Shown: positions 1-46,284 of the stretch, piece after piece | Layout of the letters: every line of letters begins with the position of its first letter | Numbering within the stretch: the stretch's first letter is position 1 | Assembly (NCBI GenBank): GCA_028711765.1 | Contig: JAQTRP010000004.1 | Location: 1-46,284, forward strand | Length of the DNA stretch: 46,284 bases | Direction of reading: 5' to 3' | From: Candidatus Omnitrophota bacterium | GTDB lineage: Bacteria > Omnitrophota > Omnitrophia > Omnitrophales > JAQTRP01 | Notes under the pieces: model-generated | What the model saw: only the letters and a program-made list of their open reading frames with translations | Told to the model about the DNA's origin: nothing | The model's database searches: none | Program-made: the position numbers and the translations under genes

Positions 1-204
1 AAGGAGAAAGGCGAGGATGAGGCTTTCGGTGCCAAGACGCTTACGATAAATGAAAAAACAGTGGTTGTGCCTACGCAATATGGAAGGGTCGCGGATGAAT
101 ACATGAAAAGAGGGATTAAGGTATTTTTTGAGCCGCTAGATGCGACCATCGAATACGGCAGCGGGCCGAGGTGCCTGACGGGCGTATTGAGACGCGATAA
201 ATAA
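1..204 (+). CDS. amidinotransferase-fold protein, C-terminal fragment (array copy 1)
   Basis: The window opens inside this gene; only the last 67 residues are visible, in frame 1, ending with TAA. They match the C-termini of the next three genes: an alternating basic stretch, then the motif YGSGPRCLTGVLRRD, whose Cys sits where the nucleophilic Cys of the amidinotransferase/arginine deiminase superfamily lies. The gap to the next copy is 14 nt and contains its AGGAGG ribosome site, so the genes are very likely co-transcribed. Nothing can be said about the other catalytic residues because they lie upstream of the window. That it belongs to the same paralogous array is certain from sequence; substrate is unknown. 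Confidence 0.85.
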   Translation, partial: KEKGEDEAFGAKTLTINEKTVVVPTQYGRVADEYMKRGIKVFFEPLDATIEYGSGPRCLTGVLRRDK

Positions 205-218
205 AAATAGGAGGTCTT

Positions 219-1208
219 ATGGCGGATGTAAAGCGTGAAATAGGGGTCTCGAACGACTGGGGAAAGCTCAGGGAGGTCATGGTCGGTTATCCCGATGCGA
301 GCATTATAACCGACTATCATTCGTCCCTATCCTGGCTTACCGAACAGATAAAAAAAGAGATGGAGAAGAACGCCGGCAAGATCGATGCCGAGGTCTTTCC
401 GGAAAATGCCAAGAAGCTGAAAAAACAGATCGAGGACCACGTCAAGATACTGGAGGACTTCGGCGTAAAGGTCCACCGCGCGAGGAGGACCTTCGCCCAT
501 CCTGAAGAGGCGGCCTATCTCGACCAGATACAGAGGGGCTGCCAGCCGTTCGGAGGCGAGGATTATTTCAATGTCATAGGAAATAACGTCATATTGATAG
601 ACGCGTTGAGGCCGGTGTTCAGGAGGAAGCAGATCTACCTTGTCAGGCCGGTCCTCGAAGAGATACTCAAGGGCAGCAACGCCAGATACGTGGCCATGCC
701 CCCGCCGTCCCCGCACTACGACGACAAGGAGATGTTCCTGGAAAACGGCGATGTCCTGCGGGACGGCCGGAATATTTACGTGGGATTTTCCGGCCACGGT
801 TCCAGCGAGGCGGGTATAGCCTGGCTTCAGCAGTTCCTGGGCCCGGAATACAAAGTCCATACCATCCGCATGGCTCCGCACACATTCCACCTGGACGCGC
901 TCATGTCGCTCAACAGGCCCGGACTTTTGACCTACTATCCGGAGCTCCTTCCCGACGGATTGCCCGAGCCGCTTAAGAAATGGGAGAAGATCGAACTGAA
1001 GGTGGAGAAGGGCGACATCTGGGCTGCCGCGTGCAATACCCTGGCCCTCGATGAGAAGACGTTGATACTGGCCGCCGAATACAAGAAGTTCGCCGGCGAA
1101 TACGAAAAGAGGGGTATTAAGGTCATAACCTCGAATCACTACGGGATGACGATGTCGTACGGCGCTGGGCCGCGCTGCCTGACCGGTGTACTGCGCCGGG
1201 ATGCTTAA
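219..1208 (+). CDS. amidinotransferase / guanidino-group-modifying enzyme (array copy 2)
   Basis: A 329-residue protein of the superfamily containing glycine amidinotransferases and arginine deiminases. It starts with NDWGKLREVMVG (residues 12-23), like the NEWxxLxEVIVG opening of arginine:glycine amidinotransferases. The putative catalytic set is complete: Asp178 in ENGD, His224 and Asp226 in FHLDAL, and Cys320 in GPRCLTG. Family members attack the guanidino carbon of arginine-like substrates through the Cys. Whether this one transfers the amidino group or hydrolyses it cannot be told from sequence. An AGGAGG site precedes the ATG. It is the second of four head-to-tail paralogues and no biosynthetic partner is visible, so the substrate is open. 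No signal peptide; cytoplasmic. Confidence 0.85.
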   Translation: MADVKREIGVSNDWGKLREVMVGYPDASIITDYHSSLSWLTEQIKKEMEKNAGKIDAEVFPENAKKLKKQIEDHVKILEDFGVKVHRARRTFAHPEEAAYLDQIQRGCQPFGGEDYFNVIGNNVILIDALRPVFRRKQIYLVRPVLEEILKGSNARYVAMPPPSPHYDDKEMFLENGDVLRDGRNIYVGFSGHGSSEAGIAWLQQFLGPEYKVHTIRMAPHTFHLDALMSLNRPGLLTYYPELLPDGLPEPLKKWEKIELKVEKGDIWAAACNTLALDEKTLILAAEYKKFAGEYEKRGIKVITSNHYGMTMSYGAGPRCLTGVLRRDA

Positions 1209-1228
1209 TAAATGGAAGAGGAGGCCTT

Positions 1229-2215
1229 ATGGCAAACGCAAAACATGAAATAGGCGTCTGGAACGACTGGGGAAAGCTCAGGGAGGTCATGGTCGGTTAT
1301 CCCGATGCAACCGTTACGACCGATTATCATCCATGCCTGTCCTGGATGACCGAAGAAATGAAAAAGGGAATGGAAAAGAATGCAGGCAAAATTGACAGCG
1401 AAGTTTTTCCGGAGAACCTGAAGAAGCTGCAAAAGCAGATCGAAGATCACGTCAAGATACTGGAGGATTTCGGCGTGAAGGTTCACCGCGCGCTGAAATT
1501 TTTCGCCCACCCGGAAGAAGCGAGCTTCCTTGATGAGGTGCAGAGAGGCTGTATGCCGTTTCCGGGCGAAGATTACTTCAGGGTTATAGGCAATAATGTC
1601 ATATTAATAAACGCGCTCCGCCCCCCGTTCAGAAGAAAACAGATATATCTGGTAAGGTCCGTGCTTGAACCGCTTCTTAAAGATAGTAACGCCAGGTACG
1701 TTGCCTGTCCGCCGCCCTCTCCGCACTATAGCGAGAACGACCTCTATCTTGAAAACGGCGATATTCTCTTGGATGGCCCAAATGTTTATGTGGGATTTTC
1801 CGGCAATTCCTGCAGCGAAGCGGGTATCGCGTGGCTGCAGCAATTTCTGGGAGAAAAATATAAGGTCTGGACCGTTAAAAAAGTCAAACAGGCATTCCAT
1901 CTTGGCGGGCTTCTGAATATTCCCAGGCCCGGTCTGGTCTTTTATTATCCCGAACTTCTTACCGAAGGGTTGCCGGAGCCGCTTAAAAAATATGACAAGG
2001 TCGAAATAAAAGTAGAGAAAGATGACCGCTGGTGTTTCGGATGCAACAACCTGAGCCTTGATGAAAAGACGGTAGTAGTGCCTGCGGAATACGAAAAGGT
2101 GGCCGTAGAATACCGCAAGAGAGGCTTTAAAGTGATCGGATCGAATTATGATATGACTATAAATTATGGCAGCGGACCGCGGTGCCTGACTGCCGTTTTG
2201 AGGCGCGACCCATAA
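1229..2215 (+). CDS. amidinotransferase-fold protein with altered HxD motif (array copy 3)
   Basis: A 328-residue paralogue of the preceding gene, alignable end to end with almost no gaps. Asp178 (ENGD), His224 and Cys319 (GPRCLTA) are retained. The residue two after the catalytic His is Gly226 (FHLGGL) where the neighbours have Asp. In arginine deiminases this Asp helps bind the guanidinium, so activity or specificity has probably changed. It has an AGGAGG-type site and a 20-nt gap from copy 2. Its first ~50 codons include a 48-nt stretch identical to copy 2, although much of the rest differs at synonymous sites. It could be an inactive subunit of a heteromer, or an enzyme with another substrate. 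Confidence 0.82.
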   Translation: MANAKHEIGVWNDWGKLREVMVGYPDATVTTDYHPCLSWMTEEMKKGMEKNAGKIDSEVFPENLKKLQKQIEDHVKILEDFGVKVHRALKFFAHPEEASFLDEVQRGCMPFPGEDYFRVIGNNVILINALRPPFRRKQIYLVRSVLEPLLKDSNARYVACPPPSPHYSENDLYLENGDILLDGPNVYVGFSGNSCSEAGIAWLQQFLGEKYKVWTVKKVKQAFHLGGLLNIPRPGLVFYYPELLTEGLPEPLKKYDKVEIKVEKDDRWCFGCNNLSLDEKTVVVPAEYEKVAVEYRKRGFKVIGSNYDMTINYGSGPRCLTAVLRRDP

Positions 2216-2230
2216 AAGAAGGAGGGCAAG

Positions 2231-3226
2231 ATGGCTAAAAGCGGACTGAGAATGGTGCATGTAAATACGGAGTACGGAAAGCTTCACGACGCCTTTATAG
2301 GGATCGGCGACCCTCTTATGGTCGACCCTATAAATCACGAATCATTAAAATGGCAGGATAAGACCGCCCTTGAATGGTCGGAAAAATACGGGGGAAAACT
2401 TGTCACCGGGACACGTCCCGCCGAAGTGAAAGAGATGCAGAAAGAGTTCGATGAGCTTGCAGGCATACTTAAAGGAAAGGGTGTAGAGGTATTCCGCAGC
2501 CATTCGCTCAGACACAAAGAAGAGATTACATATCTCGATAATGTCCAGAAGGGCTACTGCAACCATGACGGCTGCGATTTTTTTCTTACGATAGGCAATA
2601 ACGTCATCCTGCTTAACAACCTGCGCACGCCCTGCAGGAGGAAGCGCGTCTGGGCTGTCCGCGACGTACTGGAACCGGTGCTGAAGAACAGCAACGCGCG
2701 TTACGTATCCATGCCGCCCTGTTCGCCGCATTATGACGAAAATGATATATATCTGGAGCGTGGAGACGTCTTTGTCGACGGGCACAATGTATTTGTCGGT
2801 TGCTCGGGCAACGCCTCAAGTCCGGCCGGCATCGCCTGGCTTCAGCAGTTTCTCGGGTCGGAATATAAGGTATATACCGTGAAATTGCCCAGCGAGCATT
2901 TGCATCTTGATATTTTATTGATGCTCAACCGGCCGGGACTGCTTACATATTATCCCGAATTTTTCCCCGAAGGGCTGCCGGAACCGTTAAAGGATTGGGA
3001 AAAGATAGAGGTGAAGAAGCTGGCTACCGACGAGGAGGCGTTTGGCGCAAACGGACTTATGGTCGATCCGAAGACAATGATCCTCGCAAAGCAGTATGAA
3101 CGGCTTGTCCCCGAATACACAAAGAGGGGCATAGAAGTGACGAGCATACCTTTTGAAGTCGCGATACACTGGGGCGTAGGCGTACGCTGCGCTGTTGCGC
3201 CGCTGTACCGCGAAGACGTGCGTTGA
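2231..3226 (+). CDS. amidinotransferase / guanidino-group-modifying enzyme (array copy 4, divergent)
   Basis: A 331-residue paralogue, the most divergent of the array. The opening reads NTEYGKLHDAFIG instead of NDWGKLREVMVG. The catalytic set is complete: Asp179 (ERGD), His225-Leu-Asp227 and Cys320. The Cys context is GVRCAVA rather than GPRCLTG, which suggests a different pocket. The central core (YLDxVQKG, IGNNVILLNNLR, SNARYVSMPPCSPHY, GIAWLQQFLG) is shared with the other copies. GGAGGGCAAG precedes the ATG, 15 nt after copy 3. The next gene starts 37 nt downstream, so the transcript may continue. Function beyond the superfamily is not assignable. Confidence 0.84.
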   Translation: MAKSGLRMVHVNTEYGKLHDAFIGIGDPLMVDPINHESLKWQDKTALEWSEKYGGKLVTGTRPAEVKEMQKEFDELAGILKGKGVEVFRSHSLRHKEEITYLDNVQKGYCNHDGCDFFLTIGNNVILLNNLRTPCRRKRVWAVRDVLEPVLKNSNARYVSMPPCSPHYDENDIYLERGDVFVDGHNVFVGCSGNASSPAGIAWLQQFLGSEYKVYTVKLPSEHLHLDILLMLNRPGLLTYYPEFFPEGLPEPLKDWEKIEVKKLATDEEAFGANGLMVDPKTMILAKQYERLVPEYTKRGIEVTSIPFEVAIHWGVGVRCAVAPLYREDVR

Positions 3227-3263
3227 CGCGGAAGCCCGTCGTCGGCGCCGGAAGGGAACAATT

Positions 3264-4232
3264 ATGATACGTAAGCTCCGTATTCTCGCAGAAAATTCCG
3301 CATTTTTCATAGCCGTATTGCTTATGTCTCTGTTTGCGGCCGGTCTGCCCGATACGGCGCTGGCCGCGGAGGGCGGCAGCGGATTATATCTGTTGGGTTA
3401 CAGGGTCCTTTTGCCCGGCATCATGCCGGAACCCGGCTTATATTTACGCAACGATTTCTACTGGTACGACGCTTCAGCCGGCGCGGTCATAACGGAAGCG
3501 GATGAGATAAATCTGAATGGCGATCTTGAGACGTTCGCCGATCTTATCACGGTAAGTTATGTTTTGCCCGCGTTGAAGATCCTCGATGCGAATTACAGCA
3601 TCGCGCTGATTATACCGATGGCCCGCGCGAAGATGGGAGGCGATATAAAGATCGCCGGCCAGATAGTCGACAATGGAGTCGCGAAGACTTCCGGCGGCGG
3701 AGATCTTTGCTTTACCCCTGCCTCGTTCGGCTGGCATTGGAACGATCTTCATTGCATTGCCGCCTTATCGATGTTCTTTCCGACGGGGGAGTATAGTAAA
3801 AACAAGGATATCACGATAGGCAAAAACCGCTTTGCCCTCGATCCGAATGTTGCGCTGACATGGCTCGATACGAAACGCGGCCACGAATTATCGGCCGCCC
3901 TCGGCTATACCGTCAACCGGGCCAACAGGGCCACCGATTACAAGACAGGCGATGAGCTGCATTTAGATTTTACAGCCGCGCAGCATTTCCCGTGCGGTTT
4001 GGCGTTAGGCGCCGGCGGTTACTACTACCAGCAGATAACCGGTGATAGCGGCGACGGCGCGCTCATGGGGTCGTCGCGTGGCCGCGTGGTCGCTCTCGGG
4101 CCTGTCGTTTCCTACAGCACGAAAGTAAAGGGCCACGACATAGGGTTGAGCTTTAAGTATTTCCGCGAATTTGCCGATGAAAACCGGTGGGCCGGTAACG
4201 CGTTCTTCTTAACGCTTACCGCGAAGCTTTAA
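3264..4232 (+). CDS. outer-membrane beta-barrel-type protein, phenol-degradation MetA-pathway transporter family
   Basis: The start is set at ATG 3264 (322 aa): GAAGGGA lies just upstream, and the first residues form a signal peptide (MIRKLRILAEN, a hydrophobic core, then ALAAEG). A longer frame from 3195 would overlap the previous gene and prepend an Arg-rich tail. The mature part is rich in alternating aromatic/hydrophobic beta-strand-like segments. It carries SGGGDLCFTPASFGWHWND followed by LSMFFPTGEY, which is typical of the 'MetA-pathway of phenol degradation' (PF13557) barrel family. That name is historical; members are putative outer-membrane channels of unknown substrate. The protein ends FFLTLTAKL, a plausible barrel C-terminus. 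Its position after the amidinotransferase array may be operonic (37 nt). Confidence 0.75.
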   Translation: MIRKLRILAENSAFFIAVLLMSLFAAGLPDTALAAEGGSGLYLLGYRVLLPGIMPEPGLYLRNDFYWYDASAGAVITEADEINLNGDLETFADLITVSYVLPALKILDANYSIALIIPMARAKMGGDIKIAGQIVDNGVAKTSGGGDLCFTPASFGWHWNDLHCIAALSMFFPTGEYSKNKDITIGKNRFALDPNVALTWLDTKRGHELSAALGYTVNRANRATDYKTGDELHLDFTAAQHFPCGLALGAGGYYYQQITGDSGDGALMGSSRGRVVALGPVVSYSTKVKGHDIGLSFKYFREFADENRWAGNAFFLTLTAKL

Positions 4233-4566
4233 TGTATATTTCGCGCGTCAGTAAAAGACGCCACTTTTAAAAGCGCGTTAATTATTAGAATTAGGGGACG
4301 GAGTCCGCTTAGCGCGGTTATAAGTTGTGAGTCATAAGTTATAAGTAAATGCCGTACCCTAATTGACCAAGCGCCTTTTATTTTGGATTTGTTTTTCTTT
4401 GTTTCTATATACTATGGTCTATTAACTATCGACTGCTTTTAAGCGCCCGTCCTCCTACGCCGTTTCGTAGCGGGCCTTCGTAGTTGGCTACGGAGGATTG
4501 ACCGTTTTGTGTTTTGCTTTTTGTTTTACTAAAAACTATATACTAACGACTATATACTGCTTTTAT
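4233..4566 (+). other. gene-free gap with repeats before tRNA-Arg
   Basis: No convincing ORF. It holds a 7-nt-rhythm repeat at 4322..4346 (AAGTTGT, GAGTCAT, AAGTTAT, AAGTA). It also holds a degenerate copy of the tRNA leader at 4425..4450, and an imperfect inverted repeat at 4450..4497 (TCCTCCTACGCC / GGCTACGGAGGA). Several TATACT boxes lie just before the tRNA, but no well-spaced -35 box was found. Confidence 0.6.
4450..4497. repeat. palindromic repeat family A, copy 1
   Basis: Imperfect inverted repeat with arms TCCTCCTACGCC and GGCTACGGAGGA. The same arm sequences recur at 8374..8422 and, with G/C changes, at 29365..29414. Function unknown. Confidence 0.7.
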
Positions 4567-4640
4567 GCGCCCGTAGCTCAATTGGATAGAGCATCTGCCT
4601 TCGGAGCAGAGGGTTGGGGGTTCAAGTCCCTCCGGGCGCG
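4567..4640 (+). tRNA. tRNA-Arg (anticodon TCG)
   Basis: Full cloverleaf. Acceptor GCGCCCG pairs with CGGGCGC; D-arm GCTC/GAGC; anticodon stem TCTGC/GCAGA with loop CTTCGGA (anticodon TCG at 4601..4603); T-arm GGGGG/CCCTC with loop TTCAAGT; discriminator G. CCA is not encoded. It reads CGA and probably other CGN codons. Confidence 0.95.
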
Positions 4641-4648
4641 GGTTGTGA

Positions 4649-4783
4649 GCAGCTTGATTTGTTTCTTCCAGGAGCGCTCGCCGAGTCCCAGCGAGCCTCG
4701 GCGAGTTCGACTTCAGGCTCCTTGCTTGACCGACCGTGCGACTCGGAGCCTTCAGACGTCCTGTCAGAAACAAACCAAGCTGC
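4649..4783. repeat. 135-bp inverted-repeat element downstream of tRNA-Arg
   Basis: Outer arms 4649..4666 and 4766..4783 pair over 18 bp with one mismatch. The interior can form further stems, for example CTCGCCGAG with CTCGGCGAG and AGGAGC with GCTCCT. No ORF inside looks real. The shape resembles a miniature inverted-repeat element or a long structured RNA; no terminal target-site duplication was recognised. Confidence 0.6.
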
Positions 4784-4865
4784 ATTTGTTTACTTTTGAA
4801 CGGGGGAACCTAAACACGCCCCCATCGTAAAAAACTAAACTATCTCTGTTGATTGTTACTAAAAA

Positions 4866-5777
4866 ATGCATACAGATTTATTTATAAGATGGGGAGTTGA
4901 GTTTTTACATTATGCGGCGGAGCTTGTTCTGCCGCTCGCGATAGGTTTCTTCCTGAGCGGGCTTTTTCATGAGTTTATTCCCGGCGATTTGGTCGAGAAA
5001 CACCTTGGGGAGCGGGGGATAAAGCCCATTTTGTATTCCACTTTGGTGGGAGCGATTCTTCCGATTTGCTGCTGGGGATCGCTGCCTATCGCCGTAAGCC
5101 TCGAGAAGAAGGGCGCGCGGCTCGGCCCCGTGCTCGCGTTTTTAGTCGCTACGCCCGCGACCTCGATCAGCGCGCTGCTTGTTTCTTACCGCCTGATGGG
5201 GTTTGGTTTTACAGTCTATATTTTCATCTCCGTCGTCATTATGGGTGTTGTTACGGGGCTCATCGGTAATATGATTCAGCCGGCCTCCTCCGGAAAAGAA
5301 AAGGACGAAGGGGATATTTGCCCGCATTGCCATGCGCTGTCTGGGGAAGGGCATAAGCATTCTTTTGGCTCCCGCGTAGCCTCAAGCCTGCGTTTCGGTT
5401 TTATCGAGCTTCCTAAGGAGATAGGGCTTGAGCTTTTTATCGGCGTCGTCATCGCCGCTTTAGTTTCGGCCGCTGTCCCGATCCATAAACTTATACAAGC
5501 GTATCTTGCCGGATCGCTTGGCTATATCTTCGCGCTTGTCGTAGGCCTTTCGACCTATGTCTGCTCGACGGCCAGCGTTCCCTTAACCGACGCGTTTGTG
5601 AGGAACGGAATGAGCGTCGGGGCGGGGATGACGTTTCTCCTTGTGGGGCCGATTACGAGCTACGGCACCATCCTCGTTTTGAGAAAAAAATTCGGCACCA
5701 GGATTCTCCTCGTCTACCTCGCGTCAATAAGCACCCTATCTCTCGCCCTCGGCTATTTCTACTCTATCCTTGCTTAA
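4866..5777 (+). CDS. permease of the ArsP/DUF318 family, putative metal(loid) exporter
   Basis: A 303-residue membrane protein with two homologous halves of about four helices each, the PF03773 permease layout. Half one holds ILPICCWGSLPIAVSLEKKG and AFLVATPATS; half two holds YVCSTASVPL and FLLVGPITS. These are the conserved Cys/Pro helix motifs of ArsP-like exporters. The hydrophilic linker (about residues 140-170) contains Cys152, His154, Cys155, His156, His163 and His165, a likely metal-binding patch as in Cu/Zn-exporting relatives. Inference: export of a soft metal or arsenical. There is no clear ribosome site before ATG 4866, so the start is less certain. It stands alone between tRNA genes. 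Confidence 0.8.
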   Translation: MHTDLFIRWGVEFLHYAAELVLPLAIGFFLSGLFHEFIPGDLVEKHLGERGIKPILYSTLVGAILPICCWGSLPIAVSLEKKGARLGPVLAFLVATPATSISALLVSYRLMGFGFTVYIFISVVIMGVVTGLIGNMIQPASSGKEKDEGDICPHCHALSGEGHKHSFGSRVASSLRFGFIELPKEIGLELFIGVVIAALVSAAVPIHKLIQAYLAGSLGYIFALVVGLSTYVCSTASVPLTDAFVRNGMSVGAGMTFLLVGPITSYGTILVLRKKFGTRILLVYLASISTLSLALGYFYSILA

Positions 5778-5791
5778 GACAATGTTTTAAA

Positions 5792-5819
5792 TTGAAAAAG
5801 CAGTACTTTTATGTATACT
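5792..5819 (+). promoter_or_regulatory. putative sigma70-type promoter for the tRNA cluster
   Basis: TTGAAA, 16-nt spacer, TATACT, located about 80 nt before tRNA-Lys. No gene intervenes. Confidence 0.45.
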
Positions 5820-5898
5820 ATGTACTTCTTATCGGGCAGGTGTCGACCTTTAAGTCTTCGCTATCTAAGTTGCGATTCATTCATAGGTTGCATTTCGC

Positions 5899-5971
5899 GC
5901 CCGCATAGCTCAGTTGGTAGAGCACCTGACTCTTAATCAGGGTGTCCCAGGTTCGATCCCTGGTGCGGGTA
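5899..5971 (+). tRNA. tRNA-Lys (anticodon CTT)
   Basis: Acceptor GCCCGCA pairs with TGCGGGT (first pair G-U); D-arm GCTC/GAGC; anticodon stem CCTGA/TCAGG with loop CTCTTAA (anticodon CTT at 5932..5934); T-arm CCAGG/CCTGG; discriminator A. No CCA encoded. Confidence 0.94.
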
Positions 5972-6007
5972 TTTGTCTTTGACATAGCATCTGGTTTAGC
6001 ACGAGAA

Positions 6008-6089
6008 GCGAGGGTGGTGGAACTGGCAGACACGCATGGCTTAGGACCATGTGCCGCAAGGCATGGGGGTTCAACTCCCCCCTCTCGCA
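6008..6089 (+). tRNA. tRNA-Leu (anticodon TAG)
   Basis: Class II tRNA with a long variable arm (TGCCGCAAGGCAT). Acceptor GCGAGGG pairs with CTCTCGC; anticodon stem CATGG/CCATG with loop CTTAGGA (anticodon TAG); T-arm GGGGG/CCCCC; discriminator A. It reads CUA. Confidence 0.95.
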
Positions 6090-6093
6090 TGTG

Positions 6094-6272
6094 AAAAACA
6101 CACAGATTATCACAGATGGGATACGCAAGATGAGCACAGATAAAATCGCACGATTATCGGTAATCAATAAATAAACGGGATCGATTGTAGGGACAGAACA
6201 ATGTTCTGTCCCTGCGGTTTCTCTGTGTCTGTGATAATCTGTGTAATCCATATCTGTGATAATCTGTGTTTT
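6094..6272. repeat. composite inverted repeat between tRNA-Leu and tRNA-Gly
   Basis: Perfect 18-bp arms at 6100..6117 and 6252..6269 (ACACAGATTATCACAGAT and its complement). A second direct copy of the right arm lies at 6228..6244. The middle holds a 12-bp inverted repeat with a 1-nt centre at 6189..6213 (AGGGACAGAACA). It fills the whole gap between two tRNA genes and has no coding potential. Confidence 0.75.
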
Positions 6273-6275
6273 AAC

Positions 6276-6348
6276 GCGAGCGTAGCTCAGTTGGTAGAGC
6301 ACTACCTTGCCAAGGTAGTCGTCGTGGGTTCAAATCCCATCGCTCGCT
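6276..6348 (+). tRNA. tRNA-Gly (anticodon GCC)
   Basis: Acceptor GCGAGCG pairs with CGCTCGC; D-arm GCTC/GAGC; anticodon stem CTACC/GGTAG with loop TTGCCAA (anticodon GCC); T-arm GTGGG/CCCAT; discriminator T. A 12-bp palindrome (CCGGTTAACCGG, 6363..6374) follows it, ahead of tig. Confidence 0.95.
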
Positions 6349-6408
6349 CGAAAATTTTGCGGCCGGTTAACCGGATCGGCCGTCTTTCTAAATAAAGGTT
6401 CAAACCGA

Positions 6409-7686
6409 ATGAAAGTCTCCGTCAAACATCTCAAAAAAGAGTGCAAGAAAATCCTGTCCGTTTGTGTCTCGCCCGAACGGATCAAGGAGGCGTACAACGT
6501 TTTCTTCGACGATATCTTGAAGAGCGCCCGCGTTCCCGGATTCCGTCCGGGTAAGGTGCCGAGGGACGTCTTGGCGACCCATTACCGCAAGGAAGCGAAA
6601 GAGGAAGTACTTCGCGGCCTGATTTCGGATACGCTGAAACAGGCTTTAATCAACGAAAATATAAACCCTTTGACGAATCCGGTCATAGACAAGGTGGAGT
6701 TTACGGACGAGGCCCTGAGCTATGACGCCCATGTGGAAATCTATCCGGATATAAAGTTGGGGGCTTATAAGGGCCTTGAACTTGAGGGCAAAGAGCCCGC
6801 GGTTACGACCGAGGAAGTTGACGAAACCCTTGAGCGCATCCGCGAAAGTCGCGCTACGTTTAGTCCCGTCGAGGACCGTCCGGCCGCGATAGGCGATTAC
6901 GTCGTTGCCGATTTTTCCTGCTGGGTGGATGGGAAGAGCCTCGAGGCCAAGAAAAGCGACTGGTTCGAGCTTAAAGAGAAAGACGACGCCCTCCCGGGTT
7001 TTTCCAAGCAGCTTGCCGGTGCGAAGCCCGGCGAAGAGCGCGAGGTAAAGACGAAATTTCCGGATAACTTCCGACGCAAGGATTGCGCTGGCAAAGAGGC
7101 GATATTTAAGGTTTCGGTAAAGGAGATCAAGCAGAAGAAGTTACCCGAGATAGACGACGCGTGGGCCAAGGAATTGGGCGAATATAAAAGTGTTCTTGAA
7201 CTGCGGGGCGCGATAAGAGAAGATATCTTGGAACAAAAAAAACAGGAAGAGGAAACGCGCATAGAGCGGGAACTTTTGGATAGCATAATTAAGGCGTCCC
7301 CCTTCGATCTTCCGCAGGGAGTCGTAGACAGACGGCTCGATGGTTTGGTCGAGGAAACGATTCGCACACTGGAGCTTAGGGGATTTCCTAAAGACGAGGC
7401 GCTGGCGAAGCAGGATGATTTTCGTAAAAAGTTAATTCCCGAGGCCGAGCGCCAGGTGCGCGTGGCGTTTATCTTGGCGAAGATCGCGCAGGCCGAAGGC
7501 GTCAAGGTTGAGGAAGCAGACATCGAGAAGCGGTATAATAATTTAGCGGCGTATTATAAAAGACCGATAAACGAGATCAAGGATCATTATAAAAAAGAGG
7601 GCCTCGAAGATAGCTTGGAACTTCAGATACTTAACGAAAAGGTCATACGTTTTATAAGGGATAACGCGGTAATCAAAACCAAATAA
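6409..7686 (+). CDS. tig: trigger factor, ribosome-associated chaperone and prolyl isomerase
   Basis: A 425-residue protein, the usual length for trigger factor. Trigger factor binds the ribosome exit tunnel at L23 and shields nascent chains. The N-terminal domain carries the ribosome-binding signature GFRPGKVP (residues 44-51). A middle FKBP-like domain (about 145-240; GDYVVADFS, KFPDNF) is followed by the long helical C-terminal arms (about 245-425). AAAGG lies 10 nt before ATG 6409. It is followed by clpP 81 nt downstream, a common pairing in nascent-protein quality control. The gap between them holds several hairpins that could affect expression of clpP. No unusual residues seen. Confidence 0.95.
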   Translation: MKVSVKHLKKECKKILSVCVSPERIKEAYNVFFDDILKSARVPGFRPGKVPRDVLATHYRKEAKEEVLRGLISDTLKQALINENINPLTNPVIDKVEFTDEALSYDAHVEIYPDIKLGAYKGLELEGKEPAVTTEEVDETLERIRESRATFSPVEDRPAAIGDYVVADFSCWVDGKSLEAKKSDWFELKEKDDALPGFSKQLAGAKPGEEREVKTKFPDNFRRKDCAGKEAIFKVSVKEIKQKKLPEIDDAWAKELGEYKSVLELRGAIREDILEQKKQEEETRIERELLDSIIKASPFDLPQGVVDRRLDGLVEETIRTLELRGFPKDEALAKQDDFRKKLIPEAERQVRVAFILAKIAQAEGVKVEEADIEKRYNNLAAYYKRPINEIKDHYKKEGLEDSLELQILNEKVIRFIRDNAVIKTK

Positions 7687-7687
7687 A

Positions 7688-7751
7688 GCGGGACAGGAAT
7701 GTCCCGCCTATCCCAAAACAATAGGGAATAGGCGGGGTTTTCCAACCCCGC
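7688..7751. repeat. cluster of hairpins between tig and clpP
   Basis: Two clear stems: GCGGGAC/GTCCCGC (7688..7694 and 7701..7707), and GCGGGGTT/AACCCCGC with a 4-nt loop (7732..7751). An imperfect CCTATCCC / GGGAATAGG stem lies between them. The first belongs to the GGGACAG palindrome family also seen at 6189 and 11449. No T-run follows, so a terminator is not indicated. Confidence 0.65.
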
Positions 7752-7767
7752 ATGGCGGGAGGGTACA

Positions 7768-8370
7768 ATGAGTTACTTGGTTCCTATGGTGATCGAGACG
7801 ACGGGGCGCGGCGAAAGGGCATACGATATTTATTCAAGGCTGCTCAAGGACAGGATTGTCTTTATCGGCACGCCTATCGACGATGTCGTTTCCAATCTGA
7901 TTATAGCCCAGATACTTTTCCTCCAGATGGAGGACCCGGAAAAAGACATTAATATTTACGTCAACAGCCCGGGCGGTTCCGTGACATCCGGTTTGGCAAT
8001 TTATGATACGATCAGGTTTGTTAAGTGTGACGTCGCCACCTATTGCGTCGGACAGGCGGCGAGCATGGGCGCGGTTATCCTTGCCTGCGGAACAAAGGGC
8101 AAGCGCTATTCACTCCCTCACGCGAGGGTCATGATCCATCAGCCGTGGGGCGGCACGGAGGGGACGGCTACCGATATCAGCATTCACGCGAAAGAAATTC
8201 TCAAGCTAAAGGACCAGCTCAACAAGATCCTCGCGAAGCACACGGGTCAGCCGCTTGAGAGGATTGAAAAGGACAGCGACCGTGACTTCTTTATGTCTGC
8301 GAATGAGGCGAAGGACTACGGTATAGTCGATTACGTGATCGAGTCGAATGAGGATATAAAGAAAAAATAA
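7768..8370 (+). CDS. clpP: ATP-dependent Clp protease proteolytic subunit
   Basis: A 200-residue serine protease that forms the double-ring chamber of Clp proteases and works with a Clp ATPase to degrade unfolded or tagged proteins. The catalytic triad is visible: Ser99 in GQAASMGA, His124 in MIHQPWGG and Asp173 in DRDFFMSA. The strand NSPGGSV and the helix that form the oxyanion hole are conserved. GGGAGGGT precedes ATG 7768. In many bacteria clpX follows directly; here a palindromic repeat and an unrelated aminotransferase follow instead, so the partner ATPase must be elsewhere. Family assignment is secure. Confidence 0.96.
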
Positions 8371-8373
8371 AAG

Positions 8374-8422
8374 TCCTCCTTCGCCTATATGGAGTAGACC
8401 TAAAGTAGCGGGCTACGGAGGA
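8374..8422. repeat. palindromic repeat family A, copy 2
   Basis: Arms TCCTCCTTCGCC (8374..8385) and GGCTACGGAGGA (8411..8422), starting 3 nt after the clpP stop. Imperfectly paired. Same family as 4450 and 29365. Confidence 0.7.
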
Positions 8423-8457
8423 TATAAGGTTCAGGGATAAGTAGAGGCAGCAAATGA

Positions 8458-8486
8458 TTGGTTTTGGAATTAAAATTTCGTATAGT
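8458..8486 (+). promoter_or_regulatory. possible promoter for the aminotransferase-serA pair
   Basis: TTGGTT, 17-nt spacer, TATAGT. It would give a leader of roughly 115 nt that contains a small palindrome at 8515..8534 (GCCTGC / GCAGGC; family B). Confidence 0.4.
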
Positions 8487-8607
8487 GCTTCATGCGGTGC
8501 CGGGAGTCTATGCTCCTGCCTGCCCGGCGCAGGCAAACTACCAAACTACAAAACCATAAATCTAACTATTTAAAAACAAACAACAAATAACGGAGAGGAG
8601 TTTCAAC

Positions 8608-9765
8608 ATGCCTAAGAAGAATTACTTGTTAACCCCTGGTCCTTCGCCGGTTCCGCCTGAAGTTTTATCGCGAATGGCCGAGCCTATAATTCATCACCGC
8701 ACGCCTCAGTATCAGGAAATTTTCAAGGAGGTATGCGAAGGGCTTAAGTTCGTATTTAAGACGTCAAAACCCGTTTATACCTTTACTTCATCCGGCACAG
8801 GTGCCATGGAGAGCGCGATAGTCAATTTTCTTTCTCCTGGCGATAAGGTTATCACGGTGGATGCCGGTAAGTTCGGAGAGCGCTGGGGGAAAATGGCGGC
8901 CGCCTTCGGTCTTGACGCGAAGGTGATCAAGGTCGAATACGGGAAGCCGATAGAGCCGCGCCAGATCGAGGAAGCGCTCAAGGCTGAGCCGAAGACAAAG
9001 GCCGTTTACACCACCCTTTGCGAGACATCGACCGGCACCGCGATGGATATCAAGGCGATTGCCGCGGTTGTCGCCAAGACGAACGCGATCCTTGTCGTTG
9101 ACGCGATAAGCGGGCTTGGCGCGGATCCCCTCGATACCGATCTGTGGGGTGTTGATATAGTGGTGTCGGGTTCGCAGAAGGGCCTGATGATTCCTCCGGG
9201 GCTTGGCTTTATGAGCGTGAGCGATAAGGCGTGGAAGCTCGTCGAAAGCGCCAAGCTTCCCAAGTTTTATTTCGACCTTAAGCAATATAAAAAATCCATC
9301 GACAAAAATGACGTTCCGTGGACTCCGGCGATTTCCCTTGTGATCGGCCTTAGGGAGGCCCTAAGGATGATTAAGGCCGAGGGAAGCATGGAGGCGGTGT
9401 GGAAGCGTTACGCCAATTTAGGGGAGGCGACACGTCAGGCCTTTAAAGGTATAGGGCTTGAGATTTTTTCAAGCAGGCCTTCGAACGCCGTAACAGCCGT
9501 AAAATCTCCCGCCAGTGTCGACTCGGAAAAGATCGTCAAGATTATGCGCGATGAATATGGTGTCAGCATAGCGGAAGGTCAGGCGGAGATGAAGGGGAAG
9601 ATCTTCAGGATCGCCACTATGGGTTATATCTCCGAGTTTGACATTGCCGTCGGTCTTTCTCTCATTGAGAGAGTTTTGGACCGCCTCGGCTACAAGTTCG
9701 AATTCGGCGGAACCATTAAGGCCTTTCAGGAGAGCTTCGTGAAGGGCGAACTCGTTAACAAATAG
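8608..9765 (+). CDS. class V aminotransferase (alanine-glyoxylate / serine-pyruvate type), probable phosphoserine aminotransferase role
   Basis: A 385-residue PLP enzyme of the class V family. It shows the N-terminal LTPGPSPVPPEV substrate segment, SSGTGAMES phosphate-binding turn, VVDAISG with Asp165, and the Schiff-base Lys191 in SGSQKGLMIPPGL. GGAGAGGAG precedes ATG 8608. By family it is an alanine:glyoxylate or serine:pyruvate aminotransferase. The gene immediately downstream is serA (27 nt), and no serC is in the window. Such class V enzymes next to serA are thought in some bacteria and archaea to do the phosphoserine transamination. That role is inferred from context only. Confidence 0.88.
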   Translation: MPKKNYLLTPGPSPVPPEVLSRMAEPIIHHRTPQYQEIFKEVCEGLKFVFKTSKPVYTFTSSGTGAMESAIVNFLSPGDKVITVDAGKFGERWGKMAAAFGLDAKVIKVEYGKPIEPRQIEEALKAEPKTKAVYTTLCETSTGTAMDIKAIAAVVAKTNAILVVDAISGLGADPLDTDLWGVDIVVSGSQKGLMIPPGLGFMSVSDKAWKLVESAKLPKFYFDLKQYKKSIDKNDVPWTPAISLVIGLREALRMIKAEGSMEAVWKRYANLGEATRQAFKGIGLEIFSSRPSNAVTAVKSPASVDSEKIVKIMRDEYGVSIAEGQAEMKGKIFRIATMGYISEFDIAVGLSLIERVLDRLGYKFEFGGTIKAFQESFVKGELVNK

Positions 9766-9792
9766 AATCTCATACTTAGGAGGAACGCATCC

Positions 9793-11421
9793 ATGGCTAC
9801 AAAAGTAGCGGAACCCAAAAATACCGCAAAGACCGGCCCTTTTAAGGTGCTGGTCAGTGATAAACTTAGCGAGAAGGGCATCGAGATGCTCAAAAAGGAG
9901 AAGGCGATTCAGTTTGACGTCAAGACAGATCTCCCCCCCGAAGAGCTCAAGTCTATTATCGGGAATTACGATGCCATTCTTATCCGCAGCGCAACAAAAC
10001 TAAAAAAAGACATAATCGAGGCGGCCGGCAATCTAAGGCTGATCGGCCGCGCGGGAGTCGGCGTCGACAACGTCGACCTTGAGGCCGCGACGAGGAAGGG
10101 TATCATCGTGATGAATACCCCCGCGGGTAACACCATCTCAACCTGCGAGCATACCTTCAGCATGATCCTCGCCTTAAGCCGCAGTATTCCTCAGGCCGAT
10201 CTCACCATGAAGAAAGGCGAGTGGCGCCGCAAGGATTTTATGGGAACGGAGCTTTACGGCAAGACACTCGGCATCGTGGGTATGGGGCGCATCGGCTCCG
10301 AGGTGGCGAAGCGGGCGCTGGCCTTCGGGATGAAGGTTCTTGCCTACGATCCCTTTATTTCTCCGGAGAGCGCGAAACAATTAGGTATCGAGGCCGCTCT
10401 GCTTGAGAAGGTCTTTAAGGAATCGGATTATATTACGGTGCATACGCCGCTTACGCCCGAGACGAAACATATCATCGGGAAGAAAGCGTTTGAGATGATG
10501 AAAAACGGTGTGCGCGTAATAAACTGTGCGCGCGGCGGCATAATCGACGAACGGGCCCTTTGCGAGGCGATCACCTCGGGCAAGGTTAAGGGCGCGGCTC
10601 TCGATGTCTACGAAAACGAGCCCCCGAAGGACAGCCCGTTACTCGGCCTTCCGCAGGTCGTCTTGACTCCTCACTTGGGCGCTTCCACCGAAGAGGCCCA
10701 GGAAAACGTTGCCCTGCAGGTGATCGAACAGGTGGTCGACGCCCTGACCGGCCGCGGCATAAGGAACGCCATCAATATGCCGTCGCTTGATCCTGAGACC
10801 GAGAAGGCCCTTCGGCCGTGGATCGTATTGGCCGAGAAGATCGGGATGCTCCATCCGCAGTTATTCGGCGGCAGCATGCAGGAGGTGACGCTTAAGTATT
10901 GCGGCGAGATGACGCGCTATCAGTTGGCCCCGCTTACTCTGGCGGCGCTTAAAGGTTTGCTTACGCCCGTCTGCGGCGAGGGAGTAAATTATGTGAACGC
11001 ACCCGCGTTTGCCAAAGAGCGCGGGATAGCCGTAAACGAGAACAAGACCTCTCAGGCGGAAGATTTCGCGAACTATATCGCGATGGAGGTCAAGACCGCG
11101 GATGGCCGGAATACGATTGTCGGGACGCTCTTCGGCAACAACGAACCGCGGATTGTCCGTATCAATGAGTTCTATGTCGACGCCGTTCCCACGGGGAATA
11201 TGCTCGTGATCCATAACGAGGATAAGCCCGGTGTCGTGGGCAGTATCGGGACGACCCTTGGCAATAACAGTGTTAATATCGCCGAAATGACCCTCGGCCG
11301 GAAGACGGAGGGGACAAGGGCGCTTACGGTGATTAACATTGACGGCGAGGCGTCCGAAAAGGTGCTCGGTGAACTTAAGAAACTAAAATACGTAGTAGAC
11401 GTGAAGCAAGTGAGATTATAA
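9793..11421 (+). CDS. serA: D-3-phosphoglycerate dehydrogenase
   Basis: A 542-residue enzyme of the long SerA type, catalysing NAD-dependent oxidation of 3-phosphoglycerate, the first step of serine synthesis. Domains: substrate-binding and NAD domain with GIVGMGRIG (160-168); catalytic Arg247 (NCARGG), Glu276 (YENEPP) and His294 (TPHLGAS); an intervening ASB domain (about 330-465); and a C-terminal ACT domain (about 468-542; HNEDKPGVVGSIGTTL), which in relatives senses serine. TAGGAGGAAC precedes ATG 9793. An 18-residue polar extension precedes the usual start (FKVLVSD); an alternative downstream start lacks as good a ribosome site. It is operonic with the upstream aminotransferase. Confidence 0.95.
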   Translation: MATKVAEPKNTAKTGPFKVLVSDKLSEKGIEMLKKEKAIQFDVKTDLPPEELKSIIGNYDAILIRSATKLKKDIIEAAGNLRLIGRAGVGVDNVDLEAATRKGIIVMNTPAGNTISTCEHTFSMILALSRSIPQADLTMKKGEWRRKDFMGTELYGKTLGIVGMGRIGSEVAKRALAFGMKVLAYDPFISPESAKQLGIEAALLEKVFKESDYITVHTPLTPETKHIIGKKAFEMMKNGVRVINCARGGIIDERALCEAITSGKVKGAALDVYENEPPKDSPLLGLPQVVLTPHLGASTEEAQENVALQVIEQVVDALTGRGIRNAINMPSLDPETEKALRPWIVLAEKIGMLHPQLFGGSMQEVTLKYCGEMTRYQLAPLTLAALKGLLTPVCGEGVNYVNAPAFAKERGIAVNENKTSQAEDFANYIAMEVKTADGRNTIVGTLFGNNEPRIVRINEFYVDAVPTGNMLVIHNEDKPGVVGSIGTTLGNNSVNIAEMTLGRKTEGTRALTVINIDGEASEKVLGELKKLKYVVDVKQVRL

Positions 11422-11443
11422 GCTGTACAGCCTTCGGATTTAA

Positions 11444-13464
<2,021 letters not shown>

Positions 13465-13490
<26 letters not shown>

Positions 13491-14268
13491 ACGGCTTATC
13501 TGGTCGTCTGTTTTTATCGCCGTAGCCGCCTACACGATTTTCTTCTCGCCCATATGGTTTTTCCTCATCGTGGTAGAGGCTTTTATCGTTTTGGCGATGA
13601 GCGAATATTTCGACCTTTTGTCCATAAAGAAATTATCCGCGAACCGCTATCTGGGTTTTCTCTTTGGGGTCTTGTTTCCGCTCGCATCCTTAATCTCGGG
13701 TGAGCCGCTCGTTATCCTCGGCGCCCTCCTGTGCCTTTTGCTTTTTAATCTGCGGAATCAGATCTTGGGAGAAGTACTTATCAATACTTCCGTGACGCTT
13801 TTCGGCATACTCTACATCGGCTGGCTCTTTTCCTTTTTCATGAAACTGCGCCTGATTGAGCACGGCCCTCTCTGGGTGGCTTACGTGATTTTAGTCACTA
13901 AACTCGGAGATGCGGGCGCTTACTTTGTCGGCAGCCGTATAGGGCGGCGCAAATTGGCGCCTCATATCAGCCCGTCAAAAACGGTCGAAGGGGCGATAGG
14001 CGGTTTTATCGTGTCCGTCGCCGCGTCGGTTCTTTCTTCGCTTTATCTTCTGGGCGTTTCTTTGCTCCATCTGTTGATTCTCGGCGTTGTCTTGGGGGCG
14101 CTCTCGCAGTTGTGGGATCTTGTAGAAAGTCTCTTGAAGCGCGACATCGGCGTTAAGGACTCAGGCCGCATTCCCGCCCTCGGCGGAGTGCTTGATGTGA
14201 TCGACAGCATTCTATTTTGCGTTCCCTTCGTCTATTATTACGTTACGCTCCTCCTCAAGGCCCCGTAA
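13465..14268 (+). CDS. cdsA: phosphatidate cytidylyltransferase
   Basis: A 267-residue, strongly hydrophobic integral membrane enzyme that makes CDP-diacylglycerol from phosphatidic acid and CTP. I place the start at TTG 13465, because AAGGAAGGGAG sits 8 nt upstream; an in-frame ATG at 13408 would bury the start deep in uppS. The C-terminal signature is present as KLGDAGAYFVGSRIGRRKL and SPSKTVEGAIGG, then KRDIGVKDSGRIPALGGVLDVIDS. The usual PGHGGxLDRxDS reads PALGGVLDVIDS, a variant I recall in other bacterial phyla, so activity is still expected. It overlaps uppS by 26 nt. Confidence 0.9.
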
Positions 14269-14278
14269 TCTGCATATC

Positions 14279-15424
14279 ATGAAGACACTTTCCTTATTAG
14301 GTTCAACCGGTTTCATAGGCCGGGGCGTTCTTAAGGTTGTGGAAGCTTTCCCCGATCGTTTCAAGGTCGAAGCCCTCGCGGCCCGCTCCAATTCGGAACT
14401 TCTCTATGAGCAGGCGATCAGGTTTCATCCCCGCGTTGTGTGTATTTTTGACGCTGTCAAGGCGCGCGAGCTCGAGAGCAAACTGCGCCCCAAGCGCGTA
14501 AAAGTTGTTACGGGCGGGGATGGGCTAAGGGAGCTCGCGTCTTTGAAATGCGCCCAAATGGCGGTTTTCGCGCTTGTGGGTATCAACGGCCTTCACGCCC
14601 TCATCGATGCGATCCGTCATCATAAGGAGATCGCCATCGCGAATAAGGAGTTGCTGGTTATGGCGGGGCGCATCATACGGGATCTCGCGAAGAGGAACAA
14701 CGTTAAGTTAATCCCGATCGACAGCGAGCACAGTGCCGTGTGGCAGTGCCTCGAGGGACAACGCCGCAATGAGCTTAAGCGGCTCGTTCTTACCGCTTCA
14801 GGCGGGCCTTTTTTAGGCTGGACGCGGAAAAGGCTTGCGCACGTCACGCCCCGCAAGGCCTTGCGGCATCCGCGCTGGAGGATGGGCAGGAAAATAACCG
14901 TGGATTCGGCTACTTTAATGAACAAGGGGTTTGAGGTCATCGAGGCGTGCACTCTTTTCGGCGTCCGCGCCGATAAGGTAGAGGTGTTGCTCCACCCCGA
15001 GGCGGTAGCGCACTCGATGGTCGAGTTCATCGACGGTTCCGTCCTCGCTCAGCTTTCGGCGACCGATATGAGGATTCCCATTCAATACGCCCTTACATAT
15101 CCGGAGCGCCTCGCCTCAGGTTTCGCGCCGCTTGATCTTGGGTGTCTAGGCCCGCTTAATTTTAAGAAGCCCCTGAAAGGCGAATTCCCGTGTCTTGACC
15201 TTGCTTATGAGGCCGAACGCCGGGGCGGCGTTTTGCCGGCCGTCTTAAACGCGGCGGATGAGGTTTTAGTCGATAGATTTCTACGCGGTAAAATTAGTTT
15301 TCTCAAGATTCCGGCTTTACTTAGCCGTGTCATTGCAAAGGCAAAGACGGTTAAGAATCCCGCGCTTCGCGAGATCCTGCTGGCTGATCGGTGGGCGAGA
15401 GAGGAGGCGGCTCGGTTGTGTTAA
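14279..15424 (+). CDS. dxr: 1-deoxy-D-xylulose 5-phosphate reductoisomerase
   Basis: A 381-residue enzyme of the non-mevalonate (MEP) isoprenoid pathway, converting DXP to MEP with NADPH and a divalent metal. The NADPH-binding turn reads GSTGFIG (residues 8-14; GSTGSIG in most homologues). The metal site IDSEHSAVWQCLEG contains Asp148 and Glu150, and ASGGPF and DSATLMNKG follow. Length is normal for the family. It starts 11 nt after cdsA with no strong ribosome site and overlaps the next gene by 7 nt. With ispG in the same run, it shows the organism makes isoprenoids by the MEP route. Confidence 0.95.
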   Translation: MKTLSLLGSTGFIGRGVLKVVEAFPDRFKVEALAARSNSELLYEQAIRFHPRVVCIFDAVKARELESKLRPKRVKVVTGGDGLRELASLKCAQMAVFALVGINGLHALIDAIRHHKEIAIANKELLVMAGRIIRDLAKRNNVKLIPIDSEHSAVWQCLEGQRRNELKRLVLTASGGPFLGWTRKRLAHVTPRKALRHPRWRMGRKITVDSATLMNKGFEVIEACTLFGVRADKVEVLLHPEAVAHSMVEFIDGSVLAQLSATDMRIPIQYALTYPERLASGFAPLDLGCLGPLNFKKPLKGEFPCLDLAYEAERRGGVLPAVLNAADEVLVDRFLRGKISFLKIPALLSRVIAKAKTVKNPALREILLADRWAREEAARLC

Positions 15425-16551
15425 ATTGGATGCTTGGTATTATTCCTACGATAGTGGTGTTGGGTATTCTCGTATTGGTGCACGAGTGGGGGCATTTTAT
15501 TGCCTGCAGGCTCTCGGGCGTAAGGGTCGAGAAGTTTTCCATAGGGTTCGGTCCCGCCATCTTTACATGGAAGGGGAAGGAAACGGATTACATCCTCTCC
15601 CTTATCCCGTTCGGCGGTTACGTTAAGCCCGCGGGCGACTCCGCCGAAGACCTTAAGGAGCGTTCTATTAAGCCTGATGATTACCTCGCGCAGGGCGTAG
15701 TAAAACGTTTCTTCATTATTTTTTCGGGCGCCTTTATGAATTATGTTCTCGGTTTTCTTCTTTTCATCGTTGTCTTCTTCGTGGGTCATCCGGTTGTATC
15801 GTCCGTCATCGGCGGCCTCGTCGACGGATATCCCGCCCAAGAGGCACACCTAGAAGTCGGCGACCGGGTCGTGGAAGTCAAAGGAAAGCCCGTTAAGACA
15901 TGGGTTGAGCTTACGGACATAATTCAGGAGGGCGAGGGTGAGAAACTTGACCTGGCCTTCGAGCGCGCCGGCAAGCGCTATACGGCATCGCTCACGCCGA
16001 CGGTGGATGAGGCGACGACGATCTTCGGCGAGACAAAGTGCGTCGCGCGCATAGGTATCTACCCCAGCCAGGACGCTTACCTTATAGAGAGATTCGGCTT
16101 TTTTGAGTCCGTCGGCAAGGCCTCATCGACGCTTCTTGATTTTACCGCGACGACCTATAAAGCGATTTTTTATCTTGTGACGGGAAAGCTGTCGCTGCGC
16201 AACCTGACTGGCCCTGTAGGCATTATGGCGATGACGAGCCGCACGGCGCGTTTGGGGATTATTTATTTGACTCAGTTGACGGCGATCCTGAGCATTTCGC
16301 TCGCTATTTTCAATCTCCTGCCTTTTCCGGCCCTGGACGGCGGGCATATTTTATTCCTCGCCGTTGAGGCTTTGCGCAAGAAGCCGATTCGGTTCGAAAC
16401 CCAGGAGCGCGTTACGCAGGCGGGATTCGTTCTCTTAATAGTTTTGATGGTGGTTGTGATGTATAACGATATTGTTCGGCTTGATCTCGTCAACAAGGTC
16501 AAGAATTCCAGCTTTGTTACTAAGGTGCAGGGTTTATTGAACAAGGGATGA
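15418..16551 (+). CDS. rseP: site-2-type intramembrane zinc metalloprotease, RseP family
   Basis: A 377-residue membrane protease that cuts transmembrane anti-sigma factors or signal-peptide remnants in the bilayer. GTG 15418 is preferred: AGGAGG lies 10 nt upstream inside dxr; a GTG at 15391 has no such site. The zinc motif HEWGH (His22, Glu23, His26) is in the first helix. One PDZ domain (about 125-195; GYPAQEAHLEVGDRVVEV) and the second-ligand motif NLLPFPALDGGH (Asp307) in a late helix are visible. Its place between dxr and ispG matches a common bacterial arrangement. The natural substrate is not evident; no anti-sigma factor is in the window. Confidence 0.93.
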   Translation: MLNWMLGIIPTIVVLGILVLVHEWGHFIACRLSGVRVEKFSIGFGPAIFTWKGKETDYILSLIPFGGYVKPAGDSAEDLKERSIKPDDYLAQGVVKRFFIIFSGAFMNYVLGFLLFIVVFFVGHPVVSSVIGGLVDGYPAQEAHLEVGDRVVEVKGKPVKTWVELTDIIQEGEGEKLDLAFERAGKRYTASLTPTVDEATTIFGETKCVARIGIYPSQDAYLIERFGFFESVGKASSTLLDFTATTYKAIFYLVTGKLSLRNLTGPVGIMAMTSRTARLGIIYLTQLTAILSISLAIFNLLPFPALDGGHILFLAVEALRKKPIRFETQERVTQAGFVLLIVLMVVVMYNDIVRLDLVNKVKNSSFVTKVQGLLNKG

Positions 16552-16552
16552 C

Positions 16553-17617
16553 ATGAAACGGCATAAGACGCGCGTCATAAAAATCGGTTCGGTTAAAATC
16601 GGGGGGAATAATCCCGTCGCGATCCAGTCGATGACGAACACCCGGACGAGCGACGTCAAGCGCACGGTAAAGCAGATTCGGGGGCTTGAAGACGCCGGAT
16701 GCGAAATAGTGAGGGTCGCGGTGCGCGATGAGAATGATGCGGTCGCTATCAGAATGATCAAGCGGAGGATCCACATACCGCTTGTCGCGGATATCCACTT
16801 TGATTATCGGCTGGCGCTTAAGGCGGTTGAGAGCGGCGCCGACAAGATAAGGATCAATCCCGGTACCATGCCTTCGCGCGAGCACATACGTCGGGTGGCA
16901 TCGGCCTGTAAAGCGCGGCGCATCCCGATTCGCGTCGGTGTTAACTCAGGCTCTCTCCTTAGGAGGAAAGGATCGTTACCCGCGGCCCTCGTAAATTCCG
17001 CTCTCAAAACAGTACGTTTTCTTGAGTCTATAAATTTTCACGATATCGTTGTCTCTCTAAAGGCGTCGGATGCGCTGTCGACTATCGAAGCAAACAGGTT
17101 GTTTTCGCGCCATTCGCGCCTGCCGCTACACTTGGGCGTTACGGCCGCGGGAGCGGGCGAGGAGGCGGTTGTTAAATCGGCAAGCTCCGTCGCCGCGTTA
17201 TTGGTGGAGGGCATCGGAGACACAATCCGTATTTCCTTGACTGACAGTCCTTTACGCGAGGTCGAGGTGGCCCGCGAAATTTTGCGGGCTTTGGGGTTCA
17301 GGCACCGGGAGTATGAAATCATAGCATGCCCTACCTGCGGCAGGCAGGAGATTGACGTCATCGGTCTTGAAAAAAGAGTTCGTAAAGAGCTTTCGAGACG
17401 GCGCTTGCATTTTGGGAAAAGAAACTTTAAGATTGCGGTAATGGGCTGTGTCGTGAACGGTCCGGGCGAGGCGAAGGACGCCGATATCGGCATAACAGGC
17501 GGCCGCACGGCGGGTTTTATTTTTAAGAAAGGGAAGCTCGTTAGGAAACTTCCGAAGTCGAGACTCATCAAAATTTTTCTTGAGGATATAAAGAAATGCT
17601 CTGGACGAACACGCTAA
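16553..17617 (+). CDS. ispG: 4-hydroxy-3-methylbut-2-en-1-yl diphosphate synthase
   Basis: A 354-residue iron-sulfur enzyme of the MEP pathway, reducing MEcPP to HMBPP. The N-terminal TIM barrel shows PVAIQSMTNTRTSDV and LVADIHFDYRLAL. The C-terminal [4Fe-4S] domain carries Cys259 and Cys262 in ACPTCGR, and Cys299 and Glu306 in MGCVVNGPGEA. Length fits the short bacterial form without the extra plant/chlamydial insert. It starts 1 nt after the rseP stop and overlaps proS by 22 nt, so the run is tightly coupled. Assignment is secure. Confidence 0.96.
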   Translation: MKRHKTRVIKIGSVKIGGNNPVAIQSMTNTRTSDVKRTVKQIRGLEDAGCEIVRVAVRDENDAVAIRMIKRRIHIPLVADIHFDYRLALKAVESGADKIRINPGTMPSREHIRRVASACKARRIPIRVGVNSGSLLRRKGSLPAALVNSALKTVRFLESINFHDIVVSLKASDALSTIEANRLFSRHSRLPLHLGVTAAGAGEEAVVKSASSVAALLVEGIGDTIRISLTDSPLREVEVAREILRALGFRHREYEIIACPTCGRQEIDVIGLEKRVRKELSRRRLHFGKRNFKIAVMGCVVNGPGEAKDADIGITGGRTAGFIFKKGKLVRKLPKSRLIKIFLEDIKKCSGRTR

Positions 17618-19311
17618 TTCCGACGTTAAGGACGGCGCCGAAAGACGTTGAGGCGACGAGCCATCAGCTTATGCTGCGGGCCGGATATATAAGGCAGCTA
17701 TCGTCCGGTGTATACGATTATCTTCCGCTCGGCTGTCGGGTCATCAAAAAGGTCGAATCACTTATAAGGGAAGAGATGTTCCGCGCCGGCGCCGACGAGG
17801 TGCTGTTACCCGCGATTCATCCGGCGGAGATATGGAAGCGAACGGGACGTTATGAGGCTCTCGGTGAAGATAAGTTTGCCTTCAAAAACCGCTCGGGTCA
17901 GGAATACGTGCTCGGCCCCACCCACGAGGAGATAATCACGGAACTCGTCGCGGCCTCGACCAAATCGTACAAGGATTTTCCCCTCACGCTTTTTCAGATC
18001 CAGACAAAATTCCGCGACGAACTCAGGCCGCGCTTCGGCGTGATAAGGTCAAAAGAGTTCATCATGAAGGACGCCTACAGCTTCGACTGTGACGAGGCGG
18101 GCCTTGAAAAATCGTTCAGGAAAATGGCGGAGGCCTATAGGCGTATTTTCACGCGCTCAGGACTAAGCTACGAGGTGGTCGAGGCGGATCCGGGTCTTAT
18201 GGGAGGCAAGGTTTCACAGGAGTTTATGGTGCGCAGTCCTTACGGCGAGGACACGATCGCCCATTGTAAAAAATGCGGCTATACGGTAAGCCGGGACATT
18301 GCCAGGAGGAGTTTTGAGGCCGCGGAACCCAAGCACGGCGATAAGCCCTACGAGGCGTTCGACACCCCCGATCTGAAATCGATCGAAGAGTTGTGCCGCC
18401 GTTTTAAATTAAAACCCGAAGAGCTCGTTAAAACGATTATTTATATCGCCGATGGGAAGCCTGTGGCTGCCTGCGTCGCGGGCGGGCATGAGGTGAATGA
18501 GGGGAAACTGAGGCAGCTTTTGGGCGCCGAAGCTATCCGGCTTGCGAATGCGGAAGAAATAGAAGAGCTGACCAAAGCGCCGCTCGGTTTTTCGGGGCCC
18601 GTGGGACTTAAGGGCGTGACGATAGTTCTCGATGCCGACATACTTCGCATGAAAAATTTCTATACGGGCGCCAACGAAAAAGACAAACACTTTAGAAACG
18701 TGTCGGTTGCGCGCGATTTCAACTACGACCTTGTCGGGGATATAAGGTTTGTCGCCGCGGGAGATTCGTGCCCTTCCTGCAAGGGACGTCTCGAGCTTGT
18801 GACGACGATGGAGATCGGCCATATCTTTAAGCTGGGTACCCGTTACACCAAAGCGCTCAACGCCAGTTTCCTCGACGATAAGGGAATGGAGCGCGATGTT
18901 ATTATGGGCTGCTACGGTATCGGCGTTAACAGGATTATCGCGGCCGCGATCGAGGAACATCACGACGATAAGGGTATCATCTGGCCCCTGTCTATTGCCC
19001 CGTATGATGTGGTCATCGTCACCCTTAACGAGCAGGATGCCGAGACGCGCAAGGTCGCGAATGACCTTTATGCGAAGCTCGGCACTTTGGGGATCGACGT
19101 TTTATATGATAACCGCGATGAGCGCGCGGGCGTCAAGTTCAACGACGCGGATCTTATAGGTATACCCCTGCAAGTTGTGATAAGCGAGCGCAACCTGAAA
19201 GAGAGGAAACTCGAGCTCGTCCGCCGTAAGGGTAAAGAGGCCAGTTTTGCCGATATCGCCCAAGCCCCGCAAATTATTCAAGACAAGGTCAAAGTATCAC
19301 CCCAGCCCTAA
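17596..19311 (+). CDS. proS: prolyl-tRNA synthetase (bacterial type with editing insertion)
   Basis: A 571-residue class II synthetase charging tRNA-Pro. Motif 1 region (LPLGCRVIKKVESLIREEM), motif 2 (FRDELRPRFGVIRSKEFIMKD) and motif 3 (GCYGIGVNRIIAAAIEEH) are clear. Between motifs 2 and 3, about residues 235-390, lies the YbaK-like insertion that hydrolyses Ala-tRNA-Pro. A C-terminal anticodon-binding domain ends the protein. A CPSCKGRLE segment just before motif 3 is typical. The start overlaps the ispG end by 22 nt. The gene ends the purA-to-proS run; a 14-bp palindrome (TGCAAGATCTTGCA, 19322..19335) follows. Confidence 0.96.
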   Translation: MLWTNTLIPTLRTAPKDVEATSHQLMLRAGYIRQLSSGVYDYLPLGCRVIKKVESLIREEMFRAGADEVLLPAIHPAEIWKRTGRYEALGEDKFAFKNRSGQEYVLGPTHEEIITELVAASTKSYKDFPLTLFQIQTKFRDELRPRFGVIRSKEFIMKDAYSFDCDEAGLEKSFRKMAEAYRRIFTRSGLSYEVVEADPGLMGGKVSQEFMVRSPYGEDTIAHCKKCGYTVSRDIARRSFEAAEPKHGDKPYEAFDTPDLKSIEELCRRFKLKPEELVKTIIYIADGKPVAACVAGGHEVNEGKLRQLLGAEAIRLANAEEIEELTKAPLGFSGPVGLKGVTIVLDADILRMKNFYTGANEKDKHFRNVSVARDFNYDLVGDIRFVAAGDSCPSCKGRLELVTTMEIGHIFKLGTRYTKALNASFLDDKGMERDVIMGCYGIGVNRIIAAAIEEHHDDKGIIWPLSIAPYDVVIVTLNEQDAETRKVANDLYAKLGTLGIDVLYDNRDERAGVKFNDADLIGIPLQVVISERNLKERKLELVRRKGKEASFADIAQAPQIIQDKVKVSPQP

Positions 19312-19696
19312 CGCATTATTCTGCAAGATCTTGCACCAATCAATTCTTATCCGGCCGTTTTCCTCCTTCAAGTATTTAATATAAACATCCGATAATTGAC
19401 TACAACCACATTATAAACATATAGGGGCGGTTTTTACCCTCCTTCGCAGAAAGCCCCGCAAAAAAACTGTGGCGGGGATGAATACGAAGGAGGGTACTGC
19501 TGCGAAGCTCAAAGCGAAAGCTTTTGAGCGAAGCAGAGTCGTTGCTTCGGAGCGGTTCCCTGCCTACCGGTAGGCAGGCGCCCCGCGAAGCGTAAGTGAA
19601 GGGGCCGCGGCTCAAGAAGCCACGGGGCTCCACTATATGACGGCAGGGATCGTTCCTAAAAGTTGGGGTATCTGCAAAACGGGGGGCCTAAGGGCA
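19312..19696. repeat. repeat-filled gap between proS and the histidine kinase
   Basis: No gene seen. It holds a 14-bp palindrome (19322..19335). Next is a two-layer cruciform with 12-bp outer arms TACCCTCCTTCG / CGAAGGAGGGTA (19435..19446, 19485..19496) around an inner CCCCGC/GCGGGG stem. A GCTCAAA/TTTGAGC stem (19507..19529) follows, then a perfect 20-bp palindrome at 19559..19578 (CCTGCCTACC and its complement, family B). GC-rich inverted sequence continues to about 19630. Confidence 0.75.
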
Positions 19697-20668
19697 ATGA
19701 ACACGGAGAAAATTTCGCCTATCAGCGATCTAAGGTCTCTCTTTTTCCGTTCTCTCAGGATGCGATGGCTGGAAGACAGTGCTCTGGCTACGCAAAAGAG
19801 AGCGAGGAGGAGAGAGTTTAACAGCATCCCCTCTATAAGCGTCGGCTCAAGCGAAGAGAAATCCTCCGGAGACGAAGACGGGCCTGCGTGCGAGCATAGC
19901 ATAGAATCCCTCAATCGTTTCGCGGCTTCCATCGGCCATGAGATCAACAATCCGCTCACGATACTCTCGATGAACATAAGCCGCATAATTTTGCAATACC
20001 GCAAGGACAACAATCTCCGCGTCAAGGACGTGCTTGAGCATTTTGAGCGGATGGAAAATAACATAGCACGCATCAAGGCCGTGGTTAATACGCTGACGCA
20101 CCTCCTCCACAGGACGGGCCACAGCCGGATGAGGCCGCTTGAACTTCGAAAATTAGTGGATGACACCATTCCCCTTTGCCAGTTTCAGACTTATTTGGAT
20201 CACTTTTCAAAAGTTGAGTTCAAGAACGATGTGCCGGAAAATCTGCCGTTAGTCCGGGGGGACAGGGAGCGCCTGCAGGAGGTATTCCTGAATCTTTTTG
20301 TCAATGCCTACAGGGCGCTCCTCGGAAAGAAGAACGGTCAAATACGTGTCAGTGCGTCGATTTATGGAAGCGACGCGAACGGGGTCAGAGTAGAGGTGAC
20401 TGATAATGGCTGCGGGATGGATGATGAGACGCTTAGGAAGGTCTTTACCTATGGTTTCACGACAAAACCCAAGGGGAAGGGTTCGGGTATAGGGCTTTAT
20501 CTTTGCCGGTACATCGTTCATCTCGGCGGCGGCGAAATCAAAGTTAAGAGCAAAAAGTCCGAGGGCACGACTTTCACCATATTGCTGCCCGTCTACAGAA
20601 AAGACCTGCCGGACGAAAAGACCCACCGTGAGCTTGTCGGGACGGGTCTTTTCACGCCAAAACTTTAA
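19697..20668 (+). CDS. soluble sensor histidine kinase
   Basis: Numbering uses ATG 19697 (323 aa), which follows TAAGGG; an upstream in-frame ATG at 19637 has no ribosome site. Boxes in order: H-box SIGHEINNPLTIL with His81 (HisKA-like), N-box LNLFVNAYRAL with Asn203, G1 DNGCGM with Asp236, F-box YGFTTKPKG, and G2 GSGIGLYLC. There is no transmembrane segment and no recognisable PAS or GAF domain in the ~70 residues before the H-box. The input signal is therefore probably cytoplasmic or delivered by a partner protein. The likely partner is the double-receiver protein 121 nt downstream. A TATAAT-like box at 20680..20685 may give that gene its own promoter. Confidence 0.88.
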   Translation: MNTEKISPISDLRSLFFRSLRMRWLEDSALATQKRARRREFNSIPSISVGSSEEKSSGDEDGPACEHSIESLNRFAASIGHEINNPLTILSMNISRIILQYRKDNNLRVKDVLEHFERMENNIARIKAVVNTLTHLLHRTGHSRMRPLELRKLVDDTIPLCQFQTYLDHFSKVEFKNDVPENLPLVRGDRERLQEVFLNLFVNAYRALLGKKNGQIRVSASIYGSDANGVRVEVTDNGCGMDDETLRKVFTYGFTTKPKGKGSGIGLYLCRYIVHLGGGEIKVKSKKSEGTTFTILLPVYRKDLPDEKTHRELVGTGLFTPKL

Positions 20669-20789
20669 AGCGCGAGCGATATAATGGATTTTTTCTTCAA
20701 AGAATATTTTTTGCTTGTTGCAATCCTCGATTACCACAAGCATTCTGACCGGACGGATGATAGGTTTTCCTCCAGTAAAGGGAGTCCTG

Positions 20790-21521
20790 ATGAGCCGGAA
20801 GACCGTACTCGTCATTGACGAGGGCGAAGAGAACGCTGATTTCGTCAAACTCTATTTTTCAGGTACCCCGCACGAAGTATTTGTCGCCTCGGGTGCCGAG
20901 CCCCGAGAGAAGCTCCTCAACGACACGGATCCGGAAATAATCTTTATAAGCGCCGCGAAACTGCGAGGCCCTCTTCTAAGGGTCCTGAATTTTTTTTCGA
21001 AGGCGCATCCCGCCGTTAAGATTTTTAGCCTCGGAAAGGTAAAAGAGGATATCCCGTTTCTTACAAGCGAGCTTAATCTCCCTCTTGAGTCGGATAGTTT
21101 CCAGAATGCCGTTCTGAAATTTATGGTCATGCCGCGGGCCTTCCGTGTCGTTATCGTCGATGACGAGAAGGACGTGTGCGAGAATCTCAAAGAATTTCTT
21201 GAATTAAGGAAGAATCCCGTTTTCGAGGTCACATACGCCCTTAACGGTCTCGAGGGTTTCAAGGTTATCCAAGGTTTTAAGCCGGATGCCGCCGTTTTGG
21301 ATGTCAAAATGCCGGTTAAGGGGGGTGTGGAACTTTGCAAGGAGCTTTTGCACACAAGGCTCTGCCGGAATATCGTGATCTTAACGGCCGCAGTTTCGTA
21401 TGAAGAATTGAGAGAGCTTAGTTCGCAGGGTTCGGTTACTATCTTGGAAAAAGGATCGCCGTCGAGTTATTTCTCGGAGCTTTTATCCACATTGAGAAAG
21501 CTCGCCGCCTTCTCCTCATGA
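20790..21521 (+). CDS. response regulator with two receiver domains, the first degenerate
   Basis: 243 residues from ATG 20790 (AAGGGAG 8 nt upstream; an upstream ATG at 20715 would add 25 unlikely residues). Receiver 1 (about 1-114) keeps VLVID but has Ser54 in EIIFIS where the phosphorylated Asp is expected. Receiver 2 (about 117-243) is complete: Asp124/Asp125 (VVIVDDE), Asp171 in AAVLDVKMP, Thr199 (ILTA) and Lys221 (ILEKGS). There is no DNA-binding or enzymatic output domain, so it probably acts through protein contacts or as a phosphorelay sink. It likely pairs with the kinase upstream. It converges with the XRE gene, overlapping its end by 6 bp. Confidence 0.85.
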   Translation: MSRKTVLVIDEGEENADFVKLYFSGTPHEVFVASGAEPREKLLNDTDPEIIFISAAKLRGPLLRVLNFFSKAHPAVKIFSLGKVKEDIPFLTSELNLPLESDSFQNAVLKFMVMPRAFRVVIVDDEKDVCENLKEFLELRKNPVFEVTYALNGLEGFKVIQGFKPDAAVLDVKMPVKGGVELCKELLHTRLCRNIVILTAAVSYEELRELSSQGSVTILEKGSPSSYFSELLSTLRKLAAFSS

Positions 21522-22115
21522 ACTACCGATTAAAGACGGCACCGAGACGATGAGGGATGAACTTTTCTTAAGAAGGGGATTAGAGAGGCCCCAGGCGAGT
21601 CCGCCGTCAAAGAGAAGCCACTCACCCTCGGTGAGAAAATAGTTTTTCTCTTCCACCGTTAATCCCATCTTTCCTATTATGGCCTGAAGAAATATTTTCT
21701 TCGCCCGCCCGAGTTTTTTTCCGTCGATTTTCTTTTTCCCGTCGAGAATGATTTTGCCTACGAATACGTCCTTATTTAATGGCGTATAGGAAATAAGGTG
21801 CGCCCCTAAAGGTGAGTGTGCGATATCGACTTCGCCTTTTTCGTTGCCCGATAACACAGCGCTGCTTGTTTCACCCTCAGCCCTGCCTATAAGGTTTTTC
21901 AATGACAGACCGAAGGAGTGTGAAACCTTTAGGAGGTTTTCAAATGTCGGATTTTGTATTAGGCCAGTTTCCATAGCCGCGATCGTCCCGGGGTGGATGT
22001 TAGCCAGTTTCGCGAGCTCGGCCTGCGTGAGGCCGCGCGATTTACGCAATTCTCGGATCACCTTATTGATGGGAAGGGTGTTCGATTTTTGAGGGTTTTT
22101 TGCCTTCTTTTCCAT
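21516..22115 (-). CDS. XRE-family transcriptional regulator with C-terminal cupin-like domain
   Basis: The only confident minus-strand gene. ATG at 22115 is chosen for the AGGAGCGGGATAAA site before it (199 aa); an upstream start at 22193 would include the promoter. Residues about 18-73 form a helix-turn-helix of the Cro/CI type (INKVIRELRKSRGLTQAELA, then HPGTIAAMETG). Residues about 100-199 are beta-rich and resemble the small-molecule-binding cupin domain of many such regulators (VDIAHSPLGAHLISYTPL, FLTEGEWLLFDGG). The ligand and target are unknown. It faces an orphan gene (22337) across a shared intergenic region with promoters in both directions, which is a natural site for autoregulation. 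Confidence 0.85.
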   Translation of the reverse strand: MEKKAKNPQKSNTLPINKVIRELRKSRGLTQAELAKLANIHPGTIAAMETGLIQNPTFENLLKVSHSFGLSLKNLIGRAEGETSSAVLSGNEKGEVDIAHSPLGAHLISYTPLNKDVFVGKIILDGKKKIDGKKLGRAKKIFLQAIIGKMGLTVEEKNYFLTEGEWLLFDGGLAWGLSNPLLKKSSSLIVSVPSLIGSS

Positions 22116-22155
22116 TTTATCCCGCTCCTTTTTCCTTAAACCCGGCTTTGTTTTA

Positions 22156-22184
22156 ATGATACCCCATTCACGGTTACTAGTCAA
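22156..22184 (-). promoter_or_regulatory. promoter of the XRE gene
   Basis: On the minus strand TTGACT, 17-nt spacer, TATCAT, ending about 40 nt before the ATG at 22115. Spacing and match are good. Confidence 0.55.
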
Positions 22185-22238
22185 ATTGAACATTTAACTA
22201 ATATTATTAGGAATCGGGCCGTTACCGCCAGAATTTCT

Positions 22239-22267
22239 TTGATGGCGGGTGTATAGGTTTGTATAGT
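22239..22267 (+). promoter_or_regulatory. promoter of the orphan gene at 22337
   Basis: TTGATG, 17-nt spacer, TATAGT, giving a leader of about 65 nt before ATG 22337. It is divergent from the XRE promoter 55 nt away. Confidence 0.5.
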
Positions 22268-22336
22268 GTTCGTTTTTAAGCTGCGGTTAGCGGGAAAGCA
22301 GTTACTTAAATTTTAGTAAAACCAGAGGGGGGTGAA

Positions 22337-22618
22337 ATGGATAAGAAGAATGATTTACGTTATGCCTTGCAGGATTATTTGGAGATGAGGTCTTTGACAG
22401 ACCACAGGTTTAACCGCCGCGTTGTGCGGATACTCCTTAACAGGGCAGGTTCGGATCTGGATTCGAAAGTGTATTCGATTCCGTGCTTTCTGTTTAATAA
22501 GAACCTTGTTGTGATAAGAAACGGTGAGCCGCGCGGGATCGATAATCTGTTGGTGCTTGACTCCAAGAAGAATCTCAGCCGCGTCTACGGAGATTTTGGT
22601 AAATACCTCAAGTATTAG
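22337..22618 (+). CDS. small protein of unknown function (93 aa)
   Basis: Not recognised. ATG follows a strong AGAGGGGGGTGAA site, and the frame is free of stops over 93 codons with codon use like its neighbours, so it is probably real. The protein is charged (basic), with no signal peptide or membrane segment. The first half is helical-looking (YALQDYLEMRSL, RRVVRILLNRAG); the second is a beta-type stretch (PCFLFNKNLVVIRNGEPRG). It ends in YGDFGKYLKY. It faces the XRE regulator and has its own promoter, so it may be a target of that regulator. A toxin-antitoxin or phage remnant is possible, but nothing specific supports it. Confidence 0.6.
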   Translation: MDKKNDLRYALQDYLEMRSLTDHRFNRRVVRILLNRAGSDLDSKVYSIPCFLFNKNLVVIRNGEPRGIDNLLVLDSKKNLSRVYGDFGKYLKY

Positions 22619-22803
22619 CCGGTTAGCGGGTGAGCGGGTTCTGTAAAACAATGTCTTTGGGCTAAGGTAAAGATGCCGGTTTAGTTATTGGGTGAGGTAG
22701 TTGGTGTAAAACCTAACCTTTGCCCAAACACTAAATTGGCCTCTTAACCTTAGCCTCAAGGCTTGATTTACCAGCACACCGGCTAACTCGCTAACCCGCT
22801 CAC
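22618..22803. repeat. large imperfect inverted repeat after the orphan gene
   Basis: Outer arms GTGAGCGGGTT (22630..22640) and AACCCGCTCAC (22793..22803), with a second pair GGCTAAGGT (22660..22668) and ACCTTAGCC (22747..22755). Flanking GGTTAGCGGG-like words repeat. No ORF within. It could be a small non-autonomous element or a structured transcript. Confidence 0.5.
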
Positions 22804-22895
22804 AGCGTAATGGGAGGGCGGGGAACACTGAGGGGTGGGAGGAAGGCCCTTGAGGTTTTCCTCGGCCCCGCTCTCCCGGCACCGCCACCCTGCAC

Positions 22896-22940
22896 CCTGT
22901 ACCTGGTACAATGTACCCGGTACATTGTACCAGGTACAGG
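22896..22940. repeat. 45-bp near-perfect palindrome (family E) upstream of trpB
   Basis: Arms 22896..22917 and 22919..22940 are exact reverse complements (22 bp) around a single C. Each arm contains GTACCTGGTAC-type sub-palindromes. It ends 20 nt before the trpB promoter -35 box, a position where an operator could act. Confidence 0.85.
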
Positions 22941-22959
22941 AGGATTTAACCCGTCTCTA

Positions 22960-22988
22960 TTGACTCCAGTCTCTATTTGTGTTAAACT
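22960..22988 (+). promoter_or_regulatory. trpB promoter, twin of the promoter at 37829
   Basis: TTGACT, 17-nt spacer, TAAACT. The -10 region and what follows share the 12-mer TGTTAAACTTCC with the promoter at 37829..37857. About 44 nt lie between the -10 box and the trpB ATG. No Trp-rich leader peptide or attenuator is visible. Confidence 0.65.
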
Positions 22989-23032
22989 TCCGCCTTCACA
23001 CCTATTTATTTGCAAACAAAGGAGTTGTATAA

Positions 23033-24211
23033 ATGGGTAGCTTACCCGATAAGGGGGGGCATTTTTCTATATTCGGCGGACGCTATGTTCCGGAGACACT
23101 GGTGGCGGCCCTCGATGAATTGACCGTAGCCTATCGTAAGGCAAGGCGTGACAAGTCATTTCAGCGCGAACTGCGATACTATTTGGAAAACTATGTCGGC
23201 CGGCCGACTCCGCTTTTCTTCGCCCGGAACCTGACGCGGGTATACGGAGGCGGCAGGATCTATCTTAAACGAGAAGACCTCTGCCATACAGGCGCCCACA
23301 AAATTAATAACACAGTAGCGCAGGCCTTGCTCGCCAAGCGCTTAGGAAAGTGCCGCCTCATCGCTGAGACCGGCGCGGGCCAGCACGGTGTTGCGACGGC
23401 GACTGCCGCGAGGCTCTTCGGCCTCGAGTGCGAAGTATTTATGGGTGAAGAGGACATCAAGCGCCAGGCCTTAAACGTTTTCAAGATGAAACTTTTGGGC
23501 GCCAAGGTAACGCCCGTCACATCGGGTTCAAAGACTCTTAAAGACGCGACAAACGAGGCAATGCGTGACTGGGTCGCGACGGTGGACACGACTCATTATC
23601 TTTTAGGCTCGACCGTCGGCCCGCATCCGTTTCCTATGATGGTGCGGGATTTTCAGTCCGTAATAGGCAGGGAGACGAGGCAACAAGCGAGGAAAATTGC
23701 AAAGAGGCTTCCCGATTATATTATCGCCTGTGTAGGAGGCGGAAGCAACTCCCTGGGTATGTTTTATCCTTTTCTTAAGGACAGGGTTAAACTGATCGGT
23801 ATCGAGGCGGCGGGCTTAGGCCTTAATACACATTACCATGCCGCCTCTATTAACAAAGGGCGGACAGGAATCTTACACGGGATGAAAACCCTTGTCTTGC
23901 AGGATGAAGAGGGCCAGATTCAGCTCGCCCATTCGGTCTCGGCCGGCCTGGATTATCCCGGTGTAGGTCCCGAGCACGCCTATCTTAAGCATACCGGCCG
24001 CGTCAAATACGAGGCGATAACCGACCGCGAGGCGCTCGGCGCCTTCGACGATCTTACCAAGCTTGAAGGCATATTGCCGGCGCTTGAGTCGGCGCATGCC
24101 ATCGCTTACGCGAAGAAGCTGGCCCGAAGGACAAGGCCGCGCGACGTTGTAGTGGTTTGCCTCTCCGGGCGGGGAGACAAGGATATTGATATCGTCAAAA
24201 ATAAGCTGTAA
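23033..24211 (+). CDS. trpB: tryptophan synthase beta subunit
   Basis: A 392-residue PLP enzyme joining indole and serine to make tryptophan. The start has AAAGGAG before ATG. The PLP Lys90 lies in [15 protein letters not shown]. Further motifs are [24 protein letters not shown]-type phosphate site ([12 protein letters not shown]), and [12 protein letters not shown]. Length and pattern fit TrpB1 (the trpA-dependent form). A well-spaced promoter and a 45-bp palindrome precede it. The last two codons and stop are part of a 7-nt tandem repeat that runs on toward trpA. No trpC, trpD, trpE or trpF is in the window, so the rest of the pathway, if present, is elsewhere. Confidence 0.96.
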
Positions 24212-24235
24212 GCCGTAAGCTATAAGCTGTAAGTA
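24203..24235. repeat. 7-nt tandem repeat across the trpB stop codon
   Basis: Four head-to-tail units AAGCTGT, AAGCCGT, AAGCTAT, AAGCTGT (24203..24230), followed by AAGTA. It overlaps the final codons of trpB and fills most of the gap to trpA. A related array is at 4322..4346. Confidence 0.8.
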
Positions 24236-24242
24236 AAAGCAA

Positions 24243-25043
24243 ATGCGAAACAGGTTAATTAAAAAAATTAATGAGGCGCGCAGGAAAAAATCGAAACTTT
24301 TCTGCGCCTATCTTACTCTCGGTTATCCTTCCGTTTCCTTTACGGCAAGGCTGATAGAGGAGCTCGAGAAATCCGGGGCCGATATCATAGAGCTGGGGTT
24401 TCCTTTCTCGGATCCCCTTGCCGACGGTCCGACGATACAGGCCTCTTCGGGTTATGCCCTGAGACACAACGTCAAATTTAACGACGCGCTTAGGCTTGTT
24501 CGTTCTTTAAGGAAGCGCGGCGTCGGGATTCCGATTATTTTCTTTTCGTATTACAATCCGATTTATCAGCACGGCCTCGCGCGTTTCGCGAAGGATATAC
24601 GCCGTGCCGGATTCGACGGAGTTATTTCGCCCGATCTTTCGCCGGAGGAGGATCCCGCCTTCGGCCGGGCGTTACGCAAAGAGAAGCTCTCGCTTGTTTA
24701 TCTTGTGGCGCCCACGTCAAGTTCGCGGCGCATCCGTATGATTGCCCGCAAAACCTCCGGTTTCATTTATTTGGTATCCCTTAAGGGAGTGACCGGCGCG
24801 CGCAGAAAACTCGGCGCCGATATCGCCGCTTACGTTGCCAAGATACGAAGCTCCGCAAGTAAGGCTGTTTTGGTTGGTTTCGGTGTCTCTACACCCGGCG
24901 AGGCCCGGAGGATTTCTAAATTGGGTGACGGTGTTATTGTCGGCAGCGCTTTTATAGACTCGATTCGCCGCTCAAAATCAAAGCTTAAAACAGTGGCAAG
25001 TTTTGCATCCAGGATGATACGCGCCGCAAAAGGAAAGGGATGA
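24243..25043 (+). CDS. trpA: tryptophan synthase alpha subunit
   Basis: A 266-residue TIM-barrel enzyme that cleaves indole-3-glycerol phosphate and passes indole to TrpB. Catalytic Glu50 (IIELGFPFSDPLADGP) and Asp61 are present, with the phosphate loop near the end (VGFGVSTPGEARR and DGVIVGSAF). It begins 31 nt after trpB, but no ribosome site precedes ATG 24243 because a 7-nt repeat array occupies that space. Translation may depend on trpB coupling. It overlaps the next gene by 4 nt (ATGA). Confidence 0.95.
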   Translation: MRNRLIKKINEARRKKSKLFCAYLTLGYPSVSFTARLIEELEKSGADIIELGFPFSDPLADGPTIQASSGYALRHNVKFNDALRLVRSLRKRGVGIPIIFFSYYNPIYQHGLARFAKDIRRAGFDGVISPDLSPEEDPAFGRALRKEKLSLVYLVAPTSSSRRIRMIARKTSGFIYLVSLKGVTGARRKLGADIAAYVAKIRSSASKAVLVGFGVSTPGEARRISKLGDGVIVGSAFIDSIRRSKSKLKTVASFASRMIRAAKGKG

Positions 25044-25453
25044 TTCTTCTCGGTCTTGACATAGGAACGGTGCGTATTGGTGTGGCCAAATCGGATCCGC
25101 TTGGTATTATCGCGCAGTCCCTCACGGTTATTGACGCGAAGGACAGGCAGTCCGTAATCGAGTGTCTCCGCAAGATTATCGAGGAAGAGCAGATCGGGAA
25201 AATCATAGTGGGGCTGCCGAAAAATATGGACGGGACGTTAGGCCCTGCCGCGAAGGGCGTGATGGAGTGGGTCGGCTTTCTCGCCGCGGGCGTTTCCGTT
25301 CCCGTCGAGACATGGGATGAACGGCTCAGCACAAAAACGGCGGAGCGTGTTCTTATAGAAGGCAATTTATCGAGGAAGAAAAGAAAAGAGTGCGTCGATA
25401 AGCTCGCGGCGCAGGTTATTCTTCAGCATTATTTGGACTCTTCTAAAAGATGA
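25040..25453 (+). CDS. ruvX: RuvX/YqgF-family Holliday junction resolvase-like RNase H-fold nuclease
   Basis: A 137-residue protein of the YqgF family. Motifs: N-terminal LGLDIGTVRIGVAKSDPLG with the first acidic residue, a central IIVGLPKNMDGT, and the C-terminal WDERLSTKTAE plus the final acidic region (KRKECVDKLAAQVILQHYLD). Homologues act in 16S rRNA 5' maturation and perhaps in junction processing. The ATGA overlap with trpA implies coupling, though there is no metabolic link. It is followed by three GATTACACAGATT repeats. Confidence 0.92.
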   Translation: MILLGLDIGTVRIGVAKSDPLGIIAQSLTVIDAKDRQSVIECLRKIIEEEQIGKIIVGLPKNMDGTLGPAAKGVMEWVGFLAAGVSVPVETWDERLSTKTAERVLIEGNLSRKKRKECVDKLAAQVILQHYLDSSKR

Positions 25454-25511
25454 TTACACAGATTTAAAAAATAAAGATTACACAGATTAAGGAAAACCGA
25501 TTACACAGATT
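25452..25511. repeat. three direct copies of GATTACACAGATT
   Basis: Exact 13-mers at 25452, 25476 and 25499, with 10-11 nt of A-rich spacer between them; the first touches the ruvX stop. The same word recurs at 43223 and, inverted, at 43270; related sequence lies at 6100. Confidence 0.85.
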
Positions 25512-25525
25512 TCAAAAACGGATTA

Positions 25526-25580
25526 GCCTTTACGTACCTGGTACCGCATTCAGTTAATCCGGCACCAGGTACGTAAAGGC
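25526..25580. repeat. 17-bp inverted repeat (family E) before the M16 protease
   Basis: Perfect arms 25526..25542 and 25564..25580 around a 21-nt loop. Arms contain TACGTACCTGGT and its complement, sharing GTACCTGGT with the palindrome at 22896. It ends 16 nt before ATG 25597 and would partly sequester the leader. Confidence 0.8.
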
Positions 25581-25596
25581 GTTAGAGGTTGATACG

Positions 25597-26865
25597 ATGC
25601 ATGAGCTGGTGAAGTTTACGAACGGTATGAAGCTTGTCACGGCCGGTATGCCTTTCAGGGATTCCGTCGCCGTCGGTATCTGGGTTAAGGTTGGGGGGCG
25701 CTACGAAAAGGAACGCATAAGCGGCATTTCGCACTTTGTCGAGCATCTCCTTTTTAAAGGTACCCGCAAGCGTTCGGCCCGCGATCTCAAGGAGGCCGTC
25801 GAGGGCTTAGGCGGCGTCTTCAACGCCTTCACTTCGGAGGAGGCGACCTGTTATTTTATTAAGATTGTCCGGAAACACCTGGCGCTCGCGCTTGATATAC
25901 TGTCGGATATGGTGCACGAGCCGCTTTTCCGCAAAGAAGATATCGAGCGGGAGCGATCGGTCATTATCGAAGAACTCAGGATGTACCGCGACCTCCCGAG
26001 CCATTACGTTCATGAGCTTGTGAATGAATTGCTTTGGCCCGATCAGCCGCTCGGCCGTGCCCTCGTCGGGAGCGAAGAGACCGTCGGTAGCATTTCGAGG
26101 AGCGACATCGTAAAGTTTAAAGACGCGTTTTATCACCCCTCGAATCTCCTTGCCGTGATTTGCGGCGAGATAGATCACGATGAGGCCTTCCGGCAGACGG
26201 CGCGGTTTTTCCCGGAGACTACAAAGCGTAAGCCCTCCCAGTTTGAGCGCTCACGGGTGCGCCAGACGAAACCGCAGTTTGATATCCGGGATAAGGATAC
26301 CGAGCAGACGCATTTTGTCATAGGTTTTCACGGCCTATCGAGGTGCGATGAGCACCGTTTTCAGCTCGGGCTTCTGAATATTATTCTCGGCGCCAATATG
26401 AGCTCGCGGCTTTATGAGGAGGTCAGGGAGAAACACGGGCTCGCCTATGAAATCCGCTCCCATGCGGGGTATCATCAGGATACGGGTTATTTTACAATCT
26501 CTGCCGGCGTTGAGCCGCGCAAGACACCGTTTGCCATGCGCCTGATTCTTAAGGAGCTTGTGAAGATAAAATCCGCTTTGGTCACGAAAGATGAGCTCCA
26601 AAGGGCGAAGGATTATTTTATAGGCCAGTTTTACCTTATGTTAGAGGATACGCTGGATAATATGCTCTGGGTGGGCGAGCGGGCGATGTACCTCGGCAAG
26701 GTGCCGACACACGAAGAGATACGCCGCGAGATTGAGCGCGTCACGCTGGAGGATATTCAGCAGATGGCGGAGGCGGTGCTGCGCTCCAATCATATGAATA
26801 TGGCCTTGATAGGCCCCGTCAAAGATAAGCTGAAAACGGAGATTGTGAAAGATTTTCACCTGTGA
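25597..26865 (+). CDS. M16-family zinc metallopeptidase (processing peptidase-like)
   Basis: A 422-residue peptidase of the pitrilysin/mitochondrial-processing-peptidase family. The inverted zinc motif HFVEH (His46, Glu49, His50) is followed about 75 residues later by the third ligand region RSVIIEELRM (Glu125/126). A conserved second half shows GLSRCDEHRFQLGLLNIILGANMSSRLYEEVREKHGLAYEI. The length equals one two-domain subunit, so it likely dimerises. It has no signal peptide. Only a weak AGAGG precedes the ATG, with an inverted repeat just upstream. rpe follows after 6 nt. Confidence 0.92.
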   Translation: MHELVKFTNGMKLVTAGMPFRDSVAVGIWVKVGGRYEKERISGISHFVEHLLFKGTRKRSARDLKEAVEGLGGVFNAFTSEEATCYFIKIVRKHLALALDILSDMVHEPLFRKEDIERERSVIIEELRMYRDLPSHYVHELVNELLWPDQPLGRALVGSEETVGSISRSDIVKFKDAFYHPSNLLAVICGEIDHDEAFRQTARFFPETTKRKPSQFERSRVRQTKPQFDIRDKDTEQTHFVIGFHGLSRCDEHRFQLGLLNIILGANMSSRLYEEVREKHGLAYEIRSHAGYHQDTGYFTISAGVEPRKTPFAMRLILKELVKIKSALVTKDELQRAKDYFIGQFYLMLEDTLDNMLWVGERAMYLGKVPTHEEIRREIERVTLEDIQQMAEAVLRSNHMNMALIGPVKDKLKTEIVKDFHL

Positions 26866-26871
26866 GGCGAA

Positions 26872-27513
26872 ATGGATAAGAAAACCGTTAAAATTGCGCC
26901 GAGTATTTTATCCGCCGACTTCGGCAAATTGGGCGATGAGATCCGCGATGTCGAGCGCGGAGGGTGCGACCTCATACACGTGGATGTGATGGACGGGGTC
27001 TTTGTCCCTAATATAACCATCGGGCCGTGCGTCGTCCGTTCGCTCCGCAAATTGACCAAGCTCACGCTGGATGTCCACTTGATGATCGACAATCCCATCC
27101 GCTATATCGAGGATTTTCGCAAGGCCGGCTCCGACTGGATCACGATCCACGCCGAGGCCGAGAAGGATATTGAGCTCGCGCTCAAAAAGATTTCAGGCCT
27201 CGGGGCGAAGCCCGGCATCTCGATCAAGCCGGCGACGCCGCTCGGCGCAATCAGCAGGTATCTCGATTCCGTACAGCTTGTTTTGATTATGACCGTGGAG
27301 CCCGGTTTCGGAGGACAGAATTTTATGCCGGAGGCGGCCGCTAAGATAAAAGAGCTCCGCAAAACTTATAAGGGCCTGATTTCCGTCGACGGCGGGATCA
27401 CGCCCGAGACGGCCCGGGTGTGCGTTGAGGGTGGTGTCGATATCCTCGTGGCCGGCACTTCCGTGTTTGGCACCAAGGACAGGAAGCTCGCGATAGAGGC
27501 TCTACGTGGATAG
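26872..27513 (+). CDS. rpe: ribulose-phosphate 3-epimerase
   Basis: A 213-residue TIM barrel interconverting ribulose 5-phosphate and xylulose 5-phosphate in the pentose phosphate pathway. Metal and catalytic residues are visible: His36 and Asp38 (HVDVMDG), His69 (DVHLMI), and Asp173 (SVDGGI). MTVEPGFGGQ gives the conserved phosphate-proximal loop. A GAGGCG site lies between the M16 stop and ATG. It overlaps lepA by 8 nt, suggesting an M16-rpe-lepA transcript. Confidence 0.95.
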   Translation: MDKKTVKIAPSILSADFGKLGDEIRDVERGGCDLIHVDVMDGVFVPNITIGPCVVRSLRKLTKLTLDVHLMIDNPIRYIEDFRKAGSDWITIHAEAEKDIELALKKISGLGAKPGISIKPATPLGAISRYLDSVQLVLIMTVEPGFGGQNFMPEAAAKIKELRKTYKGLISVDGGITPETARVCVEGGVDILVAGTSVFGTKDRKLAIEALRG

Positions 27514-29287
27514 GATTCACATAAGAAATTTTTCGATTATAGCCCACATAGATCACGGTAAGTCGACTCTTGCCGACCGCTTGCTGCTGCACACCGGCGC
27601 TATCACCAAACGCGAATTTCGCGACCAGATCCTCGACGATATGGAGCTTGAGCGCGAGCGCGGCATTACGATTAAGGCGAGGGCGGTCCGCCTCTTTTAC
27701 AAGGATTACGTCCTTAACCTTATCGATACGCCGGGCCACATCGATTTCACGTTCGAGGTCTCGAAGAGCCTTGCCGCCGTCGAGGGGGTGCTTTTACTCG
27801 TCGATGCGGGACAGGGCGTCGAGGCGCAGACGGTAACGAATCTGTTTATGGCCCTTGAGAGAAATCTCACCGTGATACCGATTGTGACAAAGATCGACCT
27901 TACGAACGCGGACCGCGAGCGCGCGGCGCGGGAGCTCAAGAAACTTCTCGATATAGACGAAAAAGATATTTTATACGCGAGCGCCAAGACCGGCGAGGGC
28001 ACCGACGGGATCCTTGAAGCTATAATAAATCGTATACCGCCGCCCTCAGGCCTGAAGGAAAATCCCTTGAGCGCGCTCATATTCGACTCGGTGTTTGATA
28101 CGTATAAGGGCGTGATTGTTTATCTGCGTCTTATGGACGGTGCCGTTAAGGTGGGAGATCGTGTCAAAATGATGCGTGTCGGGAAGACCTACGAGGTTGA
28201 AGAAGTCGGGATTTTTAATCCGAGACCGGAAAAAGTCGCCGTTCTTGAGGCCGGCGGCGTGGGTTACATCACCTGCAATATTAAGGATGTCGCGGACGTG
28301 CGGATCGGCGATACCGTGACCCTTGAGAAGAATCCCACAAGCGAGCCCCTTCCGGGCTACCGCGATGTTAAGCCCATGGTTTTTTGCGGGCTTTATACGA
28401 GCGACACAAAGTCTTTTCCGGAGCTGAGAGAGGCCCTCTCGAAACTCAAACTGAATGACGCGTCTTTTGTGTATGAGCCGGAGAGTTCGGCCTCGATGGG
28501 TTTCGGTTTTCGCTGCGGATTTCTGGGCCTTCTCCATATGGATATAATCCGGGAGCGTTTAGAAAGAGAATTCGATCTCGATCTTATCATTACGGCGCCG
28601 AACGTCGTCTATGAGATTACGAAAACGGACGGCGCGGTGCTTTTGGTGGAGAACCCCGCGAAATTTCCCGAGTCTACGCAGATTCAGGAGATGAGAGAGC
28701 CGTTTATCCGGGCCGACCTTCTTCTGCCCACCGAGTTTATGGGGGCAATTATGAAACTCTGTCAGGACAGGCGAGGTATTTACAAAAGGACCGAATATAT
28801 CGATCCGACACGGGTGCTTCTTATATATGAACTGCCTTTTTCGGAGGTGGTACTGGATTTTTATGATAAGGTAAAGTCACTCACGCGGGGTTACGGTTCC
28901 CTGAATTATGATTTTATCGGATATCATCCGGCCGAACTTGTCCGGCTGGATATATTGTTAAACGGCGAGCCCGTCGATCCGCTCTCCTCTATAGTGATTA
29001 AGGAAAAGGCGCGGGATCGCGGCAAGTTTCTGGTTGAAAAACTCAAGTCCGTTATACCGAGACAACTTTATCAGGTGGCGATCCAGGCCGCCGTCGGCGC
29101 GAACGTCATCGCCCGCGAAAATATCTCCGCTATGAAGAAAAACGTTACAGGCAAGTGTTACGGCGGAGATATCACGCGCAAGCGCAAACTCTGGGAGAAG
29201 CAAAAGGAGGGCAAGAAGCGCATGAAAAAGGTGGGTCACGTTAATCTTCCGCAAGAGGCATTTATAACAATACTAAAGGTTGAATGA
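27506..29287 (+). CDS. lepA: elongation factor 4 (LepA) GTPase
   Basis: A 593-residue translational GTPase that binds the ribosome and is linked to back-translocation or initiation efficiency. The start is GTG 27506, inside the rpe end. G1 AHIDHGKS (13-20), G3 DTPGH, and G4 TKID are clear. The LepA-specific C-terminal region is present (EPSEKFPESTQ-like VENPAKFPESTQIQEM, CQDRRGIYKRTEY, and KVGHVNLPQEAF near the end). Length is normal. A repeat-rich 196-nt gap follows. Confidence 0.96.
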   Translation: MDRIHIRNFSIIAHIDHGKSTLADRLLLHTGAITKREFRDQILDDMELERERGITIKARAVRLFYKDYVLNLIDTPGHIDFTFEVSKSLAAVEGVLLLVDAGQGVEAQTVTNLFMALERNLTVIPIVTKIDLTNADRERAARELKKLLDIDEKDILYASAKTGEGTDGILEAIINRIPPPSGLKENPLSALIFDSVFDTYKGVIVYLRLMDGAVKVGDRVKMMRVGKTYEVEEVGIFNPRPEKVAVLEAGGVGYITCNIKDVADVRIGDTVTLEKNPTSEPLPGYRDVKPMVFCGLYTSDTKSFPELREALSKLKLNDASFVYEPESSASMGFGFRCGFLGLLHMDIIRERLEREFDLDLIITAPNVVYEITKTDGAVLLVENPAKFPESTQIQEMREPFIRADLLLPTEFMGAIMKLCQDRRGIYKRTEYIDPTRVLLIYELPFSEVVLDFYDKVKSLTRGYGSLNYDFIGYHPAELVRLDILLNGEPVDPLSSIVIKEKARDRGKFLVEKLKSVIPRQLYQVAIQAAVGANVIARENISAMKKNVTGKCYGGDITRKRKLWEKQKEGKKRMKKVGHVNLPQEAFITILKVE

Positions 29288-29290
29288 AGT

Positions 29291-29462
29291 CATAACTTGT
29301 GCCTGCCTGCCGGCAAGGCAGGGAACGAAGCGACATAAGTTATGTGGCTAGTTTGCAGAATGATATCCGCCTTCGCCTAATGTAAGCAATGCAATGTAGC
29401 TGGCTACGGCGGATTTAATTCGCGCATATAACTTACGTCGCGTTGCTCCGTAAGTTATGCGC
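29291..29462. repeat. repeat cluster between lepA and lepB
   Basis: Contains a family-B element CCTGCCTGCCGGCAAGGCAGG-like at 29302..29322 (one-base bulge) flanked by CATAACTT / AAGTTATG. A family-A element with arms ATCCGCCTTCGCC / GGCTACGGCGGAT follows at 29365..29414. Last is a hairpin with arms 29422..29437 / 29449..29462 (ACTTACG / CGTAAGT core and GCGC ends). Confidence 0.7.
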
Positions 29463-29483
29463 TCATTAAAAGTGGAGTAAATC

Positions 29484-30032
29484 ATGCATCCAAAACTTCA
29501 GTATCTTTTGAAAGAGTGGGTTGAGCCGATAGCGCTCGCGATAATTCTCGCGTTATTCATACGCACTTTCTTTGTGCAGGCCTTTAAGATTCCGACAAGC
29601 TCTATGCGGCCGACCCTGATAGAGGGAGACCGCATCCTGGTCGAGAAGGTTTCGTACCGGTTTCATGAGCCGAGGCGCGGCGATATCGTGGTGTTTAAGT
29701 TTCCCCGCGACAAGAAGAAGGATTTCATTAAACGGCTTGTCGGATTCGGCGGCGAGACAGTCGAAATAAAAGGCGGTAAAATCATCATTAACGGCAAGGT
29801 CATAGACGACCATCCTGTCATCGCCGGTAATTATTATTATAACAGGGATGACTGGCCGTACGGTCGTGAGGGCGAGCCCGTCCGCATTCCGGAGGGCTGT
29901 TATTTTGTTTTGGGAGATAACAGCGCCCAGTCGAGCGACAGCCGCAACTGGGGATTCGTCGAGAAGCGCAATATGATAGGGCGCGCTATCTTTATGTATT
30001 GGCCGTTGAACCGCATTAGAGTATTAAAGTAG
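29484..30032 (+). CDS. lepB: signal peptidase I
   Basis: A 182-residue membrane-anchored serine protease that removes Sec/Tat signal peptides. One N-terminal helix (about 14-32) precedes the catalytic Ser40 in IPTSSMRPTL. The general-base Lys83 is in FIKRLVG, and box E reads VLGDNSAQSSDSR. This is the short single-anchor form. TGGAG lies before ATG 29484. The 38-nt gap to the next gene is almost pure A/T with AAATTAAAAA words. It heads an envelope-related gene run. Confidence 0.95.
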   Translation: MHPKLQYLLKEWVEPIALAIILALFIRTFFVQAFKIPTSSMRPTLIEGDRILVEKVSYRFHEPRRGDIVVFKFPRDKKKDFIKRLVGFGGETVEIKGGKIIINGKVIDDHPVIAGNYYYNRDDWPYGREGEPVRIPEGCYFVLGDNSAQSSDSRNWGFVEKRNMIGRAIFMYWPLNRIRVLK

Positions 30033-30070
30033 AAATTAAAAATTAAAAAGTAAAAAGGAAAAATGAAAAA

Positions 30071-30772
30071 ATGCAGACGGATTTATTTAATGCAGAACCT
30101 GTAGTAAGGGAAACGCCGGGAGAGAGCCGCTTCAAGCGCCTCAAGTCATTTTTTGACCGCTTTGTCGAGATCCGGATGGACCGCCTGATTATGATTATTC
30201 TCGCTTTTCTTCTTTTAGCCGCTCTGGCGTATTCGTTCGGATTCGAACGCGGCGTCTCTGTTACTATGGAGAAGGGGAAGGAGTTTCTGATTCGTGAGGT
30301 TATTGAATCCGAAAAGCCGCAGTTGTTACCGACGGCCGTTTCAGGAAAAGCGTCCCCCGCCGCGGTTACGGTGTTGCCTAAACCAACACCCCCGAAGTTT
30401 CCGCAGGCCGCTCCTCTTCAGAAGGGGCTCGTCGCGGCTAAAACTGCTTTGGGCGTATCTTCGGCAAAGCCGTCTCTTGCCGCGCCGAAAACTTCCGTTC
30501 CTACAGTTTCAATAGCCGCCGGCGTCAATGAGACGGCGGCGGATAAGCCTTATACTATACAGCTTATCACGTATAGTGCCCGCGACAAGGCCCAGAGCGA
30601 GATCGACGCCTTGAGCGCCAAAGGGTTTAAGGGTTTTATTATTCCGAGCGGCAAATATTTTGTTGTCTGCGCCGGTTATTACGCTTCGTCGGCCGAGGCC
30701 TCGCAGGCCTTGAGAACCTTGAAGGCGAATAAATCGTACGCGGACGCCTATGTGCGCAAGCTAAATCGGTAA
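30071..30772 (+). CDS. membrane-anchored SPOR-domain protein
   Basis: 233 residues: a short cytoplasmic part, one transmembrane helix (about 39-57, IMIILAFLLLAALAYSFGF), a Pro/Ala/Ser-rich periplasmic linker (about 95-155), and a C-terminal SPOR domain (about 157-231, PYTIQLITYSARDKAQSEID). SPOR domains bind denuded peptidoglycan glycan strands at division sites. This topology matches FtsN/DedD-like proteins, although no further match is claimed. The start lies after an A-rich leader with a weak AAGG. A TPR protein gene follows 20 nt later, suggesting a co-transcribed envelope set. Confidence 0.82.
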   Translation: MQTDLFNAEPVVRETPGESRFKRLKSFFDRFVEIRMDRLIMIILAFLLLAALAYSFGFERGVSVTMEKGKEFLIREVIESEKPQLLPTAVSGKASPAAVTVLPKPTPPKFPQAAPLQKGLVAAKTALGVSSAKPSLAAPKTSVPTVSIAAGVNETAADKPYTIQLITYSARDKAQSEIDALSAKGFKGFIIPSGKYFVVCAGYYASSAEASQALRTLKANKSYADAYVRKLNR

Positions 30773-30792
30773 GTTTGCCAAGGAGTCGAGAA

Positions 30793-31575
30793 ATGCGTAA
30801 AAGGTACATTTTAATTGTATTCGCTGTTGTGTTATTTGTTTCGGTAACAAGCGTTTCTATGTGTGCCGCGGCGGAAGAACTTGATAAGTGGCAGAAAGCA
30901 ACGGTGCATAATAATCTCGGGCTTAAGCTCGAGGCGGAAGGTAAGCCCGATCAGGCGATAAAGGAGTATGAAAAGGCCATCGAAATTGATTCCGACTGCG
31001 CCATGGCGCACAGCAATCTCGCCATCCTCTTTGCGGACCGCGAGCGGTACGAGGAGGCCGAACGCCATTACAAGAAGGCGATTCTCCTTAAACCGGGGGA
31101 GGCTTCGTTTCACAGCAACCTGGGGAATCTCTACTACAACATGAAAAACTATCCCCGCGCCGTTAAGGAATACCAGATCGCGGTTAAACTCGATCCGAAT
31201 ATGGCGGTTGCCCACAGCAATTTAGGCGCTACCTACTTAGAGCGCCAGACGCTGAGCCTGGCGAGGCACCACCTTACGACCGCCATTAGTCTTGACCCCA
31301 ATCTTGCGATGGCGTATGTGAATTTGGCCAATGTAGCGGTTCAGGAGGGGAAGCACGCTGAAGCCAAAGAGAACTTGGAAAAGGCGTTAAAACTCGATCC
31401 AAACCTGGCAGATGCTTATTTTAGTCTGGCGAAAATATATGAATCCGAGTATAATAGCGCCCTCGCGATAAGGAATTATTCCGAATTCTTAAGGCGCGTT
31501 AAATCCGGCGAGAATTTCGAGGAAGCAAAGCAGCGTTATATGAGAATCGTAAACGCTGCCAAATCAAAGAGATAG
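30793..31575 (+). CDS. exported tetratricopeptide-repeat protein
   Basis: 260 residues from ATG 30793, which follows AAGGAG; a TTG at 30775 is in frame but overlaps that site. A signal-type hydrophobic segment (about 4-24) precedes about five TPR units from residue 38 to 235. Typical repeats read NNLGLKLEAEGKPDQAIKEY, HSNLAILFADRERYEEAERH and HSNLGNLYYNMKNYPRAVKE. The repeat face probably scaffolds protein contacts in the periplasm. A Cys at the end of the hydrophobic part (VSMCAAA) is a poor lipobox. It sits between SPOR and small-basic-protein genes. Confidence 0.85.
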   Translation: MRKRYILIVFAVVLFVSVTSVSMCAAAEELDKWQKATVHNNLGLKLEAEGKPDQAIKEYEKAIEIDSDCAMAHSNLAILFADRERYEEAERHYKKAILLKPGEASFHSNLGNLYYNMKNYPRAVKEYQIAVKLDPNMAVAHSNLGATYLERQTLSLARHHLTTAISLDPNLAMAYVNLANVAVQEGKHAEAKENLEKALKLDPNLADAYFSLAKIYESEYNSALAIRNYSEFLRRVKSGENFEEAKQRYMRIVNAAKSKR

Positions 31576-31587
31576 GAGAATCCGAGA

Positions 31588-31908
31588 ATGACACAGCATT
31601 CAAGTTTGAGGGGCGAAGGCATGGGCAGCCGCCACAGGAATGTGCTTAAGCGGTATGAGCGGATAAAGAAGCTTAGGGAGGAGGAGAAATGGAAAGAGGA
31701 ACGTTCCGTCTTCGGCCTCCCCAAGGTTAAATCGATTAAGGTAAAGGTTAGGAAGGCCAAGGCTGCCGAAAAAGCTGAAGGAGCGGCGGCGGGGGGAGTG
31801 GCTACAGGCGCAGCCGGGCAGGCCGAACCGGCTGCGGCGTCTAAGGCGGTGTCTAAGACGGCGGCTCCGGCGGCGGAAAAAAAAGCCCCGCCACCAAAGA
31901 AGGCCTGA
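31588..31908 (+). CDS. small basic protein of the PVC group with Ala/Lys-rich extension
   Basis: 106 residues. The first ~50 (MTQHSSLRGEGMGSRHRNVL then KRYERIKKLREEEKWKEERS, VFGLPKVKSIKV) resemble the short conserved 'small basic protein' described for Chlamydiae, Verrucomicrobia and relatives (TIGR04137 as I recall it). That protein is thought to be ribosome- or RNA-associated, but its role is unproven. The remaining ~55 residues are a low-complexity tail of Ala, Lys, Gly and Pro, longer than the usual family. TAGGAGAAT precedes the ATG. Its value here is as a lineage marker. Confidence 0.72.
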   Translation: MTQHSSLRGEGMGSRHRNVLKRYERIKKLREEEKWKEERSVFGLPKVKSIKVKVRKAKAAEKAEGAAAGGVATGAAGQAEPAAASKAVSKTAAPAAEKKAPPPKKA

Positions 31909-31915
31909 TTAGAAT

Positions 31916-32401
31916 ATGGAAATACGACCGTTCCATCAAGGCGATAACGACGAGGTAGTCAATCTTGTTGTTTCCATAATGAAGGCGGAGTTTCCGCGCG
32001 ATGAAAAGGCTTTTCCTATCGATGACCTTAAAAACATAACCGCTAGTTACGGCGGAAAAAGCGAGCGGTTTTTTGTCGCGACATCCGGCAGGGAAATCGT
32101 CGGGACGGTCGGCGTGAAGCGCGAAGACGGCCGCACGGCCATGCTGAGGCGTATTTTTGTTAAGCCCTCGCACAGAAGGCAGAAGATCGGTCTCACCCTT
32201 ATCAGAAAGGCGATAGACTTCTGCCGCGAGAATGGCTACGAGACGGTTGTTTTTAAAACCACATCACGTATGAGCCGTGCCATCCAACTGTGCGAACGCA
32301 ACGGTTTCCGCGAGAAGGCGAGAATTGACCTTGGCGGCGTTGAGCTCCTCAAGTTTTCATATTCGATCGCCGGCAATAACGTTGCTGCATCCTCCAAATA
32401 A
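31916..32401 (+). CDS. GNAT-family N-acetyltransferase
   Basis: 161 residues with the GNAT fold. Beta-strands 4-5 include VGTVGVKREDGRTAMLRRIFV, and the acetyl-CoA pyrophosphate loop is RRQKIG (87-92). The helix and strand after it (LTLIRKAIDFCRENGYETVV) and the late CERNGFREKARI segment are typical. The substrate (amine, amino acid or ribosomal protein) cannot be assigned. It starts 7 nt after the small basic protein with only a distant GAAGG. The 15-nt gap to the next gene suggests one transcript. Confidence 0.88.
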   Translation: MEIRPFHQGDNDEVVNLVVSIMKAEFPRDEKAFPIDDLKNITASYGGKSERFFVATSGREIVGTVGVKREDGRTAMLRRIFVKPSHRRQKIGLTLIRKAIDFCRENGYETVVFKTTSRMSRAIQLCERNGFREKARIDLGGVELLKFSYSIAGNNVAASSK

Positions 32402-32416
32402 GACCCGGAGGTGATT

Positions 32417-33391
32417 ATGGCCTTTTGGAAAAACGCGAAAAAGGATAGTTTAAAAGTTCTGACGGAGAAGGAAATACGGGAGAGGCTATACGGTGTCTCC
32501 CACGATACGGGTGTGCCGGCGGCTAAGACAGTATTCAAAGCCGGGGAGGCCACGAAAGAGAACGTACCTTCGCTTATCGAGAAGGATCTCTTTCAGACTG
32601 AAGTTACGCCGCCCGCGGATGCGGTAAAACATGAAGGGGCTGTTGACGAAGCTGTCGGCCCTGTGGTTACACCTCCCGCGGAGAAGAAGGATGAGGCATC
32701 ATCGCGCCGTGCCGCCCAGGTGAAAGATGAGGATCTGCGCGCCCGCGCGAAAGAGCTTGAGCTCAGGTTTGAGGAAGAGGCAAAATCCATTGAGGAAAGA
32801 CCGATTGAGGAGTATTTCCCGTTCGCGAAACCGCGGAAGGGAATTTCGCTTGAGCCGGCCGTGAAATTCTTTGGTATCTTGGGGAACGTTGCACGCCGTC
32901 TGAAGGGGCTTCCGATCAATTATATCCTTCTTATCGCGGGCAGTGTCGCGGGTTTTGTTATTGTGTTTAATGTTGTGAGTAATATCGCTTTAAAGCGCGA
33001 CGTTGAGCTCGGTGTTCCCTTAGAGAAGAAGGCCGAGAACAGCTTGTCCTCTCAGGTGGTAAAGGGGGTATCCAAGCCTGGCAAGGCGGAATCCCAGCCA
33101 CAGGCGTCCAAGCAACCTGTATCCGTAAAAGGCCGCTATACCGTGCAAATTTGCGTTTATCAGAACGAAGACGGGGCAAAACTCCTCGTTAAGGATTTGT
33201 GCGGTAAAAAGCTTATCGCCTTTTATGATTCGTTTGTAATTCGGCAGGGGCGGAAGATGTTCCGGGTTTGCGTGGGGCGCTACGATACGTTTCAAGAGGC
33301 CGAAAAAGCGCTTCAGGTCTTCCGTGGCGACCCGCGGCTCAAAGATTTTAAAGACAGTTTTGTTCATTCGGTCGCTTCATCCGCATCTTGA
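32417..33391 (+). CDS. membrane-anchored SPOR-domain protein with coiled-coil cytoplasmic part
   Basis: 324 residues from ATG 32417 (CGGAGG 6 nt upstream; a GTG at 32411 lies in that site). The cytoplasmic part is acidic and Pro/Ala-rich, then strongly helical (about 95-130, LRARAKELELRFEEEAKS). One transmembrane helix spans about 167-187. A polar linker leads to a C-terminal SPOR domain (about 240-318, YTVQICVYQNEDGAKLLVKD). It is the second SPOR protein within 2.4 kb, with the opposite size balance to the first: large inside, small outside. A division or envelope role is inferred from the domain only. Confidence 0.8.
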   Translation: MAFWKNAKKDSLKVLTEKEIRERLYGVSHDTGVPAAKTVFKAGEATKENVPSLIEKDLFQTEVTPPADAVKHEGAVDEAVGPVVTPPAEKKDEASSRRAAQVKDEDLRARAKELELRFEEEAKSIEERPIEEYFPFAKPRKGISLEPAVKFFGILGNVARRLKGLPINYILLIAGSVAGFVIVFNVVSNIALKRDVELGVPLEKKAENSLSSQVVKGVSKPGKAESQPQASKQPVSVKGRYTVQICVYQNEDGAKLLVKDLCGKKLIAFYDSFVIRQGRKMFRVCVGRYDTFQEAEKALQVFRGDPRLKDFKDSFVHSVASSAS

Positions 33392-33411
33392 TCTAAAGGA
33401 GAAGGCGTTTT

Positions 33412-33783
33412 ATGTGGGACGGGTTGAATCATCGCAGGTTTCCACGGCTCGACATTAAGTGCGAAGTCTTTATCCGGGATCAGGAGTCCTCTTATACGGT
33501 ATCTACCCATACGGAGAATGTGGGCGCGGGCGGCGTATGCATCGTGCTCGCCAAGCCTCTCAGACGGTATTCGATCGTCGAAATCAAACTTTATCTTGGC
33601 GATAACCTGCCTCCCGTCGAGTGCGTCGGCAAAGTCGTGTGGATCATAGAAGAGAAGACGCTAAGCGTACCCGAAAGAAAATATGATATGGGAGTGGAGT
33701 TTCTGACAATCAGCCATTTCGACCGCGAACGTATCCGCAAATTCTTAAGCAAAGAAGCCGCCGTCCGCGGAGATAAAAGCTGA
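33412..33783 (+). CDS. PilZ-domain protein with variant second motif
   Basis: 123 residues, a single PilZ domain. The cyclic-di-GMP arginine motif RRFPR (8-12) is intact. The second motif, usually (D/N)xSxxG, reads NVGAGG (36-41) with Gly replacing Ser, so binding may be weaker. Strands GKVVWIIEE and YDMGVEFLTIS complete the barrel. AAAGGAG precedes ATG 33412. The yajQ-like gene begins 6 nt downstream, so two proposed c-di-GMP binders are co-transcribed. No diguanylate cyclase or phosphodiesterase is in the window. Confidence 0.85.
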   Translation: MWDGLNHRRFPRLDIKCEVFIRDQESSYTVSTHTENVGAGGVCIVLAKPLRRYSIVEIKLYLGDNLPPVECVGKVVWIIEEKTLSVPERKYDMGVEFLTISHFDRERIRKFLSKEAAVRGDKS

Positions 33784-33789
33784 TTTCCC

Positions 33790-34287
33790 ATGAGCAAAGA
33801 TTCTTCTTTCGATATTGTTTCGGAGGTCGACCTGCAGGAAATTGATAACGCTATCAATCAGGCGCGGAAGGAAATAGCCCAGCGCTTTGACCTCAAGGGC
33901 ACCAAGTGCAGGATCGATTTTGATAAGAACGAAAAGCTGATAGTTCTAGTCGCCGATGACGATATGAAGCTCAGAAGCCTTAAGGATATTCTTGCCCTAC
34001 GGCTGGTGAAGAGAAGCGTTTCGTTAAAGGCGATTCATTACGGCGGCCCTGTGCAGGCGGCGGAGGGTACGCTGCGCGAAGAGGGCAAGATTATACAAGG
34101 TATTCCGCAGGATGATGCCAAGGAGATTGTGAGGGACGTAAAGGATTTGGGCCTCAAGGTTCAGGCAAGCATTCAAAGCGATAAGGTACGGATCTCGGGA
34201 AGGCAAAGAGACGACCTTCAGGCGGTGATTACGGCAATCCGGTCCAAGGACTATCCTATTCCGCTGCAATTTACGAACTACAGGTGA
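33790..34287 (+). CDS. yajQ: YajQ-family (DUF520) nucleotide-binding protein
   Basis: A 165-residue two-domain protein of the YajQ family. It shows the canonical start SFDIVSEVDLQEIDNAINQA, RFDLKGTK, GGPVQAAEGTLREE, and the C-terminal IPLQFTNYR. Homologues bind cyclic-di-GMP or RNA and act as effectors with transcription factors in some pathogens. Placement 6 nt after a PilZ gene supports a c-di-GMP role here. There is no obvious ribosome site in the gap; translation may be coupled. The next gene's ribosome site overlaps its stop. Confidence 0.94.
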   Translation: MSKDSSFDIVSEVDLQEIDNAINQARKEIAQRFDLKGTKCRIDFDKNEKLIVLVADDDMKLRSLKDILALRLVKRSVSLKAIHYGGPVQAAEGTLREEGKIIQGIPQDDAKEIVRDVKDLGLKVQASIQSDKVRISGRQRDDLQAVITAIRSKDYPIPLQFTNYR

Positions 34288-34290
34288 GTG

Positions 34291-34545
34291 ATGGATTTTA
34301 GTGGTTTAAAGAATCTACTTGAGGACAGAGAAAAGCTGAGTCAGCTTCTTAAGGATGACGGTTTCAGGAAATTAATCGAGAACCCGAAAGTTCGGGAACT
34401 CCTTCGCGACGAAAGTTTTATCAAGGCGGCGCAATCGAAGAATATATTTAAGTTAGTTACAAATCCCGCCTTTCAGCAAATAATGCAGGATAATGAATTA
34501 AGAGGCATTTTATTGCAATTAAATACTTCGGCAGGCAGTATTTAA
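34291..34545 (+). CDS. small STI1-like helical-repeat protein (84 aa)
   Basis: 84 residues from ATG 34291, whose AGGTGA site overlaps the yajQ stop. It is built of short repeating units (LLKDDGFRKLIENPKVRELL, DESFIKAAQSKNIF, TNPAFQQIMQDNELRGILL). The spacing of Asp/Asn, Pro, Phe and Leu resembles the STI1/Hop chaperone-binding repeat. No signal peptide or membrane segment. It is the last gene of the PilZ-yajQ group. The resemblance is by eye and short; a plain helical protein of unknown role is the safe reading. Confidence 0.65.
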   Translation: MDFSGLKNLLEDREKLSQLLKDDGFRKLIENPKVRELLRDESFIKAAQSKNIFKLVTNPAFQQIMQDNELRGILLQLNTSAGSI

Positions 34546-34568
34546 TGGTATTTTTTTTGGTCATGGCC

Positions 34569-34596
34569 TTGTTTTTTAAGCATTGTGTGCTATACT
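34569..34596 (+). promoter_or_regulatory. promoter of the yjbQ-like gene
   Basis: TTGTTT, 16-nt spacer, TATACT, about 40 nt before ATG 34637. Confidence 0.5.
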
Positions 34597-34636
34597 TTTT
34601 TTATCAGAATAAAGAAAGTGGTTTTCTCGTATTTTT

Positions 34637-35056
34637 ATGGATGTAAAAACTGAGTTTGTTGTACTGAATTCAGTTGGCGATACCGATATAATAAATATAA
34701 CGAACGAGGTTGAGAATAATCTTAAAGACACAGGCTTCCGGGAAGGTTCAGTTACGATTTTCTCGTCCGGTTCCACAGGAGGCTTGACTACTATCGAGTA
34801 TGAGCCTGGATTAAAAAAAGATTTCAGGCGCTTGATGGAAAAGATTGTTCCTAAAGCTGCAAAGTACGAACATGATGAAACTTGGCATGACGGAAACGGT
34901 CATTCGCATCTCAGATCATCTTTGGTGAAGCCAAGCCTGACCGTGCCGTTTGCCGAGGGAAAACTTTTATTGGGAACGTGGCAGCAAATCGTTTTTGTTG
35001 ATTTTGACGTGCGTCAAAGGCGTAGAGAAATTGTGACGCAATTTATAGGCAAGTAA
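34637..35056 (+). CDS. YjbQ family protein (UPF0047), secondary thiamine-phosphate synthase type
   Basis: 139 residues matching the UPF0047/YjbQ family from end to end. Conserved parts: VTIFSSGSTGGLTTIEYEPG, KYEHDETWHDGNGHSHLRSS with its cluster of His residues, and the C-terminal LLLGTWQQIVFVDFD. E. coli YjbQ was found to have a weak thiamine-phosphate synthase activity; the true function is unsettled. A plausible promoter at 34569 makes it its own unit. No clear ribosome site before ATG 34637. A second PilZ gene follows after 38 nt. Confidence 0.9.
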   Translation: MDVKTEFVVLNSVGDTDIINITNEVENNLKDTGFREGSVTIFSSGSTGGLTTIEYEPGLKKDFRRLMEKIVPKAAKYEHDETWHDGNGHSHLRSSLVKPSLTVPFAEGKLLLGTWQQIVFVDFDVRQRRREIVTQFIGK

Positions 35057-35094
35057 TCATAATTCTAAGAGGGGGACGGAAGAGGAGGACGCGA

Positions 35095-35487
35095 ATGGAG
35101 AAAGAAAGGAGAAAGTTCAAAAGGTTTGATACTTACATGAGTATCAAATTCAAGGTCGCTGAGCCTAAAAAGCTGCGAGGGATTTGCCTGAGCAAAGATC
35201 TTTCCCGCGAGGGCATAAAGATCGCAACTAACGAGGCCATCGAATCAGGTTCGCTTCTTGATCTGGAAATTGATATTCCGGACGATCCCAAGCCGGTCAG
35301 CACCACGGGAGAAATTGTCTGGCGCAGGAAGCTGGAAGGCGGCGAGCGGAGCTATGAGTACGGCATTCGTTTTGCGTCGATGGATCCGGTCGATAAGTTC
35401 CGTGTGCTGGACTATGCCTACAATAACTGGCTTGAGACGAAAGTGAATGATTTTTCCGATCCCGAAAAGATTCCGGATATAGGGTAG
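35095..35487 (+). CDS. PilZ-domain protein, canonical motifs
   Basis: 130 residues, a single PilZ domain with both cyclic-di-GMP motifs: RRKFKR at residues 5-10 and DLSREG at 35-40. The barrel strands include TTGEIVWRRKLEG and YEYGIRFASMD. A short helical tail (VLDYAYNNWLETKVNDF) follows the domain. GGAAGAGGAGGACGCG precedes ATG 35095, a strong ribosome site. Compared with the PilZ gene at 33412 it is the complete binder. Output partner unknown. Confidence 0.88.
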   Translation: MEKERRKFKRFDTYMSIKFKVAEPKKLRGICLSKDLSREGIKIATNEAIESGSLLDLEIDIPDDPKPVSTTGEIVWRRKLEGGERSYEYGIRFASMDPVDKFRVLDYAYNNWLETKVNDFSDPEKIPDIG

Positions 35488-35590
35488 CTCCTCACAAGTT
35501 GTTTCAATGAGTCTGTCTTTAGAGGTTTTCCCCGCATAATATTCTTTTCGAAAGTTTTTCAGTCCTTTTCCCATCCTTAAAATTGTCTAG

Positions 35591-35652
35591 AACCTTAAGG
35601 CTATATTTCCCCTTCCCAGTCTCGCCGGGAAAGGGGACGCAGCCTTAAGGTT
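35591..35652. repeat. two-layer cruciform upstream of the patatin gene
   Basis: Outer perfect 12-bp arms AACCTTAAGGCT (35591..35602) and AGCCTTAAGGTT (35641..35652). An inner near-perfect stem CCCCTTCCC / GGGAAAGGGG sits between them. About 80 nt before ATG 35733. Confidence 0.75.
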
Positions 35653-35732
35653 TTCCTGCTGATTAATAAGATTAAAGCGCGAAAATAGCGTGTCGATAAC
35701 TACCCTGTGGGTCTATATACAGAGGGCGGGCT

Positions 35733-37802
35733 ATGATTTTTACTTTTCCAATCTTTAAAAGATGGGGTATGGACGCCGGCGGCTACGGTATTAAACGCCT
35801 CCGAGTCTTCGCTCAATTGTCTAACTACGACATTCAGGCCATAGAGCGCAAGGCGCGCCTCGTCGAATACAAAAAAGGGGACGTTATTTGCCGCGAGGGA
35901 GAGGCCTCGGGGAATTTCTATGTCATCCTCGCCGGACGCTGCCGGTTTTTTCGTAAAGATGAGTCGGGGAGGGATCGGGCGGTAAAGCATCTCTACCGTT
36001 ACGATTATTTCGGGGAAATGCCGCTTCTTACGGGAGGAGCGCATTCTGCCTCGGTCGAGGCCCTGAGCGACACCATCGTTCTGGAGTGGGGGAAAAAGGA
36101 TTTTGACTATATAGTCAAGACGTATCCGCCGGTATCGCTCGAGATAGGGCGTATCCTCGAGCGCGGCCTCAGGGATGAGTCAAGCGGGCGGACGAGCGAG
36201 GTGCGGATTGCTTCTGTCTGGCGTTATCCTCAGGGTTTGGGCGCCAAGACCTTTCTTGTCAGTATGGCTTCCATGCTCGAGCACGATGCCAAGAAGCGGG
36301 TTGTCGTTGTCTTATCGAGCCATTTCTTAAAAGATTTTCTGTCGGAGGGGGCAAGGCCAAGGTTTTTGAGCCTGAGGAACGCATCATCGCTCGACAAAGG
36401 GAAGTTCGAGGAATATCTCTTCAGCCATCCGTCGCGGTTTTCCGTGCTTTTCCTGGACGAGCGCGATTTGGCGGGGGATTTCGAGAAAGAAGTCGGACGG
36501 CTCTTGTCCTCGCTTGTTGGGAGATTTGATGTTGTGTTGTTCGGCCATCCTCAAGAATTTCAAGCCGTCTCCCGCGCCGTTATAAAACAATCGGACGCTG
36601 TTTACCTTCTAACCGACGGAGAGCCTTCGCATCTTGAGCGGTGCCGCGTTGTTATAGATGAGCTTTGCCGGTCATGCCAGCTTATGGGGGATGAAATCCG
36701 GCTACTTATTTCAGAGGCGCAATATGTCGACAGGACCTCGCTTGCGGAAAAGGAAAGGTTTTTAAAGCATAAGGTTTTTTATTATCTTCCCCACACCCCG
36801 GATCTGCGCAATTTTGATCTCAAGCAGGCGGAGCCGTACGTTCTTAAGTTTTCCGATACGTCTTACGCGCGCTCAATTCGCTATATTTCGAGGGAACTAT
36901 GCGGCAATCTCATCGGCCTCGCCCTTGGAAGCGGGGCGGCGCATGGCCTCGCCCATGTCGGCGTCATTAAGGTGTTGGAAGAAGAAGGCATAGACATTGA
37001 TATTATAGCTAGCTCGAGCATGGGCTCGTTCGTAGGGTCCTTGTGGGCGGCGGGTTATAAGGCGAAAGAGCTCGAGATAATCGGCATGAGCCTTAGGGGA
37101 CAGAAAGGGCTTCTGCGTATTTTTGGTGTCTCTGACGTCGGCCTTCCCAAGGGCGGGTTTTTGAAGGGGCGCGGTATCGTCAGGTTTCTGCGCGGGTTTC
37201 TGGACAAGAAGACGTTTCGGGATCTAAAAATTCCGCTTTGCGTCTTGGCGACGGATCTTAACACCTCGGAGGAGGTAGTTTTCGAAGACGGCGATGTCGT
37301 TGACGCGGTGCGCGCCAGCGTTACTATTCCGGGCGTTATGTATCCTCACAAGCTAAACGGCCGTTATTATATTGACGGGGGCGTTGTAAATCCGCTTCCT
37401 ATAAGCGTGCTTGCGAAACGCGGCGTCAGGAAAATTATTGCCGTTAACGTGTTTCCGTCACCGGAAGATTACATCGAGCGCGATGAGATATTGAAGGTTT
37501 CGAACGATGAGATAGAGCGCCGGATACGGAAGAAAGCGCTGCCTATACGTTGGTTTTGGCTCACCAAGAAGTGGTTTCTTGAGAATTTCGGCATTAACGC
37601 GTTCAACGTTTTAATGAATACGCTGCTTTATATGGGGTATGGAATGGCCAGGCAGGCAAGCGCCGAGGCGGATGTCGTGATTCATCCCGTGATTTGCGAC
37701 GCTTTCTGGGGAGACTTCTTTTCCCCGGAAAAGTTCTTTAAAGTAGGCGAAGAGAAGACCCGTGAGAAGCTAGACGAAATCAAGAAGCTCGTTTACGAGT
37801 AG
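35733..37802 (+). CDS. cNMP-binding domain / P-loop-like domain / patatin phospholipase fusion
   Basis: 689 residues in three parts. An N-terminal cyclic-nucleotide-binding barrel (about 22-148; YKKGDVICREGEASGNFYVI, YFGEMPLLTG). A middle alpha/beta region (about 155-390) that looks like a worn MinD/CpaE-type fold (IASVWRYPQGLGAKTFLVSM) with no good Walker A. A C-terminal patatin domain (about 392-600) with oxyanion GSGAAHGLAHVG, nucleophile Ser429 in SSSMGS, and catalytic Asp548 in DGG. The GxSxG box reads SxSxG. Bacterial relatives are NTE/RssA-like lipid esterases. AGAGGGCGGG precedes ATG 35733. Substrate unknown; regulation by a cyclic nucleotide is inferred from the domain. Confidence 0.88.
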   Translation: MIFTFPIFKRWGMDAGGYGIKRLRVFAQLSNYDIQAIERKARLVEYKKGDVICREGEASGNFYVILAGRCRFFRKDESGRDRAVKHLYRYDYFGEMPLLTGGAHSASVEALSDTIVLEWGKKDFDYIVKTYPPVSLEIGRILERGLRDESSGRTSEVRIASVWRYPQGLGAKTFLVSMASMLEHDAKKRVVVVLSSHFLKDFLSEGARPRFLSLRNASSLDKGKFEEYLFSHPSRFSVLFLDERDLAGDFEKEVGRLLSSLVGRFDVVLFGHPQEFQAVSRAVIKQSDAVYLLTDGEPSHLERCRVVIDELCRSCQLMGDEIRLLISEAQYVDRTSLAEKERFLKHKVFYYLPHTPDLRNFDLKQAEPYVLKFSDTSYARSIRYISRELCGNLIGLALGSGAAHGLAHVGVIKVLEEEGIDIDIIASSSMGSFVGSLWAAGYKAKELEIIGMSLRGQKGLLRIFGVSDVGLPKGGFLKGRGIVRFLRGFLDKKTFRDLKIPLCVLATDLNTSEEVVFEDGDVVDAVRASVTIPGVMYPHKLNGRYYIDGGVVNPLPISVLAKRGVRKIIAVNVFPSPEDYIERDEILKVSNDEIERRIRKKALPIRWFWLTKKWFLENFGINAFNVLMNTLLYMGYGMARQASAEADVVIHPVICDAFWGDFFSPEKFFKVGEEKTREKLDEIKKLVYE

Positions 37803-37828
37803 TTTTGTCCCGTATTTTCCCCAATTCC

Positions 37829-37857
37829 TTGACTTGCCTATAGTTGTGTGTTAAACT
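37829..37857 (+). promoter_or_regulatory. promoter of the lipoprotein gene, twin of the trpB promoter
   Basis: TTGACT, 17-nt spacer, TAAACT, followed by TCC so that TGTTAAACTTCC is shared with 22981..22992 region. A GGTACC pair (37876..37896) lies just downstream, echoing family E next to trpB. Confidence 0.6.
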
Positions 37858-37924
37858 TCCTTTCACTTTTCTTCAGGTACCTAAACTTGTGGTACCTTAC
37901 AATGGTGCCCAAATTGGCTGTAAA

Positions 37925-38650
37925 ATGGCAAGGATAGACGCTTTACGAACTCTGCGGATTCTTATACTTGTTCAATCTCTTGTAATCTTGCTCGGGTGTA
38001 CGGCAGCGCATCGCGAGATTATCCAGCCGACAATCCGGATCCCCGAATTTTATTCCAATAAGGAATCGAAAAACGGCCTCACGGTCGTTGTTGACCCGTA
38101 CCTAGTGAAAGGGAAGGCCGCTTACGTTTTTGGGCGCGATTTGTGCTCAGATGGCTTATATCCGATCCATTTACTTTTATGGAATAAAGGTTCCAGGCAT
38201 TTTGATTTCTCAGGCGCGGAAGCGCTGCTCATCGGCGAGACGGGCGATAAATTTTCCCCGCTTGGGGCCGACGCCGCGTTACGCGAGATTAAGGGCGCTT
38301 TTTTTGATCCGAAAAATATCGGCTACGGCGTTTTGGGGGCACTCGGTTTGGTTGTTACCGCGACTTGCGACGGCACTGCGGCGATAGATTCTTATATCGC
38401 CGACAGAAAGGCCAAACCGTTAGAAAAAGGGCGGTATTGGGCGAAGAATACGATCGCCCCGGCCCAAGAGAATGATGGTTTTTTACTTTTCCCGTTCGGT
38501 AAGGATAAAAAGAGGGCAAAATACCTGTTTATGCAAAGCTTCCGGTTTGTTTTAGGCAACGTGCGGTGTGTTGAGACGGGCGAGACGATTACTTTCGATA
38601 TACCTATAAAAGAAAAAGCCGAAGGCGAAAAGAAGCCTTCGTTATGGTGA
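37925..38650 (+). CDS. putative lipoprotein of unknown function
   Basis: 241 residues from ATG 37925; an upstream ATG at 37844 would run through the promoter. The N-terminus has basic residues, a hydrophobic core and the lipobox LLGC, giving an N-terminal Cys after cleavage. The mature part has a strand-rich domain (NGLTVVVDPYLVKGKAAYVF, then YPIHLLLWNKGSRHFDFSG). A small hydrophobic Gly-rich patch (IGYGVLGALGLVVTA) is in the middle. I do not recognise the family. There is no clear ribosome site. It overlaps the AsmA-like gene by 7 nt, so the two proteins probably work at the envelope together. Confidence 0.72.
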   Translation: MARIDALRTLRILILVQSLVILLGCTAAHREIIQPTIRIPEFYSNKESKNGLTVVVDPYLVKGKAAYVFGRDLCSDGLYPIHLLLWNKGSRHFDFSGAEALLIGETGDKFSPLGADAALREIKGAFFDPKNIGYGVLGALGLVVTATCDGTAAIDSYIADRKAKPLEKGRYWAKNTIAPAQENDGFLLFPFGKDKKRAKYLFMQSFRFVLGNVRCVETGETITFDIPIKEKAEGEKKPSLW

Positions 38651-39897
38651 ACATATTGCCGAAGATGAGCGTCTTTAATTTTTTTATCCTTCTTTTAGCG
38701 GTTTTTGTCCTCGTTATATTTCTTTTCCAGAGTACCTTGCCGGTCTTCCTAAAGACTTTCTTCAGTTCCAGACTATCCGCGGCGTTGGACGCGGATGTGA
38801 CGATTGACGACATTATTTTAAACTTTTTTGTCGGGACGATACGTTTCGAAGGCCTCAAAATAGAAGGTGCGCACGCGGAGGGCGTGTCCGTCAGCATCAG
38901 GTCTAAGGAGTTGGTTGTTGATTTTAATCTGATAGAACTCTTGAGGAGAAAGATAGTCCTCGACTCTGTTAGGTTCAATCGCGTCTCGGTTGTATTCGAA
39001 GCCGAGAGGCGGGAAGGCCGTCTTCAAAGAGCGCCATCGGCGTTCGGTCTTATTGTGGCGAAATCTGTCGTTGATTTCGATAGCAACCGCCTGTTCAAGG
39101 AAGACTCGGAAGGCAGTAGTAGGGCAGCGGCACATCCCGGGAAAATAGCCGTTGCCGTCGCGAAGCATTTCGCCAGGCCTTTTGTTATAAGAAAGATCGC
39201 TGTGGAAAACGCGAATGTTTTTTTTGTGGATTATACCGAGGACGGTAAAGCGCTTCAAACCGGCCTTGAGGATATTGAAGCGTTTATTGATGAGATACGG
39301 TATCCCGCTCGGGCGGACGGGAAAATAGAATTTAAATTGTCGGCTATCGTTTCTGCGACAAAACTTGGGCGCGCGAGCGCGAACGGCACGATACAGCCTT
39401 ACCGACAGGGGCTTGATTTCTCTCTCGCTTTAGACTTGGACGACATCTACATTCCTCATTTCAAATCCTATCTTTTTTCGGGGCGCAATTATGATATTTA
39501 TGGCGGCAGATTCGACTTGCGTTCTAAGATGATCTGCCGTAATGGTTTTATTCGCTCGAAGAATGAAGTTACTCTTTCCGATCTTGAACTCGCCGCCCTC
39601 GGAGAGCAGGCAAACACAGTGGACGATACCTTCCGCTTGCTTAAGTTGTCGGGAGGCGTTTTCGCGATATTACTCAATCGCGCGACTGCAAGCGGGTTAA
39701 CGTTTACATTTGGTCTCGATGCCGATATCAATGATCCGCGCCTCGCGGATGGTAAGATTATAGCGGATCGTTTCTTGCCCTCGCTCGAAAAAAGGCTGGT
39801 CGCGCTGCTTAAGGAAACGCCCGGCGGCATGCGCGGCCTCTTGGGTTCTTTAATTACTCTGCCTTCGTGGAGCGCATCGGAGAAAGAGGCGGCTTAG
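38644..39897 (+). CDS. AsmA-like / DUF748-type envelope protein
   Basis: 417 residues. One N-terminal transmembrane helix (about 10-30, VFNFFILLLAVFVLVIFLF) anchors a large periplasmic, strand-rich domain. The segment right after the anchor (LSAALDADVTIDDIILNFFV, GTIRFEGLKIEG) is typical of AsmA/DUF748 proteins, which are related to lipid-transfer bridges between membranes. A Leu-rich amphipathic tail ends the protein. Shorter than E. coli AsmA. The start codon overlaps the lipoprotein end. A weak stem-loop follows the stop. Confidence 0.75.
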   Translation: MVNILPKMSVFNFFILLLAVFVLVIFLFQSTLPVFLKTFFSSRLSAALDADVTIDDIILNFFVGTIRFEGLKIEGAHAEGVSVSIRSKELVVDFNLIELLRRKIVLDSVRFNRVSVVFEAERREGRLQRAPSAFGLIVAKSVVDFDSNRLFKEDSEGSSRAAAHPGKIAVAVAKHFARPFVIRKIAVENANVFFVDYTEDGKALQTGLEDIEAFIDEIRYPARADGKIEFKLSAIVSATKLGRASANGTIQPYRQGLDFSLALDLDDIYIPHFKSYLFSGRNYDIYGGRFDLRSKMICRNGFIRSKNEVTLSDLELAALGEQANTVDDTFRLLKLSGGVFAILLNRATASGLTFTFGLDADINDPRLADGKIIADRFLPSLEKRLVALLKETPGGMRGLLGSLITLPSWSASEKEAA

Positions 39898-39925
39898 AAG
39901 CAGTGACTCGTGAATCGTTACCCGT

Positions 39926-39951
39926 GGCTCGCAGAAAAACCCGAGCCTTTA
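39926..39951 (+). terminator. weak stem-loop after the AsmA-like gene
   Basis: GGCTCG / CGAGCC stem with a 10-nt A-rich loop, followed by TTTAT. A longer pairing GTTACCCGTG (39917) with CACGGGTGAC (39971) competes with it, so termination is uncertain. Confidence 0.35.
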
Positions 39952-39995
39952 TGGAACGCGGGGCACGAGACACGGGTGACGGATCACAAAATGAT

Positions 39996-40068
39996 GGGCC
40001 TGTAGCTCAGCTGGGAGAGCGCCACACTCGCATTGTGGAGGTCACGAGTTCGAATCTCGTCAGGTCCA
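39996..40068 (+). tRNA. tRNA-Ala (anticodon CGC)
   Basis: Acceptor GGGCCTG pairs with CAGGTCC (one G-U); D-arm GCTC/GAGC; anticodon stem CCACA/TGTGG with loop CTCGCAT (anticodon CGC); T-arm ACGAG/CTCGT; discriminator A. It reads GCG. Confidence 0.95.
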
Positions 40069-40091
40069 CTTTTTTAAAATGACAAATGACA

Positions 40092-40126
40092 AAATCCCTG
40101 CCTTACCGGCAGGCAGGCAGGGATTT
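40092..40126. repeat. inverted repeat (family B) in front of nadE
   Basis: 12-bp perfect arms AAATCCCTGCCT (40092..40103) and AGGCAGGGATTT (40115..40126) around an 11-nt loop that itself holds CCGGCAGG. An ORF reading through it from 40086 would begin with repeat-encoded residues. Confidence 0.8.
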
Positions 40127-40133
40127 ATTAAAT

Positions 40134-41006
40134 ATGACCAAGCCAATTATGATTGACAAGACAAAGAAGATCTACGATGCCTTAGTCTCCGGGTTGCGTA
40201 AATTTGTCTCGGAGAGCGGTTACAAGAAAGTTGTGATAGGCCTGAGCGGCGGGATAGATTCCGCGCTTGTTGCCGTTATCGCCTCCGATGCCCTCTCGCA
40301 CCGTAATGTTATAGGGATGTCAATGCCCGGCCCTTTTTCAACCCAATCAAGCGTCGAAGACGCCCGTCTCGTTGCGGTCGAGCTCGGCATTGATTTCCGC
40401 CAGAGGCCCATCGCTCATTTGTACGATGCCGTGCTGAAGGAAATTATCGGGGCGAAGGAGAAAGAAGGCCTTGTCGCGAAGGAGCGCTCGTCAATCACGG
40501 TCGCGATGGAGAATCTGCAGGCGCGTCTCAGGGCCGTTATTTTGATGTACATTGCCAATGACGAAAACGCGCTTCTCCTTGCCACTGGGAATAAATCGGA
40601 GATTGCCATGGGTTATTGCACCCTGTACGGCGACACCTGCGGCGCTATAAATATCCTCGGCGATGTTTATAAGACCGAGGTTTACAAACTCGTCTATTAC
40701 CGGAACAGCGTCGGATGTGTGATACCGGATTCCGTTATAAATAAAGTCCCATCCGCCGAACTTAGGCCCAACCAGAAAGACGAGGATTCGCTCCCGCCTT
40801 ATGACGTCTTGGATGAGATACTCAGGTATTATATTGACGAAGGCAAGAAGGCCTCCCGTATTACTAAAATTCTCGCCGGAAAGGCGAGTCCCGCCGTGGT
40901 CAACGAAGTCATTCTCAGGTTCGTTAGGAATGAATATAAGAGAAGGCAGGCCCCTCCGATTATTTGCCTAAGGCGGAAGAACTGGATAGACAAATGGAAA
41001 CCGTAG
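40134..41006 (+). CDS. nadE: NAD(+) synthetase, ammonia-type
   Basis: 290 residues from ATG 40134; the in-frame ATG at 40086 would translate the inverted repeat and is rejected. The PP-loop SGGIDS (residues 38-43) binds ATP pyrophosphate. ATGNKSEIAMGYCTLYGDTCG and the KTEVYKL segment bind deamido-NAD. It lacks the glutaminase domain of the large form, so free ammonia should be the donor. AGGGAT about 10 nt upstream is a modest ribosome site formed by the repeat. It overlaps ald by 13 nt. Confidence 0.94.
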   Translation: MTKPIMIDKTKKIYDALVSGLRKFVSESGYKKVVIGLSGGIDSALVAVIASDALSHRNVIGMSMPGPFSTQSSVEDARLVAVELGIDFRQRPIAHLYDAVLKEIIGAKEKEGLVAKERSSITVAMENLQARLRAVILMYIANDENALLLATGNKSEIAMGYCTLYGDTCGAINILGDVYKTEVYKLVYYRNSVGCVIPDSVINKVPSAELRPNQKDEDSLPPYDVLDEILRYYIDEGKKASRITKILAGKASPAVVNEVILRFVRNEYKRRQAPPIICLRRKNWIDKWKP

Positions 41007-42157
41007 GTATTCCCCGAGAAATCAAATCCGGCGAGAAGAGGGTCGGCCTGACCCCCGCGGGAGTTCAATATTTGGTTTCTCATAAGGTGCCCGTGATCGT
41101 CGAGCGTGACGCCGGCAAGGAGAACGCTTTCCCGAATGAGGCGTATGAAGCGGCTGGGGCGCGTATAGCGGCTTCGCGCGAAGAACTCTGGTCTTCCGCG
41201 ACGTTGAAAAAGAAGGTAAAGGAGCCGCTCGCCGAGGAGTTTCCGCTTTTTAAGAACGGGCAGGTATTATTTGCATTTTTGCACCTCGCCTCTCCGGCCC
41301 AAGAGAGCTTGACAAGGAAGCTCTTGAGCTCGCGCCTTACCGCGATAGCCTACGAAACCATCATGGTCGGCAATTACACGCCCATACTTAAGCCTATGAG
41401 CATCATCGCGGGGGTGTTCGCCGGTTATTATGCCGGCATATATAAACACCTTGCCGAGGTGCGCGGCGGCAAGATTATCTACAGCAATATCACGAAGGAT
41501 GTCGTATCCAGCGTGGCGGATAAGTATCCCGAGATTCCGCTCGGATTTCCTCCGGGGAATGTCGTTGTCTTGGGCGGCGGGCAGGCAGGCCTAAAAGCGG
41601 CAGAGACGTGTGTCCGCATGGGTGGGAAAGTAGTCGTGACGGAACTTAACGAAAGGCGCCGCCGGTTTCTTTATGATTATTTTATGGATTTAGGGCTGGG
41701 CATTACGATATTGGACGCGAAGAAGGAATACGAGGATTACCTTTATGAGGCCGATGTCATAATCGGCTGTGTTTACCTTATCGGAAAGCGCGCGCCGGTT
41801 ATAATTCCGAATAAGCTGCTCGGCGAGATAAGCGCCGATAAAAAGAAATTGATTATCGATATTGCCGTGGACCAGGGCGGAAATATTGAGGGATCACATC
41901 CTACGACTTACGATGATCCCTTGTACGTTGACCCATTCGGCAATCTGCGGTTTGGTGTCGTGAATATGCCGTCCTTCGCGGGCCGCCAGGCAAGCGAGGC
42001 CTTGGAGCGCGCGACGCTGGATTACACTTTGGCTCTGTGCGGGGGCGTGGATCAAGCCTTGCGTTTGTGCCCGGAACTTAAAAGCGGCGTTAATGTGAGA
42101 AACGGCGAGATAGTGCATCCGGAAATTCTTCAAATTTATAGGTCGATTGTTTCTTAA
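40994..42157 (+). CDS. ald: alanine dehydrogenase
   Basis: 387 residues from ATG 40994, inside the nadE end. The start VGIPREIKSGEKRVGLTPAG is diagnostic. Lys76 in KKVKEP and His97 in FLHLAS are the catalytic pair. The NAD fold shows VVVLGGGQAGLKAAETC, and IIDIAVDQGGNIEGSHPTTY closes the active site. It interconverts alanine with pyruvate and ammonia using NAD. Coupling to an ammonia-dependent nadE is suggestive of linked nitrogen use, but may be coincidence. Overlap is 13 nt. Confidence 0.93.
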   Translation: METVGIPREIKSGEKRVGLTPAGVQYLVSHKVPVIVERDAGKENAFPNEAYEAAGARIAASREELWSSATLKKKVKEPLAEEFPLFKNGQVLFAFLHLASPAQESLTRKLLSSRLTAIAYETIMVGNYTPILKPMSIIAGVFAGYYAGIYKHLAEVRGGKIIYSNITKDVVSSVADKYPEIPLGFPPGNVVVLGGGQAGLKAAETCVRMGGKVVVTELNERRRRFLYDYFMDLGLGITILDAKKEYEDYLYEADVIIGCVYLIGKRAPVIIPNKLLGEISADKKKLIIDIAVDQGGNIEGSHPTTYDDPLYVDPFGNLRFGVVNMPSFAGRQASEALERATLDYTLALCGGVDQALRLCPELKSGVNVRNGEIVHPEILQIYRSIVS

Positions 42158-42183
42158 AGGGCAATATGGAGGGAATAATAAAA

Positions 42184-42447
42184 ATGAGAAAGTTTAATTG
42201 TTGTCTTGTCGTCGTACTCTTTTATGCCGTGTTTTTCTCCGGCTGCCAAACGGAAGATGCCGCCTCAAAGGTAATCGCCCCAGTTGCCAAGCCGGTCGTC
42301 GACACGACGGATGATGTGCTTCAGACCCGCACCTTACAATCTGAAAGCGGCGCGGGACCAAAGGCCGTGATCTTTCCCAACGAGAAGAGCGACGAAAGGG
42401 ACGACGCCGGCGACCATGGGACGAAGCAGTTCAAGCTGCAGTTTTAA
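42184..42447 (+). CDS. small putative lipoprotein
   Basis: 87 residues from ATG 42184, preceded by GGAGGG. An upstream in-frame ATG (42166) covers that site. The signal peptide KFNCCLVVVLFYAVFFSGC ends in a lipobox-like FSGC. The mature part is short, polar and Asp/Lys-rich with no recognisable fold (VDTTDDVLQTRTLQSESG, then KSDERDDAGDHGTKQFKLQF). No paralogue is seen in the window. It lies 26 nt after ald and 6 nt before the alkylguanine methyltransferase gene. Confidence 0.7.
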   Translation: MRKFNCCLVVVLFYAVFFSGCQTEDAASKVIAPVAKPVVDTTDDVLQTRTLQSESGAGPKAVIFPNEKSDERDDAGDHGTKQFKLQF

Positions 42448-42453
42448 GTTTTT

Positions 42454-42939
42454 ATGCCTCGGCGGTACGGTGTTTTTTATGTTTCGTTTCCTTACGAGGG
42501 ATATATCCGGGTTATTTTCTCAGGTTACAAAGTCCGATCGGTTGCTTTTTGTAAATCAAAGCCGAAGACGCCTCAGGAAGATAGACACCCCCGGCTTCTA
42601 GAAAACTCTCTAAGGCAGTACTTCAAAGGCAGGAAAGTTTCTTTCTCAAGTTTCTCTTTGGATTGGAATCAAGGAACGGTATTTCAAGGGAAGGTCTGGA
42701 AAAGGGCGCGATGCATCCCTTACGGTAAGACACGCACTTATCGGCAGATCGCGGAGGCGGTTGGTAAGCCGCATGCCGCGCGCGCGGTGGGGAATGCGCT
42801 AAACGCCAATCCCTTTTTGATTTTGGTTCCTTGCCACCGCGTTGTTTCAAAAGGCGGCTTAGGTGGTTTTAAACCGGGACTTAGTCTAAAAAGGGCTTTA
42901 CTCAGGCTCGAAGGCTCAAAAACGCTATTTGACACTTAA
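42454..42939 (+). CDS. ogt: methylated-DNA-protein-cysteine methyltransferase
   Basis: 161 residues. The C-terminal DNA-binding domain shows FQGKVWKRARCIPYGKTRTY, then AARAVGNALNANPFLILVPC and HRVV. Cys127 is the acceptor that takes O6-alkyl groups from guanine in a suicide reaction. The N-terminal half is weakly conserved, as usual. No ribosome site stands before ATG 42454; a later start is possible. The promoter for the DUF5679 gene lies in its last codons. It could also be an alkyltransferase-like protein, but Cys is present, which argues against that. Confidence 0.9.
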   Translation: MPRRYGVFYVSFPYEGYIRVIFSGYKVRSVAFCKSKPKTPQEDRHPRLLENSLRQYFKGRKVSFSSFSLDWNQGTVFQGKVWKRARCIPYGKTRTYRQIAEAVGKPHAARAVGNALNANPFLILVPCHRVVSKGGLGGFKPGLSLKRALLRLEGSKTLFDT

Positions 42940-42957
42940 GGGCATGGATGCTATAAT
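42929..42957 (+). promoter_or_regulatory. consensus sigma70-type promoter of the DUF5679 gene
   Basis: Perfect boxes: TTGACA, 17-nt spacer, TATAAT. It overlaps the end of ogt, and ends 24 nt before ATG 42982. The strongest promoter match in the window. Confidence 0.8.
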
Positions 42958-42981
42958 GCCACAAAAATAGGAGGAGCGAAT

Positions 42982-43125
42982 ATGGAAGCATATTGTGTTA
43001 AGTGCAAGGCGAAGAAAGAGATACAGGACGCAAAAGAAGATGTTTTGAAGAACGGACGGAGGGCATTGAAGGGTAAATGCCCAACTTGCGGAACCACTCT
43101 CTGCCGTATTCTTGGCACGAAATAA
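42982..43125 (+). CDS. DUF5679-type small zinc-ribbon protein (47 aa)
   Basis: A 47-residue, basic protein with two Cys pairs: YCVKCKAK at 4-11 and KCPTCGTTLC at 32-41. The four Cys (5, 8, 33, 36) should hold one zinc. The pattern CVKCKxKKEIxxA...NGRxxxKGxCPxCG matches small DUF5679 proteins found in many bacteria and archaea; function unknown, perhaps nucleic-acid binding. AGGAGCGAAT precedes the ATG. It has its own consensus promoter and a strong terminator, so it is a monocistronic gene and probably highly expressed. Confidence 0.85.
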   Translation: MEAYCVKCKAKKEIQDAKEDVLKNGRRALKGKCPTCGTTLCRILGTK

Positions 43126-43173
43126 TTGCTAGTCGTAACCCGCAATGATATTAAGGGTTGCGGCTTTGTACTA

Positions 43174-43212
43174 ACAAAAAAGGCATACAGAACTCGTGTA
43201 TGCCTTTTTTGT
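43174..43212. terminator. strong symmetric (bidirectional) terminator
   Basis: A perfect 16-bp stem (43174..43189 with 43197..43212), core AAGGCATACA, with a 7-nt loop GAACTCG. A-run on the left and T-run on the right make it work in either direction. It closes the DUF5679 gene. Confidence 0.85.
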
Positions 43213-43220
43213 GTAAAAAG

Positions 43221-43284
43221 GCGATTACACAGATTCGAAAACAAGATTACGCAGATTAGCTTTTTCTCTAATCTGTGTAATCGG
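43221..43284. repeat. GATTACACAGATT repeats, direct and inverted
   Basis: GATTACACAGATT at 43223, GATTACGCAGATT at 43245 and the inverted AATCTGTGTAATC at 43270..43282. The last two form a hairpin with loop around CTTTTTCT. Same word as at 25452. Confidence 0.8.
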
Positions 43285-43343
43285 CTTTCTTAATCACTGT
43301 CTGCCGGCGGGTGTGTAATCATGCGTGATTTTTGAAAGGTTTT

Positions 43344-43679
43344 ATGCATCCCAAATCAATAGCGCTTTTAGCCAAAGAGGCCTGCGAGGAGAAAAAGGGG
43401 ACCGACGTTGTTATCCTCGATCTCCGCGGCCTCAGCTCCATTTGCGATTTCTTTGTTATCGCCTCCGGCGGTTCCGACCGCCATGTTGCCGCGCTGGCCG
43501 ATAATGTCCAGTTTAAACTGGAAGAAAAGAAGGTCGATATCGGGCATATCGAGGGCCTTCGCGACGCCCGGTGGGTGCTGATAGATTGCGGCAGTGTTAT
43601 CGCGCATGTGTTTTACAAAGAGACGCGTTTCTATTACGGCCTGGAGAGGCTGTGGGGCGATGCGCCCCGCGTCTCGTAG
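43344..43679 (+). CDS. rsfS: ribosomal silencing factor RsfS
   Basis: 111 residues from ATG 43344, with GAAAGG upstream; a TTG at 43332 is in frame but lies over that site. The DUF143/RsfS pattern is clear: DVVILDLRGLSSICDFFVIA, SGGSDRHVAALADNV, GHIEGLRDARWVLIDCG, and VIAHVFYKETRFYYGLERLW. It binds L14 of the large subunit and blocks subunit joining in poor conditions. It is 14 nt before argS, so translation genes are grouped here. Confidence 0.94.
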   Translation: MHPKSIALLAKEACEEKKGTDVVILDLRGLSSICDFFVIASGGSDRHVAALADNVQFKLEEKKVDIGHIEGLRDARWVLIDCGSVIAHVFYKETRFYYGLERLWGDAPRVS

Positions 43680-43693
43680 TTTGAGGCTTTTTT

Positions 43694-45358
43694 ATGAAAT
43701 CTAAAGTGGAGAAACTAATCTCATCAACGCTTGGCGAGATATGCTTAGCGCTTAAAGCCGAGCTTCCCAAAGATTTTTCCTTCGAGATAGACATTCCCCG
43801 GAATCCCGGGCACGGTGACCTCGCCGTTAACCTCGCTTTTAAGCTTTCGAAAATTGTACGCAGGAATCCCCTCGAGATTGCCCAGAGTTGCGCGACCATC
43901 TTAAGAAGGCGCCTTAATGAAAGCCCGGAGTTTACCGACGCCTTCCGCGCGATTGAGATAGAAGCGCCCGGTTTCATAAATTTCTTTTTTGAGCCCGCCG
44001 GCCTCGCTGATTCACTCATCGAGATTAAGCGCTCCGAAAAAACTTACGGCTCGTCGAAGCCCGCCGTTAAGAAGAAAGTGATCGTGGAATATGTGAGCGC
44101 CAATCCGACGGGGCCGCTTACCATCGCCCACGGCAGGCAGGCCGCGCTCGGAGATTCGCTCGCGCGGATATTTTCTTTTGCGGGTTATGACGTCTACAGC
44201 GAGTTTTATTTAAACGACCTCGGCCGCCAGATCGAAATACTCGGCAAAAGCGTATACGCCCGTTACGCCGAGCTTTGCGGAGGGAAGGCAGTTTTTCCCG
44301 AGGACGGCTATAAGGGCGAATATGTAATGGAACTTGCCGAAGAGCTGAAGGCAAAGCACGGTAAAAGTCTTTTAGACAGGGAAGACGCTGTATCGTTTTG
44401 CGCGGACTGGGCGGCGAAGACAATATTGAACGGGATAAAACTTGACCTGGCGAGCGTGGATGCGCACTTTGACAATTTTTTCAGCGAAAAGAGCCTAAGA
44501 CAATCCGGAAAGATCGAGAAGGTTCTGGATTTGTTGAAAAAGAAGGATTTGATTTATGAGAGCGAAGGCGCCGTTTGGTTCCGCTCTACCAAGTTGGGCG
44601 ACGACAAGGACAGGGTAGTACGCAAGTCAACCGGCGATTACACCTATCTTGCCCCTGATATCGCCTACCATAAGGATAAATTTGACCGCGGCTATGAGGT
44701 AATAGTAAACCTGTGGGGGCCCGATCATCACGGCTACGTCCCCAGGCTTAAGGCCGCGTGCGAGGCGTTGGGTTTTGAGAAGGACGATATCCACATACTC
44801 ATCGTCCAGCTCACGACGCTTTACCGTAAAGGAGAGCCCGTCAGGATGTCGACGCGGGCGGGCGAGTTTGTTACCCTGCGCGAGCTTCTCGACGAGGTCG
44901 GCCCCGATGCGACCCGGTTTTTCTTTCTTATGAGGAAGACCGACAGCCACCTCGATTTCGACCTTGAACTCGCGAAACAGAAGTCGATGGATAATCCCGT
45001 TTATTATCTGCAGTACGCGCACGCCAGGATCTCGAGCATTGTACGGCACTCGGAGATGGCACTTACGGATAAGGCCGATACCAATCTGATACGGGAGAAG
45101 GAAGAGCTCGTTCTCGTGAAGAAGCTGAATGATTTTCCCCATATAGTCAAGCAGGCGGCCGATAGCCTTGAGCCCTACCGCGTAATCGATTATCTCAGGG
45201 ATCTCGCGGCGACCTTCCACCAGTATTATCATATCCACCGTGTCGTTACAAAAGACGAAGCGCTTACCCGCTCACGGCTTCTTCTTATAGACTGTGTGCG
45301 CATTGTCTTGAGGAACGGCCTTATGCTCTTAGGGGTTTCCCAGCCGGAGAAAATGTGA
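43694..45358 (+). CDS. argS: arginyl-tRNA synthetase
   Basis: A 554-residue class I synthetase charging tRNA-Arg. The N-terminal Add1 domain recognises tRNA. The catalytic core shows VEYVSANPTGPLTIAHGRQA; the HIGH-equivalent is TIAH (143-146), with Thr replacing the first His. LTTLYRKGEPVRMSTRAGEF carries the loop that replaces KMSKS in ArgRS. The C-terminal DALR helical domain ends the protein (HQYYHIHRV, LRNGLMLLGVSQPEKM). Its stop overlaps the miaA start codon. The tRNA-Arg(TCG) at 4567 would be a substrate. Confidence 0.95.
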   Translation: MKSKVEKLISSTLGEICLALKAELPKDFSFEIDIPRNPGHGDLAVNLAFKLSKIVRRNPLEIAQSCATILRRRLNESPEFTDAFRAIEIEAPGFINFFFEPAGLADSLIEIKRSEKTYGSSKPAVKKKVIVEYVSANPTGPLTIAHGRQAALGDSLARIFSFAGYDVYSEFYLNDLGRQIEILGKSVYARYAELCGGKAVFPEDGYKGEYVMELAEELKAKHGKSLLDREDAVSFCADWAAKTILNGIKLDLASVDAHFDNFFSEKSLRQSGKIEKVLDLLKKKDLIYESEGAVWFRSTKLGDDKDRVVRKSTGDYTYLAPDIAYHKDKFDRGYEVIVNLWGPDHHGYVPRLKAACEALGFEKDDIHILIVQLTTLYRKGEPVRMSTRAGEFVTLRELLDEVGPDATRFFFLMRKTDSHLDFDLELAKQKSMDNPVYYLQYAHARISSIVRHSEMALTDKADTNLIREKEELVLVKKLNDFPHIVKQAADSLEPYRVIDYLRDLAATFHQYYHIHRVVTKDEALTRSRLLLIDCVRIVLRNGLMLLGVSQPEKM

Positions 45359-46284
45359 GTGCGAAGAAAATACTTTTCCTTGTCGGTCCTACCGCGAGCG
45401 GAAAGACCGAAATCTCCGTAAAACTTGCCCGGCGCCTCGGCGCTGAAATAATTTCGGCCGATTCCATGCAGGTCTACCGCGGTATGGATATCGGGACGGA
45501 CAAACCCTCAAGTACCGAACGCAGGATTGTTCCGCACCATATGATTAATATCCTATCGACGAGTGAGAATTTCTCCGTTTTTGATTTCAGGAGACGCTCG
45601 CTCGACGCTATTTTAAAAATTGAGAAAAAGCGGAGACTCCCTCTTGTGGTCGGGGGATCGGGGCTTTATATTAAGGCCATACTTGACGGTTTATCCGAAC
45701 AGCCGGGCGCAAGCTCCCGCCTAAGAGGCCGCCTCAGGCGTTTAGCCGCGGAGAAAGGCCTCGGTTTTCTTTATAGTCGTCTCGAAAAGCTCGATCCCGG
45801 CGCTGCTTGCAGGATTAATTCAAACGACGAGCGCAGGATCATACGTGCCCTTGAGGTTTACGAGCTCTCGAAGCGGCCCTTGACCGAATGGGAAAGAAGG
45901 ACAAGTCCGCTCGAGGAGTTGGGATATGAAGCGCGGGTATACGGACTTTTGTGGGATAGGCCGGCGCTTTATAAGCGTGTCGAGGAGAGGGTAGAAAAGA
46001 TGTTTGACGCGGGGCTCGTCAAGGAAGCGAGACGTCTTTTTAAAAAGAGGCTTTCCCAAACGGCGCGCCAGGCAGTGGGATATAAGGAATTATTCGGATA
46101 TTTCAGGGGGGAGAAGACTCTGGAGGAAGCGAAGGAAGAAATAGTCAAGGATACGCGCCATTTGGTCAAGAAGCAGATGACCTGGTTTCGTAAGGATAAT
46201 CGGATCCGCTGGATTGAGATGAATGGAACGAAGTCCGTTGAGGATGCGGCAGGCGAGATCGAGAAAGATGCTTCGGGATGGTTT
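45355..46284 (+). CDS. miaA: tRNA dimethylallyltransferase, 3' end cut by the window
   Basis: The frame is open from GTG 45355 to the window edge (310 codons, no stop). The GTGA overlap with argS and GGAGA 5 nt upstream fix the start. The P-loop GPTASGKT (11-18) and SADSMQVYRGMDIGTDKP bind DMAPP and tRNA. VGGSGLYIKAILDG and QTARQAVGYKELFGY are conserved. MiaA adds a dimethylallyl group to A37 of tRNAs reading UNN codons. It uses DMAPP from the same MEP pathway as dxr/ispG. Since family members are ~300-315 aa, only a few residues are missing. Confidence 0.94.
   Translation, partial: MSAKKILFLVGPTASGKTEISVKLARRLGAEIISADSMQVYRGMDIGTDKPSSTERRIVPHHMINILSTSENFSVFDFRRRSLDAILKIEKKRRLPLVVGGSGLYIKAILDGLSEQPGASSRLRGRLRRLAAEKGLGFLYSRLEKLDPGAACRINSNDERRIIRALEVYELSKRPLTEWERRTSPLEELGYEARVYGLLWDRPALYKRVEERVEKMFDAGLVKEARRLFKKRLSQTARQAVGYKELFGYFRGEKTLEEAKEEIVKDTRHLVKKQMTWFRKDNRIRWIEMNGTKSVEDAAGEIEKDASGWF

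Follow-up and report, generated by a model that had tools for sequence, protein, structure and literature searches.

Amidinotransferases of the well-studied GME superfamily (Pfam clan CL0197) use an Asp254-His303-Cys407 triad (PMC3684758), whereas arginine deiminase (ADI) and DDAH carry Glu as the triad acid (PMC11659421). The Asp of the HxD motif touches the guanidinium group in ADI, while DDAH has Lys at that site (PMC11659421). The superfamily also includes NnhA, a nitrohydrolase of 2-nitroimidazole that acts on a non-guanidino C-N bond (PMC11659421).

The window analysed here, a 46,284-nt stretch from a Candidatus Omnitrophota genome, starts at the edge of a contig (C36) and opens with part of a tandem array of such genes. 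Four head-to-tail open reading frames of one family lie on the plus strand, carried within two contigs, the end of contig C7 and the start of C36. Copy 1 has only its 3' end in the window (positions 1-204, 5' open, 67 aa) and is present as a complete gene of 324 aa on C7 (L010:12814-13788); it is followed by copy 2 (219-1208, 329 aa), copy 3 (1229-2215, 328 aa) and copy 4 (2231-3226, 331 aa), all three likewise on the plus strand. Gaps between successive copies are 14, 20 and 15 nt, a GGAGG-type ribosome-binding site stands ahead of every ATG, and the copies share 46-72% pairwise identity, with copies 2 and 3 at 72%. The reading frames, spacing, ribosome-binding sites and identities bear out the first-pass annotation in its claim of four tandem paralogues of one superfamily.

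The 3' end of C7 (L010), from the same genome, matches window positions 1-264 at 261/264 bases. This mismatching overlap fits strain variation at an assembly break, and we infer the C7-C36 join from the sequence overlap. On C7, what stands ahead of copy 1 is no fifth copy but an aldehyde dehydrogenase fragment that matches the C-terminal side of the profile (positions 203-461 of 461). Because C7 supplies the whole of copy 1 with this fragment ahead of it, the array is bounded and has exactly four copies. The count of four proposed earlier is therefore right, but "at least four" is not, and further members upstream, which had been thought possible, are ruled out by the C7 sequence. The aldehyde dehydrogenase gene itself (L010:11780-12750) lacks its N-terminal half and looks like a remnant, since an inverted repeat (GGTGTTAAGTT at 11810 and AACTTAACACC at 11848) lies directly ahead of the break.

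Downstream, a plus-strand gene for an outer-membrane barrel protein (3264-4232; PF13557, Phenol_MetA_deg, E 1.3e-50) with a signal peptide-like N-terminus begins 37 nt after copy 4, matching the barrel protein noted there. It is likely the last gene of the operon: its spacing suggests co-transcription with the copies, and the four copies and the outer-membrane protein probably form one operon. Promoter and terminator scans gave numbers at about chance level. The right-hand bound of the module is a tRNA-Arg(TCG) gene (4566-4641, plus strand), after which comes an ArsP-type permease gene. We also considered an island inserted at this tRNA-Arg with a duplicated 3' end and rejected it, as the tRNA end is not repeated in C7.

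PF02274, the family named in the first-pass annotation, fits copies 1 and 4, which score above its cut-off, but not copies 2 and 3, which fall below it; a PF02274 search of the genome at its threshold missed copies that protein queries recovered. A profile of the clade matches the solved structures of HsvA and SxtG best (E about 5e-27), followed by AGAT (6e-18) and StrB1 (1e-14) and then by ADI (3e-7) and DDAH; overall, sequence matches to AGAT, SxtG and HsvA reach E values as low as 1e-27. The AlphaFold model is weak to modest (pLDDT 59.5, pTM 0.66), and Foldseek with this weak model gives a similar order of SxtG, HsvA and AGAT, then ADI/DDAH. The copies belong to the GME superfamily by an alpha/beta propeller fold (Foldseek matches of the weak model to AGAT, ADI and DDAH) and by their Cys, His and Glu. 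No NCBIfam equivalog cut-off is reached, the arginine dihydrolase model NF052232, for example, giving at most 23.3 bits for array copies against a cut-off of 450, which places them outside any one known subfamily, as had been anticipated. The superfamily is known, but this clade of it is uncharacterised and the arrangement of its genes here unusual; our literature search found no paper on such an array.

Residues D115, E175, H224, D226 and C320 of copy 2 align with D170, D254, H303, D305 and C407 of AGAT, and the structural Asn N273 is invariant. The nucleophilic Cys aligns in all four copies, in agreement with the initial description. The triad acid is Glu in the four copies and throughout their clade, so that the AGAT-type Asp-His-Cys triad (Asp254 in human AGAT) is absent, and at the position just ahead of the substrate Asp (D170/D166), where the other aligned families have Arg, this clade has Ala, Glu or Cys. 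Judged by these alignments, the pocket differs from those of both amidinotransferases and deiminases through loss of this Arg, and the active site looks mixed, with an amidinotransferase-like body, a hydrolase-like acid and the Arg lost. The active-site contexts have diverged as first described, with one correction: GPRCLTG occurs in copies 1 and 2, GPRCLTA in copy 3 and GVRCAVA in copy 4, making three types among four copies. In copy 3, Gly takes the place of the second substrate Asp (HLG for HLD in the HxD motif), while the first Asp and the Cys, Glu and His remain. Because the lost Asp is the one that contacts the guanidinium in ADI, copy 3 is likely to differ in specificity or activity. 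The four proteins may, as first suggested, make up a multi-subunit enzyme or act on different guanidino substrates, and the change in copy 3 gives the most direct hint of specialisation in the sequences. Between copies 2 and 3, dN/dS comes to about 0.11, which indicates that the pair is under purifying selection overall.

In a tree of 24 sequences, with the root placed by choice at StrB1 and another amidinotransferase that lie outside on long branches, the array copies sit inside one clade of ten (support 100/99) without forming one group. Copies 2 and 3 are sisters (100/100) and the only such pair within the array; the sister of copy 4 is a "Proteobacteria" MAG gene (L008; 100/99), and the relatives that surround copy 1 come from other genomes. 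Constraining the four copies to monophyly lowers the log-likelihood by 139 units (AU p 1.15e-9). An array-only clade, and with it simple fourfold duplication in place, is rejected by this test, which settles the earlier question of lineage-specific duplicates against a single expansion within the array. The split between copies 2 and 3 is not recent, given a dS of about 1.8. GC3 is 0.74 in copy 2 versus 0.62 (sd 0.04) across 18 window genes, and 0.56 in its sister copy 3. This pattern fits genes gathered from several sources, other causes being possible.

Homologues are rare: in its own phylum 2 of 384 genomes (this one included) have them, as do 6 of 395 and 7 of 388 genomes (1-2%) in two other phyla. 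No other genome in the order or class sample has one, and a non-exhaustive search with short peptide patterns across 84,980 species genomes gave three loci. Every other genome with homologues carries the gene singly, or two on separate contigs. No comparable array occurs in the genomes searched, and the arrangement is as unusual as the first-pass annotation had supposed. No viral homologues were found. Around the homologues in relatives we found no conserved neighbours; the neighbouring genes vary by genome, so that context points to no substrate. Several relatives (L007, L037, L030, L035, L036, L038 and others) have signal peptide-like N-termini, which are absent from the array copies. Such homologues (L007:1382-2422, L037:286-1338, L030:7947-9146 and L035:8466-9518) suggest, from their predicted N-termini, secreted GME-superfamily enzymes in several phyla. 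One homologue in genome G658 (L031:131-862) is cut near the contig start with one in-frame TAG reported, and may be a pseudogene. Copy 4 also matches (24.6%, 95% of query) a stretch inside an Amycolatopsis plasmid gene (L046:2929-5103) whose annotation reads amino acid-tRNA ligase-related, which suggests a fusion.

In the broadest terms, the best reading of the copies is as Cys hydrolases or amidinotransferases acting on guanidino compounds. More specifically, we tentatively favour cytosolic, diverged GME-superfamily enzymes that carry out deiminase/dihydrolase-type hydrolysis of small guanidino compounds, in a probable operon with an outer-membrane protein. Hydrolysis is favoured because the triad acid Glu, present in all four copies as in ADI and DDAH, is hydrolase-like, and the lack of signal peptide-like N-termini speaks for a cytosolic location. 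Against this reading stand an overall sequence nearer to amidinotransferases than to deiminases, the lost pocket Arg, the weak structure model, the lack of a conserved neighbour that would indicate a substrate, and the lack of a carbamate kinase (TIGR00746) match over the cut-off in the genome, an absence that is uncertain at 91.6% completeness. For want of a carbamate kinase over the cut-off, the classical use of the ADI pathway (arcABC) for energy was rejected. Under the proposed mechanism (residues numbered as in copy 2), copies 1, 2 and 4 would most likely grip the guanidinium of a small guanidino compound with D115 and D226 while the Cys (C320) attacks the carbon of that group; H224, held in place by E175, would serve as general base, and the covalent thiouronium intermediate would then be hydrolysed. 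With the second of these Asp residues missing, copy 3 would probably act on a different or bulkier substrate or have low activity.

The top sequence and fold matches to SxtG, HsvA, AGAT and StrB1 would also suit amidinotransferases of the SxtG/HsvA/AGAT kind, a biosynthetic set with arginine as amidino donor and different amines as acceptors. This is possible but rather unlikely, as the triad acid is Glu and not Asp in the copies and their clade, the RD motif is lost, biosynthetic genes are absent nearby, and StrB1 and the other amidinotransferase fall outside on long branches in the tree, under the chosen root. We consider it unlikely, too, that the operon was assembled, not merely duplicated, from four specialised enzymes, one with an altered substrate clamp, that work as a hetero-oligomer or as a multi-enzyme system on a guanidino compound outside known ADI, DDAH and amidinotransferase chemistry. 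A single hetero-oligomer of all four proteins, with some subunits (copy 3 first) structural or regulatory, is doubtful. Its genes are co-directional and tightly spaced, copy 3 has lost the substrate Asp, and according to the title of a PDB entry the S-alkylthiouronium intermediate still forms in D280A arginine deiminase, so that a subunit like copy 3 could bind without normal turnover; but in copy 3 the first Asp is kept along with the Cys, His and Glu, and purifying selection acts on its pair with copy 2. Improbable last of all is a non-guanidino substrate whose C-N bond would be attacked in the manner of NnhA; one example would be an environmental nitrogen heterocycle, taken up through the barrel protein as a pore. 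In favour are the superfamily precedent, an uncharacterised subfamily and the PF13557 gene downstream, but D115 is kept where NnhA has Trp (PMC11659421) and the barrel gene is not linked to homologues elsewhere.

The array draws attention to a rare clade, uncharacterised although its superfamily is well studied, with what looks like a mixed active site, and four natural variants side by side make specificity directly testable. Among known systems, the AGAT family (AGAT, SxtG, HsvA, StrB1) is the best sequence and fold match, with the positions of Asp170, His303, Asp305 (not in copy 3) and Cys407 kept, but the array has Glu for Asp254, no Arg before Asp170, shorter proteins and four tandem copies. 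ADI (arcA) shares the Glu-His-Cys triad, the LExGD motif and, with copies 1, 2 and 4, HxD, yet its models TIGR01078 and NF002381 give 15-28 bits against cut-offs of 489 and 414, the best stretches are partial, and arcC has no match above the cut-off. DDAH likewise shares the Glu-His-Cys triad, but the dimethylargininase models NF045658/9/60 match weakly (at most 30 bits against cut-offs of 300-450), and the array has HxD (HxG in copy 3) in place of the Lys in DDAH (PMC11659421). NnhA belongs to the same superfamily, likewise to a rare and uncharacterised branch that has Glu-His-Cys; it differs in having Trp for the substrate Asp of the clade, and the sequence search of solved structures gave no match to it.
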